A program made the translations under genes and the position numbers. Of a stretch of DNA of 64,000 bases, positions 1 to 64,000 are shown piece by piece. Position 1 is the stretch's first letter; each line of letters opens with the position of its first letter. Source of the DNA: Phycisphaerae bacterium RAS1. GTDB taxonomy: Bacteria; Planctomycetota; Phycisphaerae; UBA1845; Fen-1342. The stretch covers positions 1,178,001 to 1,242,000 of the forward strand of contig SMLU01000001.1 in assembly GCA_007859745.1 (NCBI GenBank), in the 5' to 3' direction. A model generated the notes under the pieces. That model did no database searches, had not been told where the DNA came from, and saw only the letters and a program-made list of their open reading frames with translations.

Positions 1-511
1 GTCCGGATTCCGTGATGAAGCTCCGTTCGCTGTCGAGGTAGCGCTTGAGGATTCCGCGAATAACGCGCGAGTGTGCGTCGACGCGGGAGAGCGATCGCGG
101 CTCGAGCAGCAGCAGCAGTCGGCGCGTCATGTTGGTGTTTGTGTCGTTTTCTCCGCCGATGCAGTGGATCAGCTCGTGACTGAACGTTTCCCGTCCAAAG
201 ACATTGGTTCGCCCAGGCGCGCTGAATTTCGCGTCCTTAAGCTTCAATCCAAACTGTTGCGCGGTCGCGTGATGTTCCGGATCGGCTTGCCCATCGACGA
301 GCAGCGTCCAATCCACATCACTTTGCGCCGTCCATTCCCGCCGCGCAAATGACCCGAATATCACGATGGACGTGTCAGGCGGCAGTAGCCCGCTCGTGAG
401 ATCCAGCAACTGCAGCTCAATCCTGTCGCTTTCCGCGCGCGCGCGATCGATGGCCGCGAAACGCTGGTCAAGTTGCTTTTCCAACATCTCGAACGGGAGT
501 TGAGCACTCAT
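1..511 (-). CDS. Nucleotidyltransferase-domain protein, 3' part cut by window edge
   Basis: This frame stays open from an ATG at 511 to the window edge, giving 170 visible residues of a longer protein. It carries the polymerase-beta-type nucleotidyltransferase signature: GSFARREW at about residues 53-60, then SDVDW about four residues later. In that fold the two aspartates bind the metal and the Gly-Ser pair contacts the nucleotide. The N-terminus (about 40 residues) is a predicted helix. The substrate cannot be read from the sequence: the family includes toxin/antitoxin (MNT) enzymes, antibiotic adenylyltransferases and GlnD-like domains. The C-terminal half is missing, so subfamily assignment is not possible. 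No partner gene is visible on this side. Confidence 0.75.
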   Translation of the reverse strand, partial: MSAQLPFEMLEKQLDQRFAAIDRARAESDRIELQLLDLTSGLLPPDTSIVIFGSFARREWTAQSDVDWTLLVDGQADPEHHATAQQFGLKLKDAKFSAPGRTNVFGRETFSHELIHCIGGENDTNTNMTRRLLLLLEPRSLSRVDAHSRVIRGILKRYLDSERSFITESG

Positions 512-649
512 GCCCGGCACGCTCCGATCACGATCGAACATTATGCGGCCTGGACGCCGCCACGCAACATAGGTTTGCGCGGAGAACGCAGGCGCGCCGC
601 CCGTCACGGCCGGCGAGCCTAAGGCAATGCGTTGCGTTCGGAGATTGCA

Positions 650-2245
650 TCAGCTCGGCGTCCTCCTCTGGTCATGCATACGGGGAACCGCGTTTCGCCT
701 CGTGCCTCTCGCCGCCGCCAGCAACCGCGTGCTCCCCCGCAGCAGCTCCAGCGCCGCCCGAATATCCTCGCCAAACTGCCGGTCGCGCTCCGCGTGCGCG
801 ATCTTCTGGCGAACAATCGCCAGCGCCGCCCGCGGGCCGACGCCCGGCTTCAGCGGCGCGCGATAGTCCAGCGCCTGCGCCGCGCACATCATCTCAATCG
901 CCAGCACCGTCTCGACCCGGTCGAGAATCTCGTAGCACTTCAGCGCGGACGTCGCCCCCATGCTCACGTGATCTTCCTGCCCCAGCGACGTGGGGATCGA
1001 ATCCACGCTCGCCGGCGTCGAGAGCACCTTGCACTCGTTCAGCAGCGCCGCCGCCGTGTATTGCGGCAGCATGAACCCGCTGTTCAGCCCGGTGTCTTTC
1101 ATCAGCAGGATCGGCAGTCCGTCCACGCCGGACAGCAGCAGATAGACGCGCCGCTCCGCGATGTTCGCCAGCTCGGTGAGCGCGATCGCCAGGTAATCCA
1201 GCACCAGCGCCAGCGGCTCGCCGTGGAAATTCCCGCCGCTGATGGCGTCGACGCCGTCGGGCGTACTCGGGTCATCGCCGAAGAGAATCGGATTGTCGGT
1301 GACGCTGTTGATCTCGCGCGTCACAACCTCGCAGAAGTGCGTCAGCGCGTCGCGGATCGCGCCGTGCACCTGCGGCGCGCAGCGCAGCGAATACGGGTCC
1401 TGCACGCGGTCGCAATGCACGTGCGACTCGCGAATCTCGCTCTCCTGCATCAGCCGGCGGATGTTCGCCGCCACCGTCTGCGCCCCCGGATGCGGCCGGA
1501 CCGCGTGCAGCCGCGCGTCGGCGTGGCGGACCGTGCCCTGAAGTCCGTCGAGCGACATGCAGCAGATCAGGTCGGCCAGGTCCACCAGACGCCGGGCCCG
1601 CACGGCAATATTCGCCGCGTACGCCGACATGAACTGCGTGCCGTTGATGAGCGCGATGCCTTCCTTGGCGGCCAGACGAAGCGGCGAGACTCGCCCGGCG
1701 GCGACCAGCTCGTCCGTCCGCACGGGCAGCGCGCCAGATTCGCCAAGGGTCATCTCCCCGCGCCCCAGCAGCGGCAGGCACATGTGCGCCAACGGCGCCA
1801 GGTCGCCGCTGGCTCCGAGCGATCCGCGCGTCGGAACCACCGGCAGCGCATCCTCGGTCAGCCAGTTCGCAAACGTCTGCACCAGCTCCGGCCGCACGCC
1901 GCTGTGGCCCGCCAGAAGCTGGTGCGTCTTGAACAGCAGCATCCAGCGGACGATCTCGCGCGGCGTCGGCGGACCGACGCCCACGGCGTGCGAGACGATC
2001 AGATTCTCCTGAAGCTCGTCGAGCTGGTCGGGCGAGATTCGCTTGCTTTTCAAGTGGCCAAAGCCCGTGTTGATGCCATACACGGCCTCGCCGCGCGACA
2101 CCAGCCGGTCGACCCACTCGCGCCCGCGGGCGACGCGCTGCAGGCCGGCCGGGCTGAGCGTGACGCGCAGCGGACGGCCGAGGGCGCGATCGAGCAGCTC
2201 GAGGTCCAGCGGCGCCACGCCCAGTTCCAGATCCAGCGGCTTCAC
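650..2245 (-). CDS. hutH: Histidine ammonia-lyase
   Basis: The enzyme deaminates L-histidine to urocanate, the first step of histidine degradation, in the cytoplasm. At 531 residues it is the usual family length. The MIO cofactor triad A145-S146-G147 lies in GSLGASGDLAPLAH, and the conserved active-site loop YGINTGFG begins at residue 56. The motif GQEDHVSMG keeps the glutamate that holds the imidazole in histidine-specific members, which argues against a phenylalanine or tyrosine lyase. The start is a GTG at 2245 whose last two bases form part of the TGA stop of the upstream gene (GTGA overlap), so the two are translationally coupled. No hutU, hutI or hutG lies nearby, so the rest of the pathway must be elsewhere or absent. 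Confidence 0.95.
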   Translation of the reverse strand: MKPLDLELGVAPLDLELLDRALGRPLRVTLSPAGLQRVARGREWVDRLVSRGEAVYGINTGFGHLKSKRISPDQLDELQENLIVSHAVGVGPPTPREIVRWMLLFKTHQLLAGHSGVRPELVQTFANWLTEDALPVVPTRGSLGASGDLAPLAHMCLPLLGRGEMTLGESGALPVRTDELVAAGRVSPLRLAAKEGIALINGTQFMSAYAANIAVRARRLVDLADLICCMSLDGLQGTVRHADARLHAVRPHPGAQTVAANIRRLMQESEIRESHVHCDRVQDPYSLRCAPQVHGAIRDALTHFCEVVTREINSVTDNPILFGDDPSTPDGVDAISGGNFHGEPLALVLDYLAIALTELANIAERRVYLLLSGVDGLPILLMKDTGLNSGFMLPQYTAAALLNECKVLSTPASVDSIPTSLGQEDHVSMGATSALKCYEILDRVETVLAIEMMCAAQALDYRAPLKPGVGPRAALAIVRQKIAHAERDRQFGEDIRAALELLRGSTRLLAAARGTRRNAVPRMHDQRRTPS

Positions 2246-4977
2246 GGCTGCGGCTGCTCCTTTGCTCGGTCGAGGCGCGACACGGCCTGTTCGATGAAGA
2301 GGTCCAGCGACTGCTGCCCGGTTTCTCGCACGGCGGCGTCGAGCTGAAGACGCAGGCTGGCGCGCGACTCGAGCCGGTAATATTCCTCGGGCAGAATCTC
2401 ATTCACCATGTCGAGCGGCTCGATTTGCCCGTCCACGACGCGCAGGCGGAAAACCTGGCCGCCGGCCTGCGGCAGCCTGGCGAAATAGACCCACCGCGGG
2501 TCGCGCCGTTCGTAGGGCGCGGATTCCGGGATCACGGGCGCCAGCGGCGCGTCGCCGGGCAGGCTGAGGCGCTGCAGCGTCGCCGCGTCAAGATCGAGCT
2601 TCAGCAGGCCCACGTCGCTGAACAGGAGAATCGCGCGAGCGGCGCCCGCATCGTCGACGGGGCGAATCCCGTGCGGAAAGAACCTCAGGGCGCCGCCGAC
2701 CGCAGCTCCGTCGAGCCGCTGAGCGACCCAGCCGGTCGAAAACGTGCGATCGGCCGCAGCGTCGATCAGAAGTTGCGGCCCGCCGCGAATCCCGACGTGG
2801 AGAACGGCGTCCGCGCCGGGCACCGGCGCAATCACCGCCAGCTCGCGAAGGTCGGGGTCGCCTACGTACTCGATGCCCGAGCGGAGATCGGCCCGCCGGA
2901 ATTCGCCGTTTTCTCCGCTCTCCTGCGGCGCGGCGGCCAGCGCGGCGGCCAGTTCTCCGAAGTGCGGCGCGACCAGCCGGTCGAACGAGCCGATCATCCC
3001 GTCGCGTAGATTAAGCCGAACGGAGTCCGCAGCGTCGCGGCAGACTTCCAGCACGCGATGCCGGTCGTAGAGCCAGACGCGCCCGCTGCGCGGGTCGCGC
3101 CCGATCCACGGCCAGTTCACCGGCCCGGGCATCCAGGTCGCCGGGACGTCGCGGAGCGGCGTGACGTCGCCGCGGACGGCGCTGAAGCGGACCAGCCGGC
3201 GCTCGCGGGTCAGCACCAGCCATTCGTCGTCGCCCGTGCCGATCGGCACGGCCAGGCGCGGCGAGCGCAGCGGCGGGTGGTTCTCCGCGCCCGGCGGCGG
3301 CTGCGAAATGAAACGCGCCGTTGATTGCAGCACGGCGGTCCCGACGTTGTCGGGTTGCGTCGCGAGCAGTTCTGCCGCCGACGCGGCCTGGTCGGCGCGC
3401 AACTGCTGCAGCGACGCCGCCACCGCCAGCCAGTAGGCGCGCTGCTCGCGATCGGGAATTCGAGCCAGCCGCTCAATCGCCGAATCGATGAGGGTGTGGT
3501 CGGGCGCGTCGGACAGATATTCAAGCAGGAGCAAGGCGCTGGCGGTCGGCTGCGATTCATCATCCGGGAGATTCGGGAGGATGGCGGCCAGGTCGCGGCG
3601 AACGACCTCCTGATTCCCGCGATTCAGTGAGAAGATCATCCAGTGCGCGTAGCGCGAGAGCACCTCATTCTCACGGCGGTTGATGGCCCGCAGCGTGTCG
3701 AGCACGCGCGGGTCCTGCGGCGCCTGGTAAAGAAAGAACGCAATCCCCGCCGCCACGTCCGGACGGCGCGTGATGAAGCGCTGGTCCGCCCGCGTGGGCG
3801 GATGTTCGAGCACGTCGCGTGCCGCGGGGTAGGAGCGCTCCAGCGCGGCGTTCAGATCTCCGGCCAGAAACGCCGGCCACGCGTCGAGCTGCACGCGCAT
3901 CCACTTCCAGCCGAGAATCTCGCTGCGCGGCTCGATCAGCCGGATGCACTCGGATTGCAGGTCGAGCTCACTCAGCATCCAACTGGTCACCGCCAGGAAG
4001 TTGCCGGCGACGCGCCCGAGCTGATCGGCGCGGGCGCCGTCCGCCTCGTAGCGGCTCCAGAGCTCAATCGCGCCGCACGCGGCTTCGATGTAGCGACGCG
4101 CGGGGACCAGCACGCGCTGCAGCGGCAGGTCAGGGTCCTGGCTGTCGAGCGCTTCGAGCGCGCCGGGCAGGCTGAGCATCAGCCGCTCGAGCGCCAACGG
4201 CGCCGTAAGCGGACCGGCCAGCGTCAGTCCGGAGCGGTTGTACCAGGTCAGCCGGCCGTCGGGCGGGCGCAACTCTTCGACCCGCGACTCCAGCAGCGCG
4301 CGCGCCTGCGCGCCGTCGCCGGCGGTCTGGGCGATGATCGCGCGCAGCAGCGGGGAAAACTCGTTCTCCGGCGTGGGCGGCAGCGACTGCATTCGCTCGT
4401 AGGCCTGCTCGGCGAAACCGTCGGCGTAGAGACGGACGATTTCGGCGATCAGCGGGCCGCGCGGGGCGCGGAAGTCGCAGACGCGCGGCAGGTCGTCGAC
4501 TGTGATCGGTCCGACGTCGCGCGGGCCGTCGCGCCCGCGAACCCGGAGCATGGCCCCGAACTCGCCGTCGCCGACCCGCTGAATGTAGGCCACCGCGCGG
4601 CGCACGCGCCGCCCGTTCACATGCGTGATGAGTTCGCCGGGCCGCACCCCGGCGCCCTCGTCGGCGCGGACGATCAGCGCCGCCTGGGACGGGGGAGCGA
4701 GATTATCGAGAATGAAGCGGACGCGGTAGCGAACCTCGGGGTCCGTAATGTCCGCAAGCCGCTCGCTGAGTGGGGCCGAAATGTCGGGTCCCAGGGCGAT
4801 CAGGCGGCGAGTGGCGTCCTCGCGTTGTGCAAATTCATCATCTCCCAGGTGGGTCAGGAGATCGTCAAGGTCGGCCGGGGCGGTGGCCGCCGGCTGGGAG
4901 GATGGGGCCTGTCCGCTCGCGGCCGTGGCGAGCATTAAGAGCGCGATCACGACGATCCACGGCGCCCGCTGCATCAT
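2242..4977 (-). CDS. Exported HEAT-like/PDZ protein of unknown function
   Basis: This is a 911-residue protein. I chose the ATG at 4977 because it begins a good signal peptide: basic start, hydrophobic core WIVVIALLMLATAASG, then a Q/A/P/S-rich segment. After cleavage comes a helical block of the planctomycete HEAT type (LGDDEFAQREDATRRL) at about residues 40-90. Next is a PDZ-like segment (GVRPGELITHVNGRRV) at about 105-145. The remaining 750 residues look like repeated helical and then beta-propeller-like strands, with no catalytic motif I recognise. It overlaps the GTG of hutH, so it is co-translated with it. A scaffold or substrate-binding role in the cell envelope is possible, but that is inference. 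Confidence 0.7.
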   Translation of the reverse strand: MMQRAPWIVVIALLMLATAASGQAPSSQPAATAPADLDDLLTHLGDDEFAQREDATRRLIALGPDISAPLSERLADITDPEVRYRVRFILDNLAPPSQAALIVRADEGAGVRPGELITHVNGRRVRRAVAYIQRVGDGEFGAMLRVRGRDGPRDVGPITVDDLPRVCDFRAPRGPLIAEIVRLYADGFAEQAYERMQSLPPTPENEFSPLLRAIIAQTAGDGAQARALLESRVEELRPPDGRLTWYNRSGLTLAGPLTAPLALERLMLSLPGALEALDSQDPDLPLQRVLVPARRYIEAACGAIELWSRYEADGARADQLGRVAGNFLAVTSWMLSELDLQSECIRLIEPRSEILGWKWMRVQLDAWPAFLAGDLNAALERSYPAARDVLEHPPTRADQRFITRRPDVAAGIAFFLYQAPQDPRVLDTLRAINRRENEVLSRYAHWMIFSLNRGNQEVVRRDLAAILPNLPDDESQPTASALLLLEYLSDAPDHTLIDSAIERLARIPDREQRAYWLAVAASLQQLRADQAASAAELLATQPDNVGTAVLQSTARFISQPPPGAENHPPLRSPRLAVPIGTGDDEWLVLTRERRLVRFSAVRGDVTPLRDVPATWMPGPVNWPWIGRDPRSGRVWLYDRHRVLEVCRDAADSVRLNLRDGMIGSFDRLVAPHFGELAAALAAAPQESGENGEFRRADLRSGIEYVGDPDLRELAVIAPVPGADAVLHVGIRGGPQLLIDAAADRTFSTGWVAQRLDGAAVGGALRFFPHGIRPVDDAGAARAILLFSDVGLLKLDLDAATLQRLSLPGDAPLAPVIPESAPYERRDPRWVYFARLPQAGGQVFRLRVVDGQIEPLDMVNEILPEEYYRLESRASLRLQLDAAVRETGQQSLDLFIEQAVSRLDRAKEQPQP

Positions 4978-5030
4978 CGACGGAACTATATCAGAACCGG
5001 CCCCCCCAACGCGAAGGCGACGCGGTCTGC

Positions 5031-5903
5031 TCAAAACTGAAACGCGTCGTCGCCCAGGCCGGCGTTCAGACTGACCTGCGTGAAGAGGTAACTGCCCAGC
5101 AGGTTGCGGCCCTCGTGGTCGGAGTACGAGTAGATCGCCACCGGCAAAAGCCACTCGCGGTCAAGGTGCATGACCATCTTCGCATCAGGATAAACGCCGC
5201 CCTCGCCCTGGTAAGGCAGGTAACGCACCAGCACGTGCGTTTCGCGGCCGTCAATCTGGCTCGCGCCTTCGTAGCGGAAATCCAACTCATTTCGCTGCGT
5301 CGCGGCCGCGTTCACGCGATCCAGAATATCAAACGTGGCCAGAAAGCCGCACTCATCAATCGTGCGGCGGCTGGCCCTGCGGGCCCGCTCGCCGCGGATG
5401 GGGATCATCACGTCCGCGACGAACAGCCGAACGATCGCGCCGGCCGGTTCAACCCGGGCCAGCTTGTTGCCGTCCGAGTCGATGTTTCGGCCGTCGTCGA
5501 CGAACAACGCCCGCTTCACCTGGTCTGCGTTTTGCTGCCAGATCATGTAGACGCTGCGCGGCGTCGAGCGATAGCGCACTTCGACGGTCTGGAGCGGCGT
5601 GAGCGCGCCGTCGATCCATTCCTGCTTCAGCAGCACGCAGCGGTAGTCGCGCACCTGCTGCTCATATCGCTCCCGTCCGGCGCGCACCAGCTCGGTCGGG
5701 TCGAGCGCGGCAGTCGCGATCTCCGGCACGGCCATCGTCACGGGGGTCGCGGGCGGCGGCGGGATCGCGGCGAGCGCCGCCGAGCCCGATGGGGCGCCGC
5801 CCGTCCGAAGCCCGACGTGGCTCAGCACGAGCCAGAGTGCGGCCGGGGCGGCCAGAAGGAAGATCGCGGAAGCGTACAGGGCGCCACGGCGGGAAGACGA
5901 CAC
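5031..5903 (-). CDS. DUF1571 family protein
   Basis: This protein of about 290 residues has an N-terminal membrane anchor (GALYASAIFLLAAPAALWLV) followed by an outside domain. The body matches the DUF1571 family, common in Planctomycetota: YEQQVRDYRCVLLKQEW, the YRSTPRSVYMIWQ strand, and a C-terminal half with HLDREWLLPVAIYSY. The overall beta pattern resembles LolA/LolB-type lipid-binding folds, so a periplasmic lipid or lipoprotein-binding role is plausible but unproven. I prefer the GTG at 5903 because GGAG lies nine bases upstream; a TTG at 5912 directly abuts that GGAG. The gap to the following HEAT/PDZ gene is 53 bp, so the two are probably in one operon. Confidence 0.8.
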   Translation of the reverse strand: MSSSRRGALYASAIFLLAAPAALWLVLSHVGLRTGGAPSGSAALAAIPPPPATPVTMAVPEIATAALDPTELVRAGRERYEQQVRDYRCVLLKQEWIDGALTPLQTVEVRYRSTPRSVYMIWQQNADQVKRALFVDDGRNIDSDGNKLARVEPAGAIVRLFVADVMIPIRGERARRASRRTIDECGFLATFDILDRVNAAATQRNELDFRYEGASQIDGRETHVLVRYLPYQGEGGVYPDAKMVMHLDREWLLPVAIYSYSDHEGRNLLGSYLFTQVSLNAGLGDDAFQF

Positions 5904-6059
5904 TGCGGGCAACTCCGGGGGGCGGGAAAAAGTCGCGCGCCAGGCGCCTACGACTTGGATACTACATCGAGCGAGCGAGACTCCACGCTGAAGTCTACCA
6001 ACCTAAACCGCGCCGGTTGCGGGATTTCCCGACATTCAATTATACGCCCGGCGGGGTGG

Positions 6060-6932
6060 TCAACCAGTACCGGGACTCGCTCCTGCCGGAATTCCGATTG
6101 CCCATTCCCGCAGAAGGCGATCGAACCGCTCCGCATCGGCGTCGAATTCCGGCGTGTGACCAGAATCTGTAAACTCAGTAACGTCAGGTGTTTGTGTGCA
6201 TGTGCGGCGTAGCCAGGCTGCGGTTTCCTGAGTCCGGATAATCGGATCCGATTTCGAAAAAAGGGCCGTGACGTGCTGCGAGATCGGGCCGTCGCCGCCG
6301 CGCCAGAGTCGGCGATCGAGCAACCGCGACTGGTAGAGGAACCGGGCGGTCACGCGTTGCAGTTTCAGAGTGTCACGGCTGATAAAATCGTGACCGGCCG
6401 GGTTCCTCGTGAAAAGCGCCGGGTCGTTCAGCGGAATCTCGAATTCCCGGTCGGGCGCGGTGAAGAGCGAGACTGCGATGGCGAACTTCGCAAACGTCGG
6501 GAGGTCGACGCGCGGGAAAACGCCGGGAGAGATCAACAGGAGTCTTCCGGCAGCGCGCGGGTTCCGGGCGGCGTAGGAACAGGCCAGCTTGCCGCCCCAA
6601 CTGACACCGACAATCTCCCGCGGAGCGCGCGTATGGGAGTCGATCCAGGCGAGTTGCTCCGCGACGTCATCCAGCCAGCGCTGCCGATTCGGAACGTCGC
6701 CACGGGCGGCGTCGTTGCGTCCGCTCCCGCGGCGATCGGGCAGCAACACGGTGCAACCGCACGACGCCAGCACCGAAGCAGACCACTCGAACCAACCGCC
6801 ATGAGACTGGATGCCGTGCAGGTAGAGAATCGCGGCTCGCGGCGACGGCGCCGGCCAGTAGCGGGCGAAAACGCGGTAGCCGTCGGACATTTCGAGCGTG
6901 AGCGGCTGCGGGGGGATGAGTGGGGGGCGCAT
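6060..6932 (-). CDS. Alpha/beta hydrolase (monoacylglycerol lipase-like)
   Basis: The 290-residue protein is a complete single-domain alpha/beta hydrolase of the serine-aminopeptidase/monoglyceride-lipase group. The oxyanion region is YLHGIQSHGGWF, the nucleophile elbow is GVSWGG (Ser), and the likely charge-relay histidine is in TDSGHTPEF near the C-terminus. The acid is probably the Asp in SKSDPII. No signal peptide is visible, so it should act in the cytoplasm. The physiological ester substrate cannot be deduced. It is followed after 127 bp by the DUF1571 gene on the same strand, and the upstream ACT-domain gene is only 46 bp away, so all may share a transcript. Confidence 0.85.
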   Translation of the reverse strand: MRPPLIPPQPLTLEMSDGYRVFARYWPAPSPRAAILYLHGIQSHGGWFEWSASVLASCGCTVLLPDRRGSGRNDAARGDVPNRQRWLDDVAEQLAWIDSHTRAPREIVGVSWGGKLACSYAARNPRAAGRLLLISPGVFPRVDLPTFAKFAIAVSLFTAPDREFEIPLNDPALFTRNPAGHDFISRDTLKLQRVTARFLYQSRLLDRRLWRGGDGPISQHVTALFSKSDPIIRTQETAAWLRRTCTQTPDVTEFTDSGHTPEFDADAERFDRLLREWAIGIPAGASPGTG

Positions 6933-6978
6933 GGTGCTTTGGTGGGGGAGCGTGACCTTCGCACCGCTCCGTCTGCCG

Positions 6979-7446
6979 TTACAACTCGTCCTGCGAGAGC
7001 ACGCGCAGCCGCTTTGCCCGCAGAACTCCCACCGCCTGCACGAGGTTATCGACCTGAATCGCCAGGCACGGGCCGTGCCATTCGCCCGCGGCCCAGACCG
7101 GATAGAGATAGTTGATGTTCACTTCACCGGCGATGAGCGCGGCGGCGACGCTGGCGATGCCGCGCTGTCCCGGCGGCAGCTCGGCGACGAGAATTTCGCT
7201 TTCACTCACGGCGAAGCCGGCGTCGGTGAACATCCGCCGCGCCAATTCAGGCTGGTCCACGAGCAGTCGGACGATGGCGCAGTCGACCGTCCCCTCGACG
7301 CACAAGCCGAGAATGCTGATGCTCTCCGCCTCGAGCACCCGCACCAGCCGCAGCAGTTGCCCCAGCCGGTTTTCCAGAAAGACGGAAAGCTGGTGGCAGC
7401 CCGGGTATTCGGCGCCTTCGGCGGTTTCAAGCGGCTCAATGCTCAT
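6979..7446 (-). CDS. Tandem ACT-domain protein
   Basis: A 155-residue protein made of two ACT-like halves. The first has HQLSVFLENRLGQLLRLVRVL with the usual Gly at the strand-helix turn. The second has GIASVAAALIAGEVNINYLYP. ACT domains bind amino acids and control enzymes or act as stand-alone sensors; proteins of this size and arrangement are often named acetolactate synthase or amino-acid binding ACT proteins. The start is the ATG at 7446. Reading further upstream (to 7962) would translate a palindromic repeat and gives no conserved residues, so I rejected it. No biosynthetic partner lies next to it, so the ligand is unknown. Confidence 0.8.
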   Translation of the reverse strand: MSIEPLETAEGAEYPGCHQLSVFLENRLGQLLRLVRVLEAESISILGLCVEGTVDCAIVRLLVDQPELARRMFTDAGFAVSESEILVAELPPGQRGIASVAAALIAGEVNINYLYPVWAAGEWHGPCLAIQVDNLVQAVGVLRAKRLRVLSQDEL

Positions 7447-7590
7447 GCCTGACACACCGTTCCCGCCGGATGTTGCCGTCGAACTGAAACAACCCGCGTC
7501 GCCGAGCCGAATCGTTGCGGAGAGGTAGGGTATCTCGATGCAACGGACGTGTACAGTGCAAAAAATTCCGGTGAAGCCTGCTCTGGCTGG

Positions 7591-7712
7591 TCCGAACCCG
7601 CCGCGCCAAGCGGCGAAGGTGACGTCCGAGTGCGATCGCGGCGGCGCGTCGTAGATTGACGCCGAGCGCCGCGCGCACCTCAACCCGCCGCTCGGCGCGG
7701 CGGGTTCGGAAA
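7591..7712. repeat. REP-like inverted pair, copy A1
   Basis: Two hairpin half-sites face each other. The left one (7591-7616) reads TCCGAACCCGCCGCGCC then AAGCGGCGA. The right one (7684-7710) is its inverted form CCGCCGCTCGGCGCGGCGGG ending in TTCGGA. About 70 bp of unrelated sequence separates them. The same paired design occurs at 14221, 40228 and 49679, and as a single half at 30570. It fills most of the gene-free stretch 7447-7891, in which I see nothing else apart from the upstream end of the ACT gene and the Shine-Dalgarno site of the next gene. Confidence 0.85.
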
Positions 7713-7891
7713 GAAAAGCGCCCGCCCGGTACATGGGCACACCCGTACCGACGCCCGGCCCGAATTGACATCGGTGCAGGCCGGCGGGACACTTTGCATG
7801 CGGCCCCCGCCGGTGAATCCACGCTTCGGCGGCGGCGCTCGCGCGGGCGTGCAGCGCCGACGGACGTGTCGCGATTTCCTCGGAGTATGCC

Positions 7892-9829
7892 TTGAAACCC
7901 CCTTTTCTGATCGGCATCGGTCTGGCAGCTGTCGTGGCGATCGCCGCGTTTGTCTCCCCCACGTTGCGCTCGGCCGAGTCAAAGGCGGCGGTCGAAGCCG
8001 CCGAGAAAGCCGAGCTGGCCCGGCGACAGCTTGCCCGTTTCGACCTGCTGCTGCCGTCGGCCGCCGCGCGCGCCCCGGCCGCGGACCTGAAAGACGCGAC
8101 GCCCGCGGCGCTCGAGGGCGCCCGCGAGGCGATTCAGGCGGCGGCCCAGCAGGCTTCCGCCGATCTGCGGCGTCTGAACGAGAGCGCGGCCGCCGCCGGT
8201 CTTGCGACGCGACAACCCGAGCCAGTCGGCGCCGACCCCGGAAGTGTACAACGGGCGGCGGCGGCGCTGGATGCGGCGGTGAAGGTGAATGACGCGCTTC
8301 TGGCCGATGCGCTCAAGGCGGCGCGCGAGGCCAAGCAGATCGACAACAGCCCGCTGATCGTGGCGAGCGTGCTTGGGGCGGCCGAATACACGCGTTCGAC
8401 GCAACTGCTCAACCAGGCCGGCGAGCTTCGGGCGCGGCTGGCGCGCGAACTGACAAACCTGCTCAACGAGGCGGCGGTCTGGAAGCGGACGCGCGGTTCG
8501 GCTGACTACTTCCGCGGCCTTGACAGCGCTGCGACGCTGGGCGAGCTGAAGGCGATGCGCGACGCGCTGGCGGCGAAAAAAGAATCCCGCGATGCGGCGG
8601 CGGCGCTGGCCGCGCAGGTTTCCGAACGTGAACAGGCGCTCGACAAAGCCAAAGCAGATCTTGCCAAGGCCAACGCCGAGATTCAGGCGCTGGAAGCGCG
8701 CGGCTTCAGGGCGGGCGACGATGCCTCCTTCGCCGCGTATCGCACTCAGCACGCGGCCGCGTCGCAGCGCATCAAGCAGGTGCAGTCCGAGGCGCAGCTC
8801 CTGGAGCGCGGCGGCCGCAAAGGGGCCGAGCTGGTCGGAGAGAATCTGGCCGAGGCCGAGATCCGCGGCGGCGAGGCGGTTGTGAGTCTCGACCAGCTTC
8901 GCCGGCAGCAGGCCGCGGCCGATGACCGCGTGGCGCGGGAAGCCGCGTCCGCAAAGGCGATTGAACAGCAGATCAAGTTTCTCGAACAAGTCTCGGCCGA
9001 CGCGGCCTCGGCCAGGACGCGCTACGCTGCCCGGCTGGCGGAGCTCGAGGCGGTCCAGACGGCGCTGGTTGAGGAAATCAAGCAGCTTGCCACGCGCGCG
9101 ACGGAGAAGGAGCAGGAGGCGCTCGCGGCGGCCCAGGCGGCCGCGGCGGCGTTTCGTGACGCGCAGAAGGCGATCGACGACTGGAAGCGACAGGCGGCCG
9201 ACGTGCAGGCGACGCTCGACACCGCCGGAACCAACGAGCGGCTGAAGTTCATCACGCAGAGAACGCGCTACGCGGCGCATTTCGGCAACGGGGCGGAGGC
9301 CGCCGCGCGGATGCTGGCGGCCCGGGTTCACGCGCAGCGCGTCGCGTCCGGCGCGTCGCTGATTGCAAAGATGGGGCTTTTCGGTGAAATCCGGTCCGGC
9401 GACTTCACCTTCGACGCTTCGCCATTCGAAACGGCGCTGGCGACGGCCCGGGACGAGGGTGTGAAGTCATTGGAGGATGCGCGATCCAAACTGGAGAAGC
9501 TGGCGACACCGGCGGAAACCGCGTGGATCGCGCAGGCCGCGACCGCGGCGACATTCGCGATTCAATTGCAGCTTCAGACTGACCCGGCGACGCAGGAGAC
9601 GCTGAAGGCGTCCGCCCTGGACGCGCTGGGCAAGGCGCTCGAGAAGCGCGAGCAAAGCCCCTACCTCGCCGCCTACGTCGCGCTACGAACGCACCTTCAG
9701 GGCGGCGCCGCCAAGCCGGCCGAAGAAAAGAAGGCCGAAGACGAGGGCGGCTTGTTCGAGGATGAGGAGAACGGCGAGAAGAAGCCCGATGAAGAAAAGA
9801 AGGAGCCGGAGGGGGGAGGCGGGAAGTAG
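7892..9829 (+). CDS. Secreted or anchored coiled-coil protein, unknown function
   Basis: A 645-residue Ala/Glu/Lys-rich protein. The N-terminus has a membrane segment (LIGIGLAAVVAIAAFVSPTL), then almost the whole chain is predicted long alpha-helix with heptad-like patterns such as EREQALDKAKADLAKANAEI and AEKEAEAL-type runs. The last 45 residues are very acidic and lysine-rich (EEKKAEDEGGLFEDEENGE). No enzymatic motif is visible. The start is a TTG at 7892: GGAG sits seven bases upstream, while the nearby ATG at 7887 is out of frame and hits a stop at once. Such proteins often act as envelope spacers or scaffolds, which is inference. It stands alone; alanine racemase follows after 144 bp with its own promoter. 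Confidence 0.75.
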   Translation: MKPPFLIGIGLAAVVAIAAFVSPTLRSAESKAAVEAAEKAELARRQLARFDLLLPSAAARAPAADLKDATPAALEGAREAIQAAAQQASADLRRLNESAAAAGLATRQPEPVGADPGSVQRAAAALDAAVKVNDALLADALKAAREAKQIDNSPLIVASVLGAAEYTRSTQLLNQAGELRARLARELTNLLNEAAVWKRTRGSADYFRGLDSAATLGELKAMRDALAAKKESRDAAAALAAQVSEREQALDKAKADLAKANAEIQALEARGFRAGDDASFAAYRTQHAAASQRIKQVQSEAQLLERGGRKGAELVGENLAEAEIRGGEAVVSLDQLRRQQAAADDRVAREAASAKAIEQQIKFLEQVSADAASARTRYAARLAELEAVQTALVEEIKQLATRATEKEQEALAAAQAAAAAFRDAQKAIDDWKRQAADVQATLDTAGTNERLKFITQRTRYAAHFGNGAEAAARMLAARVHAQRVASGASLIAKMGLFGEIRSGDFTFDASPFETALATARDEGVKSLEDARSKLEKLATPAETAWIAQAATAATFAIQLQLQTDPATQETLKASALDALGKALEKREQSPYLAAYVALRTHLQGGAAKPAEEKKAEDEGGLFEDEENGEKKPDEEKKEPEGGGGK

Positions 9830-9840
9830 CGAATCCGGCA

Positions 9841-9899
9841 GCGTCGAACCTCCGCGTCCGACGCCGAAATCGCCGTCGGACACTGAGGTCCGACGCTAC
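9841..9899. repeat. Palindromic repeat family B, copy B1
   Basis: A 59-bp imperfect palindrome with ends GTCGAACCTCCGCGTCCGAC and GTCGGACACTGAGGTCCGAC around GCCGAAATCGCC. An almost identical copy lies in the opposite orientation at 37443-37504. It sits 12 bp after the coiled-coil gene stop and just before the alr promoter, where it could act as a transcription terminator. Confidence 0.8.
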
Positions 9900-9906
9900 A
9901 ACCCCG

Positions 9907-9934
9907 TTGTCGGCTCTTCAGCGGCCGCTATACT
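9907..9934 (+). promoter_or_regulatory. Sigma70-type promoter of alr
   Basis: TTGTCG at 9907-9912 and TATACT at 9929-9934 are separated by 16 bp. The transcript would start about 30 bp before the AGGAG Shine-Dalgarno (9966-9970) of the ATG at 9974. Confidence 0.55.
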
Positions 9935-9973
9935 GCCGATAGCGAACAGGGAGGTTCGCGAAAGCAGGAGTCC

Positions 9974-10945
9974 ATGCGTAGTCGTCACGTCAGCGTCACC
10001 ATCAACCTCGATCACGTTCGTCACAACGCCGAGACCATCCGCCGCAAGACCGGCGTACGTCTCATCGCCGTCATCAAAGCGGACGCCTACGGGCTGGGAG
10101 CGGAGGTCGTCGCGCCGGCGCTGGAGGGCGTGGCCGACGAGTTCGCGTATTTCACGATTGACGAAGCCCGCAAGGTCGGCCGGCCGGGGATCGTGCTCGG
10201 CCCGCCCGACGCCGAACCGGCGGAATACCGCGAGCTGGGCCTGCGGCCGATGGTCTACACGCGCGATCTTGCCGAACGCTACGCCGCGATCCCGGTCGCC
10301 GTCAGTCTCGACACCGGCATGCAGCGTTTCGGCTGCCGCCCGGAGGAGCTGGATGAGCTGCTGCGCATCAGCGACGCGCGCGAGGTCTACACGCATGCCG
10401 GCCAGCTCGGATCGATTGAAAAACTGCGAGCCGCGGTGAACGGCCGGCGGACGGCGTTCATGCTGCACGCGGCGTCGAGCGCGCTGCTGGGCGCGCCCGA
10501 GGCCTGGCTGGACGCGGTGCGGCCGGGCGTGGCGCTGTATCGCGGGGCGGTGCGCGTCTCGGCCCGCATTCACACCGTCCGCGACACAAACGGGCGCGTG
10601 GGTTACACCGGGTTTGAATGCCCGCGCGTCGGGATCATTCTTGCGGGCTACAGCAACCTGCTCGGACCGGCGCCGGTGGTGGTCAACGGCCGGCGGCAGC
10701 GGCTGATCGAGGCGGGAATGAACTCATCCTTCGTCAGTCTGCATCCCGACGACCAGCCGGGCGACGAGGTGGTGCTGCTGGGCGACGGACTGACCGAGGC
10801 CGATGTGGCGGCGAACTTCAACGTCCGCGAGCATGAGATTCTGTGCCGCTACTGCGCGGCGGGGACGCGGCGCTACGGCTCTGCTCGCTCAGCACCTGCT
10901 GACGATACCATTCGATCGAACGCTTCAATCCCTCAGCGAACATGA
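9974..10945 (+). CDS. alr: Alanine racemase
   Basis: The PLP enzyme interconverts L- and D-alanine and so feeds peptidoglycan synthesis. The PLP lysine is in AVIKADAYGLG (about residue 34), and the TIM-barrel strands SLDTGMQRFG and VRPGVALYRG follow. The C-terminal domain carries VGYTGFECPRVGII and EVVLLG. At 323 residues it is shorter than the usual 360-380, mainly through compact loops. AGGAG lies three bases before the ATG. The last 35 or so residues, after the normal end near TRRYG, are not family-like and are read antisense to the 3' end of the convergent epimerase gene. The original stop may have been lost, or the two genes grew into each other. Confidence 0.88.
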   Translation: MRSRHVSVTINLDHVRHNAETIRRKTGVRLIAVIKADAYGLGAEVVAPALEGVADEFAYFTIDEARKVGRPGIVLGPPDAEPAEYRELGLRPMVYTRDLAERYAAIPVAVSLDTGMQRFGCRPEELDELLRISDAREVYTHAGQLGSIEKLRAAVNGRRTAFMLHAASSALLGAPEAWLDAVRPGVALYRGAVRVSARIHTVRDTNGRVGYTGFECPRVGIILAGYSNLLGPAPVVVNGRRQRLIEAGMNSSFVSLHPDDQPGDEVVLLGDGLTEADVAANFNVREHEILCRYCAAGTRRYGSARSAPADDTIRSNASIPQRT

Positions 10946-11825
10946 CCCGCGGTTCGTAGCCAATAACGCGCTTCGCCTCACCGATGTCGGCGAGGCTGTG
11001 CCGCACGTCGCCGGCGCGGGCCGGGCGGTAGTCGGCCGGCAGCGACGTGCCCAGCGCCCTATTGATTTCCACGATGATCGCGTTCAGCGTCGTCCGCTCG
11101 CCGCAGCCAATATTCACCACCTCGCCGCTGACCTTTCCGGCCCGCGCGGCCAGGAGGTTGGCCTGCACCACGTTGTCGATGTAGCAGAAATCGCGCGACT
11201 GCTCACCGTCGCCGTACACGATCGGCTTCTCGCCGCGGGCCATGCGCGTCACGAACGCGGGGATGACCGCGGCGTAGTCGCTGGCGGGGTTCTGCTTCGG
11301 GCCGAACACGTTGAAGTACCGCAGCGACACCGTCTGAAGGCCGTACACCTGGGCGTAGACCGAGCAGTACTGCTCCGCCGCCAGCTTGCTGACCGCGTAG
11401 GGGCTGAGCGGCTGCGGCCGCATGTCCTCGCGCTTCGGCAGCACAGGCGTGTCGCCGTAGGCGCTGCTGCTGCTGCTGTAGACCAGGCGGCGGACGCCGG
11501 CGGCGCGCGACGCCTCCAGCAGGTTCAGCGTGCCCGTGGCGTTGGCGGCATGCGCCTCGACCGGGAAATCGATGCTGCGCGGCACGCTCGAACGAGCCGC
11601 CAGGTGAAATACCACCTCGGCGCCTGCCACGGCTCGCTGCACCGTCTCCGCGTCGCAGATATCGCCGTGAATGAACTCGAAGCCGGCGGCGAAGTCGGCC
11701 ATGTTCTCGCGGCGGCCCGTGCTCAGGTTGTCGATCACGCGCACCTGTTGCCCGTCGTCGAGCAGCCGCCGCGCCAGATGGCTGCCGATAAATCCCGCAC
11801 CGCCGGTCACCAGGCAAAGGCTCAT
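10818..11825 (-). CDS. NAD-dependent nucleotide-sugar 4-epimerase
   Basis: A 335-residue extended short-chain dehydrogenase/reductase. The NAD-binding site is VTGGAGFIGSHLARRLL at the N-terminus, the catalytic pair is YAVSK, and the serine strand is YSSSSSAYGD. The pattern RSVPRSIDFP and DFCYIDNVVQANL resembles UDP-GlcNAc/UDP-Glc 4-epimerases of the WbpP/Gne group used in polysaccharide synthesis; the exact sugar is not certain. The normal C-terminus is reached near SIEWYRQQ. The following 25 residues (SEQSRSAASPPRSSG...) overlap alr on the other strand by 128 bp in total. Its ATG (11825) overlaps the tatD stop by four bases, so it is translationally coupled to tatD. Confidence 0.88.
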   Translation of the reverse strand: MSLCLVTGGAGFIGSHLARRLLDDGQQVRVIDNLSTGRRENMADFAAGFEFIHGDICDAETVQRAVAGAEVVFHLAARSSVPRSIDFPVEAHAANATGTLNLLEASRAAGVRRLVYSSSSSAYGDTPVLPKREDMRPQPLSPYAVSKLAAEQYCSVYAQVYGLQTVSLRYFNVFGPKQNPASDYAAVIPAFVTRMARGEKPIVYGDGEQSRDFCYIDNVVQANLLAARAGKVSGEVVNIGCGERTTLNAIIVEINRALGTSLPADYRPARAGDVRHSLADIGEAKRVIGYEPRVMFAEGLKRSIEWYRQQVLSEQSRSAASPPRSSGTESHARGR

Positions 11826-12616
11826 GAACTCGCCTCGGGAAGTTTGAAGAAACGCCGCGCGTTCGCGGTCGTCGCGGCCGACAGGGACTCGAGCGACTCA
11901 CCTCGAAGATCGGCCAGAAAGCGGGCTGTGTGTACGACGAAGGCCGGCTCGCACGGGCGCGCCTTGCGGAGCGGCTCGGGCGAGAGGAACGGCGAATCCG
12001 TCTCGACCATGAAGCGGTCGGCCGGAATCCACTTCGCGACGCGCTGAATCTCTTCGGAATTCTTGAACGTCACGACGCCGGTGAACGAAATCCACAGGCC
12101 CATGTCGATGATTCGCCGCGCGACGGCTTCGTCGGCGGAGAAGCAGTGGAACACGACGCGATCGCGGAGCATCGGGTAGTCGGCCAGGATGTCGCAAACC
12201 TCGCTCTCGGCCTTGCGGGCGTGAATGACGACCGGGCGTCGGGTCTTGCAGGCCAAACCGAGCTGGAAACGGAAGACGCCTTCCTGCGAAGCGCGCGGGG
12301 AGAAGTCGTAATGGAAATCAAGTCCGGTCTCGCCGACGGCGACCAGCCGCTTCGGATCGATGCCGCCGTGATGCAGCTCATACAGCCGGCGCATTTGCGC
12401 TTCGTCGGCGCTGCCGGCCTGGTGCGGATGGATGCCGGCCGCGATGAAGACGTCGGCGTGCTTGTGCGACAGCGCCGCCGCGGCCTCAGCGTCGTCGGGC
12501 GTCGTGGCGACCGTCACGAACTGCCGTACGCCGGCGTCGCGCGCCCGAGCGATGACCGCATCCGCCTGATCGGCGAACTCGCGGCTGGTCAGGTGGCAGT
12601 GGGTGTCAACCAACAT
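11822..12616 (-). CDS. tatD: TatD family metal-dependent hydrolase
   Basis: A 264-residue TIM-barrel hydrolase of the TatD DNase family. Metal ligands are visible in order: DTHCHL (residues 4-9), the glutamate of AVGETGLDFHYDFSP, PVVIHARKAE, VVFHCFS and the aspartate of VETDSPFLSPEP. TatD proteins are cytoplasmic 3'-5' exonucleases implicated in DNA repair and oxidative stress. The length is typical. Eleven bases upstream of its ATG lies a heptamer array (12627-12647). It is coupled downstream to the epimerase by a four-base overlap. Confidence 0.93.
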   Translation of the reverse strand: MLVDTHCHLTSREFADQADAVIARARDAGVRQFVTVATTPDDAEAAAALSHKHADVFIAAGIHPHQAGSADEAQMRRLYELHHGGIDPKRLVAVGETGLDFHYDFSPRASQEGVFRFQLGLACKTRRPVVIHARKAESEVCDILADYPMLRDRVVFHCFSADEAVARRIIDMGLWISFTGVVTFKNSEEIQRVAKWIPADRFMVETDSPFLSPEPLRKARPCEPAFVVHTARFLADLRGESLESLSAATTANARRFFKLPEASS

Positions 12617-12626
12617 GAGTTCAAAC

Positions 12627-12647
12627 TTCAGAGTTCAGAGTTCAGAG
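12627..12647. repeat. Heptamer array H1, three exact TTCAGAG units
   Basis: TTCAGAG is repeated three times without change at 12627, 12634 and 12641. It lies between yicC and tatD and faces an inverted array (H2, 12755-12775). The 107 bp between them hold no gene. Confidence 0.9.
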
Positions 12648-12754
12648 TGCGATCAGAACGCGAAGCCGTTCAAAGTAGGTCAGGTCTGATGGCGGCCGCG
12701 CTCGCTTGCGCTTCGCGTTCCGACCGCCGGCCTTTCGCATCGACTCTGAATCTT

Positions 12755-12775
12755 GAACTCTGAACTCTGAACTTA
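12755..12775. repeat. Heptamer array H2, inverted GAACTCT units
   Basis: GAACTCT at 12755 and 12762 and GAACTTA at 12769 are the reverse complement of the H1 type. The array ends exactly at the yicC stop codon (12773-12775). H1 to H2 spans 149 bp. Confidence 0.85.
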
Positions 12776-13654
12776 CTCAACGTTCATCACTTGCTCTTTG
12801 ATCCGGTCGATCGCCGCCTTGATCTCGACCACGTCACGGGCGATCTGGCCGTCGCCGGTCTTGGAGCCCATCGTGTTCGCCTCGCGCAACATCTCCTGCG
12901 CCACGAACTCCAGCTTGCGGCCCGAAGGCTCGCGCTCGCCCATCAGCCGCAGGAACTGCTCGCCGTGCGATGCCAGCCGGCTGACCTCCTCGCTGATGTC
13001 GCTGCGCTCGGCGTAGATCGACACCTCTTTGAGCAGGTCCTGCTCCGCCAGTTTTACGCCGCTGCCGTTCAAAAGTTCCTGCACGCGGCTCAGCAGCCGG
13101 TCGCGGAACTCGGCCACGACCGCCGGCACGCGCTCGCGGATGCTCGCGAGCCGGCGGCTGATCAGGTCGCAGTGGGCCGTCAGGTCGGCGGTGATCGCGC
13201 GACCTTCGGTCTGCCGCATGCTGAGCAGGTGCTCCATCGCCGTGGTGGTCAGCCGTTGAATCAGCTCCCACGTCTGCTCGCGCTGCGCCTCGGTGAGGTC
13301 GCGCGGCTGGCAAACGCCCGGGAGCGTCGCCAGCGTAGCCAGGTCGATCCGCGTGCGCGGGTCGTCGGCGACGGCGTGGCGAAGCTGCTCGATGTACTGG
13401 TGGATCGCGGAGGTGTTGATTTCCTGGGCCGCGGCGGCGGAGAGGTCGCGCACGTGCAGCCGCAGAGACGCGCTGCCGCGGGTGATTTTCTGACGGATGA
13501 GCCGCTCGACTTCGGTTTCGAGGAAGCCGAATTCGTCGGGCAGGTGGATGGAGGCCTTGAGGTAGCGGTTGTTGACGGTGCGGATTTCGAGGTGATAGGC
13601 GTGCGCGTCCTCCTCCAGCCGCGCCTCACCGAAACCCGTCATCGAGAGAATCAT
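12773..13654 (-). CDS. yicC: YicC/YloC family endoribonuclease
   Basis: A 293-residue protein with the hallmark N-terminus ILSMTGFGEARLEE and the C-terminal block GRKLEFVAQEMLREANTMGSK, both diagnostic of the YicC/YloC family. Family members are cytoplasmic endoribonucleases linked to stationary-phase survival and small-RNA turnover. The middle is mostly helical. The length matches the family. The ATG at 13654 overlaps the secG stop by four bases, so it is read from the same transcript. The stop codon lies inside the heptamer array H2. Confidence 0.93.
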   Translation of the reverse strand: MILSMTGFGEARLEEDAHAYHLEIRTVNNRYLKASIHLPDEFGFLETEVERLIRQKITRGSASLRLHVRDLSAAAAQEINTSAIHQYIEQLRHAVADDPRTRIDLATLATLPGVCQPRDLTEAQREQTWELIQRLTTTAMEHLLSMRQTEGRAITADLTAHCDLISRRLASIRERVPAVVAEFRDRLLSRVQELLNGSGVKLAEQDLLKEVSIYAERSDISEEVSRLASHGEQFLRLMGEREPSGRKLEFVAQEMLREANTMGSKTGDGQIARDVVEIKAAIDRIKEQVMNVE

Positions 13655-14040
13655 GCCAGGTCGGCTTCGAAGACGATCTGAGCGTAGTCAGGCCGATCGG
13701 GCCGCTCGGCGGGATTCGCCGACGACCCCGGCGGGGTCGAGGCCGGCGCCTGTCCCGGCGGGGCCGAAATCGACGGACCCAGGATCGGGGCGCTGGGGCG
13801 GAAGACGAAGTTCAGGATGACGGCAAAGAACAGCCAGATTCCCGCGCCGACGATGGTGGTCCAGGTCAGGAAGTCACCGGTTTTGGCGCCGAACGTCGCG
13901 CCCGCGCCCCCTGCTCCGCCAAACGCGCCGGAGAGCCCCACCCCGCGGCCGCGCTGAAGCAGAATCACCAGCATCAGCAGCAGCGAAAGGACCATGAACA
14001 AGAAGCCGAGGATCGTGTGCCAGAAGGATGCGAGAACCAT
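13651..14040 (-). CDS. secG: Protein translocase subunit SecG
   Basis: SecG is the small accessory subunit of the SecYEG channel in the inner membrane. The 129-residue protein has two membrane helices (FLFMVLSLLLMLVILLQ and IVGAGIWLFFAVILNFVF). Between them is the family loop QRGRGVGLSGAFGGAGGAGATFGAKTG, given here only by its first residues QRGRGVGLSGAFGG. A proline-rich tail of about 40 residues follows, as is common in this phylum. The ATG is at 14040. It heads the run secG-yicC-tatD-epimerase, apparently one operon. Confidence 0.93.
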   Translation of the reverse strand: MVLASFWHTILGFLFMVLSLLLMLVILLQRGRGVGLSGAFGGAGGAGATFGAKTGDFLTWTTIVGAGIWLFFAVILNFVFRPSAPILGPSISAPPGQAPASTPPGSSANPAERPDRPDYAQIVFEADLA

Positions 14041-14220
14041 AGCGCCAATGCCCTCTGCCTGCCCTGAATGCTCCCGGCCGCCGGATTACGGTCACCCGCG
14101 GTTGCCGAACCAGGAAGCTTACCCGACCGGGAGCTGGCGAACCAGTGGGGTGCTCGCGCCTGACGACGTCTGGCGGGGAGTGGCCGACACCCCGGCAGGC
14201 GCTGCGGGCGGGGCCGTTTT

Positions 14221-14319
14221 TCCGAACCCGCCGCGCCAAGCGGCGGGTTGGCGATCGTAAGCGATCGGTGCCACGCTGCCCGAGGACGTCGCTCCGCCGC
14301 TTGGCGCGGCGGGTTCGGA
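14221..14319. repeat. REP-like inverted pair, copy A2
   Basis: The left half-site at 14221-14247 is TCCGAACCCGCCGCGCC plus AAGCGGCGGGT. The right one at 14294-14319 is CCGCCGCTTGGCGCGGCGGG plus TTCGGA. They are the cleanest copies of family A in the window. The gene-free stretch 14041-14539 holds this pair, the 25-bp tandem repeat that follows, and nothing else I can name. Confidence 0.9.
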
Positions 14320-14386
14320 CAGACAAGCTTGCGGCGAGTCAGGACAGACAAGCTTGCGGCGTGTCAGTGCAGGCAAGCCCGCGCCG
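14317..14386. repeat. 25-bp tandem repeat, 2.8 units
   Basis: GGACAGACAAGCTTGCGGCG plus AGTCA (14317-14341) is followed by the same unit with one change, ending GTGTCA (14342-14366), then by a diverged partial unit to 14386. The first unit shares its start with the end of REP-like copy A2. Confidence 0.8.
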
Positions 14387-14539
14387 CGACGATTCGAGAA
14401 TTGAGTGGCGATTGTAAGTGCACGCGACTCAAATCCTGATAGGCTACCATCGGCTGGCTGATCGGCGGCCGCACTCTGGGACGCGCGCCGGTGGAATGCC
14501 GAGGCGCCCCCAGTCGGCTTCGACGAGCGGTCGCCGCGC

Positions 14540-14803
14540 GTGGATAAGGTGCTGCCCATGGCGCTGGTCACGCTGATCGTCATACTGGTCATCGGCGTCC
14601 TGCTGATCCTGGGGAGCCTCACGTTGGGATCGAGCGCCGCGGCGGCAGCCGAGTCAGAACGCGGCGACGCCGAACGGGGTGACTCCGAGATGGTCGCCTC
14701 GATCTGTCCGGCGCCGCACTGCGGCCACCGCAATGAGCTCGGCGCGCACTTCTGTGCCCGCTGTGGCGGTCCGCTGCCTTCGGGACGCGAAGAAAAGGAG
14801 TAG
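14540..14803 (+). CDS. Small membrane protein with C-terminal zinc ribbon
   Basis: An 87-residue protein. One strong membrane helix (MALVTLIVILVIGVLLILG) is followed by a short linker and a four-cysteine zinc ribbon, CPAPHCGH...FCARCGGPLP. The zinc ribbon should lie in the cytoplasm if the helix is a signal anchor with the N-terminus outside, but the topology is uncertain. The start may be GTG 14540 or ATG 14558; the second would leave the helix at the extreme N-terminus. It ends three bases before the first SPFH gene and must be co-transcribed with it, which suggests an accessory or recruiting subunit for the SPFH pair. Confidence 0.75.
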   Translation: MDKVLPMALVTLIVILVIGVLLILGSLTLGSSAAAAAESERGDAERGDSEMVASICPAPHCGHRNELGAHFCARCGGPLPSGREEKE

Positions 14804-14806
14804 CAG

Positions 14807-16441
14807 ATGGCCCTGATTACACCCCCGTCCGGCGACGCGGATCGCTACCGCAAGGCGGCATTCGCCGCGGCCGGCCGATTGCCACTGGGCATGATGATCG
14901 GTGTTGTGACGCTGGCGCTGGCAGTCCTCGCGAGTGGCTACGTGTGGTTTGTTCAGCGCGTCGAGGTCGAGGCCGGGCAGTTGCTCGTGCTGGTGCGCAA
15001 GGTCGGCAGCCCGCTGCCGGCGGCGGCGGAAGGGCAGGTGCTGCTCTATCCGGAACTGCTGAAGTCGCTCGGCGAGCCAGCGGACTCGACCGCTTACCAG
15101 GGCATCGTCTTCGAGCCGCGAACCGAGGGACGCTACTTCTACGATCCGTTCTTCTGGCGGCGGATGGTCGTCCCGGCGCAGATCGTGTCGCAGGACGAGG
15201 TCGGCGTGCTCGTTCGCAAGTACGGCAAGCCGCTTCCGCCCGGCCGTCTTGTTGCCGTGAATGAGGACGAGCGCGGCCCCCTGCCGGATGTGCTCAAGCC
15301 GGCCCGCTACAACGTCAACCCCTTCGCCTACGCGATTCAGCGCATCAAGCCCGTGATCGTCCCGGCCGGCGCCGTCGGCGTGCAGACGCTGCTTCACGGC
15401 CGCGATTCGGCGAACCCCAATGACTATCTCGTGGCCGAGGGCGAACGCGGCGTGCAGCCCAGCGTGCTGCCGCCGGGCATGTACTACAACAATCCGTACG
15501 TGCGGCGGATCGACATCATCGACACGCGCAGCCATACGATCGACCTGAGCGGGCATGATGCGATTCACTTTCCGTCCAACGACAGCTTCGACATCGTGAT
15601 CGATGCGTCGGTGGAGTACGCCATCCGGCAGGATCGGGCGCCCTATGTGCTGGCGGCGATTGGCGACCACACCGACATTCCCGAGAAGCTGATTCTGCCG
15701 TTCATGAAATCGTTCTGCCGGATCGAAGGCTCGAAGCTCCTGGCGCGCGAGTTCATCGCCGGCGATACGCGGACGGTGTTTCAGACGCGCGTGTTCGAGG
15801 GGCTGCGCGAGCGGGCGTACGCGCAGGGCATCGAAATCCGCGCCACGCTGATCCGCCGCATTGAGCCGCCGGCGGAAATCGCCAACCCGATCAGCGATCG
15901 GCAGGTGGCCGGACAGCAGATCAAGCAATACGAGAATGAAATGCACGTGGCCCAGAGCGAGGCGCGGCTGGTGGAGCAGCAGGAGCAGCAAAAACAGAAC
16001 CAGGCCATCGGACAGGCGAACCGGCAGGTGGTTTCCGTCGTCACCAATGCCAAGCAAAGCAAGGAAGTGGCGCTGATCGAGGCGCAGCAGCGGCTGGAGG
16101 TCGCCAAGCTCCAACTGGAGGCGGCCAAGCAGTCGGCCGAGGCGCTGGTCGCGCGCGGACGGGCCGAGGCGGAGGTCGTGCGGCTGACGTTCGAGGCCGA
16201 GGCGCGCCCGCTGCGAGACGCAGTGGCCGCGTTCGGCGAGGGCCGCGCGTACGCACAGTACTTCTTCTATCAGCGGCTGGCGCCGGCGATGAAATCGGTG
16301 CTGGCGACGACGGATGGGCCGTTCGCCGACATCTTCCGCTCGCTGGGAGACGCAGGAGCGGCGGCGAAGACGAAACGCTCGACGACCGGCGAGAGCGGCG
16401 GACGCGAGAAAGTCGCGCAGGACGCGGGAGGCAAGCCATGA
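14807..16441 (+). CDS. SPFH/band-7 membrane protein with triplicated N-terminal beta repeats (first of pair)
   Basis: A 544-residue protein. A membrane anchor (residues 29-49) is followed by three related beta repeats (about 54-124, 126-184, 185-240). Each starts with a strand like VLVRKYGKPLP and ends with a PGxYxxNPY motif, for example LPPGMYYNNPY. An SPFH domain (about 240-370: HTIDLSG, FDIVIDASVEY, GIEIRATLIRRIEPP) follows. A charged coiled coil (about 375-490) is rich in AQSEARLVEQQEQQK, with AEAEVVRLTFEAEARP near its end, as in stomatin/flotillin proteins. The short tail is Gly/Lys-rich. SPFH proteins form large membrane-bound oligomeric cages. The gene overlaps the next SPFH gene by four bases, so the two are probably made in equal amounts and assemble together. 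Confidence 0.85.
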   Translation: MALITPPSGDADRYRKAAFAAAGRLPLGMMIGVVTLALAVLASGYVWFVQRVEVEAGQLLVLVRKVGSPLPAAAEGQVLLYPELLKSLGEPADSTAYQGIVFEPRTEGRYFYDPFFWRRMVVPAQIVSQDEVGVLVRKYGKPLPPGRLVAVNEDERGPLPDVLKPARYNVNPFAYAIQRIKPVIVPAGAVGVQTLLHGRDSANPNDYLVAEGERGVQPSVLPPGMYYNNPYVRRIDIIDTRSHTIDLSGHDAIHFPSNDSFDIVIDASVEYAIRQDRAPYVLAAIGDHTDIPEKLILPFMKSFCRIEGSKLLAREFIAGDTRTVFQTRVFEGLRERAYAQGIEIRATLIRRIEPPAEIANPISDRQVAGQQIKQYENEMHVAQSEARLVEQQEQQKQNQAIGQANRQVVSVVTNAKQSKEVALIEAQQRLEVAKLQLEAAKQSAEALVARGRAEAEVVRLTFEAEARPLRDAVAAFGEGRAYAQYFFYQRLAPAMKSVLATTDGPFADIFRSLGDAGAAAKTKRSTTGESGGREKVAQDAGGKP

Positions 16442-18081
16442 AGCTCACACAACTGATCAAGATCACGCTCGGTTCGCTGCTGATTCTGACCGCCGGCGGA
16501 CTGGCGTTTGTGTGGGGCGTGTGCCGCGTGACGGTGCCGTCGGACCAGTGCCTGGTGCTCATCCGCAAGACGGGTGCGCCGCTGCCGGCGGGCGAGACGA
16601 TCGCCGGGCCGGGGCAGAAGGGCATTCAGCGCGAGACGTACGGGCCGGGGCGGTACTTCTTCAACCCGTGGCGATACGACTCCGAGCTGCACGATCTCGT
16701 CGAGGTGCCGGTCGGCGACGCCGCCAAGTGGCGCGAACACTTCGACGAGGCCGCCTCCGACGTCGCCTTTCCGAAGGTTGAAGGAGACTATCCGAAGATT
16801 GGCATCCTGGTGAACAAGGTCGGCAAACCCGCGCCGGCCGGCGCCGAAGTCGTGGACGAGGGCTTCCGCGGCATCCAGAAGCAGGTGCTCACCCCGGGCG
16901 TCTATCGCATCAACCCGCACGTGTACGAAGTGCGCCTGGCGCCGGCGACAGTCGTGCCGCTGGGCTTCTGCGGCGTCGTCACGTCGCAGCTTGGCGACAT
17001 GCCGGACGTGGAGACGATCGCCGACATGAGCGTCGGCCCGGACGGCCAGTCGATCGCCGGTCAGCCGAAGGTGATTCAGAAGCTGGCGAACGAGGGGCAG
17101 CGCGGCGTGCGGCGCGAGGTGCTGCAGCCGGGCATCTACTATCTGAACCCGTACGTCTATCGCGTGTCGCTGGTGCAGGTCGGCTACAACCAGATCGCCC
17201 AGCTCAAGACGCAGGAAGCGGAGACGCACATCTCGTTCCCGTCGAAGGACGGCTTCACGATCAGCGTCGAGGTCGTGGTGGTCTGGGGGCGGCATCCGTC
17301 GCACACCGCGGAGATGCTGAACCGCTTCGGCGACCTGGATAAGCTCAAGCAGATCATCCTGAGCCAGATGCGCAGCATCTGCCGCAACACCGGTTCGGAC
17401 TATGAGAGCACGGACTTCATCCGCGGCGAGAAGCGCGAGCTGTATCAGCAGGAGGTGACGCGCACGCTGCAGCGCGTCTGCGCCGACCGCGACATCGACA
17501 TCCTGATTGCGCTGATCCAGAACATCGAGGTGCGGGCCGCGACCGCGGTCGCCGGCGGAGAGCTGGATCTGCGGCAGACGATCCAGCGCGGCTTCATCGC
17601 CCGCGAGCAGGACCTGACCAAACAGACGCAGCGCGAGACGGCGAAAGTGCGGGCCGACTTGGAGACCGCCAAGGTGCTGGTCGACGTGGCCCGCGAGACG
17701 ATCACGGCCGAGACGCGGAAGAAAGTGGCCGAGGTGATGGCCGAGGGGCAGAAGCAGGCGCAGGAGATTGAGGCGCAGCGCGACCTGGAGGTGGCGACGA
17801 TCGAGCGGCAGATCGCGGAACTGGACGCCGAGCGCACGCGCATCACCGGAAAGGCGACGACGACCGTTGAGCAGCTCAAGAACCAGGCCAACGCCGACGG
17901 CCGGCGGATGATGGTTGAGGCGCTGGGCAGCGGCGAGGCGTACAACCTGTACACGTTCGCCCAGGGCTTTTCGCCGGACAGCGTGCGGCTGATTTTTGCG
18001 GGCGAGGGGACGTTCTGGACGGATTTGAACAGGTTGCAGGATGCGGCGGCGCTGGAGGTGTTGAGGAAGGAGAAGGAGTAG
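16438..18081 (+). CDS. SPFH/band-7 membrane protein with triplicated N-terminal beta repeats (second of pair)
   Basis: A 547-residue paralogue of the preceding protein, starting inside its stop codon (ATGA). The membrane helix lies at about residues 8-28. The three beta repeats are at about 36-86 (VLIRKTGAPLP ... GPGRYFFNPW), 121-166 (ILVNKVGKPAP ... TPGVYRINPH) and 176-246 (LQPGIYYLNPY). The SPFH domain follows (about 250-370: ISFPSKDGFTISVEVVVVWG, DIDILIALIQNIEVR), then a coiled coil (about 390-500) with AEVMAEGQKQAQEIEAQRDL. The pair is collinear over its whole length and so arose by duplication. A hairpin 30 bp after the stop may end the transcript. Function unknown; membrane organisation or protease control is typical of the superfamily. 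Confidence 0.85.
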   Translation: MKLTQLIKITLGSLLILTAGGLAFVWGVCRVTVPSDQCLVLIRKTGAPLPAGETIAGPGQKGIQRETYGPGRYFFNPWRYDSELHDLVEVPVGDAAKWREHFDEAASDVAFPKVEGDYPKIGILVNKVGKPAPAGAEVVDEGFRGIQKQVLTPGVYRINPHVYEVRLAPATVVPLGFCGVVTSQLGDMPDVETIADMSVGPDGQSIAGQPKVIQKLANEGQRGVRREVLQPGIYYLNPYVYRVSLVQVGYNQIAQLKTQEAETHISFPSKDGFTISVEVVVVWGRHPSHTAEMLNRFGDLDKLKQIILSQMRSICRNTGSDYESTDFIRGEKRELYQQEVTRTLQRVCADRDIDILIALIQNIEVRAATAVAGGELDLRQTIQRGFIAREQDLTKQTQRETAKVRADLETAKVLVDVARETITAETRKKVAEVMAEGQKQAQEIEAQRDLEVATIERQIAELDAERTRITGKATTTVEQLKNQANADGRRMMVEALGSGEAYNLYTFAQGFSPDSVRLIFAGEGTFWTDLNRLQDAAALEVLRKEKE

Positions 18082-18110
18082 GGGCGGGGGCCGAGGCGCT
18101 CAAGGCGTCC

Positions 18111-18147
18111 AAGGTGCGCAAGTGCGCGAGGTCTACTTGCGCACCTT
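18111..18147. terminator. Hairpin after the SPFH operon
   Basis: AAGGTGCGCAAGT (18111-18123) and ACTTGCGCACCTT (18135-18147) form a perfect 13-bp stem with an 11-base loop, 30 bp past the SPFH stop. No T-tract follows, so termination would not be of the simple intrinsic type. Confidence 0.5.
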
Positions 18148-18492
18148 CGGCTGGCGGGTGCGGGGACGGGGGGATTATCGGATGGAGGCACGAGGTTTCT
18201 GGTTGTTTGCGCACCTTGGTTTCCGCGGCAAGGGGAGGCGGAAAGCAGCGGTGGGAAGCGGGGTTCATGCTAGAGATGATAGATAGTGTAGCGTGGTTGT
18301 CCAGTCGACGGGTGAAGGGTGGCGTGCTCTTGCGGCGCTCCGCGTAAGCATGCCGGGCGCGAAGCACGCTCGCGTTGGGTACGGCGAGAGCATCCCGCCT
18401 GCCGCGGGAACGGCTGGAAAACGGCAGAAGCGTCTCACAACACGGGACGACGCTGCGCGTTACAATTCGGGCGTCACGGACGGAGCAGCGCT
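18148..18492. other. Gene-free stretch before the HNH module
   Basis: I see no convincing gene, RNA or repeat here. A further partial copy of the hairpin arm (TTGCGCACCTTGG near 18208-18220) is the only recurring element. Confidence 0.5.
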
Positions 18493-18846
18493 ATGAGCGG
18501 ACGCGTCGGGCATCGGAAGCGGCTCATCTGCGTCAACGCCGCGAATCTTCGGTCCAACCACCTGTACCTGACGGGGCATCCGGATTTCTTTCCGGCGGAC
18601 TGCTATGGCGCACCCTCGTCGGCGGGCCGCATCGGCGAATTGCTGCGGCTGGACGTCGAAGGCCTCGCGGAACCGGTATGGACGGATATTCCGACCGACG
18701 CGAACACCGGGAAACCGCGCCGTTTCTCCAGAAAGCGCGCTTGGGTGCGGGAGTTCTTCGAAAAGCACGGAATCAAGCCGGACGACACGAATACGATGGA
18801 TCGAATTCGCGCCGCGGCCCAACCCGCGGCACAAAGAGCAGAATGA
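18493..18846 (+). CDS. Small protein paired with HNH nuclease, possible B3/EcoRII-N-like DNA-binding fold
   Basis: A 117-residue protein starting at the ATG at 18493; extension upstream gives only low-complexity arginine-rich sequence. Distinct stretches are NLRSNHLYLTGHPDFFP, GELLRLDVEGL, VWTDIPTD and RAWVREFFEKHGIKPDDT. The last, an aromatic/basic helix followed by a turn before a strand, resembles the C-terminal part of plant B3 and EcoRII N-terminal domains (FxxHxIxxGDxV), where it belongs to a DNA-recognising pseudobarrel. That similarity is by eye only. The stop codon is followed directly by the ATG of the HNH gene, so the two proteins are made together. Confidence 0.65.
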   Translation: MSGRVGHRKRLICVNAANLRSNHLYLTGHPDFFPADCYGAPSSAGRIGELLRLDVEGLAEPVWTDIPTDANTGKPRRFSRKRAWVREFFEKHGIKPDDTNTMDRIRAAAQPAAQRAE

Positions 18847-19611
18847 ATGCGACCCGCCAATGACGGTCACCCGTGGACGCGCGATCAACTTATCCTCGCG
18901 TTTGAGTTGTATTGCCGCGTCCCGTTCGGGCGCATCACCTCGCGCAACCCGCTCATTCGTGAGCTCGCGGCCCATCTTGGCCGCACTCCGGCTTCAGTTG
19001 CTCGAAAGCTCGGTAACTTCGGCGCTTTCGATCCGGAACTGGCGGCACGCAACATTTCGGGTCTCACCCACGGCAGCAAACTCGATCGTGCAATCTGGGA
19101 CGAGTTTCACAAGAACTGGAATGGCCTGGTAGTCTGCGCTCATGAACTCCGTCGCGAGCTCGCGCCGGGACGTGAGCCGGAGCCAATCAACCCTCCAACG
19201 GGCCCGTCGGAAAAAATCGTCAGCGTCAAGCAACGCTTACACCAGGCGTTTTTCCGGGCCGCCGTCATCAGTAGCTACAACAATCGTTGCTGCGTGACCG
19301 GACTTCCGCTCTTAGAATGCCTCGTTGCCGGACACATCGTTCCATGGAGCGTGGACGAGCGTCGCCGCGCTGACCCGACGAATGGCGTTTGCCTCTCGGC
19401 CACATTCGATCGCCTGTTCGACTGTGGCCTCATCACGATCGACGATGACCTGACGCTGCGCGTCAGCGGGCGCGTGCGCACGCTGACGGACCAAGCCGCT
19501 GCTGAACTTGTGGCCGCGCGGCACGGACAGAAGATCATCCCGCCCGCCCGTTTCTATCCCGATCGGGCGTGCTTGCGCTGGCACCGCGAAAACCGCTTCC
19601 AAGCTGCGTGA
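18847..19611 (+). CDS. HNH endonuclease (HNH_2 type)
   Basis: A 254-residue protein. Residues 1-90 look like a DNA-binding helical domain (TRDQLILAFELYCRVPFGRI, then RELAAHLGRTPASVARKLGNF, a helix-turn-helix pattern). The C-terminal part has the HNH_2 nuclease motif: CCVTGLPLLECLVAGHIVPW with the metal-binding His, then RADPTNGVCLSATFDRLFDCGLI. Proteins of this design occur as stand-alone restriction-like nucleases in genome islands. No methyltransferase is adjacent, so either protection is encoded elsewhere or the target is modified or foreign DNA. It is directly joined to the preceding small protein. Confidence 0.85.
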   Translation: MRPANDGHPWTRDQLILAFELYCRVPFGRITSRNPLIRELAAHLGRTPASVARKLGNFGAFDPELAARNISGLTHGSKLDRAIWDEFHKNWNGLVVCAHELRRELAPGREPEPINPPTGPSEKIVSVKQRLHQAFFRAAVISSYNNRCCVTGLPLLECLVAGHIVPWSVDERRRADPTNGVCLSATFDRLFDCGLITIDDDLTLRVSGRVRTLTDQAAAELVAARHGQKIIPPARFYPDRACLRWHRENRFQAA

Positions 19612-19639
19612 CCAGCGCACGATCCGAGGAGACTTGCCC

Positions 19640-19876
19640 ATGCCCGCGGTGATGACCGATGTTCTTCTCTCCGAGTACGAGACCATCGTCGCCGACGTCG
19701 GCGAAAACGTTACGGACGCAGCAATCATCGCGGCGCTCGTGCGCGATGGGGATTGGACCGAGCAGGGTGCGAGGGAAGTGCTGCGGCTTGCCCAGATGTA
19801 CGGAACAAGCATCCTCCGCAACGCGCTGGCACTTGCGTCGGCGATGCAGATCGAGGACGGCGAAGCCGGGCTGTAA
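19640..19876 (+). CDS. Small protein of unknown function in the HNH island
   Basis: A 78-residue protein starting at the ATG at 19640, 28 bp after the HNH gene and preceded by GAGGAGACTTG with a Shine-Dalgarno match. It is predominantly helical (EYETIVADVGENVTDAAIIA, EQGAREVLRLAQMYGTSIL) with a hydrophobic C-terminal helix. I recognise no family. Position and strand suggest it belongs to the same transcript as the HNH pair. Similar small helical proteins turn up in many planctomycete gene neighbourhoods, so it need not be functionally tied to the nuclease. Confidence 0.6.
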   Translation: MPAVMTDVLLSEYETIVADVGENVTDAAIIAALVRDGDWTEQGAREVLRLAQMYGTSILRNALALASAMQIEDGEAGL

Positions 19877-19894
19877 TGTGCCTTTGCCGCCCCG

Positions 19895-19970
19895 GCGGGC
19901 GTTCCTGGCCCCCGAAGGGGCCGCGGAAGAGGGTTCCGCGTATCCTCTTCTTGCCCCGGAGGGGCAAAGG
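19895..19970. repeat. GCCCC...GGGGC short hairpins upstream of a tnpA remnant
   Basis: GGCCCCCGAAGGGGCC and TTGCCCCGGAGGGGCAA are small perfect hairpins of the same kind as those around the intact tnpA gene (20955, 21512, 22108). Confidence 0.7.
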
Positions 19971-19980
19971 AAGCGCGAAG

Positions 19981-20060
19981 CCCGGCACTTACTCCCAACT
20001 CCTGCTCCACGTCACGCGGGCTGTGCCCCACCTGTGGCTACATCCCGTCGTCCCGCTGGG
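19981..20060 (+). pseudogene. Remnant of an IS200-like tnpA start plus repeat scar
   Basis: Bases 19981-20013 encode PGTYSQLLLHV, matching PGTYSQILLHV, residues 2-12 of the intact transposase at 21627. The reading frame then leaves the family, and TGTGGCTACATCCCG follows, a decayed form of the family-C repeat end GTGGCTACATTCCG. Only the first few percent of the gene remain. It lies directly upstream of a 5'-truncated HNH gene, so insertion and deletion here probably broke that gene. Confidence 0.65.
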
Positions 20061-20096
20061 AAACGAAGGCGCGCCTCGTCGAGACGAACAGCGGTT

Positions 20097-20378
20097 GCGG
20101 GCGAGGAGTCCGGCTGCGAATCCGGCAAGAAGTGTCGCCTGCAGATCGATCACACCATTCCGATTAGCCAGCGTGGAACGGATGAGGAGCACAACCTGCG
20201 CGCGGTTTGCGTGTGGTACAACAAGGACAAGGCGAATTTGAAAGTGCCGACATCTCGGGATGCGATAAGCGCGATGGCGCTAATACGCCGCCAACCGCGC
20301 GAAGTTCAGTTGGAAGTCTACAACTTCTATTGGCGAAGAAGTTTCGAAAGCGCACTACGAAGAAGTGAACGGAACGCC
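20097..20378 (+). pseudogene. 5'-truncated HNH endonuclease, in frame with vsr
   Basis: The frame encodes the second half of an HNH nuclease: CRLQIDHTIPISQRGTDEEH with the catalytic Asp-His pair, NLRAVCVWYNKDKAN, and a typical C-terminal helix pair LIRRQPREVQLEVYNFYW. The N-terminal half of the motif (first cysteine pair) is missing; the tnpA remnant and hairpins lie where it should be. The second metal-site cysteine of the usual CxxCN is Tyr (CVWYN). There is no stop before the vsr frame, so the fragment could be translated as an N-terminal extension of Vsr if a start exists upstream. Confidence 0.6.
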
Positions 20379-20855
20379 GTGGCTGACACGCTCACGCCCG
20401 AGCAACGTCGCAAGTGCATGGCCGCTGTGCGCGGCAAGCACACGAAGCCGGAACTGCGGGTACGAAGCATCGCGCATCGGCTAGGGTTCCGTTTCCGTCT
20501 CCACGCAGCCGACTTGCCCGGCAAACCCGATCTCGTCTTTGCGGCTCGGCGCGCCGCCGTTTTCGTTCATGGATGCTACTGGCATATGCACCGTTGCAGG
20601 CGGGGCCGGAGTGTTGCCGTAACGAACGCGGGATTCTGGCATGAGAAGCTGACGAAGAATCGCACGCGGGATCGGGCGGCGATCGCGGCGCTTCGACGGA
20701 TTGGGTGGCGTGTGCTCGTCATTTGGGAGTGCCAGACGCGCGAGCCGGCAGCGTTGGCGCGCCTGCTTTCATCGTTCCTGACAACGGGTCGGCGTTCAAT
20801 CGGCAGCGACGGCGTTGCGAGGGCGGCAGGTGGCAAGCGGTCGCGGTGGGCGTGA
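20379..20855 (+). CDS. vsr: Very short patch repair endonuclease
   Basis: Vsr nicks DNA next to T:G mismatches that arise by deamination of 5-methylcytosine. The 158-residue protein shows all family blocks: LTPEQRRKCMAAVRGKHTKPE, LPGKPDLVFAARRAAVFVHG (catalytic Asp), CYWHMHRC with the structural zinc Cys/His, the FWHEKLTKNRTRD block, and WRVLVIWECQ. I place the start at the GTG at 20379 because the family begins a few residues before LTPEQR. No dcm-like methyltransferase lies in the window, although Vsr usually travels with one. It is in frame with the HNH fragment immediately upstream. Confidence 0.88.
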   Translation: MADTLTPEQRRKCMAAVRGKHTKPELRVRSIAHRLGFRFRLHAADLPGKPDLVFAARRAAVFVHGCYWHMHRCRRGRSVAVTNAGFWHEKLTKNRTRDRAAIAALRRIGWRVLVIWECQTREPAALARLLSSFLTTGRRSIGSDGVARAAGGKRSRWA

Positions 20856-20954
20856 CAAATTACCGGGGCGCCGCCACTGCGGAACGCGTGGAAGCACGTG
20901 GTCTTGTCGCTTCCTTGACGCGCCGGAAGGGCGGAGGATCGGCGACGTCTCCGC

Positions 20955-20971
20955 TGCCCCTACGGGGCAGG
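20955..20971. repeat. GC hairpin near tnpA
   Basis: CTGCCCCTACGGGGCAG, a perfect 7-bp stem. Similar units occur at 21512 and 22108. Confidence 0.7.
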
Positions 20972-21006
20972 GGGAGACAAAATGAGATTCGCGCGGAAGT
21001 CGGCGT

Positions 21007-21056
21007 CCACGGGTTCCGCGGCGGCGGGCTGCGCCGCGCCGCCGCTGCACCCGTGG
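21007..21056. repeat. Family-C palindrome, copy C1
   Basis: CCACGGGT...ACCCGTGG outer arms enclose GCGGCGGCGGGCTGCGCC...GCGCCGCCGC, so the whole 50 bp can fold into one long hairpin. It is followed by TACATTCCGGCGCCCCTGCC and further GCCCC/GGGGC units up to 21150. The gene-free stretch 20856-21626 is almost entirely made of such repeats. Confidence 0.85.
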
Positions 21057-21157
21057 CTACATTCCGGCGCCCCTGCCGGGGCGAAAACGGCGGCGCCCCT
21101 CCCGGGGCGAAGAAGCCGGCGCCGCTGCGGGGGCGGAATCCGAGGGGGCCACGTTTT

Positions 21158-21207
21158 CCACGGGTTTCGCGGCGGCGGGCTGCGCCGCGCCGCCGCTGCA
21201 CCCGTGG
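21158..21207. repeat. Family-C palindrome, copy C2
   Basis: Nearly identical to C1 (CCACGGGTTTCGCGGCGGCG ... CCGCTGCACCCGTGG), followed by the same TACATTCCGGCGCCCCTCC tail. Confidence 0.85.
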
Positions 21208-21433
21208 CTACATTCCGGCGCCCCTCCGGGGCGAAGACGGGGGTGCCGCTGCCGTGGCGGAAGGCGGATTGCTGCATTCTGGCGCCCTTGCCCGGACGAA
21301 GACGACCGCGCTCCTGCACGGGGCGAGAGCGTCGTCGACCGTCTTCGAGCCCGCCAACCGGGCGTCGGCGCGTAGACTGCGGACGCCCCAACGAGGAGTC
21401 GGAGTGTAGCCCCAGCGGGGCGTCGGAATGTAG

Positions 21434-21477
21434 CCACGGGTGGAGCGAGGCCCGGCAGGGCCGAGCGGAACCCGTGG
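21434..21477. repeat. Family-C palindrome, inverted copy C3
   Basis: Here the tail precedes the hairpin (GGAATGTAG then CCACGGGTGGAGCGAGG ... CGGAACCCGTGG), so the unit is in the opposite orientation to C1, C2 and C4. The inner part is diverged. Confidence 0.75.
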
Positions 21478-21626
21478 ACGCGGGATTATCATCCTCCTTG
21501 CTTTTCTGCCCCGAAGGGGCAGAGGAAGTGCCGCCCCCATGGGCAGCGGAAGCGCTGCTCCGAAGCGGCAGAGGAAGCGTCCCGGAGGACGCGAAGAAAA
21601 GCATTCGTCACGCACGGGGATCGAAC

Positions 21627-22079
21627 ATGCCTGGCACCTACTCTCAAATCCTGCTGCACGTCGTATTCAGCACGAAACACCGCCAGCCGTCGATCACGTC
21701 CGAAGTTGCGGAACGGCTCTATCCGTACATCGGCGGCATCGTTCGCGCTGAGCGTGGCGTGCTCTACGACATCGGGGGCGTCGAGGACCACGTCCACATG
21801 TACTTGCGCTGGCGGCCGGATGGATCGTTTTCGGATTTGATGCGCACGGTCAAGGCGCGGTCGTCGAAGTGGGTGCATGACACGTTCCCCGCGCTGGGCG
21901 CGTTCGCGTGGCAGGAGGGGTACTCGGTCTTCTCGGTCAGCAAGTCGCAGGAGGAGGCGGTGAAGAAGTACATCGCGGGGCAGGCCGAGCATCACAGGAA
22001 GGAGGACTTCAAGTCGGAGTTGTTGAAGTTGCTCCGCGCGCACGGCGTCGAGTTTGACGAGCGATACGTGTTCGATTGA
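21627..22079 (+). CDS. tnpA: IS200/IS605-like Y1 transposase (REP-associated type likely)
   Basis: A 150-residue single-domain HUH transposase. The metal-binding pair H55-V-H57 lies in GGVEDHVHMYLRW, and the catalytic tyrosine Y115 is in VKKYIAGQAEHH, the typical YIxxQxEHH block. These enzymes cut and join single-stranded DNA at hairpin-marked ends. No tnpB accompanies it. Instead the gene is flanked on both sides by family-C palindromes (21007, 21158, 21434 and 22143) and small GC hairpins. That is the arrangement of REP-associated tyrosine transposases, in which the enzyme is linked to spread of the repeats. The gene looks intact, and a remnant of a second copy lies at 19981. Confidence 0.88.
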   Translation: MPGTYSQILLHVVFSTKHRQPSITSEVAERLYPYIGGIVRAERGVLYDIGGVEDHVHMYLRWRPDGSFSDLMRTVKARSSKWVHDTFPALGAFAWQEGYSVFSVSKSQEEAVKKYIAGQAEHHRKEDFKSELLKLLRAHGVEFDERYVFD

Positions 22080-22107
22080 GCCTCTGCGCGCTTGTACGAT
22101 TCCTCTG

Positions 22108-22330
22108 CCCCTTCGGGGCAGGATGCCAGATCGAGACCGCTTCCACGGGTTGCGCGGCGGCGCGGCTGCGCCGCCCCGCCGCTACACCCGTGGCTACATT
22201 CCGGCGCCCCTGCCGGGGCGAAGACTCGTTGCCGGGGGGCGAAGACGCGTTGCCGGGGGGCGAAGACTTGTTGCCGGGGAGCGCAGACGCTGCGTGGGGA
22301 GCGAAGACGCGGTTCGGCGGGCGTTTGTCG
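22108..22330. repeat. GC hairpins and GAAGAC repeats downstream of tnpA
   Basis: CTGCCCCTTCGGGGCAG is at 22108. After copy C4 a short tandem series follows from about 22216, based on GCGAAGAC plus GTTGCCGGGG(GG), repeated four to five times with drift. With C4 this fills the gap between tnpA and spoVR. Confidence 0.7.
22143..22193. repeat. Family-C palindrome, copy C4
   Basis: CCACGGGTTGCGCGGCGGCG ... CCGCTACACCCGTGG, 64 bp after the tnpA stop, same orientation as C1 and C2, followed by TACATTCCGGCGCCCCTGCC. Confidence 0.85.
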
Positions 22331-22344
22331 TGCGCGGGGCCCGC

Positions 22345-23949
22345 CTACTTCACGCCGGCGTGCGCCGGACGGGGCGTGTCGTCCTTGATTTTCTGCTGCT
22401 TCACCGACTCGCCGTCCGCGGAGAAGAGCATCATGTCGTCGTCGATCCGCGCTTGCAGATGCACCGGCCGCTTCCAAAGCCGTTGCAGGCTTTTGAGGCA
22501 CTCGTGGCTGTACTTGATGTCGAGATCGACGCCCAGGTGCTTGTGCGCCAAGTACAGATCGCCGCGGTTCATGTAATTGGCGTCGACCACGTAGATGTAG
22601 GGCTGGCCGTGGTTGGTGAGCATGAACAGAAGCTGCTGCTTGATCTTCTCGAAGTCGTGATCGACCGCGACCATCCGCCCGGTGGAGGGGTCCTGCCGGT
22701 AGTAAAACAGCTTGTGCCGGTCGCAGAATTCCTCGGTCAGGAACTCGTCGATGAACGTGACATCGTTGTGCACGCGGCGGACTTCGAAGATTTTTTCCCT
22801 GCCCTTGCCCAGCCGCGTGTCCCAGTTGCGCCGCTGCTCGATGGACTCGCACTCCTCGTACGCCTTGCCGAAGCGGCCGCGGTTCCAGCGGTCCTCGATG
22901 TCGCGGAAGAGCTCGACGCCCATCTTGTAGGGGTTCAGCCGGCCGGGGGCGTTGGCCAGGGTGCCGGAGTGGTGGTCGCAGTAGGTGATGAGCTCGTGAT
23001 CGCGCAGGTGGAAGCGGGTCATCATGCGCGAGTGCCAGTACGTCGCCCAGCCTTCGTTCATGATCTTGGTCATGCCTTGCGGCGCGAAGTAATAGGCCTC
23101 ATCGCGAACGATGTCGAGGATGTCCGCCTCCCAGTCCTCCAGCGGCGCGTGGTGCAGCAGGAAGCCCAGTACGTCGCGGTCCGGAGATAGCGGAAACGCC
23201 CGCCGCTCCTCCGCCTCCTGCTTGCTCTCGCGCTCGCGCTGCTGCCGCAGCTTCTCCGGCGGGTTGATGTAGCGCTCCATGTAGGACTTGGCCGGATAGC
23301 GTGTCACGGGCTGCTCGTCGCGGCTGCGCGTCGGCGCCGGGGCGGTCGTCCGAACCGGCTCGGCCTGGCGCCTCATGAACGGCGAGTAGGGGTCGATCAG
23401 ATTTTCGAGCGTCAGGCAGGTGTCCAGGAAGCGCTCGATGATCTCGTAGCCCTCGCGGTCGATGTGCCGCCAGACGCGCGTGGCGTGGTTGGCCATGCCG
23501 TCCATCATTTTGCGGTTGGTCTGGCTGAACCAGATGTTGTTCTTGAAGAAGTCGCAGTGGCCGTAGACGTGGGCCATCACGGTTTTCTGGTCAACCAGCT
23601 CGTTGTCCGAGAGCAGGTAGGCGTAGCAGGGGTCGTTGTTGATGACCATCTCGTAGATCTTGCCCAGCCCGTAGCTGTGCTGCTTGCGGAGCTTTTCGTA
23701 CTCCATGCCGAAGCGCCAGTGCGGGTAGCGCTGCGGGAAGCCCAGAAAGGCCGCGAACTGGTTCATCTGGTCGAAATCGACCATCTCGAACACCGTCTCG
23801 AAGAAATCCAGCCCCTGCTCGCGGGCGGTGGCCTCGATGACGCGGCGGTAATCTTCCAGCTCGGGCGGGAACGGTCGCAGCACGCGGGCCTCCAATCGGT
23901 CCGGGTATTCTATCGGCGGCGGGCGGCGCGCGCCTTGGCGCGGAAACAC
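22345..23949 (-). CDS. SpoVR family protein
   Basis: A 534-residue member of the SpoVR/YcgB family. Diagnostic blocks are RYPHWRFGMEYEKLRKQHSY, KIYEMVINNDPCYAYLL, VMAHVYGHCDFFKNN, MNEGWATYWHSRMM and NPYKMGVELFRDIEDRWNRG. SpoVR is needed for spore cortex formation in Bacillus; in other bacteria its role is unknown, and it is usually next to a PrkA/YeaG kinase and the DUF444 protein YeaH. Neither partner is present here. The conserved His-rich segments suggest metal binding. The start is uncertain: a GTG at 23949 or one at 23883. A tail of about 20 residues (KQQKIKDDTPRPAHAGVK) is not conserved. Confidence 0.92.
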   Translation of the reverse strand: MFPRQGARRPPPIEYPDRLEARVLRPFPPELEDYRRVIEATAREQGLDFFETVFEMVDFDQMNQFAAFLGFPQRYPHWRFGMEYEKLRKQHSYGLGKIYEMVINNDPCYAYLLSDNELVDQKTVMAHVYGHCDFFKNNIWFSQTNRKMMDGMANHATRVWRHIDREGYEIIERFLDTCLTLENLIDPYSPFMRRQAEPVRTTAPAPTRSRDEQPVTRYPAKSYMERYINPPEKLRQQRERESKQEAEERRAFPLSPDRDVLGFLLHHAPLEDWEADILDIVRDEAYYFAPQGMTKIMNEGWATYWHSRMMTRFHLRDHELITYCDHHSGTLANAPGRLNPYKMGVELFRDIEDRWNRGRFGKAYEECESIEQRRNWDTRLGKGREKIFEVRRVHNDVTFIDEFLTEEFCDRHKLFYYRQDPSTGRMVAVDHDFEKIKQQLLFMLTNHGQPYIYVVDANYMNRGDLYLAHKHLGVDLDIKYSHECLKSLQRLWKRPVHLQARIDDDMMLFSADGESVKQQKIKDDTPRPAHAGVK

Positions 23950-24054
23950 GGAGCGGATGCGTGCCAGCCGTGGGTGTCGCGGATGCCCGCCAGTGCGGGC
24001 GGGCCGCTCGCCCGGATTCCGGGCGTCCGCACCCGACCGCTATCGTCCGGGGAA

Positions 24055-24084
24055 TTGACACGGGGGGCAGCGTTTTGATATACG
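24055..24084 (+). promoter_or_regulatory. Sigma70-type promoter of the PEP-CTERM gene
   Basis: A perfect TTGACA (24055-24060) is followed after 16-18 bp by GATATACG. The gene's GAGGAGAGAG ribosome site and ATG (24141) follow. Confidence 0.65.
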
Positions 24085-24140
24085 TACAAGGGAGAGAGAG
24101 TTCCAATCGGCCGCACCCCATCACGTCGAGGAGAGAGAAG

Positions 24141-24884
24141 ATGCGCGCGTGTATTGCAGTGTTCGCCGGCGCCGTGCTATGCGCCTCCGTCGCCCGGGCG
24201 GAAGTGCTCTATTTCACGGATCACGAGCTGTTCATGCTCCACAACCAGGCGGTGGGCAAGGTGCTCAAGGGCGTCGAGACGTTCGAGGAGTCGCTCGCCG
24301 AGCCGAACTCCAAGACGCCCTTCCCCAATTCGCTCCAGAACGGCGTCCCGCGGCCGACCTTTCCGAACGGAATCGACGCCGAAAACCTCATCATTCAGAC
24401 CAACATCACGCAGGCCCCCTACCCGCCGACGGTCAACCCGTCGAGCTTCGATCGCGCGCTGTGGGTCAACGGCGCAGGGTTCATCGGCTCCAACAGCATC
24501 AAGGTCGGCACCGATGAGTTCCTGCAAGGGATGTTCTCAAGCCTCGACCTGATCTTCACGTCGAACGACAAGACGGCGGTCGGCGTTGATGTTTCGACCT
24601 TCGCTAACTTCAACAGCGGCCACCAGAACTTCATCTTTTGCGCGTACGACCTGGCCAACAACATCATCGGGACGTACACCATCGCCGGGCCGACGCCGAC
24701 GGAGCCGAGCAAGACCTTTTTCGGGATCTGGTCCAGCGTCCCCATCGGGCGGCTCAACGTGTGGGCCACGTTCGACGTTCCTCAGCCCTTCGCGGTCGAC
24801 AACATCCAGATGTGGGTCCCCGAGCCGGCAACGGCGACGCTGCTCGGCGCCGCGGCGTTGCTCGTGCTGCGGCGTCAGCGCTAG
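24141..24884 (+). CDS. PEP-CTERM sorted exported protein
   Basis: A 247-residue protein with a signal peptide (MRACIAVFAGAVLCASVARA) and a C-terminal PEP-CTERM sorting tail: VPEPATATLLGAAALLVL followed by RRQR. Exosortase recognises this motif and removes or transfers the tail at the membrane. The middle 200 residues are a beta-rich surface domain (ENLIIQTNITQ, SLDLIFTSNDKTAVGVDVST) like those of PEP-CTERM proteins with jelly-roll folds; the ligand is unknown. A strong Shine-Dalgarno (GAGGAGAGAG) precedes the ATG. It is a single-gene unit with its own promoter. No exosortase gene is in the window. Confidence 0.9.
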   Translation: MRACIAVFAGAVLCASVARAEVLYFTDHELFMLHNQAVGKVLKGVETFEESLAEPNSKTPFPNSLQNGVPRPTFPNGIDAENLIIQTNITQAPYPPTVNPSSFDRALWVNGAGFIGSNSIKVGTDEFLQGMFSSLDLIFTSNDKTAVGVDVSTFANFNSGHQNFIFCAYDLANNIIGTYTIAGPTPTEPSKTFFGIWSSVPIGRLNVWATFDVPQPFAVDNIQMWVPEPATATLLGAAALLVLRRQR

Positions 24885-25078
24885 AGTAGCGTCGGTCCTT
24901 TTGGGCCCCCCTGCGGCCAGCCCGTTCGGCGATCATGGGACGCGATCCCGCTTACAAAATCGCAAGGAGACCCGGCTTTCATAGTTTCTCTGTGGCCGAC
25001 GGCGGTCTTCGCGGGTCTTCGTGGAATCGTTGGCTCTGGCGTGCCGACGCTACAGCCGACGCGAAGTTCCGCCGCCCG

Positions 25079-27181
25079 CTACGGATTGGTCCATGCCCGC
25101 CGCAGCGTTTGGATCGGGCAGGTCGGCAATCCGGCCAGAAAGCGCCGCCCGTAGGGTTTGCTGACCGCGCGCGGATCAAGCAGCACGACCAGTCCGCTGT
25201 CGGTCCTGCTGCGAATCAGCCGTCCGAATCCCTGCCGGAATTTGAGGACCGCTTCCGGAAGCTGGTAATCGTTGAACGGATTTCCGCCTTGGCGGCGAAT
25301 CCGGTCGATGCGCGCCTCGACCGTCGGCCGGTCCGGCACGGCGAACGGCAGTTTGGTCACGATCACGCACGACAGCGCTTCGCCCACGACATCCACGCCC
25401 TGCCAGAAGCTGTCAGCGCCGAAGATCGCACAGCGCGGCGTCCGGCGAAACGTGTCGAGCATTTTCGATCGCGGCAGCGACTCGCCCTGCGCCAGGATCG
25501 TGAATCCCTCAGCCAGCAGTTCGTCGCGCACGCGCTCGACGACCTCGTTCAGCATCCGGTAGCTGGTGAAGAGCACGAAGGCGCGCCCCTCGGTCTCGCG
25601 CAGGTAATGCGAGATCGCCCGACCGGCGGCGGCGTTGTAGTTCTGGGTATCCGACGGATCGGGCATGCCGGCTTCAATAACGACGCGCACCTGCCGCTCG
25701 AAATCAAAGGGTGACCCGAGCCGGAGCGTCGCGGCCGTGGGTGAGCCGATGCGTTTCAGGAAATAGTCGAACCCGTGGTCTGTGGCCCGGCCGCGCTCAG
25801 CCGCGCCGTCGCGCCGGACATCCGCATCCGAGGCCGTGCGGTCCGCCGGCGCCCCCACCGGCGGACGCGAGGTTTCAGCGGCGCTTCCGTTCACAGCGTC
25901 GGCCGCCAGGGTAGCGCTGGTCATCACCACGCTCTTGCAGCGCTCAAACAGCAGCTCCCGCAGCATCGGCCCGGCGTCGAGCGGCGCCGCGCACAGCGAA
26001 ACGCGCTGCCGCCGGTGCGCCGCGCCGCCACCGCCGCGCTGTGTTTCAACATCAACCCAGTAGACGTGCCCCTCGTAACTCTGGTCCAGCAGCGCCTCGA
26101 CGTCCGCGGCCGCTTCGCCCGCGCGATTGATGTACGCCTGCAGCTCGAACTGGTCTTCCTCGCGCGGCAGCTTCTTTGCTAGCGGCCGCAGCCGCTCGGC
26201 CAGGTCATTCATCACCGGCGTCAGGGCATTGGGCACCGGGTTCTTCAGAATCAACCGGCCGTTCGAGCGGCCGCGGCTCTGTTGCCAGCTCCATAGGTCG
26301 TTGAAGAACTGCGTGGCCGCCGCGGCGGCCGCGACGGTGGCACGCTTGTGCTCCTCCTCGCCCAACTCCGCCAGGAATCCCTTGCCGGTGCGGTCGTTGA
26401 AGAGCCCGGAGAGCAAGTACTGGATGTGGCTGTTGCTGACGCTGCGGCCGAAGTGATCGACCGCCACCTGTTCCAGCGTGTGCGCCTCGTCGATCACGGC
26501 CAGGTCAAAGTCGGGCAGCACGCTCGCGCCGCTGCGGCGAAGCAGCATGTCCGCCACCAGCAGCGCATGATTCACGACCAGCAGATTCGCGGATTCGGCC
26601 TTTCGCCGGGCGCGCTGATAGAAACACGCCGCGTAGTGCGGGCAGCGGCGGCCCAGGCAGTTGCCGTGCTCGCTGCGGACCTTTTCCCAGACTTCGGGCG
26701 GCGGGGCGTCGGGCAGGTCGCTGAGCGAGCCATCCTGCGTTTTGTAGGCCCAGTCCTCGACGGCGTGCAGCATGGCCAGAGAGGTCTGGTTGGGAAACAG
26801 GGCCCGCTGCCGCTCGCTGGCGCGTTTCAACCGTCGGAGGCCGAGGTAGTTGCTGCGGCCTTTGACGAGTTCAGCCTGAAACTTCGCGTCCAGGGCCGCC
26901 TGCAGGAGCGGAATGTCCTTGTGGATGATCTGTTCCTGGAGGGCGATCGTGTGCGTGCTGATCGCGACACGGCGCTTATTGCGGATCACCTGGTCGATCG
27001 CCGGGAGCAGGTAGGCGAAGGTCTTTCCGACGCCCGTGCCCGCTTCGACCGCAAGGTGGCTCGCGGCTTCAAACGCCTGCGACACAGCCTCGGCCATGGC
27101 CTGCTGCTGCGGGCGCGGCTCATAGGCGCGCAGCGACGCGGCGACGCGGCCGTCCGATGCAAGCCAGTCGGAAATCTGCAT
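25079..27181 (-). CDS. dinG: DinG/XPD-family ATP-dependent DNA helicase
   Basis: A superfamily-2 5'-3' helicase of 700 residues. Motif I is [19 protein letters not shown], the Fe-S cluster cysteines lie in the region [15 protein letters not shown], motif II is [12 protein letters not shown], and the C-terminal motifs include [17 protein letters not shown] and [17 protein letters not shown]. The end LRAF-type region [20 protein letters not shown] is motif VI. DinG helicases unwind R-loops and forked DNA after damage. I take the ATG at 27181; a GTG 36 bases upstream in frame is an alternative. A stretch of about 45 residues ([20 protein letters not shown]) between the domains is a non-conserved insertion. 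Confidence 0.92.
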
Positions 27182-27230
27182 GCGCGTCAGGATAGCGGCT
27201 TTCGCAGTGAAGCTCACCGAACGGCCGGCG

Positions 27231-28985
27231 CTATTGCACGGCGCCGGCGCCGGGCGCGCCGCCCGGGCCGAGCGTGTCGCCGGAGCCCGGCATGTGCGGC
27301 TGAGACGTGGGCAGCCGAACGACGAACTCGGCTCCGCCGTCTTTCGGATCGTGCTGCTCGATCGTGCCGTGATGCTCCTGTACGATCTTGCGCGCGACGG
27401 GAAGGCCCAGCCCCGTGCCGCCGTGGCCCTTGGTGGAGTGGAAGGCGTTCCAGATGTGCTCTCTCTGATCGGCCGGGACGCCGGGACCGTTGTCCTGCAC
27501 GGTGATGCTGACGTCGCGCGTCTTGGCGTCGTAGCGGGTGCGGACGTTGACGACGCCGCTCTTTCGCTCGACGGCGTCCAGTGCGTTGGCGGCCAGGTTC
27601 AGCACGACCTGGTGAATGCCGTCGTAGTCGAGCGGGATGGGCGGAACGTCGTCGTCCAGGTCTGGCAGCAAAACGACCTGCGCCTCGTCCGCCTGCCGCT
27701 GCACGAGCGAGATCACATCCTCGACGATCTTGTTGACCGACATTATCTCCAGGCGCGGCTCGCGCTGTTTGCTGAAGGCGAGCATGTTCAGCATCAGGTT
27801 GTAGGACTTGTCGAGATTTCGCTCGACAATCCGCCAGCCCTGTGTCGTCATCGCGAAATCGCGGTGCTCCAGGCCGCGCTCCAGAACATCGGCTCCGCTG
27901 CGCATGCCCTGCAGGATGTTCTTAATGTAATGCGACAAATACGCGACCGCTTCGCCCGCCGCCGCCAACCGCTCGCGCTGCAAGTGCTGCTGCACCAGCC
28001 GGGCGTTTTCGATCGCCAGGCCGGTCTGATAGCCGATGGCGGTCATCAGCCGCAGTTCCTGCTCGGTGTAAGTGTGCTTGGTGACCGGGCAGTCGAGGTG
28101 GATGACGCCCAGAATCTGCTCGCGGGCGACGATCGGCACGCAGATCACCGAACGCATGCCCAGATTCTGCACGCTCTTTCCGCTGCGAAAACGCTGGTCG
28201 GCGACGATGTTGGAGCAGAGCACGCCCTCGCGCAGCTCAATCACGTGGTTGATCACAGTGCGCGAGGTGATGATCGCCTTGGACTCGCCATCGTCGGCAG
28301 CCGCGCGCTGCCGATAGCGGAGCACGTCCGGGAGCAACTCGCCCGTGGCGTCGTCACGAATGAAGATAACGCCGCGATCGACATCCACTTCTTCGAACAC
28401 GATGTCCATCACGCGCGCGGTGAGCTGGTCGGCGGACAGCAGGCTGCCGATCACGTCCGACAGCTCGCGCATCACGCGCCACGCCTTGACCGCGTACGCC
28501 GTCTCGGGCGCGGCCATCACCACGCTGTCTTCGTTGCTGGGGAAGCTGGCCATGATTGACGCGTCGACCGACTGGCTTCCGGCGTCGAGCGTCACCAGGT
28601 CCTGCGGGATTCCGGCGCCGTGAAGCTGCTGCACGGATTCGTCGCCGGCGTAGACCAGCAGCGTGCTGCCGACGCGAATCTGATCGCCATGCTTGAGCTT
28701 CACCGGCTTGTTGACGCGCACGCCGTTGATGAACGTGCCGTTGGCGCTGTGCAGATCGCTCAGCGTCCACGCGCCGTCCTGTGAACGCATCTCGGCGTGT
28801 CGGCGGCTGATGGTCTGGTCGGTGAGCGGCACCTGGTCGGAGCCGCGGCCGATCATCACCACCTCGTCGCCGGTGCGAAGCGTGCGGCCCTTGTCGGGAC
28901 CCTGAAGCACGATCAGCGTCGCCACCAGACACTCCGAACTGGAAAGCGCAACCGGCATGGATTTGGCGGCCGGGCTGGCTGGCAT
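27231..28985 (-). CDS. FHA-GAF sensor histidine kinase
   Basis: A 584-residue soluble signalling protein. An FHA phosphothreonine-binding domain comes first (about 20-115: [28 protein letters not shown]). A GAF domain follows (about 170-330: [30 protein letters not shown]). The kinase core is next: the H-box [14 protein letters not shown], an N-box [13 protein letters not shown], and the ATP lid [12 protein letters not shown] and [14 protein letters not shown]. There is no membrane helix. The FHA domain suggests its input is a Ser/Thr kinase signal, a mixture found in Planctomycetota. No response regulator is adjacent. It precedes dinG by 50 bp on the same strand. The ATG at 28985 or 28958 may be the start. 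Confidence 0.88.
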
Positions 28986-29097
28986 CAGTTTACGGCATTT
29001 AACAACTTTGTTGACATACCCTTATACGGATATTACGCAGGCGTGGTTTCAGCGGTTCGAAACCGGATGCTGGGTGAGCGCATGGGGGGACGGCCCC

Positions 29098-29141
29098 TGG
29101 CCGGTCGCAATCCGAACAAAAAAAAACGAGACCGGCCAGCG
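29098..29141. terminator. Hairpin with internal A-tract
   Basis: CTGGCCGGTC (29098-29107) and GACCGGCCAG (29132-29141) form a perfect 10-bp stem; the loop holds nine consecutive A. It lies between the cold-shock gene end and the kinase gene start. A 9-T run on the minus strand is in the loop rather than after the stem, so its role as a terminator is unsure. Confidence 0.45.
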
Positions 29142-29236
29142 ACCGGTCCCCCAACTGACCACGGTCTACGCGCAGAGTGCGGGTTCCCGCGACGGAGCCG
29201 ACCACGTTTGATCGCACTCACGACGTCGCGCCGGCG

Positions 29237-29449
29237 CTAGATTGCCACGGCTTGCATCTGGCGAACCTGCCCGGCCTGGTAGCCCTTAGGCGTCTCAAGC
29301 AGCTCGTAGGCGACATGTTCGCCTTCGCGAAGCGACCGGAAGCCATCGCCTTCGATGCTGCTGTAGTGGACGAAGACGTCCTGGCCCTCCGGTCCGACGA
29401 TAAATCCGTAACCCTTCTTCGCGTCAAACCACTTGACTTGGCCGGTCAT
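29237..29449 (-). CDS. csp: Cold-shock domain protein
   Basis: A 70-residue single-domain cold-shock protein. RNP1 is KKGYGFIVG and RNP2 is DVFVHYSSI; the family start MTGQVKWFDA is at the ATG at 29449, preceded by GGAGG. These proteins bind single-stranded RNA and DNA and melt RNA structure. The C-terminal half ELLETPKGYQAGQVRQM is typical. Its 5' region (29450-29730) has no gene and may be a long leader, as in classical csp genes, but I see no defined RNA element. Confidence 0.93.
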   Translation of the reverse strand: MTGQVKWFDAKKGYGFIVGPEGQDVFVHYSSIEGDGFRSLREGEHVAYELLETPKGYQAGQVRQMQAVAI

Positions 29450-29730
29450 TTTGCCGACCTCCGCGGGCCACTGAGCGGGATGTGAGTTCCTGGCCCGAAA
29501 CAAAAAGCCCGCCTGCCGGCGGAAGAAGCGATGGACGAGGGCCGGATGCTCGATCCGACGCTGACGATTTGGCCGCGCGACAACGAGTTTCGGCAGAGAG
29601 ACGTGCTCGTTCGCGACGGAGACTCGTCCGTACCTAGACTGGACCTTAACAAATGATCGGACGCTTGCCAATTGGAACTATTCTTAGTGCGTTCGCGTAT
29701 CGATTTGGAACGGGCCCAAGCCGCTGCCCG
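29450..29730. other. Gene-free region upstream of the cold-shock gene
   Basis: No gene, repeat or confident promoter is seen. It may be the leader of the csp transcript. Confidence 0.4.
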
Positions 29731-29958
29731 CTATGCTCCTCGTCGGAAGACCATCTGCCCCCGTAGCTCAAGGAGAAGCGCCTCAATGACCCGCGGGATT
29801 CCGGTTTCGACGGCGTAGGTTCCTGCGCGCACCGACCGTCGGAGGGCGGCGATTCCAGATTTCTCGGGAACGCATCGGACCAGCCGAAGGCGTGCCCGAG
29901 GAGTCTCACATTCTGCTGGTTGAGATTCGCGCTGTTTCGCGCCCATACGGATTCTCAC
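29731..29958 (-). CDS. Possible FlgM-like anti-sigma factor
   Basis: A 75-residue frame beginning at GTG 29958 or ATG 29946. The C-terminal part, IAALRRSVRAGTYAVETGIP followed by RVIEALLLELRG, resembles the sigma28-binding helices of FlgM (typically RxxAIxxGxYxxD...xxALLxEL). The N-terminal half is basic and unstructured-looking, as in FlgM. No flagellar genes are in the window. The similarity is short and by eye, so this could also be a chance frame. A homologue search with conservation of the GTY core would decide. Confidence 0.35.
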   Translation of the reverse strand: MRIRMGAKQRESQPAECETPRARLRLVRCVPEKSGIAALRRSVRAGTYAVETGIPRVIEALLLELRGQMVFRRGA

Positions 29959-30065
29959 GGATACCCTGATCGGGTTATCGGCACCGGCGCAGATTCGCGC
30001 GCGAGAATTGCTGCCGGGGCGCGAAATATGCGCGCCCCCACCCGCGCCCTTTGGCCCTGGCGTGG

Positions 30066-30452
30066 CTACTCGGGCCGGTCGTCCGCGATGTCGGGTTCCG
30101 GGCGGGATTTGGTCAGCGCGAAGTCGCCCACCGGCGCGACCTTGCGGTATCCCAGGTACTTCAGCAGATCGAGAATCTCGGTCCAGGTCGGAAACGGGCG
30201 GAAATTCACGCGCTTGTATTCGTCGATGGCCTTGATGAAATCGAGCTGCTCCTCGTCCATGTGGCCGCCTTCGGCGGCAATGCGAGACTCCGGGCGCCGA
30301 CGCCCAGGGCCGCGACGACGATCGAGGCCGGACCGGCGGTCTGAGGTTTCGGGGCGATCCGTGCCCTTGGGGGAGGCGGATGCTGCTGGTCTTGCGGCTG
30401 GGGCGGGTTTATCGATCGCCGCAGGAGGCGATTGGATGGTGGGGGTTTTCAT
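30066..30452 (-). CDS. Conserved small protein of unknown function
   Basis: A 128-residue protein from the ATG at 30452. The N-terminal 65 residues are low-complexity (Pro/Ala, then SDRRSGLDRRRGPGRRRPES). The C-terminal 60 residues are compact and look conserved: MDEEQLDFIKAIDEYKRVNF, RPFPTWTEILDLLKYLGYRK. The pattern resembles a short helical domain often found in Planctomycetota proteins annotated as hypothetical. The likely original start is the Met of MDEEQ, with the basic part as an extension that may bind nucleic acid. No function is known. Confidence 0.65.
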   Translation of the reverse strand: MKTPTIQSPPAAIDKPAPAARPAASASPKGTDRPETSDRRSGLDRRRGPGRRRPESRIAAEGGHMDEEQLDFIKAIDEYKRVNFRPFPTWTEILDLLKYLGYRKVAPVGDFALTKSRPEPDIADDRPE

Positions 30453-30569
30453 GTCGTCGCTATCGGCATGATCGCCGGTGAAACGGAAGGCCGCCGCGCG
30501 GGCCGTGCGCGAAGGTGTGCAGCGAGCTGGCTTGTGCGACAAGCAGCTCTGGCCGACTGGGGACGACAA

Positions 30570-30596
30570 CCCGCCGCTTGGCGCGGCGGGTTCGGA
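30570..30596. repeat. REP-like half-site, copy A3
   Basis: CCCGCCGCTTGGCGCGGCGG plus GTTCGGA, a single right-hand half of family A without a facing left half. It is the main content of the gene-free stretch 30453-30773, together with the promoter at 30656. Confidence 0.85.
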
Positions 30597-30655
30597 CGGA
30601 TCGCAACGAACCGCATCCGGATGCGGCCGCGCGGCGGGCGCCGCCCGAAGCGTGC

Positions 30656-30684
30656 TTGTAAGTCCTGCAAAATCAGTGTATAGG
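30656..30684 (+). promoter_or_regulatory. Sigma70-type promoter of the PAS-kinase operon
   Basis: TTGTAA (30656-30661) and TATAGG (30679-30684) with a 17-bp spacer, 90 bp before the histidine kinase start. Confidence 0.5.
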
Positions 30685-30773
30685 AGCACTTAGAGGCGAG
30701 CGCACCCGCGGCGACGCCAGGTCACTTCGGGCTGCGGCGCGACGACGGGCGACCAACTTCCCCAGGGCCTCGC

Positions 30774-32846
30774 ATGCGGCAGGTCGGCAAGTCCACAGAG
30801 CAGTTGCTCGACGAGATTCTTGCGCTACGCTCGCGCATTTCGGAAGAGGACCGCGTCCACGAAGCGCTGCGGCGGGAACGGGACTTTGTCTCGGCCGTCA
30901 TGGACACGCTTGACGCGCTCGTCGTCGTGCTGGATCGAAACGGTCGGGTCATTCGCTTCAACCGCGCCTGCGAGCGCGTGAGCGGATATGCCTTTGAGGA
31001 CGTGCGCGGCAGGCCGATCTGGGAAGTGCTGATTCCGCCGGAAGAGGTGCCCGGCGTGCAGAGCATTTTCGCGTCGCTGGCGATCGACTGTCTTCCGACG
31101 CGCTATCAGAACTTCTGGAAGACGCGGGACGGCCGGCTGCGCTGGATTTCCTGGTCGAATACGGTGCTCACCAACGAGGGGATCGCCGAGTGGGTGATCG
31201 GGACGGGCGTGGACCAGACCGAAGCGCGCGCGGCAGCCGAGGCGCTGCGCGAGAGCGAGGAGCGATACCGCGCGCTCGCCAACCATAGCGCCGTCGGCAT
31301 CTGGCAGGTCGGCGTCGACAACCGCACCATTTTCGTCAATCCCTCGATGTGCCGCATGCTCGAGGTTGACTCGCCCGGCGAGTTGATTGACTCGACGTTT
31401 CACCGGTTCTTTACACCCGAGAGCCTCGAGCGCATGAAGGGCGAACATCAAAAGCGCCCCTCGGGGCAGGCGTCGGCGTACGAGGCCGAGCTGGTCGGCG
31501 TTCGCGGGGGCCGGTGCCACGTCCTGATTTCGGGCGCTCCGGTGATGAGCGCCGCTGGGCAGCTTCAGTCCATGATCGGCACGTTCACGGACATCAGCAA
31601 GCGAAAGGCGGCGGAGGCGGCGCTGCGGCGAGCGCATGATGAGCTCGAAGTGCGCGTCGCCGAGCGGACGCGCTCGCTGACGATCGCCAACGAGCAGCTC
31701 AGCGCCGAGGTGGAGCGCCGCAAGGCGATCGAGGAGGCCCTGCGCGAGTCGGAGCAGCGCTGGCGGCGGCTGGTGGAATACGCGCCCGATTTCATTCTGC
31801 TGGTCGACGAGCACATGCGGATCACGTTCATCAACCGTGTGCCGGAGGGGATGGACGTGGGGAGCGTGCTGGGTGCGGACATGTTCGATTTCGTGCTGCC
31901 GCGCGAGCGGGCGCGGCTGCACGGGCTGCTGAACCAGGTATACCGGCAAGGCCGCACCGTGCAGTATGAGATTGAGGGAGTGACGCCGGCGGGCGTGGCC
32001 TGGTATGCCGCTCGAGCCGGGCCGATTACGCGCGACGGCGCCGTGTCTGAGATCATCATCGTCGCCACCGATATCACGGCGCGCATGCAATCGGAGGAAC
32101 GGGATCGCGCGCACCGCGAAATGCTGGCGCACGTCTCGCGCCTCAGCACGCTGGGCGAGATGGCGGCCGGAATGGCGCACGAGATCAACCAGCCGCTGTG
32201 CGCCGCGACCACGAACATCGAAGCGGCGATCAACCAACTGCGGGCGCGCCGCGCCGGCAGCCCGGAAGCGACCAGTCTGCGGAACGCCCTGGACCAGACG
32301 CATCGCGCCGGCGAAATCATCCGCCGCATCCGCAGCTTCGCGCGGCGGCGCGTCCCGTCGCAGGAAGCGGTTGATCTCCGCGAGCTGGTGCAGGAATCGG
32401 CGGACTTGCTGCAACCCGAAGCGCGCCGGGCGGAGGCCGGGATTGTCCTCAGCCTGCCGGACGAGCCGCTGCCGGCGCCGGTTGACGCGCTGCAGGTTGA
32501 GCAGGTGCTGGTCAACCTGATGCGCAACGCGATCGACGCGGTCCAGCGGTCGCCGGGCCGCACGCGTCGCATCACGGTGGAAGCCCGCCGGGCCGGCTCG
32601 GAAACGCTGGAGGTCGCCGTTCGAGACAGCGGTCCGGGCGTTCCCGCCGAGCAGCTCGACCGCGTCTTCGAGCCGTTCTTCACGACGAGTACGAGCGGAC
32701 TGGGGCTGGGGCTGACCATCAGCCGGTCCATCATCGAGGCGCACGGCGGTCGGCTATGGGCGGTCGCGTCCTCCGAGCATCAACCGGGCGGCGCGTTTCG
32801 ATTCACGCTCCCGCTGGCCCACGGAGAGAATCATGACGGCGATTGA
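30774..32846 (+). CDS. Multi-PAS sensor histidine kinase (FixL-like)
   Basis: A 690-residue cytoplasmic kinase with no membrane helix. Three PAS domains lie at about 40-155 (LVVVLDRNGRVIRFNRACER), 160-280 (WQVGVDNRTIFVNPSMCRML) and 325-440 (ILLVDEHMRITFINRVPEG), with a coiled coil between the second and third. The HisKA box is LGEMAAGMAHEINQPLCAAT, and the ATPase part has NLMRNAIDAVQRS, VRDSGPGVPAEQ and GLGLGLTISRSII. This form of kinase (HEINQPL box) is that of FixL/DctB-type sensors. No heme-binding His is evident in the PAS domains, so the signal is unknown. It overlaps the response-regulator gene by 14 bases. Confidence 0.9.
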   Translation: MRQVGKSTEQLLDEILALRSRISEEDRVHEALRRERDFVSAVMDTLDALVVVLDRNGRVIRFNRACERVSGYAFEDVRGRPIWEVLIPPEEVPGVQSIFASLAIDCLPTRYQNFWKTRDGRLRWISWSNTVLTNEGIAEWVIGTGVDQTEARAAAEALRESEERYRALANHSAVGIWQVGVDNRTIFVNPSMCRMLEVDSPGELIDSTFHRFFTPESLERMKGEHQKRPSGQASAYEAELVGVRGGRCHVLISGAPVMSAAGQLQSMIGTFTDISKRKAAEAALRRAHDELEVRVAERTRSLTIANEQLSAEVERRKAIEEALRESEQRWRRLVEYAPDFILLVDEHMRITFINRVPEGMDVGSVLGADMFDFVLPRERARLHGLLNQVYRQGRTVQYEIEGVTPAGVAWYAARAGPITRDGAVSEIIIVATDITARMQSEERDRAHREMLAHVSRLSTLGEMAAGMAHEINQPLCAATTNIEAAINQLRARRAGSPEATSLRNALDQTHRAGEIIRRIRSFARRRVPSQEAVDLRELVQESADLLQPEARRAEAGIVLSLPDEPLPAPVDALQVEQVLVNLMRNAIDAVQRSPGRTRRITVEARRAGSETLEVAVRDSGPGVPAEQLDRVFEPFFTTSTSGLGLGLTISRSIIEAHGGRLWAVASSEHQPGGAFRFTLPLAHGENHDGD

Positions 32847-33450
32847 GCCAACGGTTTTCGTCGTTGACGACGACGCGGCGGTCGGCGAGGGGATCCGCAA
32901 CCTGCTGGCCTCCCTTGAAATTCCGGTCGAGACGTACCCGTCCGCCCAGGCATTCCTCAACGGTTACGACGCATCGCGGGCCGGCTGCCTGCTGCTCGAC
33001 GTCCGAATGCCCGGAATGAGCGGACCCGAGCTGCAGGAGCTGCTGGCCGCGCGGCGCATCGAGCTGCCGATCATCTTCATCACCGGCCATGGCGACATCC
33101 CGATGGCGGTCCAGGCGATCAAGCGCGGGGCCGTGGACGTGCTCGAGAAGCCCTTCCGCCAGGAAGCGCTGCTGGAGCGCGTGCAGCAGGCCTTTGCCCG
33201 CGATCGGCAGGCGCGCGAGCGCCGCGCGGCGCGGGTGGACGTCTCGCAGCGCATGGAGTCGCTCACGCCGCGCGAGCGCGACGTCCTGCGATTCCTGTTG
33301 CGCGGGGATTCCGCCGACCAGATTGCGGCGGCGATGAAGCTGAGCTCCAAGACGATCTACGTGCATCGGGGGAACCTGCTGGACAAACTGGGGGCCCGCT
33401 CGGTAGCCGACTTGATCCGAATGTGGTCCGTGCTGGAGCCGAGCAAGTGA
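32833..33450 (+). CDS. FixJ/NarL-type response regulator
   Basis: A 205-residue two-domain regulator. The receiver domain has the acidic pair DDD (residues 11-13), the phospho-acceptor in LLLDVRMPGMSG (about residue 55), Thr in FITGHGD and Lys in LEKPFR. The LuxR-type helix-turn-helix is LTPRERDVLRFLLRGDSADQ followed by KLSSKTIYVHRGNLLDKLGA. It is the FixJ/TodT arrangement and surely the partner of the kinase encoded just upstream, with which it overlaps. Its target promoters are unknown; none of the neighbouring genes shows a clear binding site. The rdgB gene starts inside its stop codon. Confidence 0.93.
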   Translation: MTAIEPTVFVVDDDAAVGEGIRNLLASLEIPVETYPSAQAFLNGYDASRAGCLLLDVRMPGMSGPELQELLAARRIELPIIFITGHGDIPMAVQAIKRGAVDVLEKPFRQEALLERVQQAFARDRQARERRAARVDVSQRMESLTPRERDVLRFLLRGDSADQIAAAMKLSSKTIYVHRGNLLDKLGARSVADLIRMWSVLEPSK

Positions 33451-34058
33451 CCCAGGCGCACTACGAGATTCTCCTGGCCACGCGCAGCACCGCGAAAATC
33501 AGGGAGATCCGGCAGATGACGGCCGACGCGCCGATTCGCTGGCGCGGGCTGGACGAGTTCCCCGGCGTGCCGGAGGCGCCGGAAGAAGAAGCTACGTTTG
33601 CGGGCAATGCGCGGAGCAAGGCGTTCTTCTACGCGCGGCATACCGGTCTGCCGACGCTGGCCGACGACTCCGGCTTGGAAGTGGACGCGTTGGACGGGAA
33701 GCCGGGCGTGAATTCAGCGTACTTTGCCGGCACGCCGCGCGACGACCAGGCCAACAACCGCCGGCTGATCGCCGAGCTGGCGGGGGTGGCGCGAGAACGG
33801 CGGACGGCGCGCTATCGCTGCGTCATGGTATTCGTCGACGCGGGCCGGGTGCTTTTTGAAACGACGGGATCGATGGAGGGGCTGATCATGGATGAGCCGC
33901 GCGGCGCCGGCGGCTTCGGCTACGACCCGTATTTTTTTGTGCCGGCCTGCGGCCGAACCGCGGCCGAATTGTCGGCCGAGGAGAAGAACGCGATCAGCCA
34001 TCGCGGCCACGCGCTGCGCGACGCGCTGCGCTGGTTGCAGCGGCTGGCCGGTTCCTGA
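33447..34058 (+). CDS. rdgB: Non-canonical purine NTP pyrophosphatase
   Basis: The enzyme hydrolyses ITP, dITP and XTP to monophosphates, keeping deaminated purines out of nucleic acids. The 203-residue protein has the family blocks LLATRSTAKIREI, ATFAGNARSKAFFYARHTG, LADDSGLEVDALDGKPGVNS, GGFGYDPYFFVP and EEKNAISHRGHAL. The start is a GTG at 33447 that overlaps the TGA of the response regulator (GTGA). An upstream in-frame start at 33423 would place six to eight unlikely residues in front. A housekeeping gene in an operon with a two-component pair is unusual and probably reflects read-through rather than function. Confidence 0.93.
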   Translation: MTQAHYEILLATRSTAKIREIRQMTADAPIRWRGLDEFPGVPEAPEEEATFAGNARSKAFFYARHTGLPTLADDSGLEVDALDGKPGVNSAYFAGTPRDDQANNRRLIAELAGVARERRTARYRCVMVFVDAGRVLFETTGSMEGLIMDEPRGAGGFGYDPYFFVPACGRTAAELSAEEKNAISHRGHALRDALRWLQRLAGS

Positions 34059-34083
34059 GCGTGTCGCGGGCGGCGCGCGACCC

Positions 34084-35076
34084 TCACGCCTCCGATCGAA
34101 ATCCCCGCGGATGCCCGCGGTGCCAGTTCCACGCGGATTGCACAATCGCGTGCAAATCGGTGTGCCGCGGACGCCAGTCGTATGCCCGCATGATCCTCGC
34201 CGCGTCGGCATAGAGCGACGGCGGGTCGCCCGGCCGGCGGGGCGCCTTCGCCAAGGAAATATCGCAGCCGCTCACATCCCGGGCCGCGGCGATGACTTCG
34301 AGCACGCTGTGCCCGCGCCCGGTTCCCACATTGAAGGCCTCAAACGCGCCCGGACGAACGCGCTCGATTGCGAGCCGGTGCACGTCGGCCAGATCGTCGA
34401 CGTGAATGTAGTCGCGGACACAGGAGCCGTCGGGGGTCGGGTAGTCGTCGCCGAAGACGCTGACAGCCTGCCGCTGCCCCAGCGCGACCTGCAGCACGAT
34501 CGGGATGAGGTGCGTCTCGGGCGTGTGATCCTCGCCGATCGACCCGTCCTCCGCCGCGCCGCACGCGTTGAAGTAGCGCAGCGCCACCGCCCCCAGCCCC
34601 CACGCCGCCGCGGACGATTCGAGCATCTGCTCGACCGCCAGCTTGGTCTGACCGTAGGGATTGATCGGCCGCTTCGGCAGGTCCTCGACGATGGGCAACT
34701 TCTGCGGCTCGCCGTAGACGGCGCACGTGCTGCTGAAGACGATCCGCGGCACACCGGCTTCCTTCATGCACTCCAACAGATGCAGCGAGTGGGTGAGGTT
34801 GGCCCGCCAGTACCGCAGCGGGTCGGCGACCGATTCGGGCACGCTGGCCAGTGCGGCGAAGTGCATGACGGCGTCGAACCGGCCGGCCGAGAACACGCTC
34901 CGCAGTCGTTCGATGTCACACAGGTCGGCGTGAACGAATTCGGCGCGGGGATGCACGGCGGCACGGTGGCCGTAGAGCAGGCTGTCGTAGACGCAGACCT
35001 GATGCCCGGCCGCGACGAGCACGCGGACGCAGTGGCTGCCGATGTAGCCTGCGCCGCCGGTGACGAGAATTCGCAT
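34084..35076 (-). CDS. galE: UDP-glucose 4-epimerase
   Basis: A 330-residue extended SDR enzyme that interconverts UDP-glucose and UDP-galactose. The NAD site is VTGGAGYIGSHCVRVL, the catalytic serine strand is VFSSTCAVYGEPQ, and the Tyr/Lys pair is in YGQTK. Family-specific stretches are RYFNACGA, EDHTPETHLIPIVLQVA and YIHVDDLADVHRLA. The combination is that of true GalE rather than of the Gne/WbpP type at 10818. It is convergent with rdgB (25 bp apart) and stands alone on its strand. Confidence 0.95.
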   Translation of the reverse strand: MRILVTGGAGYIGSHCVRVLVAAGHQVCVYDSLLYGHRAAVHPRAEFVHADLCDIERLRSVFSAGRFDAVMHFAALASVPESVADPLRYWRANLTHSLHLLECMKEAGVPRIVFSSTCAVYGEPQKLPIVEDLPKRPINPYGQTKLAVEQMLESSAAAWGLGAVALRYFNACGAAEDGSIGEDHTPETHLIPIVLQVALGQRQAVSVFGDDYPTPDGSCVRDYIHVDDLADVHRLAIERVRPGAFEAFNVGTGRGHSVLEVIAAARDVSGCDISLAKAPRRPGDPPSLYADAARIMRAYDWRPRHTDLHAIVQSAWNWHRGHPRGFRSEA

Positions 35077-35155
35077 GGGTCAGAGCATCCGCCGCCGGGG
35101 CGGCACGGGCGCCGCGGTCAGGCCGTCGCGTCGCCGGCGACGCCGTCATGCGGTG

Positions 35156-36025
35156 TTATTGCTTGTTCGGCGACGCCAGGGGTTCGACGATTTCATCATA
35201 GCCCGCGGGCGTGTCCAGCTTGAACATCGTGTCTGCAAAGCCGCTGTTGAGCCGCGCCTTTTCGAACTGGATGGTGACATACGAATCCACCATGCCCGTG
35301 CCCTTCAACTGCGCGAACTGCAGCTTGACCGGCAGACCGGCGATTTCGCCTTCGCGGCTGATCCAGAAATCGAGCTGCTTGTACCTGTCGGCCATGCTCG
35401 ACTCGGCTCTCGGCAAGAGCACCAGGTGATCGGTTTCGGCCGGATCGTTCTTGTCGGCCGGCGCCCGCGCGACCTGGAACTCGCGCAGGATGTCGCTCTT
35501 CTTCTGGCCGAAGGGCACGGGAAAGGGCCCCTCGCCGAGCTTGAACGGGTCGCCGGCTTCGCCGTCTCTCCGGATCTGCCGCCGCGTAACGGTTTTGGTC
35601 CTGCCCACCTGCTCGACGTACCACTGTCCGTCGAACAGGTGCTTTTCGTCCATGGGCCGCACGGCGCGACTGCGGACCATCTCCTTGAAGTCGATCAGGA
35701 ATCGAGCGGCCTGGCCTTTCTTCTGATACCAGATTTCGCCGCGCTTGACGTCCTCTTCGCCCGGCAGTCCGAGAACGTACTTCAATTCCCACGTCAGCTT
35801 CGCCTGCAGGTCACGAATCTCGCGCGTCTCCAGTCGCGTCAGGATCTTGTCTACTTCCGGATCGGCGGCGGCGGCCGGCGCGCCCGCGTCGGTCGCTGCT
35901 CCCGGCGGCGGGGCCGCGGGCGGCTTGTCGGCGGCGGGCGCAGAGGTCGTCTGCGAGCACGCGACGCTGGAACACACAAGGGTTATCATCGCCAGCACGT
36001 TGGCGCGGAGTACAGCAGTTTTCAC
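35156..36025 (-). CDS. Putative lipoprotein, TIGR03009/LolA-like fold
   Basis: A 289-residue exported protein. The signal peptide ends in a lipobox-like SSVACS, so it may be lipid-anchored at Cys23. An Ala/Pro-rich linker follows to residue 55. The folded domain is beta-rich with LQAKLTWELKYVLGLPGEED, RFLIDFKEMVRSRAVRPM, EKHLFDGQWYVEQV and LDFWISREGEIAGLPVKLQF, the pattern of the planctomycete TIGR03009 family and of LolA-like half-barrels. A role in carrying lipids or lipoproteins through the periplasm would fit the fold but is not shown. The start is a GTG at 36025 preceded by GAGGGA. It is divergent from waaA. Confidence 0.75.
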   Translation of the reverse strand: MKTAVLRANVLAMITLVCSSVACSQTTSAPAADKPPAAPPPGAATDAGAPAAAADPEVDKILTRLETREIRDLQAKLTWELKYVLGLPGEEDVKRGEIWYQKKGQAARFLIDFKEMVRSRAVRPMDEKHLFDGQWYVEQVGRTKTVTRRQIRRDGEAGDPFKLGEGPFPVPFGQKKSDILREFQVARAPADKNDPAETDHLVLLPRAESSMADRYKQLDFWISREGEIAGLPVKLQFAQLKGTGMVDSYVTIQFEKARLNSGFADTMFKLDTPAGYDEIVEPLASPNKQ

Positions 36026-36115
36026 GCGGGTCCCTCGCTAGCCGTCACGCGGTTGCACGGCCGGATTGTACGTCGCGTTACTCATCCTGACGAATGCCGG
36101 AGTTCTCGAGCGCCC

Positions 36116-37411
36116 GTGTACTCCATTCTGCTTGATCTGATCTACGCCCTGGCGCTGGCGATCGGCTGGCCCTGGCTGCTGTGGCGACGGAGGCAGCGCG
36201 GCCCTGCGGGCGCGCCCTGGCGCGAGTACTTCGGCCTCGTCCCGCACCGCAGCGTCGCCGCCGAGTGCATCTGGGTGCACGGCGTCTCGCTGGGCGAGAT
36301 CAACGCGGCGCGCACGATCGTGGGCGAGCTGCGCCGCCGCCGGCCGGACGCGGCGATCGTCCTCAGCGCCACGACGCGGACCGGCCTGGACCGGGCCCGA
36401 TCGCTCTATCCGAACCTGCTGACGTTCCGCTTTCCGCTGGATTTCTCGTTCGCGATCCGCGCGGCGCTGCACCGGCTGCGGCCGTCCGCCATCGTGCTGA
36501 TGGAGCTGGAGGCCTGGCCGAACCTGGTCGAGGTCGCAACCGGCCGCGGCGTGCCGGTGCTGATCGCGAACGGGCGCGTGACGGGTGAGCGCAGCATGCG
36601 GCGATTCCGCCTGCCGCTGATTCGCTCGCTGGCGCGGCGCATGTTCGGCAAAATTCGCTGGGTCGGCGCTCAGGATGAGACGTACGCGGCGCGGTTTGTC
36701 GAGTTGGGCGTGGCGGCGGCGCGCGTGCAGGTGACCGGGTCGGTCAAGTACGACGGGGCGGATGTGACCGATTACGTCGCGGGGCAGGAGGAATTGGCCG
36801 CGGCGATGGGCATGGACCTGAAGCGCCCGCTCTGGGTCTGCGGCAGCACGGGGCCGGGCGAAGAGGCGCACATTCTCGACGCCTACGCCGGGGTCTTGCG
36901 CGAACGTCCGGAGACGCAGCTTGCGATCGTCCCGCGCAAGCCGGAGCGGTTTGACGAGGCAGCGGCGCTGATCGTGCAGCGCGGCTTCGCGTGTTTGCGG
37001 CGCAGCACGGGCAAGCCGGAGGTGCCGGCGGGCGCCCGCGAGCCGCGGCCGGTTTTTCTGGGCGACTCGATGGGCGAGCTGCGCAAGTTTTATTCGCTGG
37101 CGAGCGTTGTGTTCGTCGGGCGGACGCTGGCGCCGATGGGCGGGTCGGACGTGATGGAGGTGGCCGGGCTGGCGAAGGCGATGATCATCGGGCCGTCGAA
37201 TGAGAATTTTGCTGAGGCCGTCGCGCTGCTCATGGCCGAACGCGCCTGTCGGCAGATTTCGTCCGCGGACCAGCTCGCGGGTGCGGTGCTTGAGCTCCTG
37301 GGCGATGCGGCGCTGCGATCGGAAACGGGCCGTCGGGCGCGCGAAGCGATCCTGCGGCGTCGCGGGGCGACGGAGCGGACGGTGGAGCGGATATTGGCGT
37401 TTCTGTCCTGA
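36116..37411 (+). CDS. waaA: 3-deoxy-D-manno-octulosonic acid transferase
   Basis: The glycosyltransferase (GT30) attaches Kdo to lipid A in the inner membrane, so this organism is expected to make lipopolysaccharide. The 431-residue protein starts with a membrane anchor (LLDLIYALALAIGWPWLLW). Next come WREYFGL, WVHGVSLGEINAAR and LSATTRTG, VLMELEAWPNLVEVA with the catalytic Glu, GRVTGERSMRRFR, RWVGAQDETYA, TGSVKYDG and in the C-lobe FVGRTLAPMGGSDVMEVAGL. The GTG at 36116 is the best start: the open frame continues upstream to 35060, but only as the reverse of the lipoprotein gene. A spacing of 12-14 bases to GGAG is long. Confidence 0.93.
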   Translation: MYSILLDLIYALALAIGWPWLLWRRRQRGPAGAPWREYFGLVPHRSVAAECIWVHGVSLGEINAARTIVGELRRRRPDAAIVLSATTRTGLDRARSLYPNLLTFRFPLDFSFAIRAALHRLRPSAIVLMELEAWPNLVEVATGRGVPVLIANGRVTGERSMRRFRLPLIRSLARRMFGKIRWVGAQDETYAARFVELGVAAARVQVTGSVKYDGADVTDYVAGQEELAAAMGMDLKRPLWVCGSTGPGEEAHILDAYAGVLRERPETQLAIVPRKPERFDEAAALIVQRGFACLRRSTGKPEVPAGAREPRPVFLGDSMGELRKFYSLASVVFVGRTLAPMGGSDVMEVAGLAKAMIIGPSNENFAEAVALLMAERACRQISSADQLAGAVLELLGDAALRSETGRRAREAILRRRGATERTVERILAFLS

Positions 37412-37442
37412 TCGCCGATACGAAGAGCGTCTCAATGAGCCT

Positions 37443-37504
37443 GTAACGTCGGACCTCAGTGTCCGTCGGCGATTTCGGCGTCGGACGCGGAGGTCCGACG
37501 CTAC
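37443..37504. repeat. Palindromic repeat family B, copy B2
   Basis: GTCGGACCTCAGTGTCCGTC...GACGCGGAGGTCCGACGCTAC is the reverse complement of copy B1 (9841-9899) with two or three changes. It lies 32 bp after waaA, between two convergent genes, where it could terminate transcription in both directions. Confidence 0.8.
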
Positions 37505-37514
37505 TCTTGATTCC

Positions 37515-39632
37515 TCAAGCCTCGTTCATATACCGCTTCCGCACGTCATTGATCCGCCGGATCGCGTTTTCCCATTCAATCCCGATCGTGTCGCAATACC
37601 ACTTGATCGACTCCCACCGCGGCCGGTTCTCCTCGACGATCAGCGTCATCGCCGCCTCGCGCGTCAGCATTCCTTCGCGAATCTGGTTGCTGCGGAACGT
37701 CTCATTCTCACTGAATCCCGCAACGACGTAGTAAATGTAGTTATAGAACGCCGCCGTGCCGTCACCGATGCGCCAGGTGCTCTTGGTGTCCGTCGCCGTC
37801 TCCCAGTTGTACTTGCCGATGAGCGTCTCGTTGACGACGGGCTCTTCCCAGCGGATGTAATCGAACAGGTTCAGGTAGTTGTGCGGAATGATGTAGTAGC
37901 ACGCGTACGCCGAGAGCGTGTCCAGGATTGAGCGGTTGAGATACGCGGGATTCATCAGGTATTGCTTCGCGTAATACGCCGCCAGGCCCACCTTGCCGGC
38001 CAGCGAGAGCGAGTAGATGTGCTTGCCGCCTTTCTTGGGACGGATGCCGCAGTAGCCGGTCTTGAATCCCGTCGTCTCCAGGCGGTTCTCGCACAGAACC
38101 ACAAGGTCGATGCCCGTCTGCTTTCGCAGCTCATTGGCGTACCAGAAATACTGCTTGTCGCCCGCCATGAAGAGCGGAATGGTCCCCAGGTCCGGCCGCT
38201 TCAACCAGGCGTTCACGTTGCGGCGGATGTTGCCGCGCTTGTAAGCGATGTCCGCGGAAACGAGGATGTGCTCGATGCCGAGCTTGCCGCAGATGCGGGC
38301 CTGGTTGCGGCGGGCCAGGTCAGTCACCATGCCCCAGTCGTACGTGTACGTGATCGGGTTCATCTTGAGAACCTCTTTCACGTAGTGAACGCCGTAGGAG
38401 CTGTCGCGTCCGCCGCTGAACGTGACGATGCAGTCAGGCTTCCCGTCCGAGCGGCGATAGGGAGCGAGGGCGGCGTCGAGCGCGGCCGTCCCTCTGGTCT
38501 CCATCGGTCGGTAATTTCGGCAGTAGTTGCACACGCCGCCGGCGTCGAATTCGATGAAAGGCATGGTTTCGGGCAGGACGCATTTCGAGCAGCGGTTCAG
38601 CTTCCGAACCTGCGCCTGGAAGCGTTCAAAAGCCTGCTCAAACGCTTTCGGAACGATCGGCGGGCCGGCCGCGGGCGCCAGCGCGGGCGTGACCCTGGCG
38701 TCGTGCGGGGCGGCGACGCCTTCGATGTGGCGCGTGGGCTCTCGCAGGGGGTGCAGGGACAGATCACCCGATTTCCTGTCTTTCGCGTTTTCTGCGTGCT
38801 CCGCGTGCCCGGCAAGAGTCGACGACAGCGGCACGGCGAAGTCCGTGCGCGACAGGTCCCCAGTGTGGATCAGCAGCCCCCGACCGGCCTCAACACGCGT
38901 GATATGCGGGTTCCCCAGCCGCCGCCCGAAGTCGCTGCGACCGAGAAGCCGCCGCAGGATGTACTGCTCGGACGCGAACACGTAAGCGTCGTGGCGGTCG
39001 TTCTCAACCAGGTAGAGCGAGCCGTTGTTGGTCGCCAGGAGCAGGTAGTTGAAATCCTCGAAGAACACGGCGATCGACGCCGAGCCTTCGATCATGCCGA
39101 AGACCATCTGCGTCGCCCGCACCAGGTCCAACCCGGCGGCGACGTGGTGGCGGATCATCGCCAGCAGTGCTTCCGTATCGACCTGCGTGCGCTGCCTGAG
39201 CGTCGGGTTGTGCAGCCACAGCTCGCGGTCGTTGCAGACGATGCCGTTGTGGATTCCGACCATGCCGCCGGCGATGACCGGCTGGTTGTTGTCGAGGGTT
39301 TCCTGCGAACCGTTGGTGACCAGCCGCGAGTGGCCGATGATCGCGACCGGCTCGGAAAGGGCGTGGCCGCCGGCCGGCCCGTTCCCTGCCCCGTTCGTTC
39401 CGTTTTCAAGCGCCGACTTGAACAGCCTGTCATACTCGGCCCGGCGGATCATCGTGGTCGCGGCCACCGGCTCCTTGTAGACCTTGATGGCGGAGGGCGT
39501 GTGAATCGCGATGCCGGCGGCTTCCTTGCCGCGTGATTCGGAAAGGCGAAAGAGCGCGTCAACGGTCTGGCGGACCGCCTCCACGCTGAATCCCGAAGAC
39601 GGGCTGACGGTGATGCCGAAGATTCCGCACAT
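37515..39632 (-). CDS. Class-II glutamine amidotransferase fused to N-acetyl-sugar amidotransferase
   Basis: A 705-residue two-domain enzyme. Residues 1-265 form an Ntn-type glutaminase: the nucleophile is Cys2 in MCGIFGITVS, with ESRGKEAAGIAI, IIGHSRLVTNGSQ and GIHNGIVCND as in GlmS and PurF. After a charged linker (about 276-345) comes an N-acetyl-sugar amidotransferase of the WbpG type. It has a zinc-binding C348-x2-C351/C368-x2-C371 set, a PP-loop ATP site TFSGGRDSSYG (406-414), WLKRPDLGTIP and NYWKTATDT-like FDYIRWEEP. Such enzymes make acetamidino sugars for polysaccharide or glycoprotein. WbpG normally works with a separate HisH-type (class-I) partner, so fusion to a class-II domain is notable. 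The ATG is at 39632. Confidence 0.88.
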   Translation of the reverse strand: MCGIFGITVSPSSGFSVEAVRQTVDALFRLSESRGKEAAGIAIHTPSAIKVYKEPVAATTMIRRAEYDRLFKSALENGTNGAGNGPAGGHALSEPVAIIGHSRLVTNGSQETLDNNQPVIAGGMVGIHNGIVCNDRELWLHNPTLRQRTQVDTEALLAMIRHHVAAGLDLVRATQMVFGMIEGSASIAVFFEDFNYLLLATNNGSLYLVENDRHDAYVFASEQYILRRLLGRSDFGRRLGNPHITRVEAGRGLLIHTGDLSRTDFAVPLSSTLAGHAEHAENAKDRKSGDLSLHPLREPTRHIEGVAAPHDARVTPALAPAAGPPIVPKAFEQAFERFQAQVRKLNRCSKCVLPETMPFIEFDAGGVCNYCRNYRPMETRGTAALDAALAPYRRSDGKPDCIVTFSGGRDSSYGVHYVKEVLKMNPITYTYDWGMVTDLARRNQARICGKLGIEHILVSADIAYKRGNIRRNVNAWLKRPDLGTIPLFMAGDKQYFWYANELRKQTGIDLVVLCENRLETTGFKTGYCGIRPKKGGKHIYSLSLAGKVGLAAYYAKQYLMNPAYLNRSILDTLSAYACYYIIPHNYLNLFDYIRWEEPVVNETLIGKYNWETATDTKSTWRIGDGTAAFYNYIYYVVAGFSENETFRSNQIREGMLTREAAMTLIVEENRPRWESIKWYCDTIGIEWENAIRRINDVRKRYMNEA

Positions 39633-39709
39633 GCGCTGCCCTCGTTCTTGCGTTCGAACGGGGAATTGTAGCGGAATCTCGCCGAGCCGGGACGCGCGGG
39701 CGCTGCCCG

Positions 39710-40084
39710 CTATCCCCCCGCGATCACCGTCACAAACGCGTTGATATCCAGAACATTGACAACGCCGTCACCATTCATGTCGCCCGCCGCGTAATAGCAC
39801 ACCGGAAAGGCGGCGACGTAGGCGCCCGGGTTTTGCAGCGCCAGGATGAACGCCGTGATGTCGAGCGCGTTCGTGGCGCCGTCGCAGTTCATGTCGCCGG
39901 GGACGAATTGCCGCGAGCGGCCGGTGTTGTAGACGCGCACGTAGGATGGGCCGCTGAAGGGGCTGAACGCGGCAAACAGGTGCTCGCCGGTGATGTCTGT
40001 CAGCAGCTCGGTCGCCTGGCCGTTGGCGGCGATCGTGCCGGCGCCGCTAACAGCATTTCCGCCCGGATGGCGGGCGAAACTCAC
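39710..40084 (-). CDS. Dockerin-repeat fragment of a secreted protein
   Basis: A 124-residue frame whose C-terminal 65 residues hold two dockerin-like calcium-binding repeats: GDMNCDGATNALDITAFILA and GDMNGDGVVNVLDINAFVTV. In planctomycetes such tails end large secreted proteins. The N-terminal 55 residues (LLTDITGEHLFAAFSPFSGP) look like the last strand of a preceding domain. The start (GTG 40084) lies within hairpin repeats and has no Shine-Dalgarno, so the gene is probably a 5'-truncated remnant. Confidence 0.6.
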   Translation of the reverse strand: MSFARHPGGNAVSGAGTIAANGQATELLTDITGEHLFAAFSPFSGPSYVRVYNTGRSRQFVPGDMNCDGATNALDITAFILALQNPGAYVAAFPVCYYAAGDMNGDGVVNVLDINAFVTVIAGG

Positions 40085-40182
40085 AGCTTCGTCCGCCCTC
40101 CGGGCGGGATCTACTCGAGAGGTCTCAGCGTCCAGGGACTGAAGTCCCTGGCAACGACCGTGCGCCCTGCGGGCGAAGAGCC
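40060..40182. repeat. Cluster of small palindromes
   Basis: CGCCCGGATGGCGGGCG, CGCCCTCCGGGCGGG, CCAGGGACTGAAGTCCCTGG (40132-40151) and CGCCCTGCGGGCG follow one another. They cover the start of the dockerin fragment and the gene-free stretch up to REP-like copy A4. Confidence 0.7.
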
Positions 40183-40227
40183 TGCTACTGCGCGTTTTCC
40201 AGGATAGACCGCCGCACCTTTGGCCTA

Positions 40228-40320
40228 CCGCCGCGCCAAGCGGCGGGGTGACGTCCGCGGCCTGGGGGTCGCTGATCGCCCACGATCGTCACCCCGCCGC
40301 TTGGCGCGGCGGGTTCGGAA
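40228..40320. repeat. REP-like inverted pair, copy A4
   Basis: Left half CCGCCGCGCCAAGCGGCGGG at 40228, right half CCGCCGCTTGGCGCGGCGGG plus TTCGGAA ending at 40320. The spacer of about 45 bp is itself partly palindromic (GGTGACG ... CGTCACC). Confidence 0.85.
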
Positions 40321-40384
40321 AAAACGGCCCAGCCCGCGCTGTCAGAGAAGCCGCGCAAGCGGCGCGCGGCGTCGCCTCGTCAGC

Positions 40385-41395
40385 CTACGGATTGAGCGAA
40401 CCCGGAAACCCGGCGTCGCGCTCGCGGCGCAAGCGCGTGACGCGCTCGAGCGTCTGGCGTTCGACGTAGGACAGGCTCTGAATTCCGTGACGGTGGACTT
40501 TTTCCAGGATTTCATCCACCTGCGCGCTCAGGGCATCCTCGGCCGTCACCTTGCTTTCCCATCCGCCGGGATTGGGGTTTTCCGCCAGCGGCGCCGACAT
40601 TTTCGGGCGGCGGCGGAAGAGGCGCGACCAGAAGCCGGTGCGGCGCTTGTCGCTCAGCATCGGATCGACGCTGAGGAACTCCTCGGCGATGAAGCCGGAA
40701 CGCGCGGCCATCATCCGCTGGTAGCAGGTCAATCCGCCCATGACCGCGATCGCCACGAGCATGTAGTTGCTCATCATCATCCCCCACCCGCCCAGCAGCA
40801 CGGCCCCGCCCAGGCCGATCTGCGTCGCCACCAGCGTCGCCCGCCGCAGGCCCAGGAACGGCCAGAGAATCGTCCAGAGAAGCTGCCCGCCGTCCATCGG
40901 GTAGATCGGCAGCATGTTGAAGAGCAGCAGGTAGTAGTTGATCACGTAGAACAGCACCAACCAGCGATGCCATTCCTCCGTGATCGGCGGGTAGCTGAGG
41001 CTGCGAATGCCGATCGGCACGTACTCGACGCCGCCGAAGATAATGGCGATCGCCGCCCCGCTGATGATGCAGAAAACCACGTTCACCAGCGGTCCGCAGG
41101 CGACCGTGACGAACTGCGGCCAGGGGCGCATGGGAGCGTGGGCGAACGCCAGCCCGCCCAACGGCCAGAGCAGAATCTCCTCCGCGTCGCCGCCGACGCT
41201 GCGGGCGCCCAGGCAATGCCCGAATTCGTGAATCAGCACGATGCCGAACAGCAGGGCCAGGAATGCGAGCGCGAACTTCACGTCTCCGTGGCTGGAGGAA
41301 AGCCGGAAGGCGACCCACAGGATGAACAGCATGTGCACGCGGACGTTGATGCCCAGCAGCCGCCCGATCCTGAATGACCCGTTCAGAAAATCCAT
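40385..41395 (-). CDS. Site-2-type zinc metalloprotease (M50) membrane protein
   Basis: A 336-residue integral membrane protease. The zinc motif HEFGH lies in the helix LALLFGIVLIHEFGHCLGAR at about residues 56-60, and the third ligand in NMLPIYPMDGGQL (about 168). About six membrane helices are predicted. After residue 250 a cytoplasmic tail of about 80 residues contains FWSRLFRRRPKMSAP and a helical end. S2P enzymes cut transmembrane segments of anti-sigma factors and other regulators; no such substrate is nearby. Its start codon overlaps the Nudix stop by one base (TGATG-type), so the two are coupled. Confidence 0.9.
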   Translation of the reverse strand: MDFLNGSFRIGRLLGINVRVHMLFILWVAFRLSSSHGDVKFALAFLALLFGIVLIHEFGHCLGARSVGGDAEEILLWPLGGLAFAHAPMRPWPQFVTVACGPLVNVVFCIISGAAIAIIFGGVEYVPIGIRSLSYPPITEEWHRWLVLFYVINYYLLLFNMLPIYPMDGGQLLWTILWPFLGLRRATLVATQIGLGGAVLLGGWGMMMSNYMLVAIAVMGGLTCYQRMMAARSGFIAEEFLSVDPMLSDKRRTGFWSRLFRRRPKMSAPLAENPNPGGWESKVTAEDALSAQVDEILEKVHRHGIQSLSYVERQTLERVTRLRRERDAGFPGSLNP

Positions 41396-41925
41396 CAGGA
41401 CCGCTCCAATCCACGGACAAACCGGTCGTAATACAGCAGCGTCACCAGCGACTTGGCGTCCTGAATCCGCCCGTCGCGCGCGGACCTCAGCGCCTCTTCG
41501 ATCGTCAGCGGCTGCGGCTGAATGTGCTCGTCGGGTTCCAGGCGGGCCGGGCCCGGGGTCAGGCCGGTCGCCAGGAATGCGTGCATCCGTTCGTTGCAGA
41601 TTCCGGGCGTCGAGTAATACGAGAGCAGCGGCTCGATGCGGGCGGCGACATAGCCCGTCTCCTCGGTCAGCTCGCGACGGGCGCAGTCGAGCGGGGTTTC
41701 CGGCGGGTCGAGCGTGCCGGCGGGCAGCTCCAGCAGCTCGCGCTGCGCCGCGAGGCGGTAATTGCGGATGAAGAGCAGCCGACCGTCGTCGAGTCGCGGC
41801 AGGATCACGGCGGCGCCGGGATGAATGATGAGATCATGCGGCCGCGCGACGCCGTCGCGTCCGGTCAGCGCGAAGCGCTCGACGCGGAACTTCCGTGATT
41901 CGAGCAAAACCTGGCCGGCCGACAC
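41395..41925 (-). CDS. Nudix hydrolase, ADP-ribose pyrophosphatase-like
   Basis: A protein of about 176 residues with a complete Nudix box, GTLDPPETPLDCARRELTEE followed by TGY, and the upstream PAGTL strand typical of ADP-ribose/sugar-nucleotide pyrophosphatases. The N-terminal domain (SRKFRVERFALTGRDG) dimerises in that subfamily. The GTG at 41925 has GGAG five bases upstream; a GTG at 41949 would add a cysteine-rich start of eight residues. It precedes the M50 protease gene with a one-base overlap. Substrate range cannot be settled by eye. Confidence 0.88.
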   Translation of the reverse strand: MSAGQVLLESRKFRVERFALTGRDGVARPHDLIIHPGAAVILPRLDDGRLLFIRNYRLAAQRELLELPAGTLDPPETPLDCARRELTEETGYVAARIEPLLSYYSTPGICNERMHAFLATGLTPGPARLEPDEHIQPQPLTIEEALRSARDGRIQDAKSLVTLLYYDRFVRGLERS

Positions 41926-42043
41926 GCAGACTCCGCAACACGTCACCACGGTGGGACCGGCGGGATTATAGCTGGGCCAGGAGCCGGCGCGCGGACGGGC
42001 GGGATTTGAGGAGGAGCGTGTGTGACCGGCGCCGCGGCGGCCC

Positions 42044-42382
42044 TCAGCCGGCGCCCATCAGCGTGAGCAGAAAGCGCGCCGGCCCCGGCGCGTCGAGCGC
42101 GTGCGGCGCGTCGGCGGGCATCAGCAGCCAGTCATGCGTTTTCATCTCGTACACGCGCTGCCCGACACGGAAGTTCAGCGAGCCGTCAATCACCTGCACG
42201 ATCGCGGCATAGGGCACACGGTGCTCGCGAATCGACTGCCCGGCGTCGAGCGCAAAGAGCGTCTGCTGCACGCCGCCGGACTTGAAGAGCACTTTGCTGA
42301 CGATGCCGCCGGGAACCGTGCTGATCAGCTCGGCGAGGTTGGCGATCGCGGCCGCGGACGGATCAAACAGGACTGCGGGCAT
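42044..42382 (-). CDS. Cupin-domain protein
   Basis: A 112-residue single cupin. Motif 1 is weak (LDAGQSIREHRVPYAAIVQV), motif 2 is DWLLMPADAPHAL. The usual metal-binding His/Glu set is partly present (His in REHRV, His in PHAL). It may bind a small ligand or metal. It lies 26 bp downstream of the DUF438 gene on the same strand, at the end of the nitrous-oxide operon, so it may serve as a sensor or detoxifying accessory. That link rests only on position. Confidence 0.75.
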   Translation of the reverse strand: MPAVLFDPSAAAIANLAELISTVPGGIVSKVLFKSGGVQQTLFALDAGQSIREHRVPYAAIVQVIDGSLNFRVGQRVYEMKTHDWLLMPADAPHALDAPGPARFLLTLMGAG

Positions 42383-42407
42383 GGTACCCTCGTTGACTCA
42401 ACACGCG

Positions 42408-43658
42408 TCATTGCGCCGCCGGCGGCGCGTCGTACTCCAACAGCCTTCGCTCACCCTGCAGGGCGCGAATGGGAGTGGCGTCCTGCGTCACCTCCAGCGT
42501 GCCCATGTACTCGCGCTTCGGGCCGCGGACGGCGAAATAGCGCACATGCACGAAGCGGCCGCGGAAGTTGATCCAGAACTGGGCCACGTCCTGCCGTCCG
42601 CCGCGGAAATCGCTCAAAATCCGGTTCACCACGTCCACGCTGTCGGGCGGATGGCAGTGCTGCACCTTGCGGCCGATGATCACCTTGCTGCGCGGAAAGA
42701 CACGATCCGCCGTTTCGGAGAAAAACCGCACGCGGTCATCGGCGTCGACGAACGTCAGATCGACCGGCAGCGTTTTGAACAACGCCACCACCTGATCAAA
42801 CGTGAGCGAGCCGGTCGGGAACGCGACCGAGCGGTCCCTGGGTAGTTCCAGTTGGTCGGGCGGAATCACCGTCGCCGGCGGGGCGTAACCCTCGCGCGGC
42901 TCAACCAGGCACCAGCCGTACGGCGGCGACTGCTGCCAGATTTCGCCCCATTCGTCTTCGGTCAGCGTCTGGAGCGACATGGGCAGGAGGATGTTCTCCT
43001 CCTTGTCGATCATCCCGCCGACGCAGTAGTGGACTCTTTCGGCGGCCTCTTCGGTGGCCTGCACGACGTCCGCCGCGGAGGCGTGGGGGGCGAAGAGCGC
43101 TTCGTGCAGCGCCTTCAGCGCCGCGCGGGCTTCATCGTCCCTGGCCCACATGACGCGCGAGGGGCCGTTGATGCCGTGCCGCTCCAGGCAACTGAACAGC
43201 AGGTTTTCCTTGCGGGCGTAGTGTTTTTCGACGTCCATGAGGTCGTTGGCAGCCCGCTTGGCGTCGTTCAGCAGCGACGTGAACGGCGCCGCGTCATGAA
43301 TCTCGGCCAGTTTCTCTATCGCCGCGCGGAGCTTGCCCAGCGTGCCCTGCAGCGCCAGGTTCTCCTGATGAAACGTGTCCGCCGGATGGCCGGGCGGCAC
43401 GTCGGGCGTCTGCTGGTTTCGCAGCAGGTCCTTGACGACCTGGGCGTGCAGGTCGCACATGGAACGAATCTGCTGGACGCTGACGCCGTCGGCCAGGAGC
43501 TGTTGCTCCATCGCCGCCACTTCCGCGGCGCTGGCGTGTTTCACGATGTCGGTCAGCTCGCCGCGCACCTGCTCGGGCGAAACGCCTTCGTGAAGCTGCT
43601 TCACGATGACTTTCAGCGAGTGGATGCGGCGGGCGCGGTTATCGATGAATTCACTCAT
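42408..43658 (-). CDS. DUF438, hemerythrin and PAS protein
   Basis: A 416-residue protein with three parts. A DUF438 helical domain (about 1-70: RRIHSLKVIVKQLHEGVSPE) is followed by a hemerythrin-like helical bundle (about 85-240: DVEKHYARKENLLFSCLERH, EAAERVHYCVGGMIDKEENI) with His and Glu ligands for a di-iron site. A C-terminal PAS domain (about 280-400: LPVDLTFVDADDRVRFFSE, GRKVQHCHPPDSV) completes it. Hemerythrin domains bind O2 or NO. I place the start at the ATG at 43658; the TTG at 43676 would overlap the cytochrome gene. In this operon an NO or O2 sensing or scavenging role is reasonable, but unproven. Confidence 0.85.
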   Translation of the reverse strand: MSEFIDNRARRIHSLKVIVKQLHEGVSPEQVRGELTDIVKHASAAEVAAMEQQLLADGVSVQQIRSMCDLHAQVVKDLLRNQQTPDVPPGHPADTFHQENLALQGTLGKLRAAIEKLAEIHDAAPFTSLLNDAKRAANDLMDVEKHYARKENLLFSCLERHGINGPSRVMWARDDEARAALKALHEALFAPHASAADVVQATEEAAERVHYCVGGMIDKEENILLPMSLQTLTEDEWGEIWQQSPPYGWCLVEPREGYAPPATVIPPDQLELPRDRSVAFPTGSLTFDQVVALFKTLPVDLTFVDADDRVRFFSETADRVFPRSKVIIGRKVQHCHPPDSVDVVNRILSDFRGGRQDVAQFWINFRGRFVHVRYFAVRGPKREYMGTLEVTQDATPIRALQGERRLLEYDAPPAAQ

Positions 43659-43668
43659 GGGTTGCTCG

Positions 43669-44937
43669 TCAGACAAAATAGGTCAGCGGGGCGGTTACCA
43701 GCCAGAAGAGGGCGGCCATTCCGGTCAGCGCGGCGAGCGCGACGACCGCCTGCGGGCGCGTCGCGTCGAGACGGTTGCGCCACGCCAGTACGGCCAACGC
43801 GAGCGCCGCCGCCGCCAGCACGCCGGCTTGCAGCGCCTGACAACTGGTGAGCAGGTAGTACGTGTCGGCGAAAGAGACCGCGTCCGCGGGGGCCGCCCAG
43901 CGCGGTTTGCAGGCAGCCGTGAAGTAGTCGGCGCCCATCCCATTCGGCCCGGCCGGCGCCGGCGGAATCACGGATTTCTCAATGAAGACGGGTTCGGCCG
44001 CTGATCCGGCGCCGCCGACAGCCAGCGTCGGTCCGCTCGCCGCCGTCTTTTTTTCTCCCGAGGCGGCGGAATCGGCCGTGCCGCCGCGATTCTGCAGCGT
44101 GCGCAGATAGGCGACCACGTCGTTCAAGTCGGCGTCGACCAGCGTCGGGTTCCCGCCGCGAGGCGGCATCTGCACCCTGGTCGTGTTGAGCGGATCCCAA
44201 GGCTGCCTTCCGACCTGCACGAACTTCAGCATCTCGACGTCGCTCTTCGATTTAACGTACTCACTCTCGATCAGCGACTTGCCCTGGCCGGGCATGCCGT
44301 TGGCGTCCGGACCGTGGCAGCCGGCGCAGGTCCCCAGAAACAGCCTGCGGCCGTTGATGGCGTCGATGGAGCGGGCTGCCGGCGCGTTCTCGGCAACGGC
44401 AACGGTCGGAACGTAGACGGGCTTCTTCTTCGGCAGTTTCACGCCGAACGCTCGGGCCACATAGCGCTCGTTGGGCTTAAAACGCTCCCCGGGACGGATG
44501 CCGTACGCCGATTTCGCGTCACGGTCGATCAGCGTCACGGCCACGAAAGCGCCGCATCCCAGGAATGCCACCAGCAACGCCATGGCGGCGCCGCGGGCAG
44601 CGCCGACGCGCGTCAGGGGCGCGGCCACACCGGCGGCGGCGGCCGACAGCAGCAGCGCGCCGATTCCAGCCGCGGCCAACGGGATATTCATCAGCTTCTG
44701 GCCCCAGCCGAACGCCGCCGGGTGCGCCAGCCGCATGGCCAGCACGATGAGCAGAAGCAGGAGCAGCGCGGCGACGTACACGGCCAGAAAGACGTGCCGA
44801 TCCCGGGAGGAGAACAAGGTGTCGCCTCCGGCTTTTTCCGCGGCGGGCGAGCCGGCGACGTCCGCCGATGCGGCCGCGCCGCCGCCTGGCGCCGGGCGGA
44901 ATTCAACCTGCTCGCGTTCCAATACAGCCGTGCTCAT
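43669..44937 (-). CDS. Membrane-bound cytochrome c of the nos operon
   Basis: A 422-residue protein. Three membrane helices lie at about residues 45-145 (VFLAVYVAALLLLLLIVLAM, IPLAAAGIGALLLS, MALLVAFLGCGAFVAVTL). A periplasmic cytochrome c domain follows with the heme site CAGCHGP at about residue 209 and the axial Met in VQMPPRGG. One to two further helices lie at the C-terminus. Clade II nos clusters carry one or two such cytochromes, which are thought to carry electrons from the quinol pool or bc complex to NosZ in place of NosR. AAGGAG precedes the ATG at 44937, and the start overlaps the nosL stop by four bases. Confidence 0.85.
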   Translation of the reverse strand: MSTAVLEREQVEFRPAPGGGAAASADVAGSPAAEKAGGDTLFSSRDRHVFLAVYVAALLLLLLIVLAMRLAHPAAFGWGQKLMNIPLAAAGIGALLLSAAAAGVAAPLTRVGAARGAAMALLVAFLGCGAFVAVTLIDRDAKSAYGIRPGERFKPNERYVARAFGVKLPKKKPVYVPTVAVAENAPAARSIDAINGRRLFLGTCAGCHGPDANGMPGQGKSLIESEYVKSKSDVEMLKFVQVGRQPWDPLNTTRVQMPPRGGNPTLVDADLNDVVAYLRTLQNRGGTADSAASGEKKTAASGPTLAVGGAGSAAEPVFIEKSVIPPAPAGPNGMGADYFTAACKPRWAAPADAVSFADTYYLLTSCQALQAGVLAAAALALAVLAWRNRLDATRPQAVVALAALTGMAALFWLVTAPLTYFV

Positions 44938-45518
44938 GGGGAGCTCCTTGACGTGGCGGCCATGCCCGACGCGGGCTTGCGAAGCGCATCGAACGTCAGC
45001 ACCTGGCCCGGATAATGCAACCGCAGCGCTTCTGCCGCGGCCCGCGTCTCAAAGGCGGCCAGATTCGAGGCCATCGGCGTGTGCAACTTCTCGCTGCGGA
45101 CATAGACCGCCTCATCCGCCGACAGCCATTTGCCGGTCTTGAAATCGTGGACGTACATCGCTCCAGGCGGCCGGCCGGAATTCTCCTTCAGGTAATCCAG
45201 CAGGCAGCCGACGTCGTCGAACGCGATCTTCCACACGCCGTCGTCGGCGCTGATGCAGGCCGCGGCGGCGAAGGGCTCGTCGCTGACGATCATCTTGCAG
45301 TAGTCGCACTCCGTTTGGCCGTAGGCGATGGCCGGTGGGGAGAGGTCGTCGCCGCGGCCGCAGCCGCACGCCGCGACGAGCGCGAGCAGCGATGCGGTAA
45401 GTAGCGAGTAGCGAGTAGCGAGTAGCGAGTTGAAGAGCGTCGCGCCTGCGCACGGCAGGCCAAGGTGCAGCGCCGCGTCTTTGCTCTCAGGCATCCGCCA
45501 TTGACTACTCCGCGTCAT
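44934..45518 (-). CDS. nosL: NosL copper-chaperone lipoprotein
   Basis: NosL delivers Cu(I) to nitrous-oxide reductase. The mature protein has QTECDYCKMIVSDEPFAAAA with the CxxCxM-like copper site, VGCLLDYLKE, VHDFKTGKWLSADEAVYV and TPMASNLAAFETRAAAEALR, all family-typical. The lipobox is LVAACG. The ATG at 45518 overlaps the nosY stop (ATGA). The long 60-residue stretch before the lipobox is unusual: it includes SLLATRYSLLTA, which is the translation of four GTAGCGA heptamers (45401-45428) on the opposite strand. The repeat thus forms part of the signal peptide. The total is 194 residues. Confidence 0.9.
   Translation of the reverse strand: MTRSSQWRMPESKDAALHLGLPCAGATLFNSLLATRYSLLTASLLALVAACGCGRGDDLSPPAIAYGQTECDYCKMIVSDEPFAAAACISADDGVWKIAFDDVGCLLDYLKENSGRPPGAMYVHDFKTGKWLSADEAVYVRSEKLHTPMASNLAAFETRAAAEALRLHYPGQVLTFDALRKPASGMAATSRSSP
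45401..45428. repeat. Heptamer array H3, four exact GTAGCGA units, inside nosL
   Basis: GTAGCGA at 45401, 45408, 45415 and 45422, followed by GTTGAAG. It encodes part of the NosL signal peptide on the minus strand. The same array with the same flank (CAAGTAGCGA... GTTGAAGA) lies at 46348 in nosY. Confidence 0.92.
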
Positions 45519-46501
45519 GGTCGCACCCCGCGTCGAAAGACCACGCCCGCCGCCGCCAGCGGCAGGATGATCCACGCCGCCAGCACGCTGAGAAGCAACG
45601 CGGGCAGGGCGCTCCCGAATGTCTGCGAGGCGTACAGCCCGGCCGGGCCGAGCAGGTCCAGCGAGCGGTGCATTCCACTGACCGCGAAGATCTTGAACAC
45701 TTGCAGCGGGTTGACCAAGGCGGCGGCCAGCAGCTCGCCGGCCGTCATGCGCAGCGTCGCCGCGCCGCCCATCAGTCCCAGGTCGCCCAGAAATACAAAT
45801 CCGAGCCAGGCAAAAATCGAGATGCCCAGCGCCAATGACGAGCGGCGCGAGAGCGTCGAGATCAGAAACCCGACGCTCAGCATGGCCCAGCCCAGCAGGA
45901 CGCTCAGCGCGAAGATCGAGGCGTACTGCGCCGCATTGGCCGATGCGCCGCGGACCGCGAGCACGCCGCCGGTGACGCCGAATCCCAGCGCCAGCGCCGC
46001 CATGAGCGCCGCCGCCAGGCCGATGAATTTGCCGAGCAGCACTTCGCCGCGGCGAACCGGCTGCGAGAGCAGCGTTTCGAGCGTGCCGCGCTCGCGTTCG
46101 CCGGCGATGGCGGACGCTCCCAGCGTCAACGCCATCAGTGGCACGATCAGCAGCACCAGATTGACCAGGCTCGCCGCGGTCCGCCCGAAGCCGGCCAGGC
46201 CGAAGCGCCCGGTGCCGGTCAGCGCGACCGACGCCAGCCCCAGCGACAGGGCCGCGAAGCAGACGGCATAAAGAAGAAACCAGCGGTTGCGCAGGGCGTC
46301 GCGGATTTCCTTGCCGGCGAAGATCGCGACGACGCGGAGAGTATCAAGTAGCGAGTAGCGAGTAGCGAGTAGCGAGTTGAAGACGCCGCGACGTGCTTCG
46401 AGGGCGGCCAGATCGCGTCTGCTCTCTTTGACCGCGCTCGCTGCCGGTGGCGCCATCTGCAACTCGCTACTCGCTACTTTGAACTCTGAACTCTTACTCA
46501 T
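45515..46501 (-). CDS. nosY: NosY-type ABC permease with repeat-derived N-terminus
   Basis: The permease partner of NosF in the NosDFY complex that helps mature the copper centres of NosZ. The family-typical part begins at IFAGKEIRDALRNRWFLLYA. Five to six membrane helices follow, with ASAIAGERERGTLETLLSQPV as the coupling-helix motif and MAALALGFGVTGGVL. The ATG at 46501 overlaps the nosF stop (ATGAGTAA). The first 60 or so residues (MSKSSEFKVASSELQ..., GVFNSLLATRYSLLDTL) are not family sequence: they are the translation of two inverted heptamer arrays and the DNA between them (46348-46494). No start codon exists between the repeat and the conserved part, so the repeat must be translated. 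Confidence 0.88.
   Translation of the reverse strand: MSKSSEFKVASSELQMAPPAASAVKESRRDLAALEARRGVFNSLLATRYSLLDTLRVVAIFAGKEIRDALRNRWFLLYAVCFAALSLGLASVALTGTGRFGLAGFGRTAASLVNLVLLIVPLMALTLGASAIAGERERGTLETLLSQPVRRGEVLLGKFIGLAAALMAALALGFGVTGGVLAVRGASANAAQYASIFALSVLLGWAMLSVGFLISTLSRRSSLALGISIFAWLGFVFLGDLGLMGGAATLRMTAGELLAAALVNPLQVFKIFAVSGMHRSLDLLGPAGLYASQTFGSALPALLLSVLAAWIILPLAAAGVVFRRGVRP
46348..46375. repeat. Heptamer array H4, four exact GTAGCGA units, inside nosY
   Basis: GTAGCGA at 46348, 46355, 46362 and 46369, followed by GTTGAAGAC. With H5 it forms an inverted pair of 147 bp. Confidence 0.92.
46464..46494. repeat. Heptamer array H5, mixed TCGCTAC and GAACTCT units
   Basis: TCGCTAC at 46464 and 46471, then TTT, then GAACTCT at 46481 and 46488. 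It joins both heptamer types (the GTAGCGA and TTCAGAG kinds) in one array and ends at the stop codon of the nosDF gene. Confidence 0.88.
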
Positions 46502-49500
46502 GGTTTTCCTCGCTTTCCAGCTCAAAATCCTCGACCGCAATCCCCGCCGCCTGGAGCGCCGCCAGCGGTCCGGCCTTGCGGCCGGAGGGCACGCGCACCA
46601 GCACCGCCGTGTGATTCAGCGACGCGTCGAAGCCCGCGCGGGTCAGCGCCCCGCAAGCCTGTTCGCGCAGGGACTCCGTGAGCGGAATGCGGACAAACGT
46701 GACGGCGGCGGCAAGCTGGTTCAGCAGCGCCGGCGGGCCGTCCTGCACGACCCGGCCGCGCTCCAGCATGACCAGCCGGTCCGCCAGAAAGGACACTTCC
46801 TCGGCCCGATGCGTGGAATAAACGACCGTCTTGCCCGACTCCTTCAGGCCGCGGAGCAGCTCGAGGAACTGCCGCCGAGCGCGGGCGTCGAGATTCGAGG
46901 TCGGTTCGTCCAGAAGCAGCAGCGGCGGGTCGGCGAGCAGGGCCACGGCCAGCGCCAGCCGCTGCTTCATGCCGCCGGAGAGCTCGCCGACGCGCTTGGC
47001 GGCGTGCTCGATCAGGCCGACGCGCGCGAGCGCGGCGTGGACGGAGGCGGTCGATGCGTCGCAGCCCTTCAGCCGCGCGAAGAAGCGGAGCGTGTCGGTC
47101 GTTGTCAGCTCGTCGTAGAACGCCAGCTCTTGCGAAACGTAGCCCACCAGCCGGCGGGCGGCCTTTCCATCGCGGCGGACGTCAAAATTGCCGATGCGGA
47201 CGCAGCCGCGGAAGCTGTGAAGGCCGAGCAGGCACTTGATGATCGTCGTCTTGCCGGCGCCATTGGTACCCCAGAGCGCGACCGCGGCGCCGGGCTGAAC
47301 ATCGAGCGAAAGCTGATCGACGGCGGTGTTGCGGCCGAAGCGCTTTGTGAGTTTCTCAATGCGGAGAATCGGCGGCGCGGACGATACGGGGGCGGACGGG
47401 TCGAATCGCGGCGCAGGAGACGCCTGCACGTGTTTGGTTAATTCGTTGTCCATGGTGGCCACGGCTGCACGGCCAAGCGGTCGCTCGGACCGTTGCTCGC
47501 ACACTTGGGTTTCTGCAAGGCGAGCGCTTGACCGTGCCACCCGACCGCGCCCTGCGCCCTGCGCCCCGCGCCCCCACCGGCCGGTCCACGGTCGAAGCAC
47601 CAACGCGACCACCGCGAGCAAACCGGCCGACACCGTCGGCATCGGCCAGGCCGCCGCCGCCCGCGCCGGCTGCACGTGCAGCGCGATCGGCCGCGTGAGC
47701 GGGGCCGTATCGGTGATCTTCGGCGCCGGCTGCATGATCGGAAACGCCTTCGACGCCAGCTCGATCGCCTGTTGCGCCGGGCTGTAGATGAACAAACGAA
47801 ACTTTGGCTCACGGTCCATCAGATTTTCGAAGAGACCCGTCGCGTGATAGGGCAGATCGCCCACGCCGTCGCCGGCGGCGTCGAAGCCGGCGTAGTCGCT
47901 CCAGTAGTTGCCGACGCCGTCGACCGTGAACTTGTTGTTTTTCAGCTCACCCGTGCCCCACAGCGCCACCTGCTCGATGTTCTCGCGGAATTCATTCTCG
48001 CTGAAGTGATTCCGCTGCACCGCCGGCAGGAACGCCAGGGCGATGTCGTTGTACGCGAACACGTTGCGGCGGATGTGATGCTCGACGTCGATCCGCGACG
48101 GGCTGTTGTCCATGTACATGCCGACGCGGTTGGCGAGCAGCGCGTTTTCCTCTGCGATCAGCCCGTCCATGTCCTTCAGCCCGATGCCGTAGCCGCTCGG
48201 ACCGCGGTTGTGGTCCAGCAGGTTGCGGCGCATCACGACGTTTCCGCTGTACATCAGAAACACGCCCACCGAGTTGTCCACCAGCCGGTTTTCCTCGAGC
48301 ACGCCGTCGTGGGCGTACATGAAATGCATGCCGTAGCGGCTGTCCTGCACGGTGTTGCGGCGAAGCTGCGCCCCGCGCGAGTACCAGATCACGACGTCAC
48401 GGACGGCCTCGACCTTGTTGTCTTCGACGATGCAGTTGTTGCTGTTCCACAGGCGAATGCCGTCGCCGCGGCGCGGCAGGTAGAGGTTCTTGCCGTGAAC
48501 GCTGTTGTTGCGAACCGTCGCGTCGGAGGCGGTGTTGAGCAGGATGCCGACCAGCACGTCGGTCAGCGTGTTGTGCTCGACCGTCGCTCGCGGCGCCAGC
48601 ACCGCCACGCCGGCGTTCTGCTCATCGAGGCTCTCGCCGGTGTTGCGGATGCGGAAGCCGCGCAGCGTCACGTCCGGCGCGGTGATGCGCACCACGTCGC
48701 CCTCGCCGCCGGCGTCGAGCGTCACGTCGCCGTCGGCAATCAGCCGCACAGGCTTGTCGATCAGGACCGTGCCGCGGTACGTGCCGGCGGGGACGCGCAC
48801 GTCGCCTCCTTCGACCGCGGCGCGAATGAGCTGCGCGACGGGCGACACCGCCGTCACGGCGGATTCCACGCGCGGCTTGTCGGAATGCTCCTGCGCCGAC
48901 GCGGTCCCCGGCGCCAGCAACGCGACGGCAACCAGCGCGACGGTGACCATCGGCGACATCGCGTTTCGCGCGGCGCGCTGCGCATCCACCAGCGGCTTGT
49001 AAGCCCGGCGGTGAAAGTAGAGCGCCGTGATCACGACCAGCGCCGCAATCGTCGCCAGCCACAGCCCGGTCGATGGGTCAGCCACGGTCTTGAATTGCCC
49101 GATCGTTCCGACGCCCAGCACCGGCGGCACGAACGGCTTGATCGAGCTGGAGAGCGCCGCGTGCGGGTCGAGGTTGGTTCCGAATGTCGCCAGCCAGTAT
49201 TGCAGATCGACCAGGAACCCAACCGGAAAGAGCACCGCCGGAAGCGCAATCACGCCCGCCCACCGGCTGTGAATGAAGATTCCCGCGACCAGCAGGGCCG
49301 CGAGCACGACGATCAGCATGGCGGAGTTGTTCCGCTCAAGCTGGGCCGCGTCGTTGAGCGGCCGCATGCCGATGTAGTGGTTCAGGCCGTCGATCTCGTG
49401 CACGTCGCCTTCAAGCCGGTTCAGATACGCCTGAACGTGCAGGCCCTTGGGATACTGCGGCGCGATGAGCTTCATCTTCCAGTAAGGGAAGAAGAAGGAG

Positions 49501-49622
49501 ACGCCCACCAGCGCGCCCGCGATGACGAGCAGCACGCTCGGCAACACGTAGCGCATCCGGTTGGAGCGCAGCTCCTCGGTCGGCACCCGCGGCCCCAGGA
49601 TGTTTTGCATGGTCGCGGTCAT
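46494..49622 (-). CDS. nosDF: Membrane domain/NosD/NosF fusion for NosZ maturation
   Basis: A single 1042-residue frame with three parts. Residues 1-215 form a membrane domain with about five helices and the stretch LIAPQYPKGLHVQAYLNRLE, like the separate membrane protein found in clade II nos clusters. Residues 219-241 are a signal-like helix; 250-640 are NosD, a parallel beta-helix with DGIRLWNSNNCIVEDN and SGNVVMRRNLLDHNRGPSGYG; a helix lies at 659-680. Residues 724-1042 are the ABC ATPase NosF: Walker A GTNGAGKTTI, signature LSGGMKQRLALA, Walker B LLLLDEPTSNLD, H-switch YSTHRAEE. The junction 681-723 is arginine-rich and encoded by a palindromic repeat. An ATG at 47453 could restart NosF, but no stop or Shine-Dalgarno precedes it. 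Confidence 0.88.
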   Translation of the reverse strand: MTATMQNILGPRVPTEELRSNRMRYVLPSVLLVIAGALVGVSFFFPYWKMKLIAPQYPKGLHVQAYLNRLEGDVHEIDGLNHYIGMRPLNDAAQLERNNSAMLIVVLAALLVAGIFIHSRWAGVIALPAVLFPVGFLVDLQYWLATFGTNLDPHAALSSSIKPFVPPVLGVGTIGQFKTVADPSTGLWLATIAALVVITALYFHRRAYKPLVDAQRAARNAMSPMVTVALVAVALLAPGTASAQEHSDKPRVESAVTAVSPVAQLIRAAVEGGDVRVPAGTYRGTVLIDKPVRLIADGDVTLDAGGEGDVVRITAPDVTLRGFRIRNTGESLDEQNAGVAVLAPRATVEHNTLTDVLVGILLNTASDATVRNNSVHGKNLYLPRRGDGIRLWNSNNCIVEDNKVEAVRDVVIWYSRGAQLRRNTVQDSRYGMHFMYAHDGVLEENRLVDNSVGVFLMYSGNVVMRRNLLDHNRGPSGYGIGLKDMDGLIAEENALLANRVGMYMDNSPSRIDVEHHIRRNVFAYNDIALAFLPAVQRNHFSENEFRENIEQVALWGTGELKNNKFTVDGVGNYWSDYAGFDAAGDGVGDLPYHATGLFENLMDREPKFRLFIYSPAQQAIELASKAFPIMQPAPKITDTAPLTRPIALHVQPARAAAAWPMPTVSAGLLAVVALVLRPWTGRWGRGAQGAGRGRVARSSARLAETQVCEQRSERPLGRAAVATMDNELTKHVQASPAPRFDPSAPVSSAPPILRIEKLTKRFGRNTAVDQLSLDVQPGAAVALWGTNGAGKTTIIKCLLGLHSFRGCVRIGNFDVRRDGKAARRLVGYVSQELAFYDELTTTDTLRFFARLKGCDASTASVHAALARVGLIEHAAKRVGELSGGMKQRLALAVALLADPPLLLLDEPTSNLDARARRQFLELLRGLKESGKTVVYSTHRAEEVSFLADRLVMLERGRVVQDGPPALLNQLAAAVTFVRIPLTESLREQACGALTRAGFDASLNHTAVLVRVPSGRKAGPLAALQAAGIAVEDFELESEENHE
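47454..47545. repeat. Semi-palindromic repeat encoding the NosD-NosF linker
   Basis: GTGGCCACGGCTGCACGGCC plus AAGCGG on one side and CGAGCGCTTGACCGTGCCAC on the other can pair imperfectly. The centre is TTGCTCGCACACTTGGGTTT. The block reads through in frame and links two domains that are usually separate genes. Confidence 0.55.
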
Positions 49623-49678
49623 CGCATTCGTCCTTTCGGCAACTCACTCGGACTCGAACTGACACCCTCGGCCGATCT

Positions 49679-49796
49679 TTCCGAACCCGCCGCGCCAAGC
49701 GGCGGGGCGACGTCCTGCGTTCGTTCGGGCGGCCTCGCGGACGAACGTCTCCGCTACCTGAAGGTCACCCCGTCGCTTGGCGCGACGGGTTCGGAA
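49679..49796. repeat. REP-like inverted pair, copy A5, with compensatory change
   Basis: Left half TTCCGAACCCGCCGCGCCAA plus GCGGCGGGG; right half CCCGTCGCTTGGCGCGACGG plus GTTCGGAAA. In the right half the stem bases C-G at one position are T-A instead, on both arms, so pairing is kept. It fills the nosZ-nosDF gap (49623-49871) and may separate nosZ from downstream gene expression. Confidence 0.88.
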
Positions 49797-49871
49797 AAGC
49801 GACCGCAGAGCAGCCGCCGCACGGAACCCGGCACGTCAACGCGTGTGCGGCGGCTGCGAGAAGAACAACGT

Positions 49872-52004
49872 CTACTGGGTTCCACTGGCCGTCGGCGCGT
49901 CGGCGCCGGACGCCGCCGTCGGCTGCGGCGCGTCCGCATCCGATGCATCCGCGGTCGACGTCGGCTCGACGAAGAAGTAACCCATCATTTCCAGGTGCAG
50001 CGCCGAGCAGAACTCGGAGCAGTACCACGGATAGACGCCGGAATTCACCGCATCGAACTCAAGCGTCGCCGTCTCGCCCGGCTCCAGGCTCAGGTTCACG
50101 TTGTAACCCGGCAGCGAGAAGCCGTGCGTCGCGTCCTCGGTGCGCTCGATGTTGGTGATGCGCCAGACGACGTGATCGCCCTGCTTGATCTTCACGTGCT
50201 CAGGCGTGAAGTGGCTGCGGTTGGCGGTCATCAGGACCGTGACCTTGTTGCCGTCGCGGGTGATCTTCTCCTGCCCGGCTTTGGGCGCGGTTGCGTCGAC
50301 CGCCTGCTTGTGCGGATCCCAGCCGATTTCCGGGTAGACCGTCCAGGGCTTGAGCTTGTCGGCCTTGATCATCTGGGCGTAGTGCGGCTCGCCGACGCCC
50401 AGCGGCATGTCGTAGAGAATCTGCATCTTGTCGCCCGGCTGGCCGATGTCGACGAGCTGCAGGTTCTGCGGGAAGAGCGGACCGGGGTGCAGGAAGCGGT
50501 CGATCGACCACTTGTTCAGCGCGATGAGGTACTTGCCGTCCGGATTCGTGACGTCGCCCTCGGCCGAGCAGATGTGGCCGATGTTGTATTGCACCGGCAG
50601 CTTCTTCACGAGCGTCCAGGCCGGCTCCTTGTGACCGGCCTGGTACTGCCCGCCCATCGTCCAGCGCGCCACCGCGCTGTCCAGGAACAGCGACGTGTAG
50701 GCGTAGCCGTTGGCGTCAAACTGCGTATGCAGCGGCCCAAGGCCTAGTTCGACCTGCGCCTCCTTGCACGCCTCGTAATCCAGCACCGGCACGCCGAACT
50801 TGTCGGGCTTCCACTTCTTGTCGGCGATGGCCTGCTTGATCTTGGCGATGCTGTAGATCGACACGTGCGGATCGAGCTTGCCGCCGACGACAATGAACTC
50901 GCCCTTGGGCGCCACGTCCACGCCGTGCGGGCTCTTCGGCTCGGGCGTGAAGTAGAGCAGCCCTTCGTCGATGCTGGTCTGAAGCGAAATGATCGGGAAG
51001 TCCTTGACCTTTTCAACCTTGCCGGCCTTGAAGACCTCGGCGGCCTTCTTCCAGTTGATGATGTGCAGGTAGTCGTTGTCGTTCTGGCTGACGCCCGCTT
51101 CAAACGGCGGCTTGCCCTGCTCGACGCCGCCGGTGGCCATCTCGGTGTTGATCGAGTTGCCGAAGCACCAGCCGTCGCTGTCGAACTTGCCGCAATCGAA
51201 CAGGTCCTGCCAGTAAGGCGGCAGTTCCATCGCGAAGGACTGCGATTCATCGATGCGGCCCTTGGCGCGGTCGAACTTCCAGAAGGTCACGAAGCCGCGG
51301 TATTCCTTCTGATACTCCTCGATCGAGGCGTACTTCCAGCCTTTCGGCGTGCCGTACTGCCCGCCTTCGACCACGTATTCCGTGTTGGGCGTGACGAAGC
51401 ACCCGCCGTGATCGCTGATCGCGACCGGGTTCTTGCAGATCTGCTTGGTCTCGAAGTCGCGCAGGTCGATCACCGCCACGCGCGAGTTGGCCTTGTCGCC
51501 GATGAAAAGGAACTGCCCGTCGTAGTCGGCGTTGGTCTCGCTCAGGCCGGGGTGATGCGTGTCGGCCCAGCGGTTCTGAATCCCGTTGATGTCGCCGCCC
51601 TTGAGCACCGCCTCGCCCGTGCCGAAACCGTAGCCCTGCCACGGCTCGGGAGTAAAGACGGCGATCGTCTTCAAGAGGCGCATCGACGGGACGCCGATCA
51701 CAAAAACCTGTCCGCTGTGCCCGCCGGAGGCGAACATGACATAGTCGTCAAGCCGCCCGCTGGGCATGAAGGTCTTCAGGGCCGCGACCACATCATCAGG
51801 CGTGAGCTTGCGCTCCTTGATGACCTCGTCGGCCGCGCCCCCCACACCGGCGCCGCCGCCGGTCGCGGCGGGCTGCGCGGACGCCGCGGGTTTGGCGCCG
51901 CCGCCCTCATCCTCGTCGTCAATCTTCTTTTCGCACCCGACGACCGCCAACGTCGCGGCCAGTACGGTGGTGACGCCGGTCACAGCCAGTTTCCAATGCT
52001 TCAT
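49872..52004 (-). CDS. nosZ: Nitrous-oxide reductase, clade II type
   Basis: NosZ reduces N2O to N2 in the periplasm. The 710-residue precursor has a Sec signal with lipobox (LAVVGC, Cys24) and no twin-arginine motif, the mark of clade II enzymes. The seven-bladed propeller carries the CuZ histidine set beginning with DTHHPGLSETNADYDG, and the C-terminal cupredoxin domain has the CuA motif C662-S-E-F-C666-S-A-L-H670-L-E-M673. The last 30 residues are Ala/Asp-rich and of low complexity. AAAGGAG precedes the ATG at 52004. The start overlaps the Rrf2 stop by four bases, so regulator and enzyme share a transcript. Confidence 0.96.
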   Translation of the reverse strand: MKHWKLAVTGVTTVLAATLAVVGCEKKIDDEDEGGGAKPAASAQPAATGGGAGVGGAADEVIKERKLTPDDVVAALKTFMPSGRLDDYVMFASGGHSGQVFVIGVPSMRLLKTIAVFTPEPWQGYGFGTGEAVLKGGDINGIQNRWADTHHPGLSETNADYDGQFLFIGDKANSRVAVIDLRDFETKQICKNPVAISDHGGCFVTPNTEYVVEGGQYGTPKGWKYASIEEYQKEYRGFVTFWKFDRAKGRIDESQSFAMELPPYWQDLFDCGKFDSDGWCFGNSINTEMATGGVEQGKPPFEAGVSQNDNDYLHIINWKKAAEVFKAGKVEKVKDFPIISLQTSIDEGLLYFTPEPKSPHGVDVAPKGEFIVVGGKLDPHVSIYSIAKIKQAIADKKWKPDKFGVPVLDYEACKEAQVELGLGPLHTQFDANGYAYTSLFLDSAVARWTMGGQYQAGHKEPAWTLVKKLPVQYNIGHICSAEGDVTNPDGKYLIALNKWSIDRFLHPGPLFPQNLQLVDIGQPGDKMQILYDMPLGVGEPHYAQMIKADKLKPWTVYPEIGWDPHKQAVDATAPKAGQEKITRDGNKVTVLMTANRSHFTPEHVKIKQGDHVVWRITNIERTEDATHGFSLPGYNVNLSLEPGETATLEFDAVNSGVYPWYCSEFCSALHLEMMGYFFVEPTSTADASDADAPQPTAASGADAPTASGTQ

Positions 52005-52546
52005 TGCGAGTCTCCTTTCGATGTGGGTGGGAGCCTGAGGGGCTGGTCCGCGTCGGCGGACACGGCCGGATTGCTCGCCGACCTTGCCGTGTCGACGCGC
52101 AGGTTTTCGCGAACGGCGCGGGTGTTGCTTGCGCACGTTTGGTCAAAGTCGTTTGACTCTGCCAGCAGGTCCGCCAGTGTGCAGCCGCGGAAGGCTTCCT
52201 CAATCGTCGCCAGCGCCCGGTCGAGCCGGGAGTGCAACGGGCACAGACCGTCGGCGTGAGTCGGGTCATCCAGCGGGCAGCTTCGGATGCGGCGGATCGG
52301 ATCGGCGGCGGTGAAGATGTCGAGCAGGCCGATTTGAGGCGGCCGGCGCGCCAGCAGGAAGCCGCCGCCCGGCCCCGGCTGAGCCTTGACCAGGCCGGCC
52401 CTTCCAAGGGCCTGCATGACTTTTGCGAGGTACTTGGCGGGAATATCCGTCTCCCCGGCGATGTGGTGGACGCTCCAGGATTGCCCGGGATGCCCGGCGA
52501 GCCAGAGTGCGGCGCGTATCGCGTATTCAGCGGTCTTGGAGATCAT
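52001..52546 (-). CDS. Rrf2-family transcription regulator of the nos operon
   Basis: A 181-residue Rrf2 regulator. The winged helix-turn-helix is MISKTAEYAIRAALWLAGHP to AKYLAKVMQALGRAGLVKAQ, with PGGGFLLARRP after it. The cluster-binding loop has SCPLDDPTHADGLCPLHSRL and a further GCTLADLL, so three cysteines are available for an Fe-S cluster, as in NsrR and IscR. The C-terminal 50 residues are an unstructured extension. An NO-sensing, NsrR-like role is likely given that nosZ starts inside its stop codon, but the ligand is not proven. The ATG at 52546 is the family start. Confidence 0.88.
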   Translation of the reverse strand: MISKTAEYAIRAALWLAGHPGQSWSVHHIAGETDIPAKYLAKVMQALGRAGLVKAQPGPGGGFLLARRPPQIGLLDIFTAADPIRRIRSCPLDDPTHADGLCPLHSRLDRALATIEEAFRGCTLADLLAESNDFDQTCASNTRAVRENLRVDTARSASNPAVSADADQPLRLPPTSKGDSQ

Positions 52547-52560
52547 GGCGGCGCACTCGC

Positions 52561-52580
52561 GATATCGATATATTCGTATC
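52561..52580. promoter_or_regulatory. Possible Rrf2 operator
   Basis: GATATCGATATATTCGTATC is an AT-rich imperfect palindrome (14 of 20 bases symmetric) between the promoter and the rrf2 start. A dyad at this place would suit autoregulation. Confidence 0.35.
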
Positions 52581-52589
52581 CACATACAT

Positions 52590-52617
52590 ACCATAACGCG
52601 CCCTGTCTGGTTGTCAA
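52590..52617 (-). promoter_or_regulatory. Promoter of the rrf2-nosZ operon
   Basis: On the minus strand TTGACA (52617-52612) and TATGGT (52595-52590) have a 16-bp spacer, 44 bp before the rrf2 ATG. Confidence 0.65.
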
Positions 52618-52700
52618 GCCAAAACGAGTAATTTATCTGTAACTACTTCTGGCGGGTGGGCTTAGCTAGCGTAGTCAGTCACCCCGTTTGCATCTCGCTT

Positions 52701-52756
52701 GGGTGGGACGGGCGTCTCGCCCGTCGCGCGCGACGGGCGAGACGCCCGTCCCACCC
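52701..52756. repeat. Perfect 56-bp palindrome
   Basis: GGGTGGGACGGGCGTCTCGC plus CCGTCGCG is followed directly by its exact reverse complement, 28 bp per arm with no mismatch and no loop. It lies in the gene-free stretch between the argH end and the nos promoter (52618-52865), where I see nothing else. Confidence 0.92.
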
Positions 52757-52865
52757 ATAATGCACTATTGAGGCGTCGCCCAGCCGAAAGCGAACGGCGC
52801 CCGTCCACTCCCGCGAGGTCGCGGCCTTGACCCAGGTCATCCGAGATGGACGAGCGGTGAGTGGG

Positions 52866-54221
52866 CTACAGCGCGGCGTGCAGGACGGCGTGCTCAGCGG
52901 CGGCGGCGCGCTGCATTTGTCGCGCGATGGCCGCGACGTGATCGGACAGTTCGCCGCGAAGTTCCGAGAGCAATTCGGCGCCTACAAACTGCGGCTGCGG
53001 CGCGGCGGGATCCGGCGCAGGCTCGCGGAAGCTGCCCGCGGCAAACTCGTCGGCGACTTGCCGGTACGCGCGGCGGAAGGGCACGCCTGACCGCACGAGC
53101 CGCAGCGCCGCGTCCGTCGCGTAAAGCTCGGGCCGCATGCCGGCGGCCAGCTTTTCGCGGCAGATTTCGAACTCGGCGATGACGCGTGTCGCCGCGGCCA
53201 GAAGATCGGCGGCGTCCTGAGCCGCGAGAAATACCGGCGCCTTGGTGAGCTGAAGGTCGCGGTGATAGCTCGACGGCAGCTTGCCCGCGATCCACTCCAA
53301 CTCGACCACGCGGCCGCGCAGCCGGGCGGCCCGGCCGCGCATCAACTCCACCACGTCCGGGTTTCGCTTCTGAGGCATGAGCGACGAGCCGGTCGTGAAC
53401 GCCTCGGGCAACTTGAAAAAACCGAATTCCGCCGTCGTGAACAGCAGCAGGTCGCAACTGAGCTTCTCGACGGCGGCGGCCACGTCGGCGGCGAAGCGGG
53501 CGAAGTATTTCTCCAGCCGGCCGCGGCTGTTCTGCACGTCGATCGGGCTGCGCTGCACACGCGAGAACCCGAGCAGCGAGGCGCTGTACGCCCGGTCGAG
53601 ATGGAGCGGAACGCCGAAGCCCGCACCGCTGCCCAGCGGGCAAGCGTCGAGCCGGGCGAGCAGGTCGCGCCCGGCGGCGAGCTGTTCCAGCAGCGCCTCC
53701 ACCAGCGCGTGCAGCCATTGGCCGACGCTGGAGGGCATGGCCGGCTGCATATGCGTGTAGCCGGGCATGTCCACGCGGCCGTCGCGCTCGATGCGCTCGA
53801 GCGCGGCAATGGCCAGCTCGGCGGCGCCTTGCAGCAGATTGAGCGTTGCATGCCGCAGACATAGCCGCATGGCGGTCGCGACCTGGTCGTTGCGCGAGCG
53901 GCCGGTGTGAATCTTCTCACCGGCAGGACCGCAGCGGCGGGTCAGCTCGGCTTCGATGGTGGTGTGGCAGTCCTCCAATTCGGGTGGAATCGCGAACCGG
54001 CCCTGCGCCGCCTGCGCGTGAATCTCCCGCAGAACGGCCAGCAGCGCGGCGGTCTCTTCCGGCGTCAGCAGGCCGGCCTTCAACAGAGTTCGCGCATGCG
54101 CGGCGGAGCCGGCGCAATCGTGCTCGACCAGGTGCAGATCCCAGATGGGGTCGTCGCCCACCGTAAACCGATGAATCAACTCATCGAGCGGGCGGCCCTT
54201 GTCCCATAGTCGCTCGGCCAT
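52866..54221 (-). CDS. argH: Argininosuccinate lyase
   Basis: The last enzyme of arginine synthesis, cutting argininosuccinate to arginine and fumarate. The family signature GSSLMPQKRNPD is complete, and HTGRSRNDQVATAMRLCLR, GYTHMQPAMPSSVGQWL and the SYHRDLQLTKAP stretch are present. With the ATG at 54221 (AERLWDKGRPLDELIHRFTV) the protein has 451 residues, the usual length; a start at 54293 would add 24 atypical residues. It overlaps the M20 deacylase 3' end by 41 bases and is the last gene of the arg operon. The C-terminus is extended by a low-complexity Ala/Pro stretch and a final helix. Confidence 0.95.
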   Translation of the reverse strand: MAERLWDKGRPLDELIHRFTVGDDPIWDLHLVEHDCAGSAAHARTLLKAGLLTPEETAALLAVLREIHAQAAQGRFAIPPELEDCHTTIEAELTRRCGPAGEKIHTGRSRNDQVATAMRLCLRHATLNLLQGAAELAIAALERIERDGRVDMPGYTHMQPAMPSSVGQWLHALVEALLEQLAAGRDLLARLDACPLGSGAGFGVPLHLDRAYSASLLGFSRVQRSPIDVQNSRGRLEKYFARFAADVAAAVEKLSCDLLLFTTAEFGFFKLPEAFTTGSSLMPQKRNPDVVELMRGRAARLRGRVVELEWIAGKLPSSYHRDLQLTKAPVFLAAQDAADLLAAATRVIAEFEICREKLAAGMRPELYATDAALRLVRSGVPFRRAYRQVADEFAAGSFREPAPDPAAPQPQFVGAELLSELRGELSDHVAAIARQMQRAAAAEHAVLHAAL

Positions 54222-55335
54222 GGTCTGCTCCCGATCCGTGCCGGCCTTCTTCAGCGGCACATTCTTGGAAGTAGGCGCGGCAGATGCGCTCATAGGCGAC
54301 CGCGCCCGCCATTAGTTCATCGATCGTAATGTACTCGTCCGGCGTATGCGACCGGGCGGATAGTCCCGGGCCGATCTTCACGGATGGAATGCCCTGCAGC
54401 GTCACCATGTCGCTCATCGTCGCGCTGCCTCGCGGCTCGCGCTCCGGAAAGACGAGCCGTATCGCGCGCACAATTGCGGCGCCGGGTTCCGTATGCACGG
54501 GCGCCATGCGGTCACTGTGAACCTGCACTTCGCAGGCCAGGTGACTGCGAAGCTGCTCCACTATCTCCTGGTGCGGCTGCTCGGGCGTGGTCCGCACGTC
54601 CACCCAGAATTCGCAGGCGTCGGGAATGACGTTTGTTGCGACGCCGCCCGCGATCTTCGTCACGTGCGCATGGCAGGCGCCGAGCATCGCATGCGGCGGG
54701 CCCCAGTCGAAGCTGCGCAACTGTGCCACCGCCTGCAATGCGTTGATGATCGCATTGTCGCCCGTGTTGGCGGGAGTATTGGCCGGGTGGCTGGTGCGCC
54801 CGCGCGCCGTGCAGCGGAGGATAAGCAGGCCGCGCTGCGCGATCATTGGAATGAGATCGGTGGGTTCACCGACCAATGCGGCGTCAATGGGCAGCAGGGC
54901 CGGAAGCGTTTCGCGCAGGCCGCGCCCGGTCGTTTCCTCCTCGGTTGTAAGCGCCAGGATCACGGTCCCCTCACATGCTATGCCCCGCGACTGGCTTTCG
55001 CGGAGCGCGAGCACGGCCTCGATCATCGCACAGACGCTGGCCTTGGCGTCGTTGGCTCCGAGCGCGGTGATGCGGCGGTTCTCCCACCGCGGCGTCCAAG
55101 GATCGGAGGTCCATCCTGCCGCCGGCGGGACCGTGTCGAGGTGAGAGTTGACCAGCAGCCGCGGACGCGGAGCGTCGCCTATCTCGCATACGACATTGTC
55201 GCCAAGGCGACGCACCGCGATCCCCGCAGCCGCAAGCTCGCTCTGAATCGCGTCGGCGACAGCCGCCTCCTGCCCCGACAGGCACTTGATGGATGTCAGG
55301 CGAAGCAGTCGCTCAATGAGTCGTCTGTTGTCCAT
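54181..55335 (-). CDS. M20 deacylase, probably N-acetylcitrulline (or acylornithine) deacetylase
   Basis: A 384-residue zinc aminoacylase of the ArgE/DapE/LysK group. Metal ligands sit in NSHLDTVPP, GANDAKASVCAM, TTEEETTGRG (catalytic Glu pair), VGEPTDLIPM and the C-terminal SARSHTPDEY. In an operon with an acylornithine-type carbamoyltransferase the substrate is most likely N-acetyl- (or N-succinyl-) citrulline, which gives citrulline for ArgG. Classical ArgE activity on acetylornithine is the alternative. The ATG at 55335 overlaps the argB stop by one base. The last 25 residues (EEGRHGSGADHGRATMGQG) are unstructured and overlap argH. Confidence 0.88.
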   Translation of the reverse strand: MDNRRLIERLLRLTSIKCLSGQEAAVADAIQSELAAAGIAVRRLGDNVVCEIGDAPRPRLLVNSHLDTVPPAAGWTSDPWTPRWENRRITALGANDAKASVCAMIEAVLALRESQSRGIACEGTVILALTTEEETTGRGLRETLPALLPIDAALVGEPTDLIPMIAQRGLLILRCTARGRTSHPANTPANTGDNAIINALQAVAQLRSFDWGPPHAMLGACHAHVTKIAGGVATNVIPDACEFWVDVRTTPEQPHQEIVEQLRSHLACEVQVHSDRMAPVHTEPGAAIVRAIRLVFPEREPRGSATMSDMVTLQGIPSVKIGPGLSARSHTPDEYITIDELMAGAVAYERICRAYFQECAAEEGRHGSGADHGRATMGQGPPAR

Positions 55336-56288
55336 TACGGATTGGCCGCCGGCTTCTTGTCTCGATCGGCGACGACGAGCGTCCCGCAGCCCTCGTTGGT
55401 GAACAGCTCGGCCAGCACGCTGTCCTGCGCCAGGCCATTGACAATATGGACGCGCGGCACACCGCCCTTAAGCGCGTCCACGCACGCGGCGATCTTCGGA
55501 AGCATACCGCCGCTGATCGAGCCGCGCTTGGTCAGGGCTTCGAGATCGTCAAGGTCAAGGTGAGTTTGAAGCGTGGTGCTGTTGCTGACATCCAGCATGA
55601 CGCCATCGACGGTCGTCAGGAGAATGTACTTGACCGCAGCAAGGTCAATAGCGAGGCGTGCAGCGACAGTATCCGCGTTGACGTTATACACTTGCCCGGC
55701 CGCGTCTGACGCCAGGCAGGCCACGACCGGAATAAACCGCCGCGCAGCAAGATGCTCGATTAGTTCAAGCCGCGCCCCAACAATGTTCCCGACGAAGCCA
55801 AAATCGACGTCCTGCCGCACTCCGCTGCTGGGATCGGTGACAGGGCGCACCGGGCGCCGCTCGACGGCGATCAGGCCGGCGTCGACGCCCGTCAGGCCAA
55901 CCGCGGGTATGTCAAATCGCCGAAATGCGGCGACCAGGTTGGTGTTGATCGTTCCGGCAAAGACCATCTTGGCCAGGTCGAGCGTCTCCGCATCTGTGAT
56001 TCGCCTTCCCGCGACGAAAGTCGGCGTCAGACCCATTCGCTCGGACAGCGCATTGAGCTGCTCCCCGCCGCCGTGCACAACGATCAGCTTGATTCCAAGC
56101 GAGGCCAGCAGAGACAGTTGCTCGACGACATTGTCCAGGCCTGGCCCCGGTTCGCACAGGCGGCCGCCGAGCTTGACGACGAACACGCGGCCTTCGAACG
56201 CGCGGATGTAGGGAATCGCCGTGCGAAGGGCGCTCATGTTGGCGTGTGCGTACATTGTGAGTGCCTCGGCAATGTCACTTGTTTGCAT
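55335..56288 (-). CDS. argB: Acetylglutamate kinase
   Basis: The second step of arginine synthesis, phosphorylating N-acetylglutamate. The 317-residue amino-acid kinase has FVVKLGGRLCEPG, VVHGGGEQLNALSERMG, the GRRITDAETL block, NVNADTVAARLAIDLAA and GGMLPKIAACVDAL. The N-terminal helix is extended (about 30 residues before the kinase core), which resembles the helix of arginine-feedback-sensitive kinases, so inhibition by arginine is possible. It overlaps the carbamoyltransferase stop by 14 bases. If the pathway is succinylated, this would be a variant kinase, but the core gives no hint of that. Confidence 0.93.
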   Translation of the reverse strand: MQTSDIAEALTMYAHANMSALRTAIPYIRAFEGRVFVVKLGGRLCEPGPGLDNVVEQLSLLASLGIKLIVVHGGGEQLNALSERMGLTPTFVAGRRITDAETLDLAKMVFAGTINTNLVAAFRRFDIPAVGLTGVDAGLIAVERRPVRPVTDPSSGVRQDVDFGFVGNIVGARLELIEHLAARRFIPVVACLASDAAGQVYNVNADTVAARLAIDLAAVKYILLTTVDGVMLDVSNSTTLQTHLDLDDLEALTKRGSISGGMLPKIAACVDALKGGVPRVHIVNGLAQDSVLAELFTNEGCGTLVVADRDKKPAANP

Positions 56289-57288
56289 GTCGCAACAGAT
56301 CGATCAGGATCGCCGCCTGGATCCACATCCGGTTCTCAGCCTGATCCACGACGGCGCAGCGGCGGTCGTCCAATGCTGCATCCGTGATGACGACATTGCG
56401 CCGCACAGGCAAACAGTGCATAAGAATGCTCTGCTCGCGCCGCAAGTGCCGCGTGTCTACCATCCAATGAGCATGCTGTCGGAAGCTCTCGTGCTGTGCC
56501 TCGATATTGCCATAGAACTGCGGGCTGCCCCAGCTCTTGACATAGACCACGTCGGCCGAGGCGCACGCCTCATCCTGATCGTGCGTAATGCGCAACACCG
56601 TGCCTCGCGCCGCACACCAGCTTCGCGCCTTGTCCACAACGTGCGCGTGCAGTTCATAGCCGGGCGGATGCGCGATGGTCAGGTTGCAGCCGGCCGCCGC
56701 GGCCGCCAGCGCGGCCGAGTTCGGGACGGCCATCGGCGTCGGCTTGGCTTGCGGCGCCCACGTCAGCGTGAAGTTCCGCCCCGCAGCGCCGCTGAATCGT
56801 TCGTCCACGGTCATCCAGTCGGCCAGTCCCTGACAGGGATGCTCCATCGCGGATTCCAGACTGACCATTGGAACTGTGCAGTAGCGCGCGAAACTCCGAA
56901 TGAGCGCATCGGCCTGATCCTCCTCGGCGTCCTTCAGCCCGCCAAACGTGCGCACACCGAGAACATCGAAATAGCGGCTGAGCACCGGAGCAGCTTCCTT
57001 GACGTGCTCAGCCTTGTCGGCGTCCATGACGACGCCTTCCCGATGCTCCAGGTTCCAGGTGTCGCCGCCGACGTTCATCGTGATCGCACTGCCGCCGAAT
57101 CGCATCATCGCGGCTTCGAAAGACGCCCGCGTGCGCAGGGACGGGTTGAAGAAGACCATGCTCAGAATCTTGCCGCGCAGAATGCTCGCCTCCTCGCGGG
57201 CCTTGCCGGCTTTCAGGGCCCGCGCCAGTCGCACAATGGCTGCCAGCGACGTCGGGTCCGAGTCGAGCATGCTGATGAAGTGGCGCAT
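56275..57288 (-). CDS. argF': N-acyl-L-ornithine carbamoyltransferase
   Basis: This enzyme carbamoylates acetylornithine (or succinylornithine) instead of ornithine. It differs from ordinary OTCase: the phosphate loop reads VFFNPSLRTRASFE instead of FxKxSTRTR, and the other blocks are HPCQGLADWM, YVKSWGSPQFYGN and MHCLPVRRNVVITDAALDD. All of these fit the Xanthomonas acetylornithine and Bacteroides succinylornithine enzymes. I use the ATG at 57288 (MRHFISMLDSD), preceded by AGGA; an upstream GTG at 57336 overlaps argD. The result is a 337-residue protein. The lysine and leucine/proline loop that separates acetyl from succinyl forms cannot be resolved by eye. Confidence 0.9.
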   Translation of the reverse strand: MRHFISMLDSDPTSLAAIVRLARALKAGKAREEASILRGKILSMVFFNPSLRTRASFEAAMMRFGGSAITMNVGGDTWNLEHREGVVMDADKAEHVKEAAPVLSRYFDVLGVRTFGGLKDAEEDQADALIRSFARYCTVPMVSLESAMEHPCQGLADWMTVDERFSGAAGRNFTLTWAPQAKPTPMAVPNSAALAAAAAGCNLTIAHPPGYELHAHVVDKARSWCAARGTVLRITHDQDEACASADVVYVKSWGSPQFYGNIEAQHESFRQHAHWMVDTRHLRREQSILMHCLPVRRNVVITDAALDDRRCAVVDQAENRMWIQAAILIDLLRHANK

Positions 57289-57320
57289 CGTCCTGGGCAC
57301 TCCATGCCTCGGTACTAGAA

Positions 57321-58502
57321 TCACTGAATCGCGCACAGTGCATTCCGCAACAGCAGAACCGCCTCCGGCGGCGTATTGATCGGCGGCATGAGCCGCAAGA
57401 CGTTCGAATCGGCGCTGGTGCCCGTGACAAATCCCGCATCGAGCAGCTTCTGCTGCACCGCCTTCGCCGGGCCGCGCGTCCGCAGGCCGATCAGGCAGCC
57501 GCGGCCGAGCACACGCTCGACCGGTCCGACGACAAGCTCCTGGTGCATGGCGTCGCCCAGACGTGCCGCGTGCTCACAGAGTGAGTCGCGCTCAATCGTG
57601 TCGAGCACCGCGAGCAATGCGGCGCACACCACCGGACCGCCGCCGAAGGTCGATCCCAGGTCGCCGGCTTTCACGCGCGACGCGACGCGCTCATTCATCA
57701 ATACCGCGCCGATCGGCATCCCATTGGCCAGGCCCTTCGCCGAAGTGGACATGTCCGGCGCCACGTTGAATGCCCCCGCGACGTACGGCCGGCCGAGGCG
57801 GCCGGCGCCGGTCTGAATTTCGTCATAGATCAGGTACGTCCCGGTCTGGTTCGAGCGGCGCCGCAGGGCCTGAAGAAACTCGGCGGACAACTCGACAATG
57901 CCGGCGATGCTGAGAATCGGCTCGACAATAATCGCCGCAATGCCCGCATCCAGCTTGTCAACGTCATTCAGTTGATTCGGCCGCAGCCGCACGCTGTCAA
58001 CCAGCAGATCGGAAAACGGCGCGCGCAGCTTCTCCTCTGTGGTGGCCGAAAGGGCGAGCAGCGTGCGGCCATGCCAGCCGCCCTCCAGCACGGCGATGCG
58101 CTTTCGGCCTGTCTGCTGGATCGCCAGCTTGAGCGCGTTCTCATTGGCTTCGGCGCCGCTGTTGCAGAAGAAGACCGAATTCAGATCGGCGCCCGCGAAG
58201 CGACACAGCCGCTCGGCCGCACGCGCGCGAATCTCCAGCGGGACGACATTGGAATAGAACGTCAGCTTCGCCATCTGTTCCGTGACGGCGCGCGTCACGC
58301 CGGCATGCGAATGCCCGAGCAGCGCCACAGCGTGGCCGCCATAAAAATCCCAGTATTCGCGCCCATCGCGCGTCAGCAGCGTTGCACCGTTGCCCGACAC
58401 GGGCTCAATGGGAAATTGTGCGTACGTATCGACCAGGGCCGGCCTGGCGGCCCGTTGGGCGGACGGATTGCTGAGCACTTGCTGCATTTCGTGATTCATC
58501 AT
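57321..58502 (-). CDS. argD: Acetylornithine aminotransferase
   Basis: A PLP enzyme (class III) that makes N-acetylornithine from the semialdehyde. The 393-residue protein shows FCNSGAEANENALKLAIQ, GGWHGRTLLALSAT, LIYDEIQTGAGRLGRPYVAG and TSAKGLANGMPIGAVL with the PLP lysine, then GSTFGGGPVVCAA. Two adjacent ATG codons at 58502 and 58499 lie within a heptamer array (H7). The initial residues MMNHEMQQ are encoded by that array. The distance to argC is negative: the argC coding region ends at 58528, 26 bp before. The enzyme may also serve in lysine synthesis, as in other bacteria. Confidence 0.93.
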   Translation of the reverse strand: MMNHEMQQVLSNPSAQRAARPALVDTYAQFPIEPVSGNGATLLTRDGREYWDFYGGHAVALLGHSHAGVTRAVTEQMAKLTFYSNVVPLEIRARAAERLCRFAGADLNSVFFCNSGAEANENALKLAIQQTGRKRIAVLEGGWHGRTLLALSATTEEKLRAPFSDLLVDSVRLRPNQLNDVDKLDAGIAAIIVEPILSIAGIVELSAEFLQALRRRSNQTGTYLIYDEIQTGAGRLGRPYVAGAFNVAPDMSTSAKGLANGMPIGAVLMNERVASRVKAGDLGSTFGGGPVVCAALLAVLDTIERDSLCEHAARLGDAMHQELVVGPVERVLGRGCLIGLRTRGPAKAVQQKLLDAGFVTGTSADSNVLRLMPPINTPPEAVLLLRNALCAIQ

Positions 58503-58515
58503 TCGTTGTTCATTG
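58488..58515. repeat. Heptamer array H7 at the argC-argD junction
   Basis: TTCGTGA, TTCATCA, TTCGTTG and TTCATTG follow in phase from 58488. Each starts with TTC; the other four bases vary. The argD start codons lie inside it. Confidence 0.75.
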
Positions 58516-58527
58516 GTCGGCGGCCGG

Positions 58528-59592
58528 CTACAGTGGACGCAGCGACGGCGTCCACAGGCCGGCCGTTTCGGGCAGTCCACACATCAGGTTCATATTCTGA
58601 ATGGCGGCACCGGCCATTCCCTTCACCAGGTTATCCAGGGCCGCCATGGCAATCACCTTGTGGCCGCGGCACGCGACGGAGATGTCGCAGAAATTCGAGC
58701 CGACCACATCCTGCAGAGTGGGCGATTCATCGCGCAAACGCACAAACGGACTGCCGGCGTAAAACGTGCGATACTGCTCGCGCAGCGCGACTGTGTTTGT
58801 TTCCTGCGACATTGTCAAATGAACCGTCGCAAAAATACCGCGCGTCACATCCATGCTCTGTGCCACGAAGCTCAGCCCGATGCGCTGCCCGGACGGGTCC
58901 TTCCAGGCCTGGAGTATCTCACCCTCGTGCTGATGCTCGAGCGCCTTATACGCGCGAAAGTCCGCGTGCCGCGTCGGATGATGCGTCGTGTCCTTCAGTT
59001 GCCGGCCGGAGCCGGACGAGCCGGTTTTCGCGTCAACGGCAACCGGGCCGGAAAAGCCGCTGCATACCAGCGGCGCGGCAGCCAGAATGGCCGAGGTCGC
59101 CAGACATCCGGGGTTGGCGATGCGATGCGCCGTGCGAATGGAGTCGCGATCCAGCTCGGGAAGACCATAGACAAACGTACCGCGACGCGACGGCAACTCC
59201 GGCGTCTCGGGATAGTAGCGGCGGTGCAGCGTCGCGTCGCGCAGGCGCAGATCACCGGACAGATCAATGATGCGGAGCTTCTCGCGCTCGCGCCGCGCGT
59301 CCACTTCGCTCAGGACGCGGTCGGCGGCCGGCCCGCTCGCCCCGTGCGGCAACGCGGCAATGACGACGCCGAAATCGCCGGAGAATAGCGCGTCGTAGTC
59401 CACCCGCTCGACGACGCGAAGATCGTAGAAACCGGCCAAATGCGGGTGCACGGACGCCAGCGGCTCGTCCACCTGCGACGTCGACGTGATGCAGACGACT
59501 TCCGCGGCCGGATGCTGCACCAACAGGCGCAGCAGTTCGCCCGCGCCGTAGCCACGGGCCCCCAGAATCGCGACGCGAATCGGGCGGCTCAT
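58528..59592 (-). CDS. argC: N-acetyl-gamma-glutamyl-phosphate reductase
   Basis: The third step of arginine synthesis, an NADPH-dependent reductase. The 354-residue protein has VAILGARGYGAGELLRLL for the cofactor, IAALPHGASG, the catalytic Cys in IANPGCLATSAILAAAP, and GSSGSGRQLKDTTHHP and the FVAQSMDVTRGIFATVHL stretch of the dimer domain. Length and motif order are typical. Its ATG (59592) overlaps the stop of the DUF1611 gene by four bases, so the two are coupled. Confidence 0.95.
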   Translation of the reverse strand: MSRPIRVAILGARGYGAGELLRLLVQHPAAEVVCITSTSQVDEPLASVHPHLAGFYDLRVVERVDYDALFSGDFGVVIAALPHGASGPAADRVLSEVDARREREKLRIIDLSGDLRLRDATLHRRYYPETPELPSRRGTFVYGLPELDRDSIRTAHRIANPGCLATSAILAAAPLVCSGFSGPVAVDAKTGSSGSGRQLKDTTHHPTRHADFRAYKALEHQHEGEILQAWKDPSGQRIGLSFVAQSMDVTRGIFATVHLTMSQETNTVALREQYRTFYAGSPFVRLRDESPTLQDVVGSNFCDISVACRGHKVIAMAALDNLVKGMAGAAIQNMNLMCGLPETAGLWTPSLRPL

Positions 59593-60650
59593 GAAGCCGC
59601 TCGCTTCAGGCGGCCGTTCAGCCGGGTCACGATGAATTCACCGAGGGCGACGCCGTGCGTGCGAGCGTTGATCGCGGCCAGTCCGAGCTGGTCACGCACG
59701 TAGCGGACGCCGACGTCGTTGTCCGTCGTCGGCCCGCTCACGACGTCGATCCGCAGACCGTAGCGTTCCTGCAGCATGCGCTGCGCGCCCCAGGCGCCGA
59801 CCGGGTCGTTCGCACACAGCACGATCGCCCCCGCCACTCCCATCAGCTCGCGATCTGAGAGAATCTGCTGCACGCCATACTCGCCCGCGACGCCGTCACC
59901 CAGCTCAGCGACGATCACGTCGGCGCCCTGCTGCACGAGGTGCGCCAGCAGCGCGCGGGCCACCGGAGCGGCCGTGCGCGGCGTCGTCGTGACAACACCC
60001 GCGTCGGTGAACGAGACGGCCAGCTTCGCCCCGTAGTCCACCATTTGCAGAGCGTCGCGCCGCAGCGAGACGCCGGTCAGCTTGCAGCCGCCAACCGTGA
60101 AGCCGCGCGTCGAAAGCTGGCGAATCAGCCGGCAGGCGGCGGAAGTCTTGCCGGCGTTCATGCAGGTGCCGGCGAAGTAAACCACCGGAACGTGCGCCGG
60201 CAACGTCGCGCTGAGCGCGATCGCGTTCATGCCAATGTGTGCCGGCGTGCCGATGCGATCCTCGAATTCGGGAAAGACCAGCACGGCGCCGAGGACCTCG
60301 ACGTCAAAGGGCTTGCCCACGTCCGGATTCTGCGACGTGCATTGGCCGATGACCCCGCCCAGATTAAGCAGTTGCAAAACCTGCCCCGGCCCGATCGCCT
60401 CGGGCACGACGCCCGAGTAGCCGTGCAGTGCGTTGCGCGGTCCGAGCGCGCCGGCGATCACGTCGCCCTCGTGCAATGTGACCATGCGGCCGTGCACGTC
60501 CTCAATCTGGTTGTAGACGCTCTTTTCGCCGCGAATGCGACCGGCGATGACGTATCCCTCGCCGGCGACGATCTGATCGCTGATGCGCAAATCGCGCCGC
60601 AGCGCAACATTACGGGTCACGGACGCGATCTTGTCGGCCCAGATACGCAT
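59589..60650 (-). CDS. DUF1611 P-loop protein; candidate N-acetyltransferase of the arginine operon
   Basis: A 353-residue protein of the DUF1611 family. The N-terminal domain has GRIRGEKSVYNQIEDVHGRM and LLNLGGVIGQCTSQNP. The C-terminal domain carries a P-loop, FAGTCMNAGKTSAACRLIRQ, then GCKLTGVSLRRDAL, VIVAELGDGVAGEYGV and LCANDPVGAWGAQRML. Members were long annotated only as NTPases. From memory, one characterised member (DgcN) is a D-glutamate N-acetyltransferase. Here the gene is coupled to argC in an operon without argA or argJ, so it may supply the N-acetylglutamate. The ATG at 60650 is preferred over one at 60683. The argG gap contains a 135-bp heptamer array. Confidence 0.8.
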   Translation of the reverse strand: MRIWADKIASVTRNVALRRDLRISDQIVAGEGYVIAGRIRGEKSVYNQIEDVHGRMVTLHEGDVIAGALGPRNALHGYSGVVPEAIGPGQVLQLLNLGGVIGQCTSQNPDVGKPFDVEVLGAVLVFPEFEDRIGTPAHIGMNAIALSATLPAHVPVVYFAGTCMNAGKTSAACRLIRQLSTRGFTVGGCKLTGVSLRRDALQMVDYGAKLAVSFTDAGVVTTTPRTAAPVARALLAHLVQQGADVIVAELGDGVAGEYGVQQILSDRELMGVAGAIVLCANDPVGAWGAQRMLQERYGLRIDVVSGPTTDNDVGVRYVRDQLGLAAINARTHGVALGEFIVTRLNGRLKRAAS

Positions 60651-60690
60651 TGTTGTTGAGGGACGAGAATCAGTTGGTGTCATTGGATGA

Positions 60691-60825
60691 GTCAGAAGTT
60701 AGACCTCGGAGTTCAGCAGTCAACAGTCAGCGCACGGGTCTTTCGTAGTTCGATACTCGACATTCGACGTTCGACATTCAGCCTCTTGCCTTCAACTCGC
60801 TCCTCGCTACTGTGAACTCGCTACT
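60691..60825. repeat. Heptamer array H6, in-phase degenerate units over 135 bp
   Basis: From GTCAGAA (60691) units of exactly seven bases follow: GTTAGAC, CTCGGAG, TTCAGCA, GTCAACA, GTCAGCG, then a short drifted stretch, then TTCGATA (60749), CTCGACA, TTCGACG, TTCGACA, TTCAGCC, TCTTGCC, TTCAACT, CGCTCCT, CGCTACT, GTGAACT and CGCTACT (60819). The argG stop codon lies inside. This is the longest array of the window. Confidence 0.85.
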
Positions 60826-62006
60826 CTACCCAGCAGCCAGTCCTGCATCCCATACAGCTTGCAGAATCCGGCGGCTTCAGCGCCGTTCCACAGGGCGCTG
60901 CTTTCGCCGTAGCGGGCGATTTCCGGGTCCATCAGCGACCAGGGGCTGGTCGCACCCAGCACCACGGCCTGGCCGGCGAAGAGGCGCACGATCACGTCGC
61001 CGCTCACCCGCCGCTGCGACGAGGTCAGAAACGCCTCGACATCGCGCATCAGCGGGTCAAAGTACCGCGCTTCGTGAACGGCGGCGCCGTACAGCTCGCC
61101 CAGCGTCTGCTTCCAGAAAAGCTGCTGGCGCGAGAGCACCAGCTTCTCCAACTCGCGATGGGCCGCAATCAGCGCCTGCGCCGCCGGAGCCTCAAACGCC
61201 ACGCGGCCCTTGATCCCCAGGATGGTGTCGCCCACGTGCATGCCGCGGCCGACGCCGTGCCGGCCGGCCTGCGCGTTCAGCAACTCAATGAGCGCAACCG
61301 GGTCGAGCTTCCTTCCCGTGAGCGCGGTCGGCACACCGCCGTCAAATGAAATGGTCAAGTCCTCGGGCGACGCCGGCCAGCGCTGCGGACCGGCCGTCCA
61401 GACATACGCCTCATCCGGCAAAACTCCGTCGGAGCGATGCGTCTCGGCCCCGCCGATCGTCGTGCCCCACAAGCCGCGGTTGATCGAATAACGCGTCGTC
61501 TTCGGCGGAATCTCGATGCCGCGCCCGGCGAGCCAGGCGGTCTCCTGCTCGCGCGAGAGGGCCTCGCTGCGGATCGGCGTGAGAATCTCCAGCTCCGGCG
61601 CAAAGGCCCGAAAGCCGACGTCGAAACGCACCTGGTCATTCCCCGCGCCGGTCGAGCCGTGGCACAGCGCCGAAGCCCCGATTCTCCGGCCGTATTCGGC
61701 CACGCAGCGCGCCTGCACGACGCGCTCGGCCGAGACGCACAGCGGATAAACGCCGCCGCGCAGCGCATTCGCGAAAACAAGGTACCGCAGGACGTCGTCA
61801 AACAACTCGCGGCGGGCGTCGATCAACCGGTATGACGCCGTTCCGGCGCGCGCGGCCATTTTCTCGATCGCGGCCAGCTCGTCGGCGTCGAATCCGCCGG
61901 TCTGAACGGTGAGGGCGTGCACGTCGCAGCCCTGCTCGCGCAGCCGCACGGCGCAGTAGGTCGTATCCAACCCGCCGGAAAACGCCAGTGCGACTTTCTT
62001 GCTCAT
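60807..62006 (-). CDS. argG: Argininosuccinate synthase
   Basis: Condenses citrulline and aspartate with ATP. The 399-residue protein starts KKVALAFSGGLDTTYCAVRL with the PP-loop (SGGLDTT). It includes ALCHGSTGAGNDQVRFDVGF, the aspartate/citrulline-binding region SINRGLWGTTIGGAE and the ILGIKGRVAFEAPAA stretch. It belongs to the shorter subgroup (about 400 residues). I take the ATG at 62006; a TTG at 62009 is the alternative. The C-terminus ...GRVASSQ and its stop are encoded by heptamer units of array H6. argR lies nine bases upstream, so both are on one mRNA. Confidence 0.95.
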   Translation of the reverse strand: MSKKVALAFSGGLDTTYCAVRLREQGCDVHALTVQTGGFDADELAAIEKMAARAGTASYRLIDARRELFDDVLRYLVFANALRGGVYPLCVSAERVVQARCVAEYGRRIGASALCHGSTGAGNDQVRFDVGFRAFAPELEILTPIRSEALSREQETAWLAGRGIEIPPKTTRYSINRGLWGTTIGGAETHRSDGVLPDEAYVWTAGPQRWPASPEDLTISFDGGVPTALTGRKLDPVALIELLNAQAGRHGVGRGMHVGDTILGIKGRVAFEAPAAQALIAAHRELEKLVLSRQQLFWKQTLGELYGAAVHEARYFDPLMRDVEAFLTSSQRRVSGDVIVRLFAGQAVVLGATSPWSLMDPEIARYGESSALWNGAEAAGFCKLYGMQDWLLGRVASSQ

Positions 62007-62015
62007 CAAGTTCCT

Positions 62016-62492
62016 TTAACCGCTCTGTATTCGCTGATGCGCCCGCAGAAACGCCGTCACGCGTCCCTGCGCGGCCCGGCTGCGGACGGCGACGAATATC
62101 GTGTCGTCGCCCGCGATCGTGCCGACAATCTCCGGCAATTTACGCTCGTCCAGAGCCACGGCGACGGTCCCGGCGGCGCCGATGACGGTGCGGACCACCA
62201 CCAGGCTGGCGCCCGCCGCGTCGACCGCGGTGATTAATTCATCCAGGCGCGGGTCCTTCTCGATGTCGCGCCGCGGGCGGCGGATCTCGCCCAGCCGGAC
62301 ATAGCGGCCGTTCACCTTCAGCAGCGCCAGCTCACGCAGGTCGCGGCTGACGCTGGCCTGCGTCGCTTCCAGCCCTTTTTCGCGGAGCAGGGCGACAATC
62401 TGCTCCTGGCTCTCCAGCGCCTGCTCGCGCGCCAGTTTCGAAAGCAGCGCCTGCCGCTCATTCTTGCCTGCAACCGCGAACATACTCACCAT
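62016..62492 (-). CDS. argR: Arginine repressor
   Basis: ArgR binds DNA as a hexamer when arginine is bound. The 158-residue protein has the winged-helix part ESQEQIVALLREKGLEATQA, then SVSRDLRELALLKVNGRYVR. The C-terminal arginine-binding domain has VVRTVIGAAGTVAVALDERK, and IAGDDTIFVAVRSRAAQG near the end. All are family-typical. It is the first gene of the arg operon, and its promoter carries an ARG box that overlaps the -10 element and ends 18 bases before the ATG. Autoregulation and repression of the whole operon by arginine are therefore very likely. Confidence 0.95.
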   Translation of the reverse strand: MVSMFAVAGKNERQALLSKLAREQALESQEQIVALLREKGLEATQASVSRDLRELALLKVNGRYVRLGEIRRPRRDIEKDPRLDELITAVDAAGASLVVVRTVIGAAGTVAVALDERKLPEIVGTIAGDDTIFVAVRSRAAQGRVTAFLRAHQRIQSG

Positions 62493-62509
62493 GAATTAAA
62501 CAACAAGAT

Positions 62510-62523
62510 TGAATTATTATTCG
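62510..62523. promoter_or_regulatory. ARG box (ArgR operator)
   Basis: TGAATTATTATTCG matches the ARG-box consensus (TGAAT-N4-ATTCA) with one mismatch at the last base. A half-site TGAATT lies at 62492-62497, 18 bp away, roughly one and a half to two helical turns, as is usual for paired boxes. Confidence 0.8.
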
Positions 62524-62540
62524 CCGTCAGCGAATGTCAA
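62513..62540 (-). promoter_or_regulatory. Promoter of the argR-argG... operon
   Basis: On the minus strand TTGACA (62540-62535) and AATAAT (62518-62513) lie 16 bp apart. The -10 element is inside the ARG box, so bound ArgR would block RNA polymerase. Confidence 0.7.
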
Positions 62541-62649
62541 GCCCCACGCCGCGCCGCGGACAAATTTCTTCGCCGCCGCCGCCCGCGGCGCGGTAGAATA
62601 GGCGCATGTTCGGCCGGCGGCCCGGCCGCGGCTGCATGGAACTCAAAGA

Positions 62650-63687
62650 ATGCGCATTTCAGCTTCAATCGTGTCGCGGGCGCTGGTCCTTCTTGTGCCG
62701 CTGGCGGTCGCCTCGGCCCCGACCGTCCGCTTCATGTCTTTCAACGTCGAGTCCTACAACTCGCCCGGGTCGGCGTCCTACAACGCCCTCGTGCGCCTCG
62801 TCTACTCGATGGACCCGGACATCCTCCTGATCCAGGAAGCCAGCGACGACGCCGGCCGCACAGCTTTCCAAACCGAATTCGCCGCCGCCTACCCTTTTCG
62901 CCAGCTCGGCGCGGCCGACGGCGGCGGCATCCGCCAGCACACCTTCAGCCGTTGGGCGCTGTCCGCCCCGGCCAACATCTTCGCCGGCGGATTCAGCCGC
63001 CCGACCATTCGCTGCGAGGTGGATTTCGATCCGAACCGCCCGGGAGCCGAGTTCCGCGTCTACAACTGCCACTGGAAGTCCGGCTCGGCCTCGACCGATT
63101 TCCAGCTTCGGGCGGCGATGGCCGCCGCCATCCGCACCGACATCGAGAACCTCTGGAACGTCCGCCAGGACTTCCGCATCATCCTCGGCGGCGACCTGAA
63201 CGAAGAAGTCGGCGAGCCGGACATCGCCCAGGTCTACTTCCCGCAGTTCAACATGAACTACGTCAACCGCGTCGACCCTTTCACCGGCAACAACGCCACC
63301 CGCCTCTCCAGCGGCCGCAGCATCGACCACTTCATCGTGTCGGACACGGCGTTCGCGCGCGTGCAGACGGCCTTCATCTACAACTCGGATACGTACGACC
63401 CCACCCCGCCGCCGCCGGCGCTGGCCAGCGACTCACTGATCGCCAGCGATCACCTGTCGGTGGTGATGGACATGGACATGGAGTATTTCCTGCTCGGCGA
63501 CCTGAACGACGACGGCGAGGTCAACGTACTGGACATCAACCCGTTCACGCTGGTGCTCGCGGCGCCGAACAGCTATCGCCTGCAATACCCGTGGGTTGAT
63601 GTTGAGGCGGTCGCGGACATCAACCTCGACGGAAACGTGGACGTGCTGGATATCAACCCGTTCATCGCCCTGCTGGCGGGTCCATAG
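62650..63687 (+). CDS. Secreted endonuclease/exonuclease/phosphatase-fold protein with dockerin repeats
   Basis: A 345-residue exported hydrolase. A signal peptide (VSRALVLLVPLAVASA) is followed by an EEP domain: MSFNVESYN, ILLIQEASDD with the catalytic Glu, YNCHWKSGSA, ILGGDLNEEVGEPD and SIDHFIVSD, ending with SDHLSVVMDMD. This fold includes DNase I, sphingomyelinase and phosphatases, and the substrate is not evident. The last 60 residues are two dockerin-like repeats, LGDLNDDGEVNVLDINPFTL and DINLDGNVDVLDINPFIALL, the same as in the fragment at 39710. They are thought to attach secreted proteins to partners or the cell surface in planctomycetes. The gene is divergent from argR. Confidence 0.85.
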   Translation: MRISASIVSRALVLLVPLAVASAPTVRFMSFNVESYNSPGSASYNALVRLVYSMDPDILLIQEASDDAGRTAFQTEFAAAYPFRQLGAADGGGIRQHTFSRWALSAPANIFAGGFSRPTIRCEVDFDPNRPGAEFRVYNCHWKSGSASTDFQLRAAMAAAIRTDIENLWNVRQDFRIILGGDLNEEVGEPDIAQVYFPQFNMNYVNRVDPFTGNNATRLSSGRSIDHFIVSDTAFARVQTAFIYNSDTYDPTPPPPALASDSLIASDHLSVVMDMDMEYFLLGDLNDDGEVNVLDINPFTLVLAAPNSYRLQYPWVDVEAVADINLDGNVDVLDINPFIALLAGP

Positions 63688-63721
63688 GCCGCGGGGCTCG
63701 CGCGCATAGAAAGTGGCGTAG

Positions 63722-63784
63722 GGCAGGTGAAGCCGCGCGGCGGGCCTTCGTTTTCAAATTCACCCCCACGCGGCTTCACCTGCC
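63722..63784. terminator. Long-stem hairpin after the dockerin gene
   Basis: GGCAGGTGAAGCCGCG (63722-63737) and CGCGGCTTCACCTGCC (63769-63784) pair without mismatch over 16 bp, with a 31-base loop that contains TTTT. It may end transcription of the gene 35 bp upstream. Confidence 0.6.
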
Positions 63785-64000
63785 GCCTTTTCGCCTCCGC
63801 GCCCACGGCCGTTCCCCTTCGCCCGGCGGCGGGGCCAGCGGCAGTTCGCAAACGGTCGCGAGCCGCGCGCCCGAACATCGGACGGTTGTTGACGCGGCCG
63901 TCTGCGACCTGCCCGACCCGCCACCCGCTGATCCTCGAAAAGGTATCGAAGATTTGTGAACGAACTTCTAACTCAGGACACTAGGGCCGCATCACGATGT
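63785..64000. other. No gene recognised at the right edge
   Basis: The last 216 bases contain no frame with recognisable protein features and no repeat of the families above. A gene may begin beyond the edge. Confidence 0.4.

Follow-up and report, generated by a model that had tools for sequence, protein, structure and literature searches.

The heptamer repeat at the nosDF/nosY junction of strain RAS1 is best explained, with a probability that we put at about 0.75, as one copy of a dispersed hairpin with heptamer arms that would have spread as a mobile element, and the peptide that it adds to NosY as a passenger. This peptide is most likely tolerated and no functional part of the protein, since copies inside genes would be kept only where the frame is open and the site is tolerant.

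The repeat at the nosDF/nosY junction

In the window (the whole 64-kb stretch of DNA that was analysed), nosY, encoding an ABC2_membrane_2 permease (Pfam E = 5.1e-32), occupies 45515–46501 of the minus strand and contains the element in frame. It is preceded on the same strand by the nosD-nosF fusion (46494–49622), the stop codon of which lies within the outermost heptamer of the element. NosD and NosF seem to be joined there in a single reading frame of 1,042 aa. As described in the first-pass annotation, four exact tandem GTAGCGA units are present on the plus strand at 46348–46375 and face a mixed array composed of two TCGCTAC units (46464–46477) and two TGAACTC units (46480–46493). The 147 bp that the annotation regarded as enclosed are in fact the whole span of the repeat (46348–46494), while the loop between the arms measures 84 bp (46378–46461).

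Read in the sense of nosY, on the minus strand, the 5' arm (46462–46499, GAGTAAGAGTTCAGAGTTCAAAGTAGCGAGTAGCGAGT) is built of mixed heptamer types, provides the nosDF stop codon TAA and reads SKSSEFKVASSEL given a start at the first ATG; the 84-nt loop (46378–46461) codes MAPPAASAVKESRRDLAALEARRGV and includes a second in-frame ATG; and the 3' arm (46346–46377) consists of the four TCGCTAC/GTAGCGA units, read as FNSLLATRYSLLD. The loop could be either an ancestral N-terminal tail or the interior of the element. As single-stranded RNA this copy folds with −91.1 kcal/mol (z = −7.7), and Rfam gave no match for the nosDFY-L region. GTAGCGA occurs 16 times in the window versus 4.95 times expected from shuffled sequences, none of 100 shuffles reaching 16. 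A chance origin of the repeat is ruled out, because four tandem GTAGCGA units have an expectation of 1.6e-12 in 64 kb and the 17-mer AGTAGCGAGTAGCGAGT has 95 exact occurrences genome-wide versus none for its reversed control.

There are further arrays in the window. A second GTAGCGA array, a single arm at 45399–45430 on the minus strand, reads NSLLATRYSLL in NosL and is matched weakly by the covariance model R1 described below (E = 1.5e-4). It falls within the signal-peptide region of that protein (NSLLATRYSLLTASLLALVAAC), and thus the heptamer repeat may be part of the lipoprotein signal there. At 12617–12773 there is a further facing pair, made of GAGTTCA-type units and mainly intergenic, and a degenerate cluster of mixed heptamers (GAGTTCA, CAGTCAA, TTCGACA and ACTCGCT) is found at 60705–60824.

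Extent of the repeat in NosY and the start codon

The full N-terminal reading of NosY is MSKSSEFKVASSELQ (5' arm), MAPPAASAVKESRRDLAALEARRGV (loop), FNSLLATRYSLLD (3' arm) and TLRVVAIFAGKEIRDALRNRW, and the family core begins at about residue 64 (KEIRDALRNRW). The first in-frame ATG (46501–46499) overlaps the nosDF stop TAA (46496–46494) in the outermost unit, and the second (46456–46454) lies within the loop, so that the tail ahead of the family core has 63 or 48 residues, depending on the start codon. The earlier statement that no start codon lies between the repeat and the core holds downstream of the array at 46348, where no in-frame ATG, GTG or TTG is found between the 3' arm and the core, and fails upstream of the 3' arm, where the two ATGs are located. 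Judged from the reading frame, the 3' arm, i.e. 12–13 residues of NosY, must be translated, because no start codon follows it ahead of the core; and as both ATGs lie upstream of it, it is the only part for which this is obligatory. The claim that repeat DNA is translated as part of the NosY N-terminus is thereby supported, while the estimate of about 60 repeat-derived residues was too high: beyond the 12–13 of the 3' arm, some 15 of the 5' arm are translated only with a start at the first ATG, and the loop contributes about 25 more.

The comparison with NosY of relatives that the first-pass annotation had proposed bears this out. The element peptide is absent from NosY of all six relatives compared (genomes G008, G020, G013, G001, G019 and G004), the five aligned proteins having 48–75% identity over the aligned length, and where the start is readable (G008, G020, G013, G019 and G004), 24–37 residues precede the KEIRD-type motif, versus a tail of 48 or 63 here. 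In an AlphaFold model from a shallow alignment, residues 1–26 and 38–48 of NosY have pLDDT below 50, which is consistent with a flexible tail.

The odds are only a little short of even that translation of nosY begins at the inner ATG (46456), in which case the 3' arm would be the only arm translated and the 5' arm would separate nosDF from nosY as an untranslated spacer; this is a variant of the dispersed-element reading, and the two are compatible. This start was chosen by codon scoring, it gives a 48-residue tail that without the 3' arm has about 35 residues and so falls inside the 24–37 of the relatives, and it would let the 5' arm behave as in ordinary intergenic copies; moreover, REPs close to an N-terminus are frequently extragenic, given a possible translation start further downstream (PMC3733652). 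However, the 5' arm of nosY, too, lies in the open frame in which every in-gene copy is read, and the overlap of the ATG at 46501 with the nosDF stop has its like in the start codons of some relatives. Initiation at a non-standard codon (GTC or ATC) past the 3' arm, which would leave the element wholly untranslated, is highly improbable. Intergenic copies do have the next start about 16 nt downstream, which here falls near GTC GTC GCG ATC, but GTC is not known as a start codon, the resulting tail of about 8 residues would be shorter than that of any relative, and both arms belong to a single open frame that an ATG precedes.

Architecture and copy number of the dispersed element

The element, about 80–150 bp long, consists of two facing heptamer arrays that flank a loop, each unit being GAGT followed by a triplet that varies but is mostly AGC or TCA. 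In the arms GAGT is followed by AGC 115 times, by TCA 19 times and by TAA 10 times, then by GTC, GCA and others. All 27 pairs detected in an exact-word search have the same order of GAGTAGC arm, loop and ACTCGCTAC arm; their loops (17–84 nt) are mutually unrelated, the inner arm ends have GAGTTGAAGA in common, and the consensus stem has 15 pairs. GAGT-N3-GAGT was counted 128 times in 864 kb versus 4–24 times at most other spacings, with 88 at N10 (the double period), and not once in 397 kb from two relatives. Heptamer arrays as a class give a period-7 peak in the genome of RAS1 and none in the samples of G008 and G013.

The covariance model R1 was trained on 21 copies with the nosY copy left out, and in the genome search it recovered the nosY copy as a complete element (46348–46491, E = 3.3e-19) among about 36 places; the arm-array sites were taken from the genome and read, and 36 well-supported places were obtained after merging of the strands. 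Accordingly, two points of the first-pass annotation have to be revised. The two heptamer types are not kept apart elsewhere, since most elements of the genome combine several GAGTNNN units, among them GAGTAGC, GAGTTCA and GAGTTAA, and the joining of the two types at nosY is not unique, the repeat there being one copy of the dispersed element.

Several other ideas about the arrays were followed up. GAGTTCA had been considered as a family of its own; because its exact 17-mer is rare (one copy in the genome), it is regarded as a minor unit within the GAGTNNN family. The loops were tried as hidden palindromes and gave no strong signal (mean z = −0.82; −1.2 for the nosY loop alone), and what signal there is probably comes largely from TGAAGA/TCTTCA adjoining the arms. 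In respect of gene conversion or snap-back within copies, the resemblance between the arms of one copy does not exceed what position predicts (p = 0.39). A scan of public genomes with a 24-nt GAGTAGC repeat gave matches in many phyla; many of these may be single long microsatellites, and so the scan is not counted as evidence for the hairpin element.

Copies between genes and in frame within genes

According to a purpose-written gene caller based on codon usage, 24 of the 36 places are intergenic (P = 6e-13, the genome being 14% intergenic), 11 lie in frame within genes and one is that of nosY, which was called intergenic solely because the caller prefers the inner ATG. Typical intergenic copies begin a few nucleotides from a stop codon and end 13–26 nt (about 16 nt) before the next start. 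They are found in unidirectional and convergent gaps only, with no copy between divergent genes although 22% of the gaps are divergent (P = 0.002 by gap count).

Three of the in-gene copies belong to UvrA and the rest to CarB, MetH, a ThiC, a xanthine-dehydrogenase-like protein, a pyruvate:ferredoxin oxidoreductase, a HemN-like protein and two further proteins, and a lone 3' arm is also translated in urocanate hydratase, as another is in NosL. All in-gene pairs are read in one frame, SSEFRVASSELK...NSLLATRYSEL, with the common peptide SSE(F/L)RVASSEL(K/N)...(N)SLLATRYSEL, and NosY uses the same frame. The GAGTTCAGAGTAGCGAGTAGCGAG arm is free of stops in only one of its three frames (GAG TTC AGA GTA GCG AGT AGC GAG), and the ACTCGCTAC unit, from its sequence, is open in all frames; such an open-frame constraint would act as a simple filter on the in-gene insertions that survive. 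When CarB, UvrA, MetH, the xanthine-dehydrogenase-like protein and ThiC are aligned with their PDB relatives, both flanks align and the repeat peptide is unmatched or poorly matched, and the arm in urocanate hydratase is likewise an unmatched insert. The insert of CarB sits in a clade-variable loop that lacks the repeat in relatives (57–72% identity), and the genome itself yielded no further full CarB. It has low pLDDT in a model from a shallow alignment; the low values of the NosY and CarB inserts are consistent with a tolerated insert, a weak point in view of the shallowness of both alignments.

Other heptamers were seen in the same proteins. The UvrA of 1,799 aa (L008/L009, G000:C1:228-233.7 kb) carries, besides its three GAGTAGC hairpins, inserts of GAAGTCA, GAAGTCC and GGGAACA, the GAAGTCA units being in frame. 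Urocanate hydratase, MetH, ThiC and the xanthine-dehydrogenase-like protein (L061, L066, L077 and L084) have GGGAACA units in frame, read as REQGTGNREQ. CarB (L016/L284) has an additional insert, SRDREGVVHPSRDREGVV, which matches other places in the genome and is missing in relatives.

Related genomes and the age of insertions

Related hairpins are distributed patchily: of 61 genomes from the order or family 25 have them, as do 23 of 199 from the phylum at E <= 1e-6. The nearest genomes compared belong to other genera. UvrA of G006 and of G018 each has one element, matching two of the three UvrA sites here; because each of these two sites is shared between RAS1 and one of the two genomes, some insertions would be older than the genera, and the element therefore need not be mobile today. 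Apart from UvrA, a single intergenic site was the only place where the position of copies was seen to be conserved. An intergenic hairpin site (L315 and L318) seems to be present also in G001 and G013, ahead of the same gene start but with arms that have diverged, and would be of use for gauging constraint. G019 has an element in a PheS-like protein (named by eye from its sequence). In G020, 43 matches to the element (both strands counted) lie elsewhere and none in its NosY, and among the sampled genomes the nosY insertion is private to the RAS1 lineage.

Possible origin of the element and alternative explanations

We infer that the element spreads as a small non-autonomous hairpin pair, like REP dimers or Rickettsia palindromic elements. 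The gap from a stop codon to the next ribosome-binding region would be the best-tolerated site, and copies inside genes would survive only in an open frame at a tolerant, flexible site; relatives show a variable loop or no such peptide at the in-gene sites. In nosY, the 5' arm would give the nosDF stop and possibly the first 15 residues. As for a helper, none of the 20 genome matches to the Y1 (RAYT-like, PF01797) transposase lies within 1.5 kb of an arm array or of a match to R1. The window itself has a strong Y1_Tnp domain at 21639–21983 (386-aa open frame, E = 3.2e-25), with no heptamer array nearby.

Two other explanations of the element as a whole have to be weighed. It is possible, yet we think it rather unlikely, that the intergenic copies are selected RNA elements, such as hairpins at 3' ends or insulators of translation in all frames, and the in-gene copies a spill-over from them. 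The copies do fill the interval between the stop codon and a point about 16 nt ahead of the following start, they shun divergent gaps, GAGTAGC arrays give stops in all frames for ribosomes from either side, the nosY copy folds strongly (−91 kcal/mol, z = −7.7), and a role in translational regulation was proposed by MacGregor for the TAACTGA repeats (PMC4679880). Selection against harmful insertions, however, predicts the same distribution, about one third of the copies are inside genes, and both the patchy occurrence in the order and phylum and the scarcity of conserved positions speak against such a role. Replication slippage in place, with pairs and spread as by-products and no mobility at all, is less probable still. 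Heptamers are common among long bacterial simple repeats, for which slippage was proposed according to work cited in PMC4679880, and the low unit numbers (2–4) and unrelated loops would agree with it; but slippage does not produce facing pairs, nor would it lead one to expect the same arm order in 27 of 27 pairs, the shared GAGTTGAAGA at the inner ends, or mixed GAGTNNN units recurring at dozens of unrelated loci.

Within the preferred reading of a mobile hairpin, we tentatively raise a further idea, against which the odds still lie: heptamer-armed hairpins might be a separate class of bacterial mobile elements, in which the periodic GAGT+NNN arm is recognised by an enzyme and the GAAGTCA and GGGAACA families move alike. 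If so, these sister families would add peptides to UvrA, CarB and MetH across the phylum. The genome offers in-frame hairpins in about a dozen conserved genes and shows intergenic repeats turning into protein sequence, with the caution that N-terminal or loop peptides of repeat origin should not be taken as functional. UvrA with three inserts, partly common to other genera, is a system for timing how long inserts persist.

Comparison with known repeats

In-frame hairpin repeats within genes have been described in Rickettsia as RPEs (Ogata 2000, as reported in PMC10969869 and PMC2229807). Like these, the present elements are hairpins of about 100–150 bp that occur between genes and in frame in unrelated conserved genes (here 11 in-gene copies and nosY) and are tolerated by the proteins. 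They differ in organism and sequence, and while RPEs have a conserved interior and a family peptide, the loops here are unrelated and only the arm peptides are common. Classic MITEs are likewise set apart by the unrelated loops, and by arms that are no more alike than position predicts.

With REPs and REPINs, the latter being facing REP pairs with a variable spacer (PMC3116915), the element shares the inverted pair, variable spacer and hairpin (27 of 27 pairs) and the location beside 3' gene ends in unidirectional and convergent gaps, with none in divergent ones. GTAG/CGTC REPs also avoid divergent gaps, their ends supply TAG stop codons, and several REP dimers lie in uvrA of O. terrae (Verrucomicrobia) and Thioalkalivibrio (PMC3733652); termini that give TAG stops and intragenic copies, several of them in uvrA, are found here as well. 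However, a REP is a 20–40 bp palindrome with the GTAG tag at one end, whereas the arm here is a direct heptamer array with GTAG every 7 nt, and four single arms gave no palindrome of their own clearly better than shuffles (z from −0.05 to −1.0). In addition, no RAYT gene is flanked by the heptamer repeat within 1.5 kb among the 20 PF01797 matches.

Dispersed intergenic tandem heptamers are known as the TAACTGA repeats of Beggiatoaceae, cyanobacteria and Bacteroidetes, in which one strand has stops in every frame while the other is open, and as the STRRs of cyanobacteria; both are now and then read as the terminus of a protein, for instance at the beginning of an ABC permease (PMC4679880). The unit here is GAGTNNN, mainly GAGTAGC, and not TAACTGA, and while those repeats form direct arrays immediately ahead of start codons, with a single indirect repeat, ours form facing pairs with a loop and insert in the middle of proteins. 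The GGGAATC-type heptamers of Xanthomonas and Nostoc are also dispersed, mainly intergenic and few in divergent gaps (PMC4692102), but they are G-rich and quadruplex-forming, and hairpin pairs are not generally described for them, with some inverted arrangements noted. In the openly licensed literature, we found no description of facing heptamer arrays as hairpin arms, in frame in many conserved genes. The present element connects the intergenic heptamer repeats of other phyla, which are poorly explained, with hairpins of the REP kind. In-frame intragenic hairpin repeats as such are already known from RPEs and REPs; here, the arms are heptamers and not palindromes.
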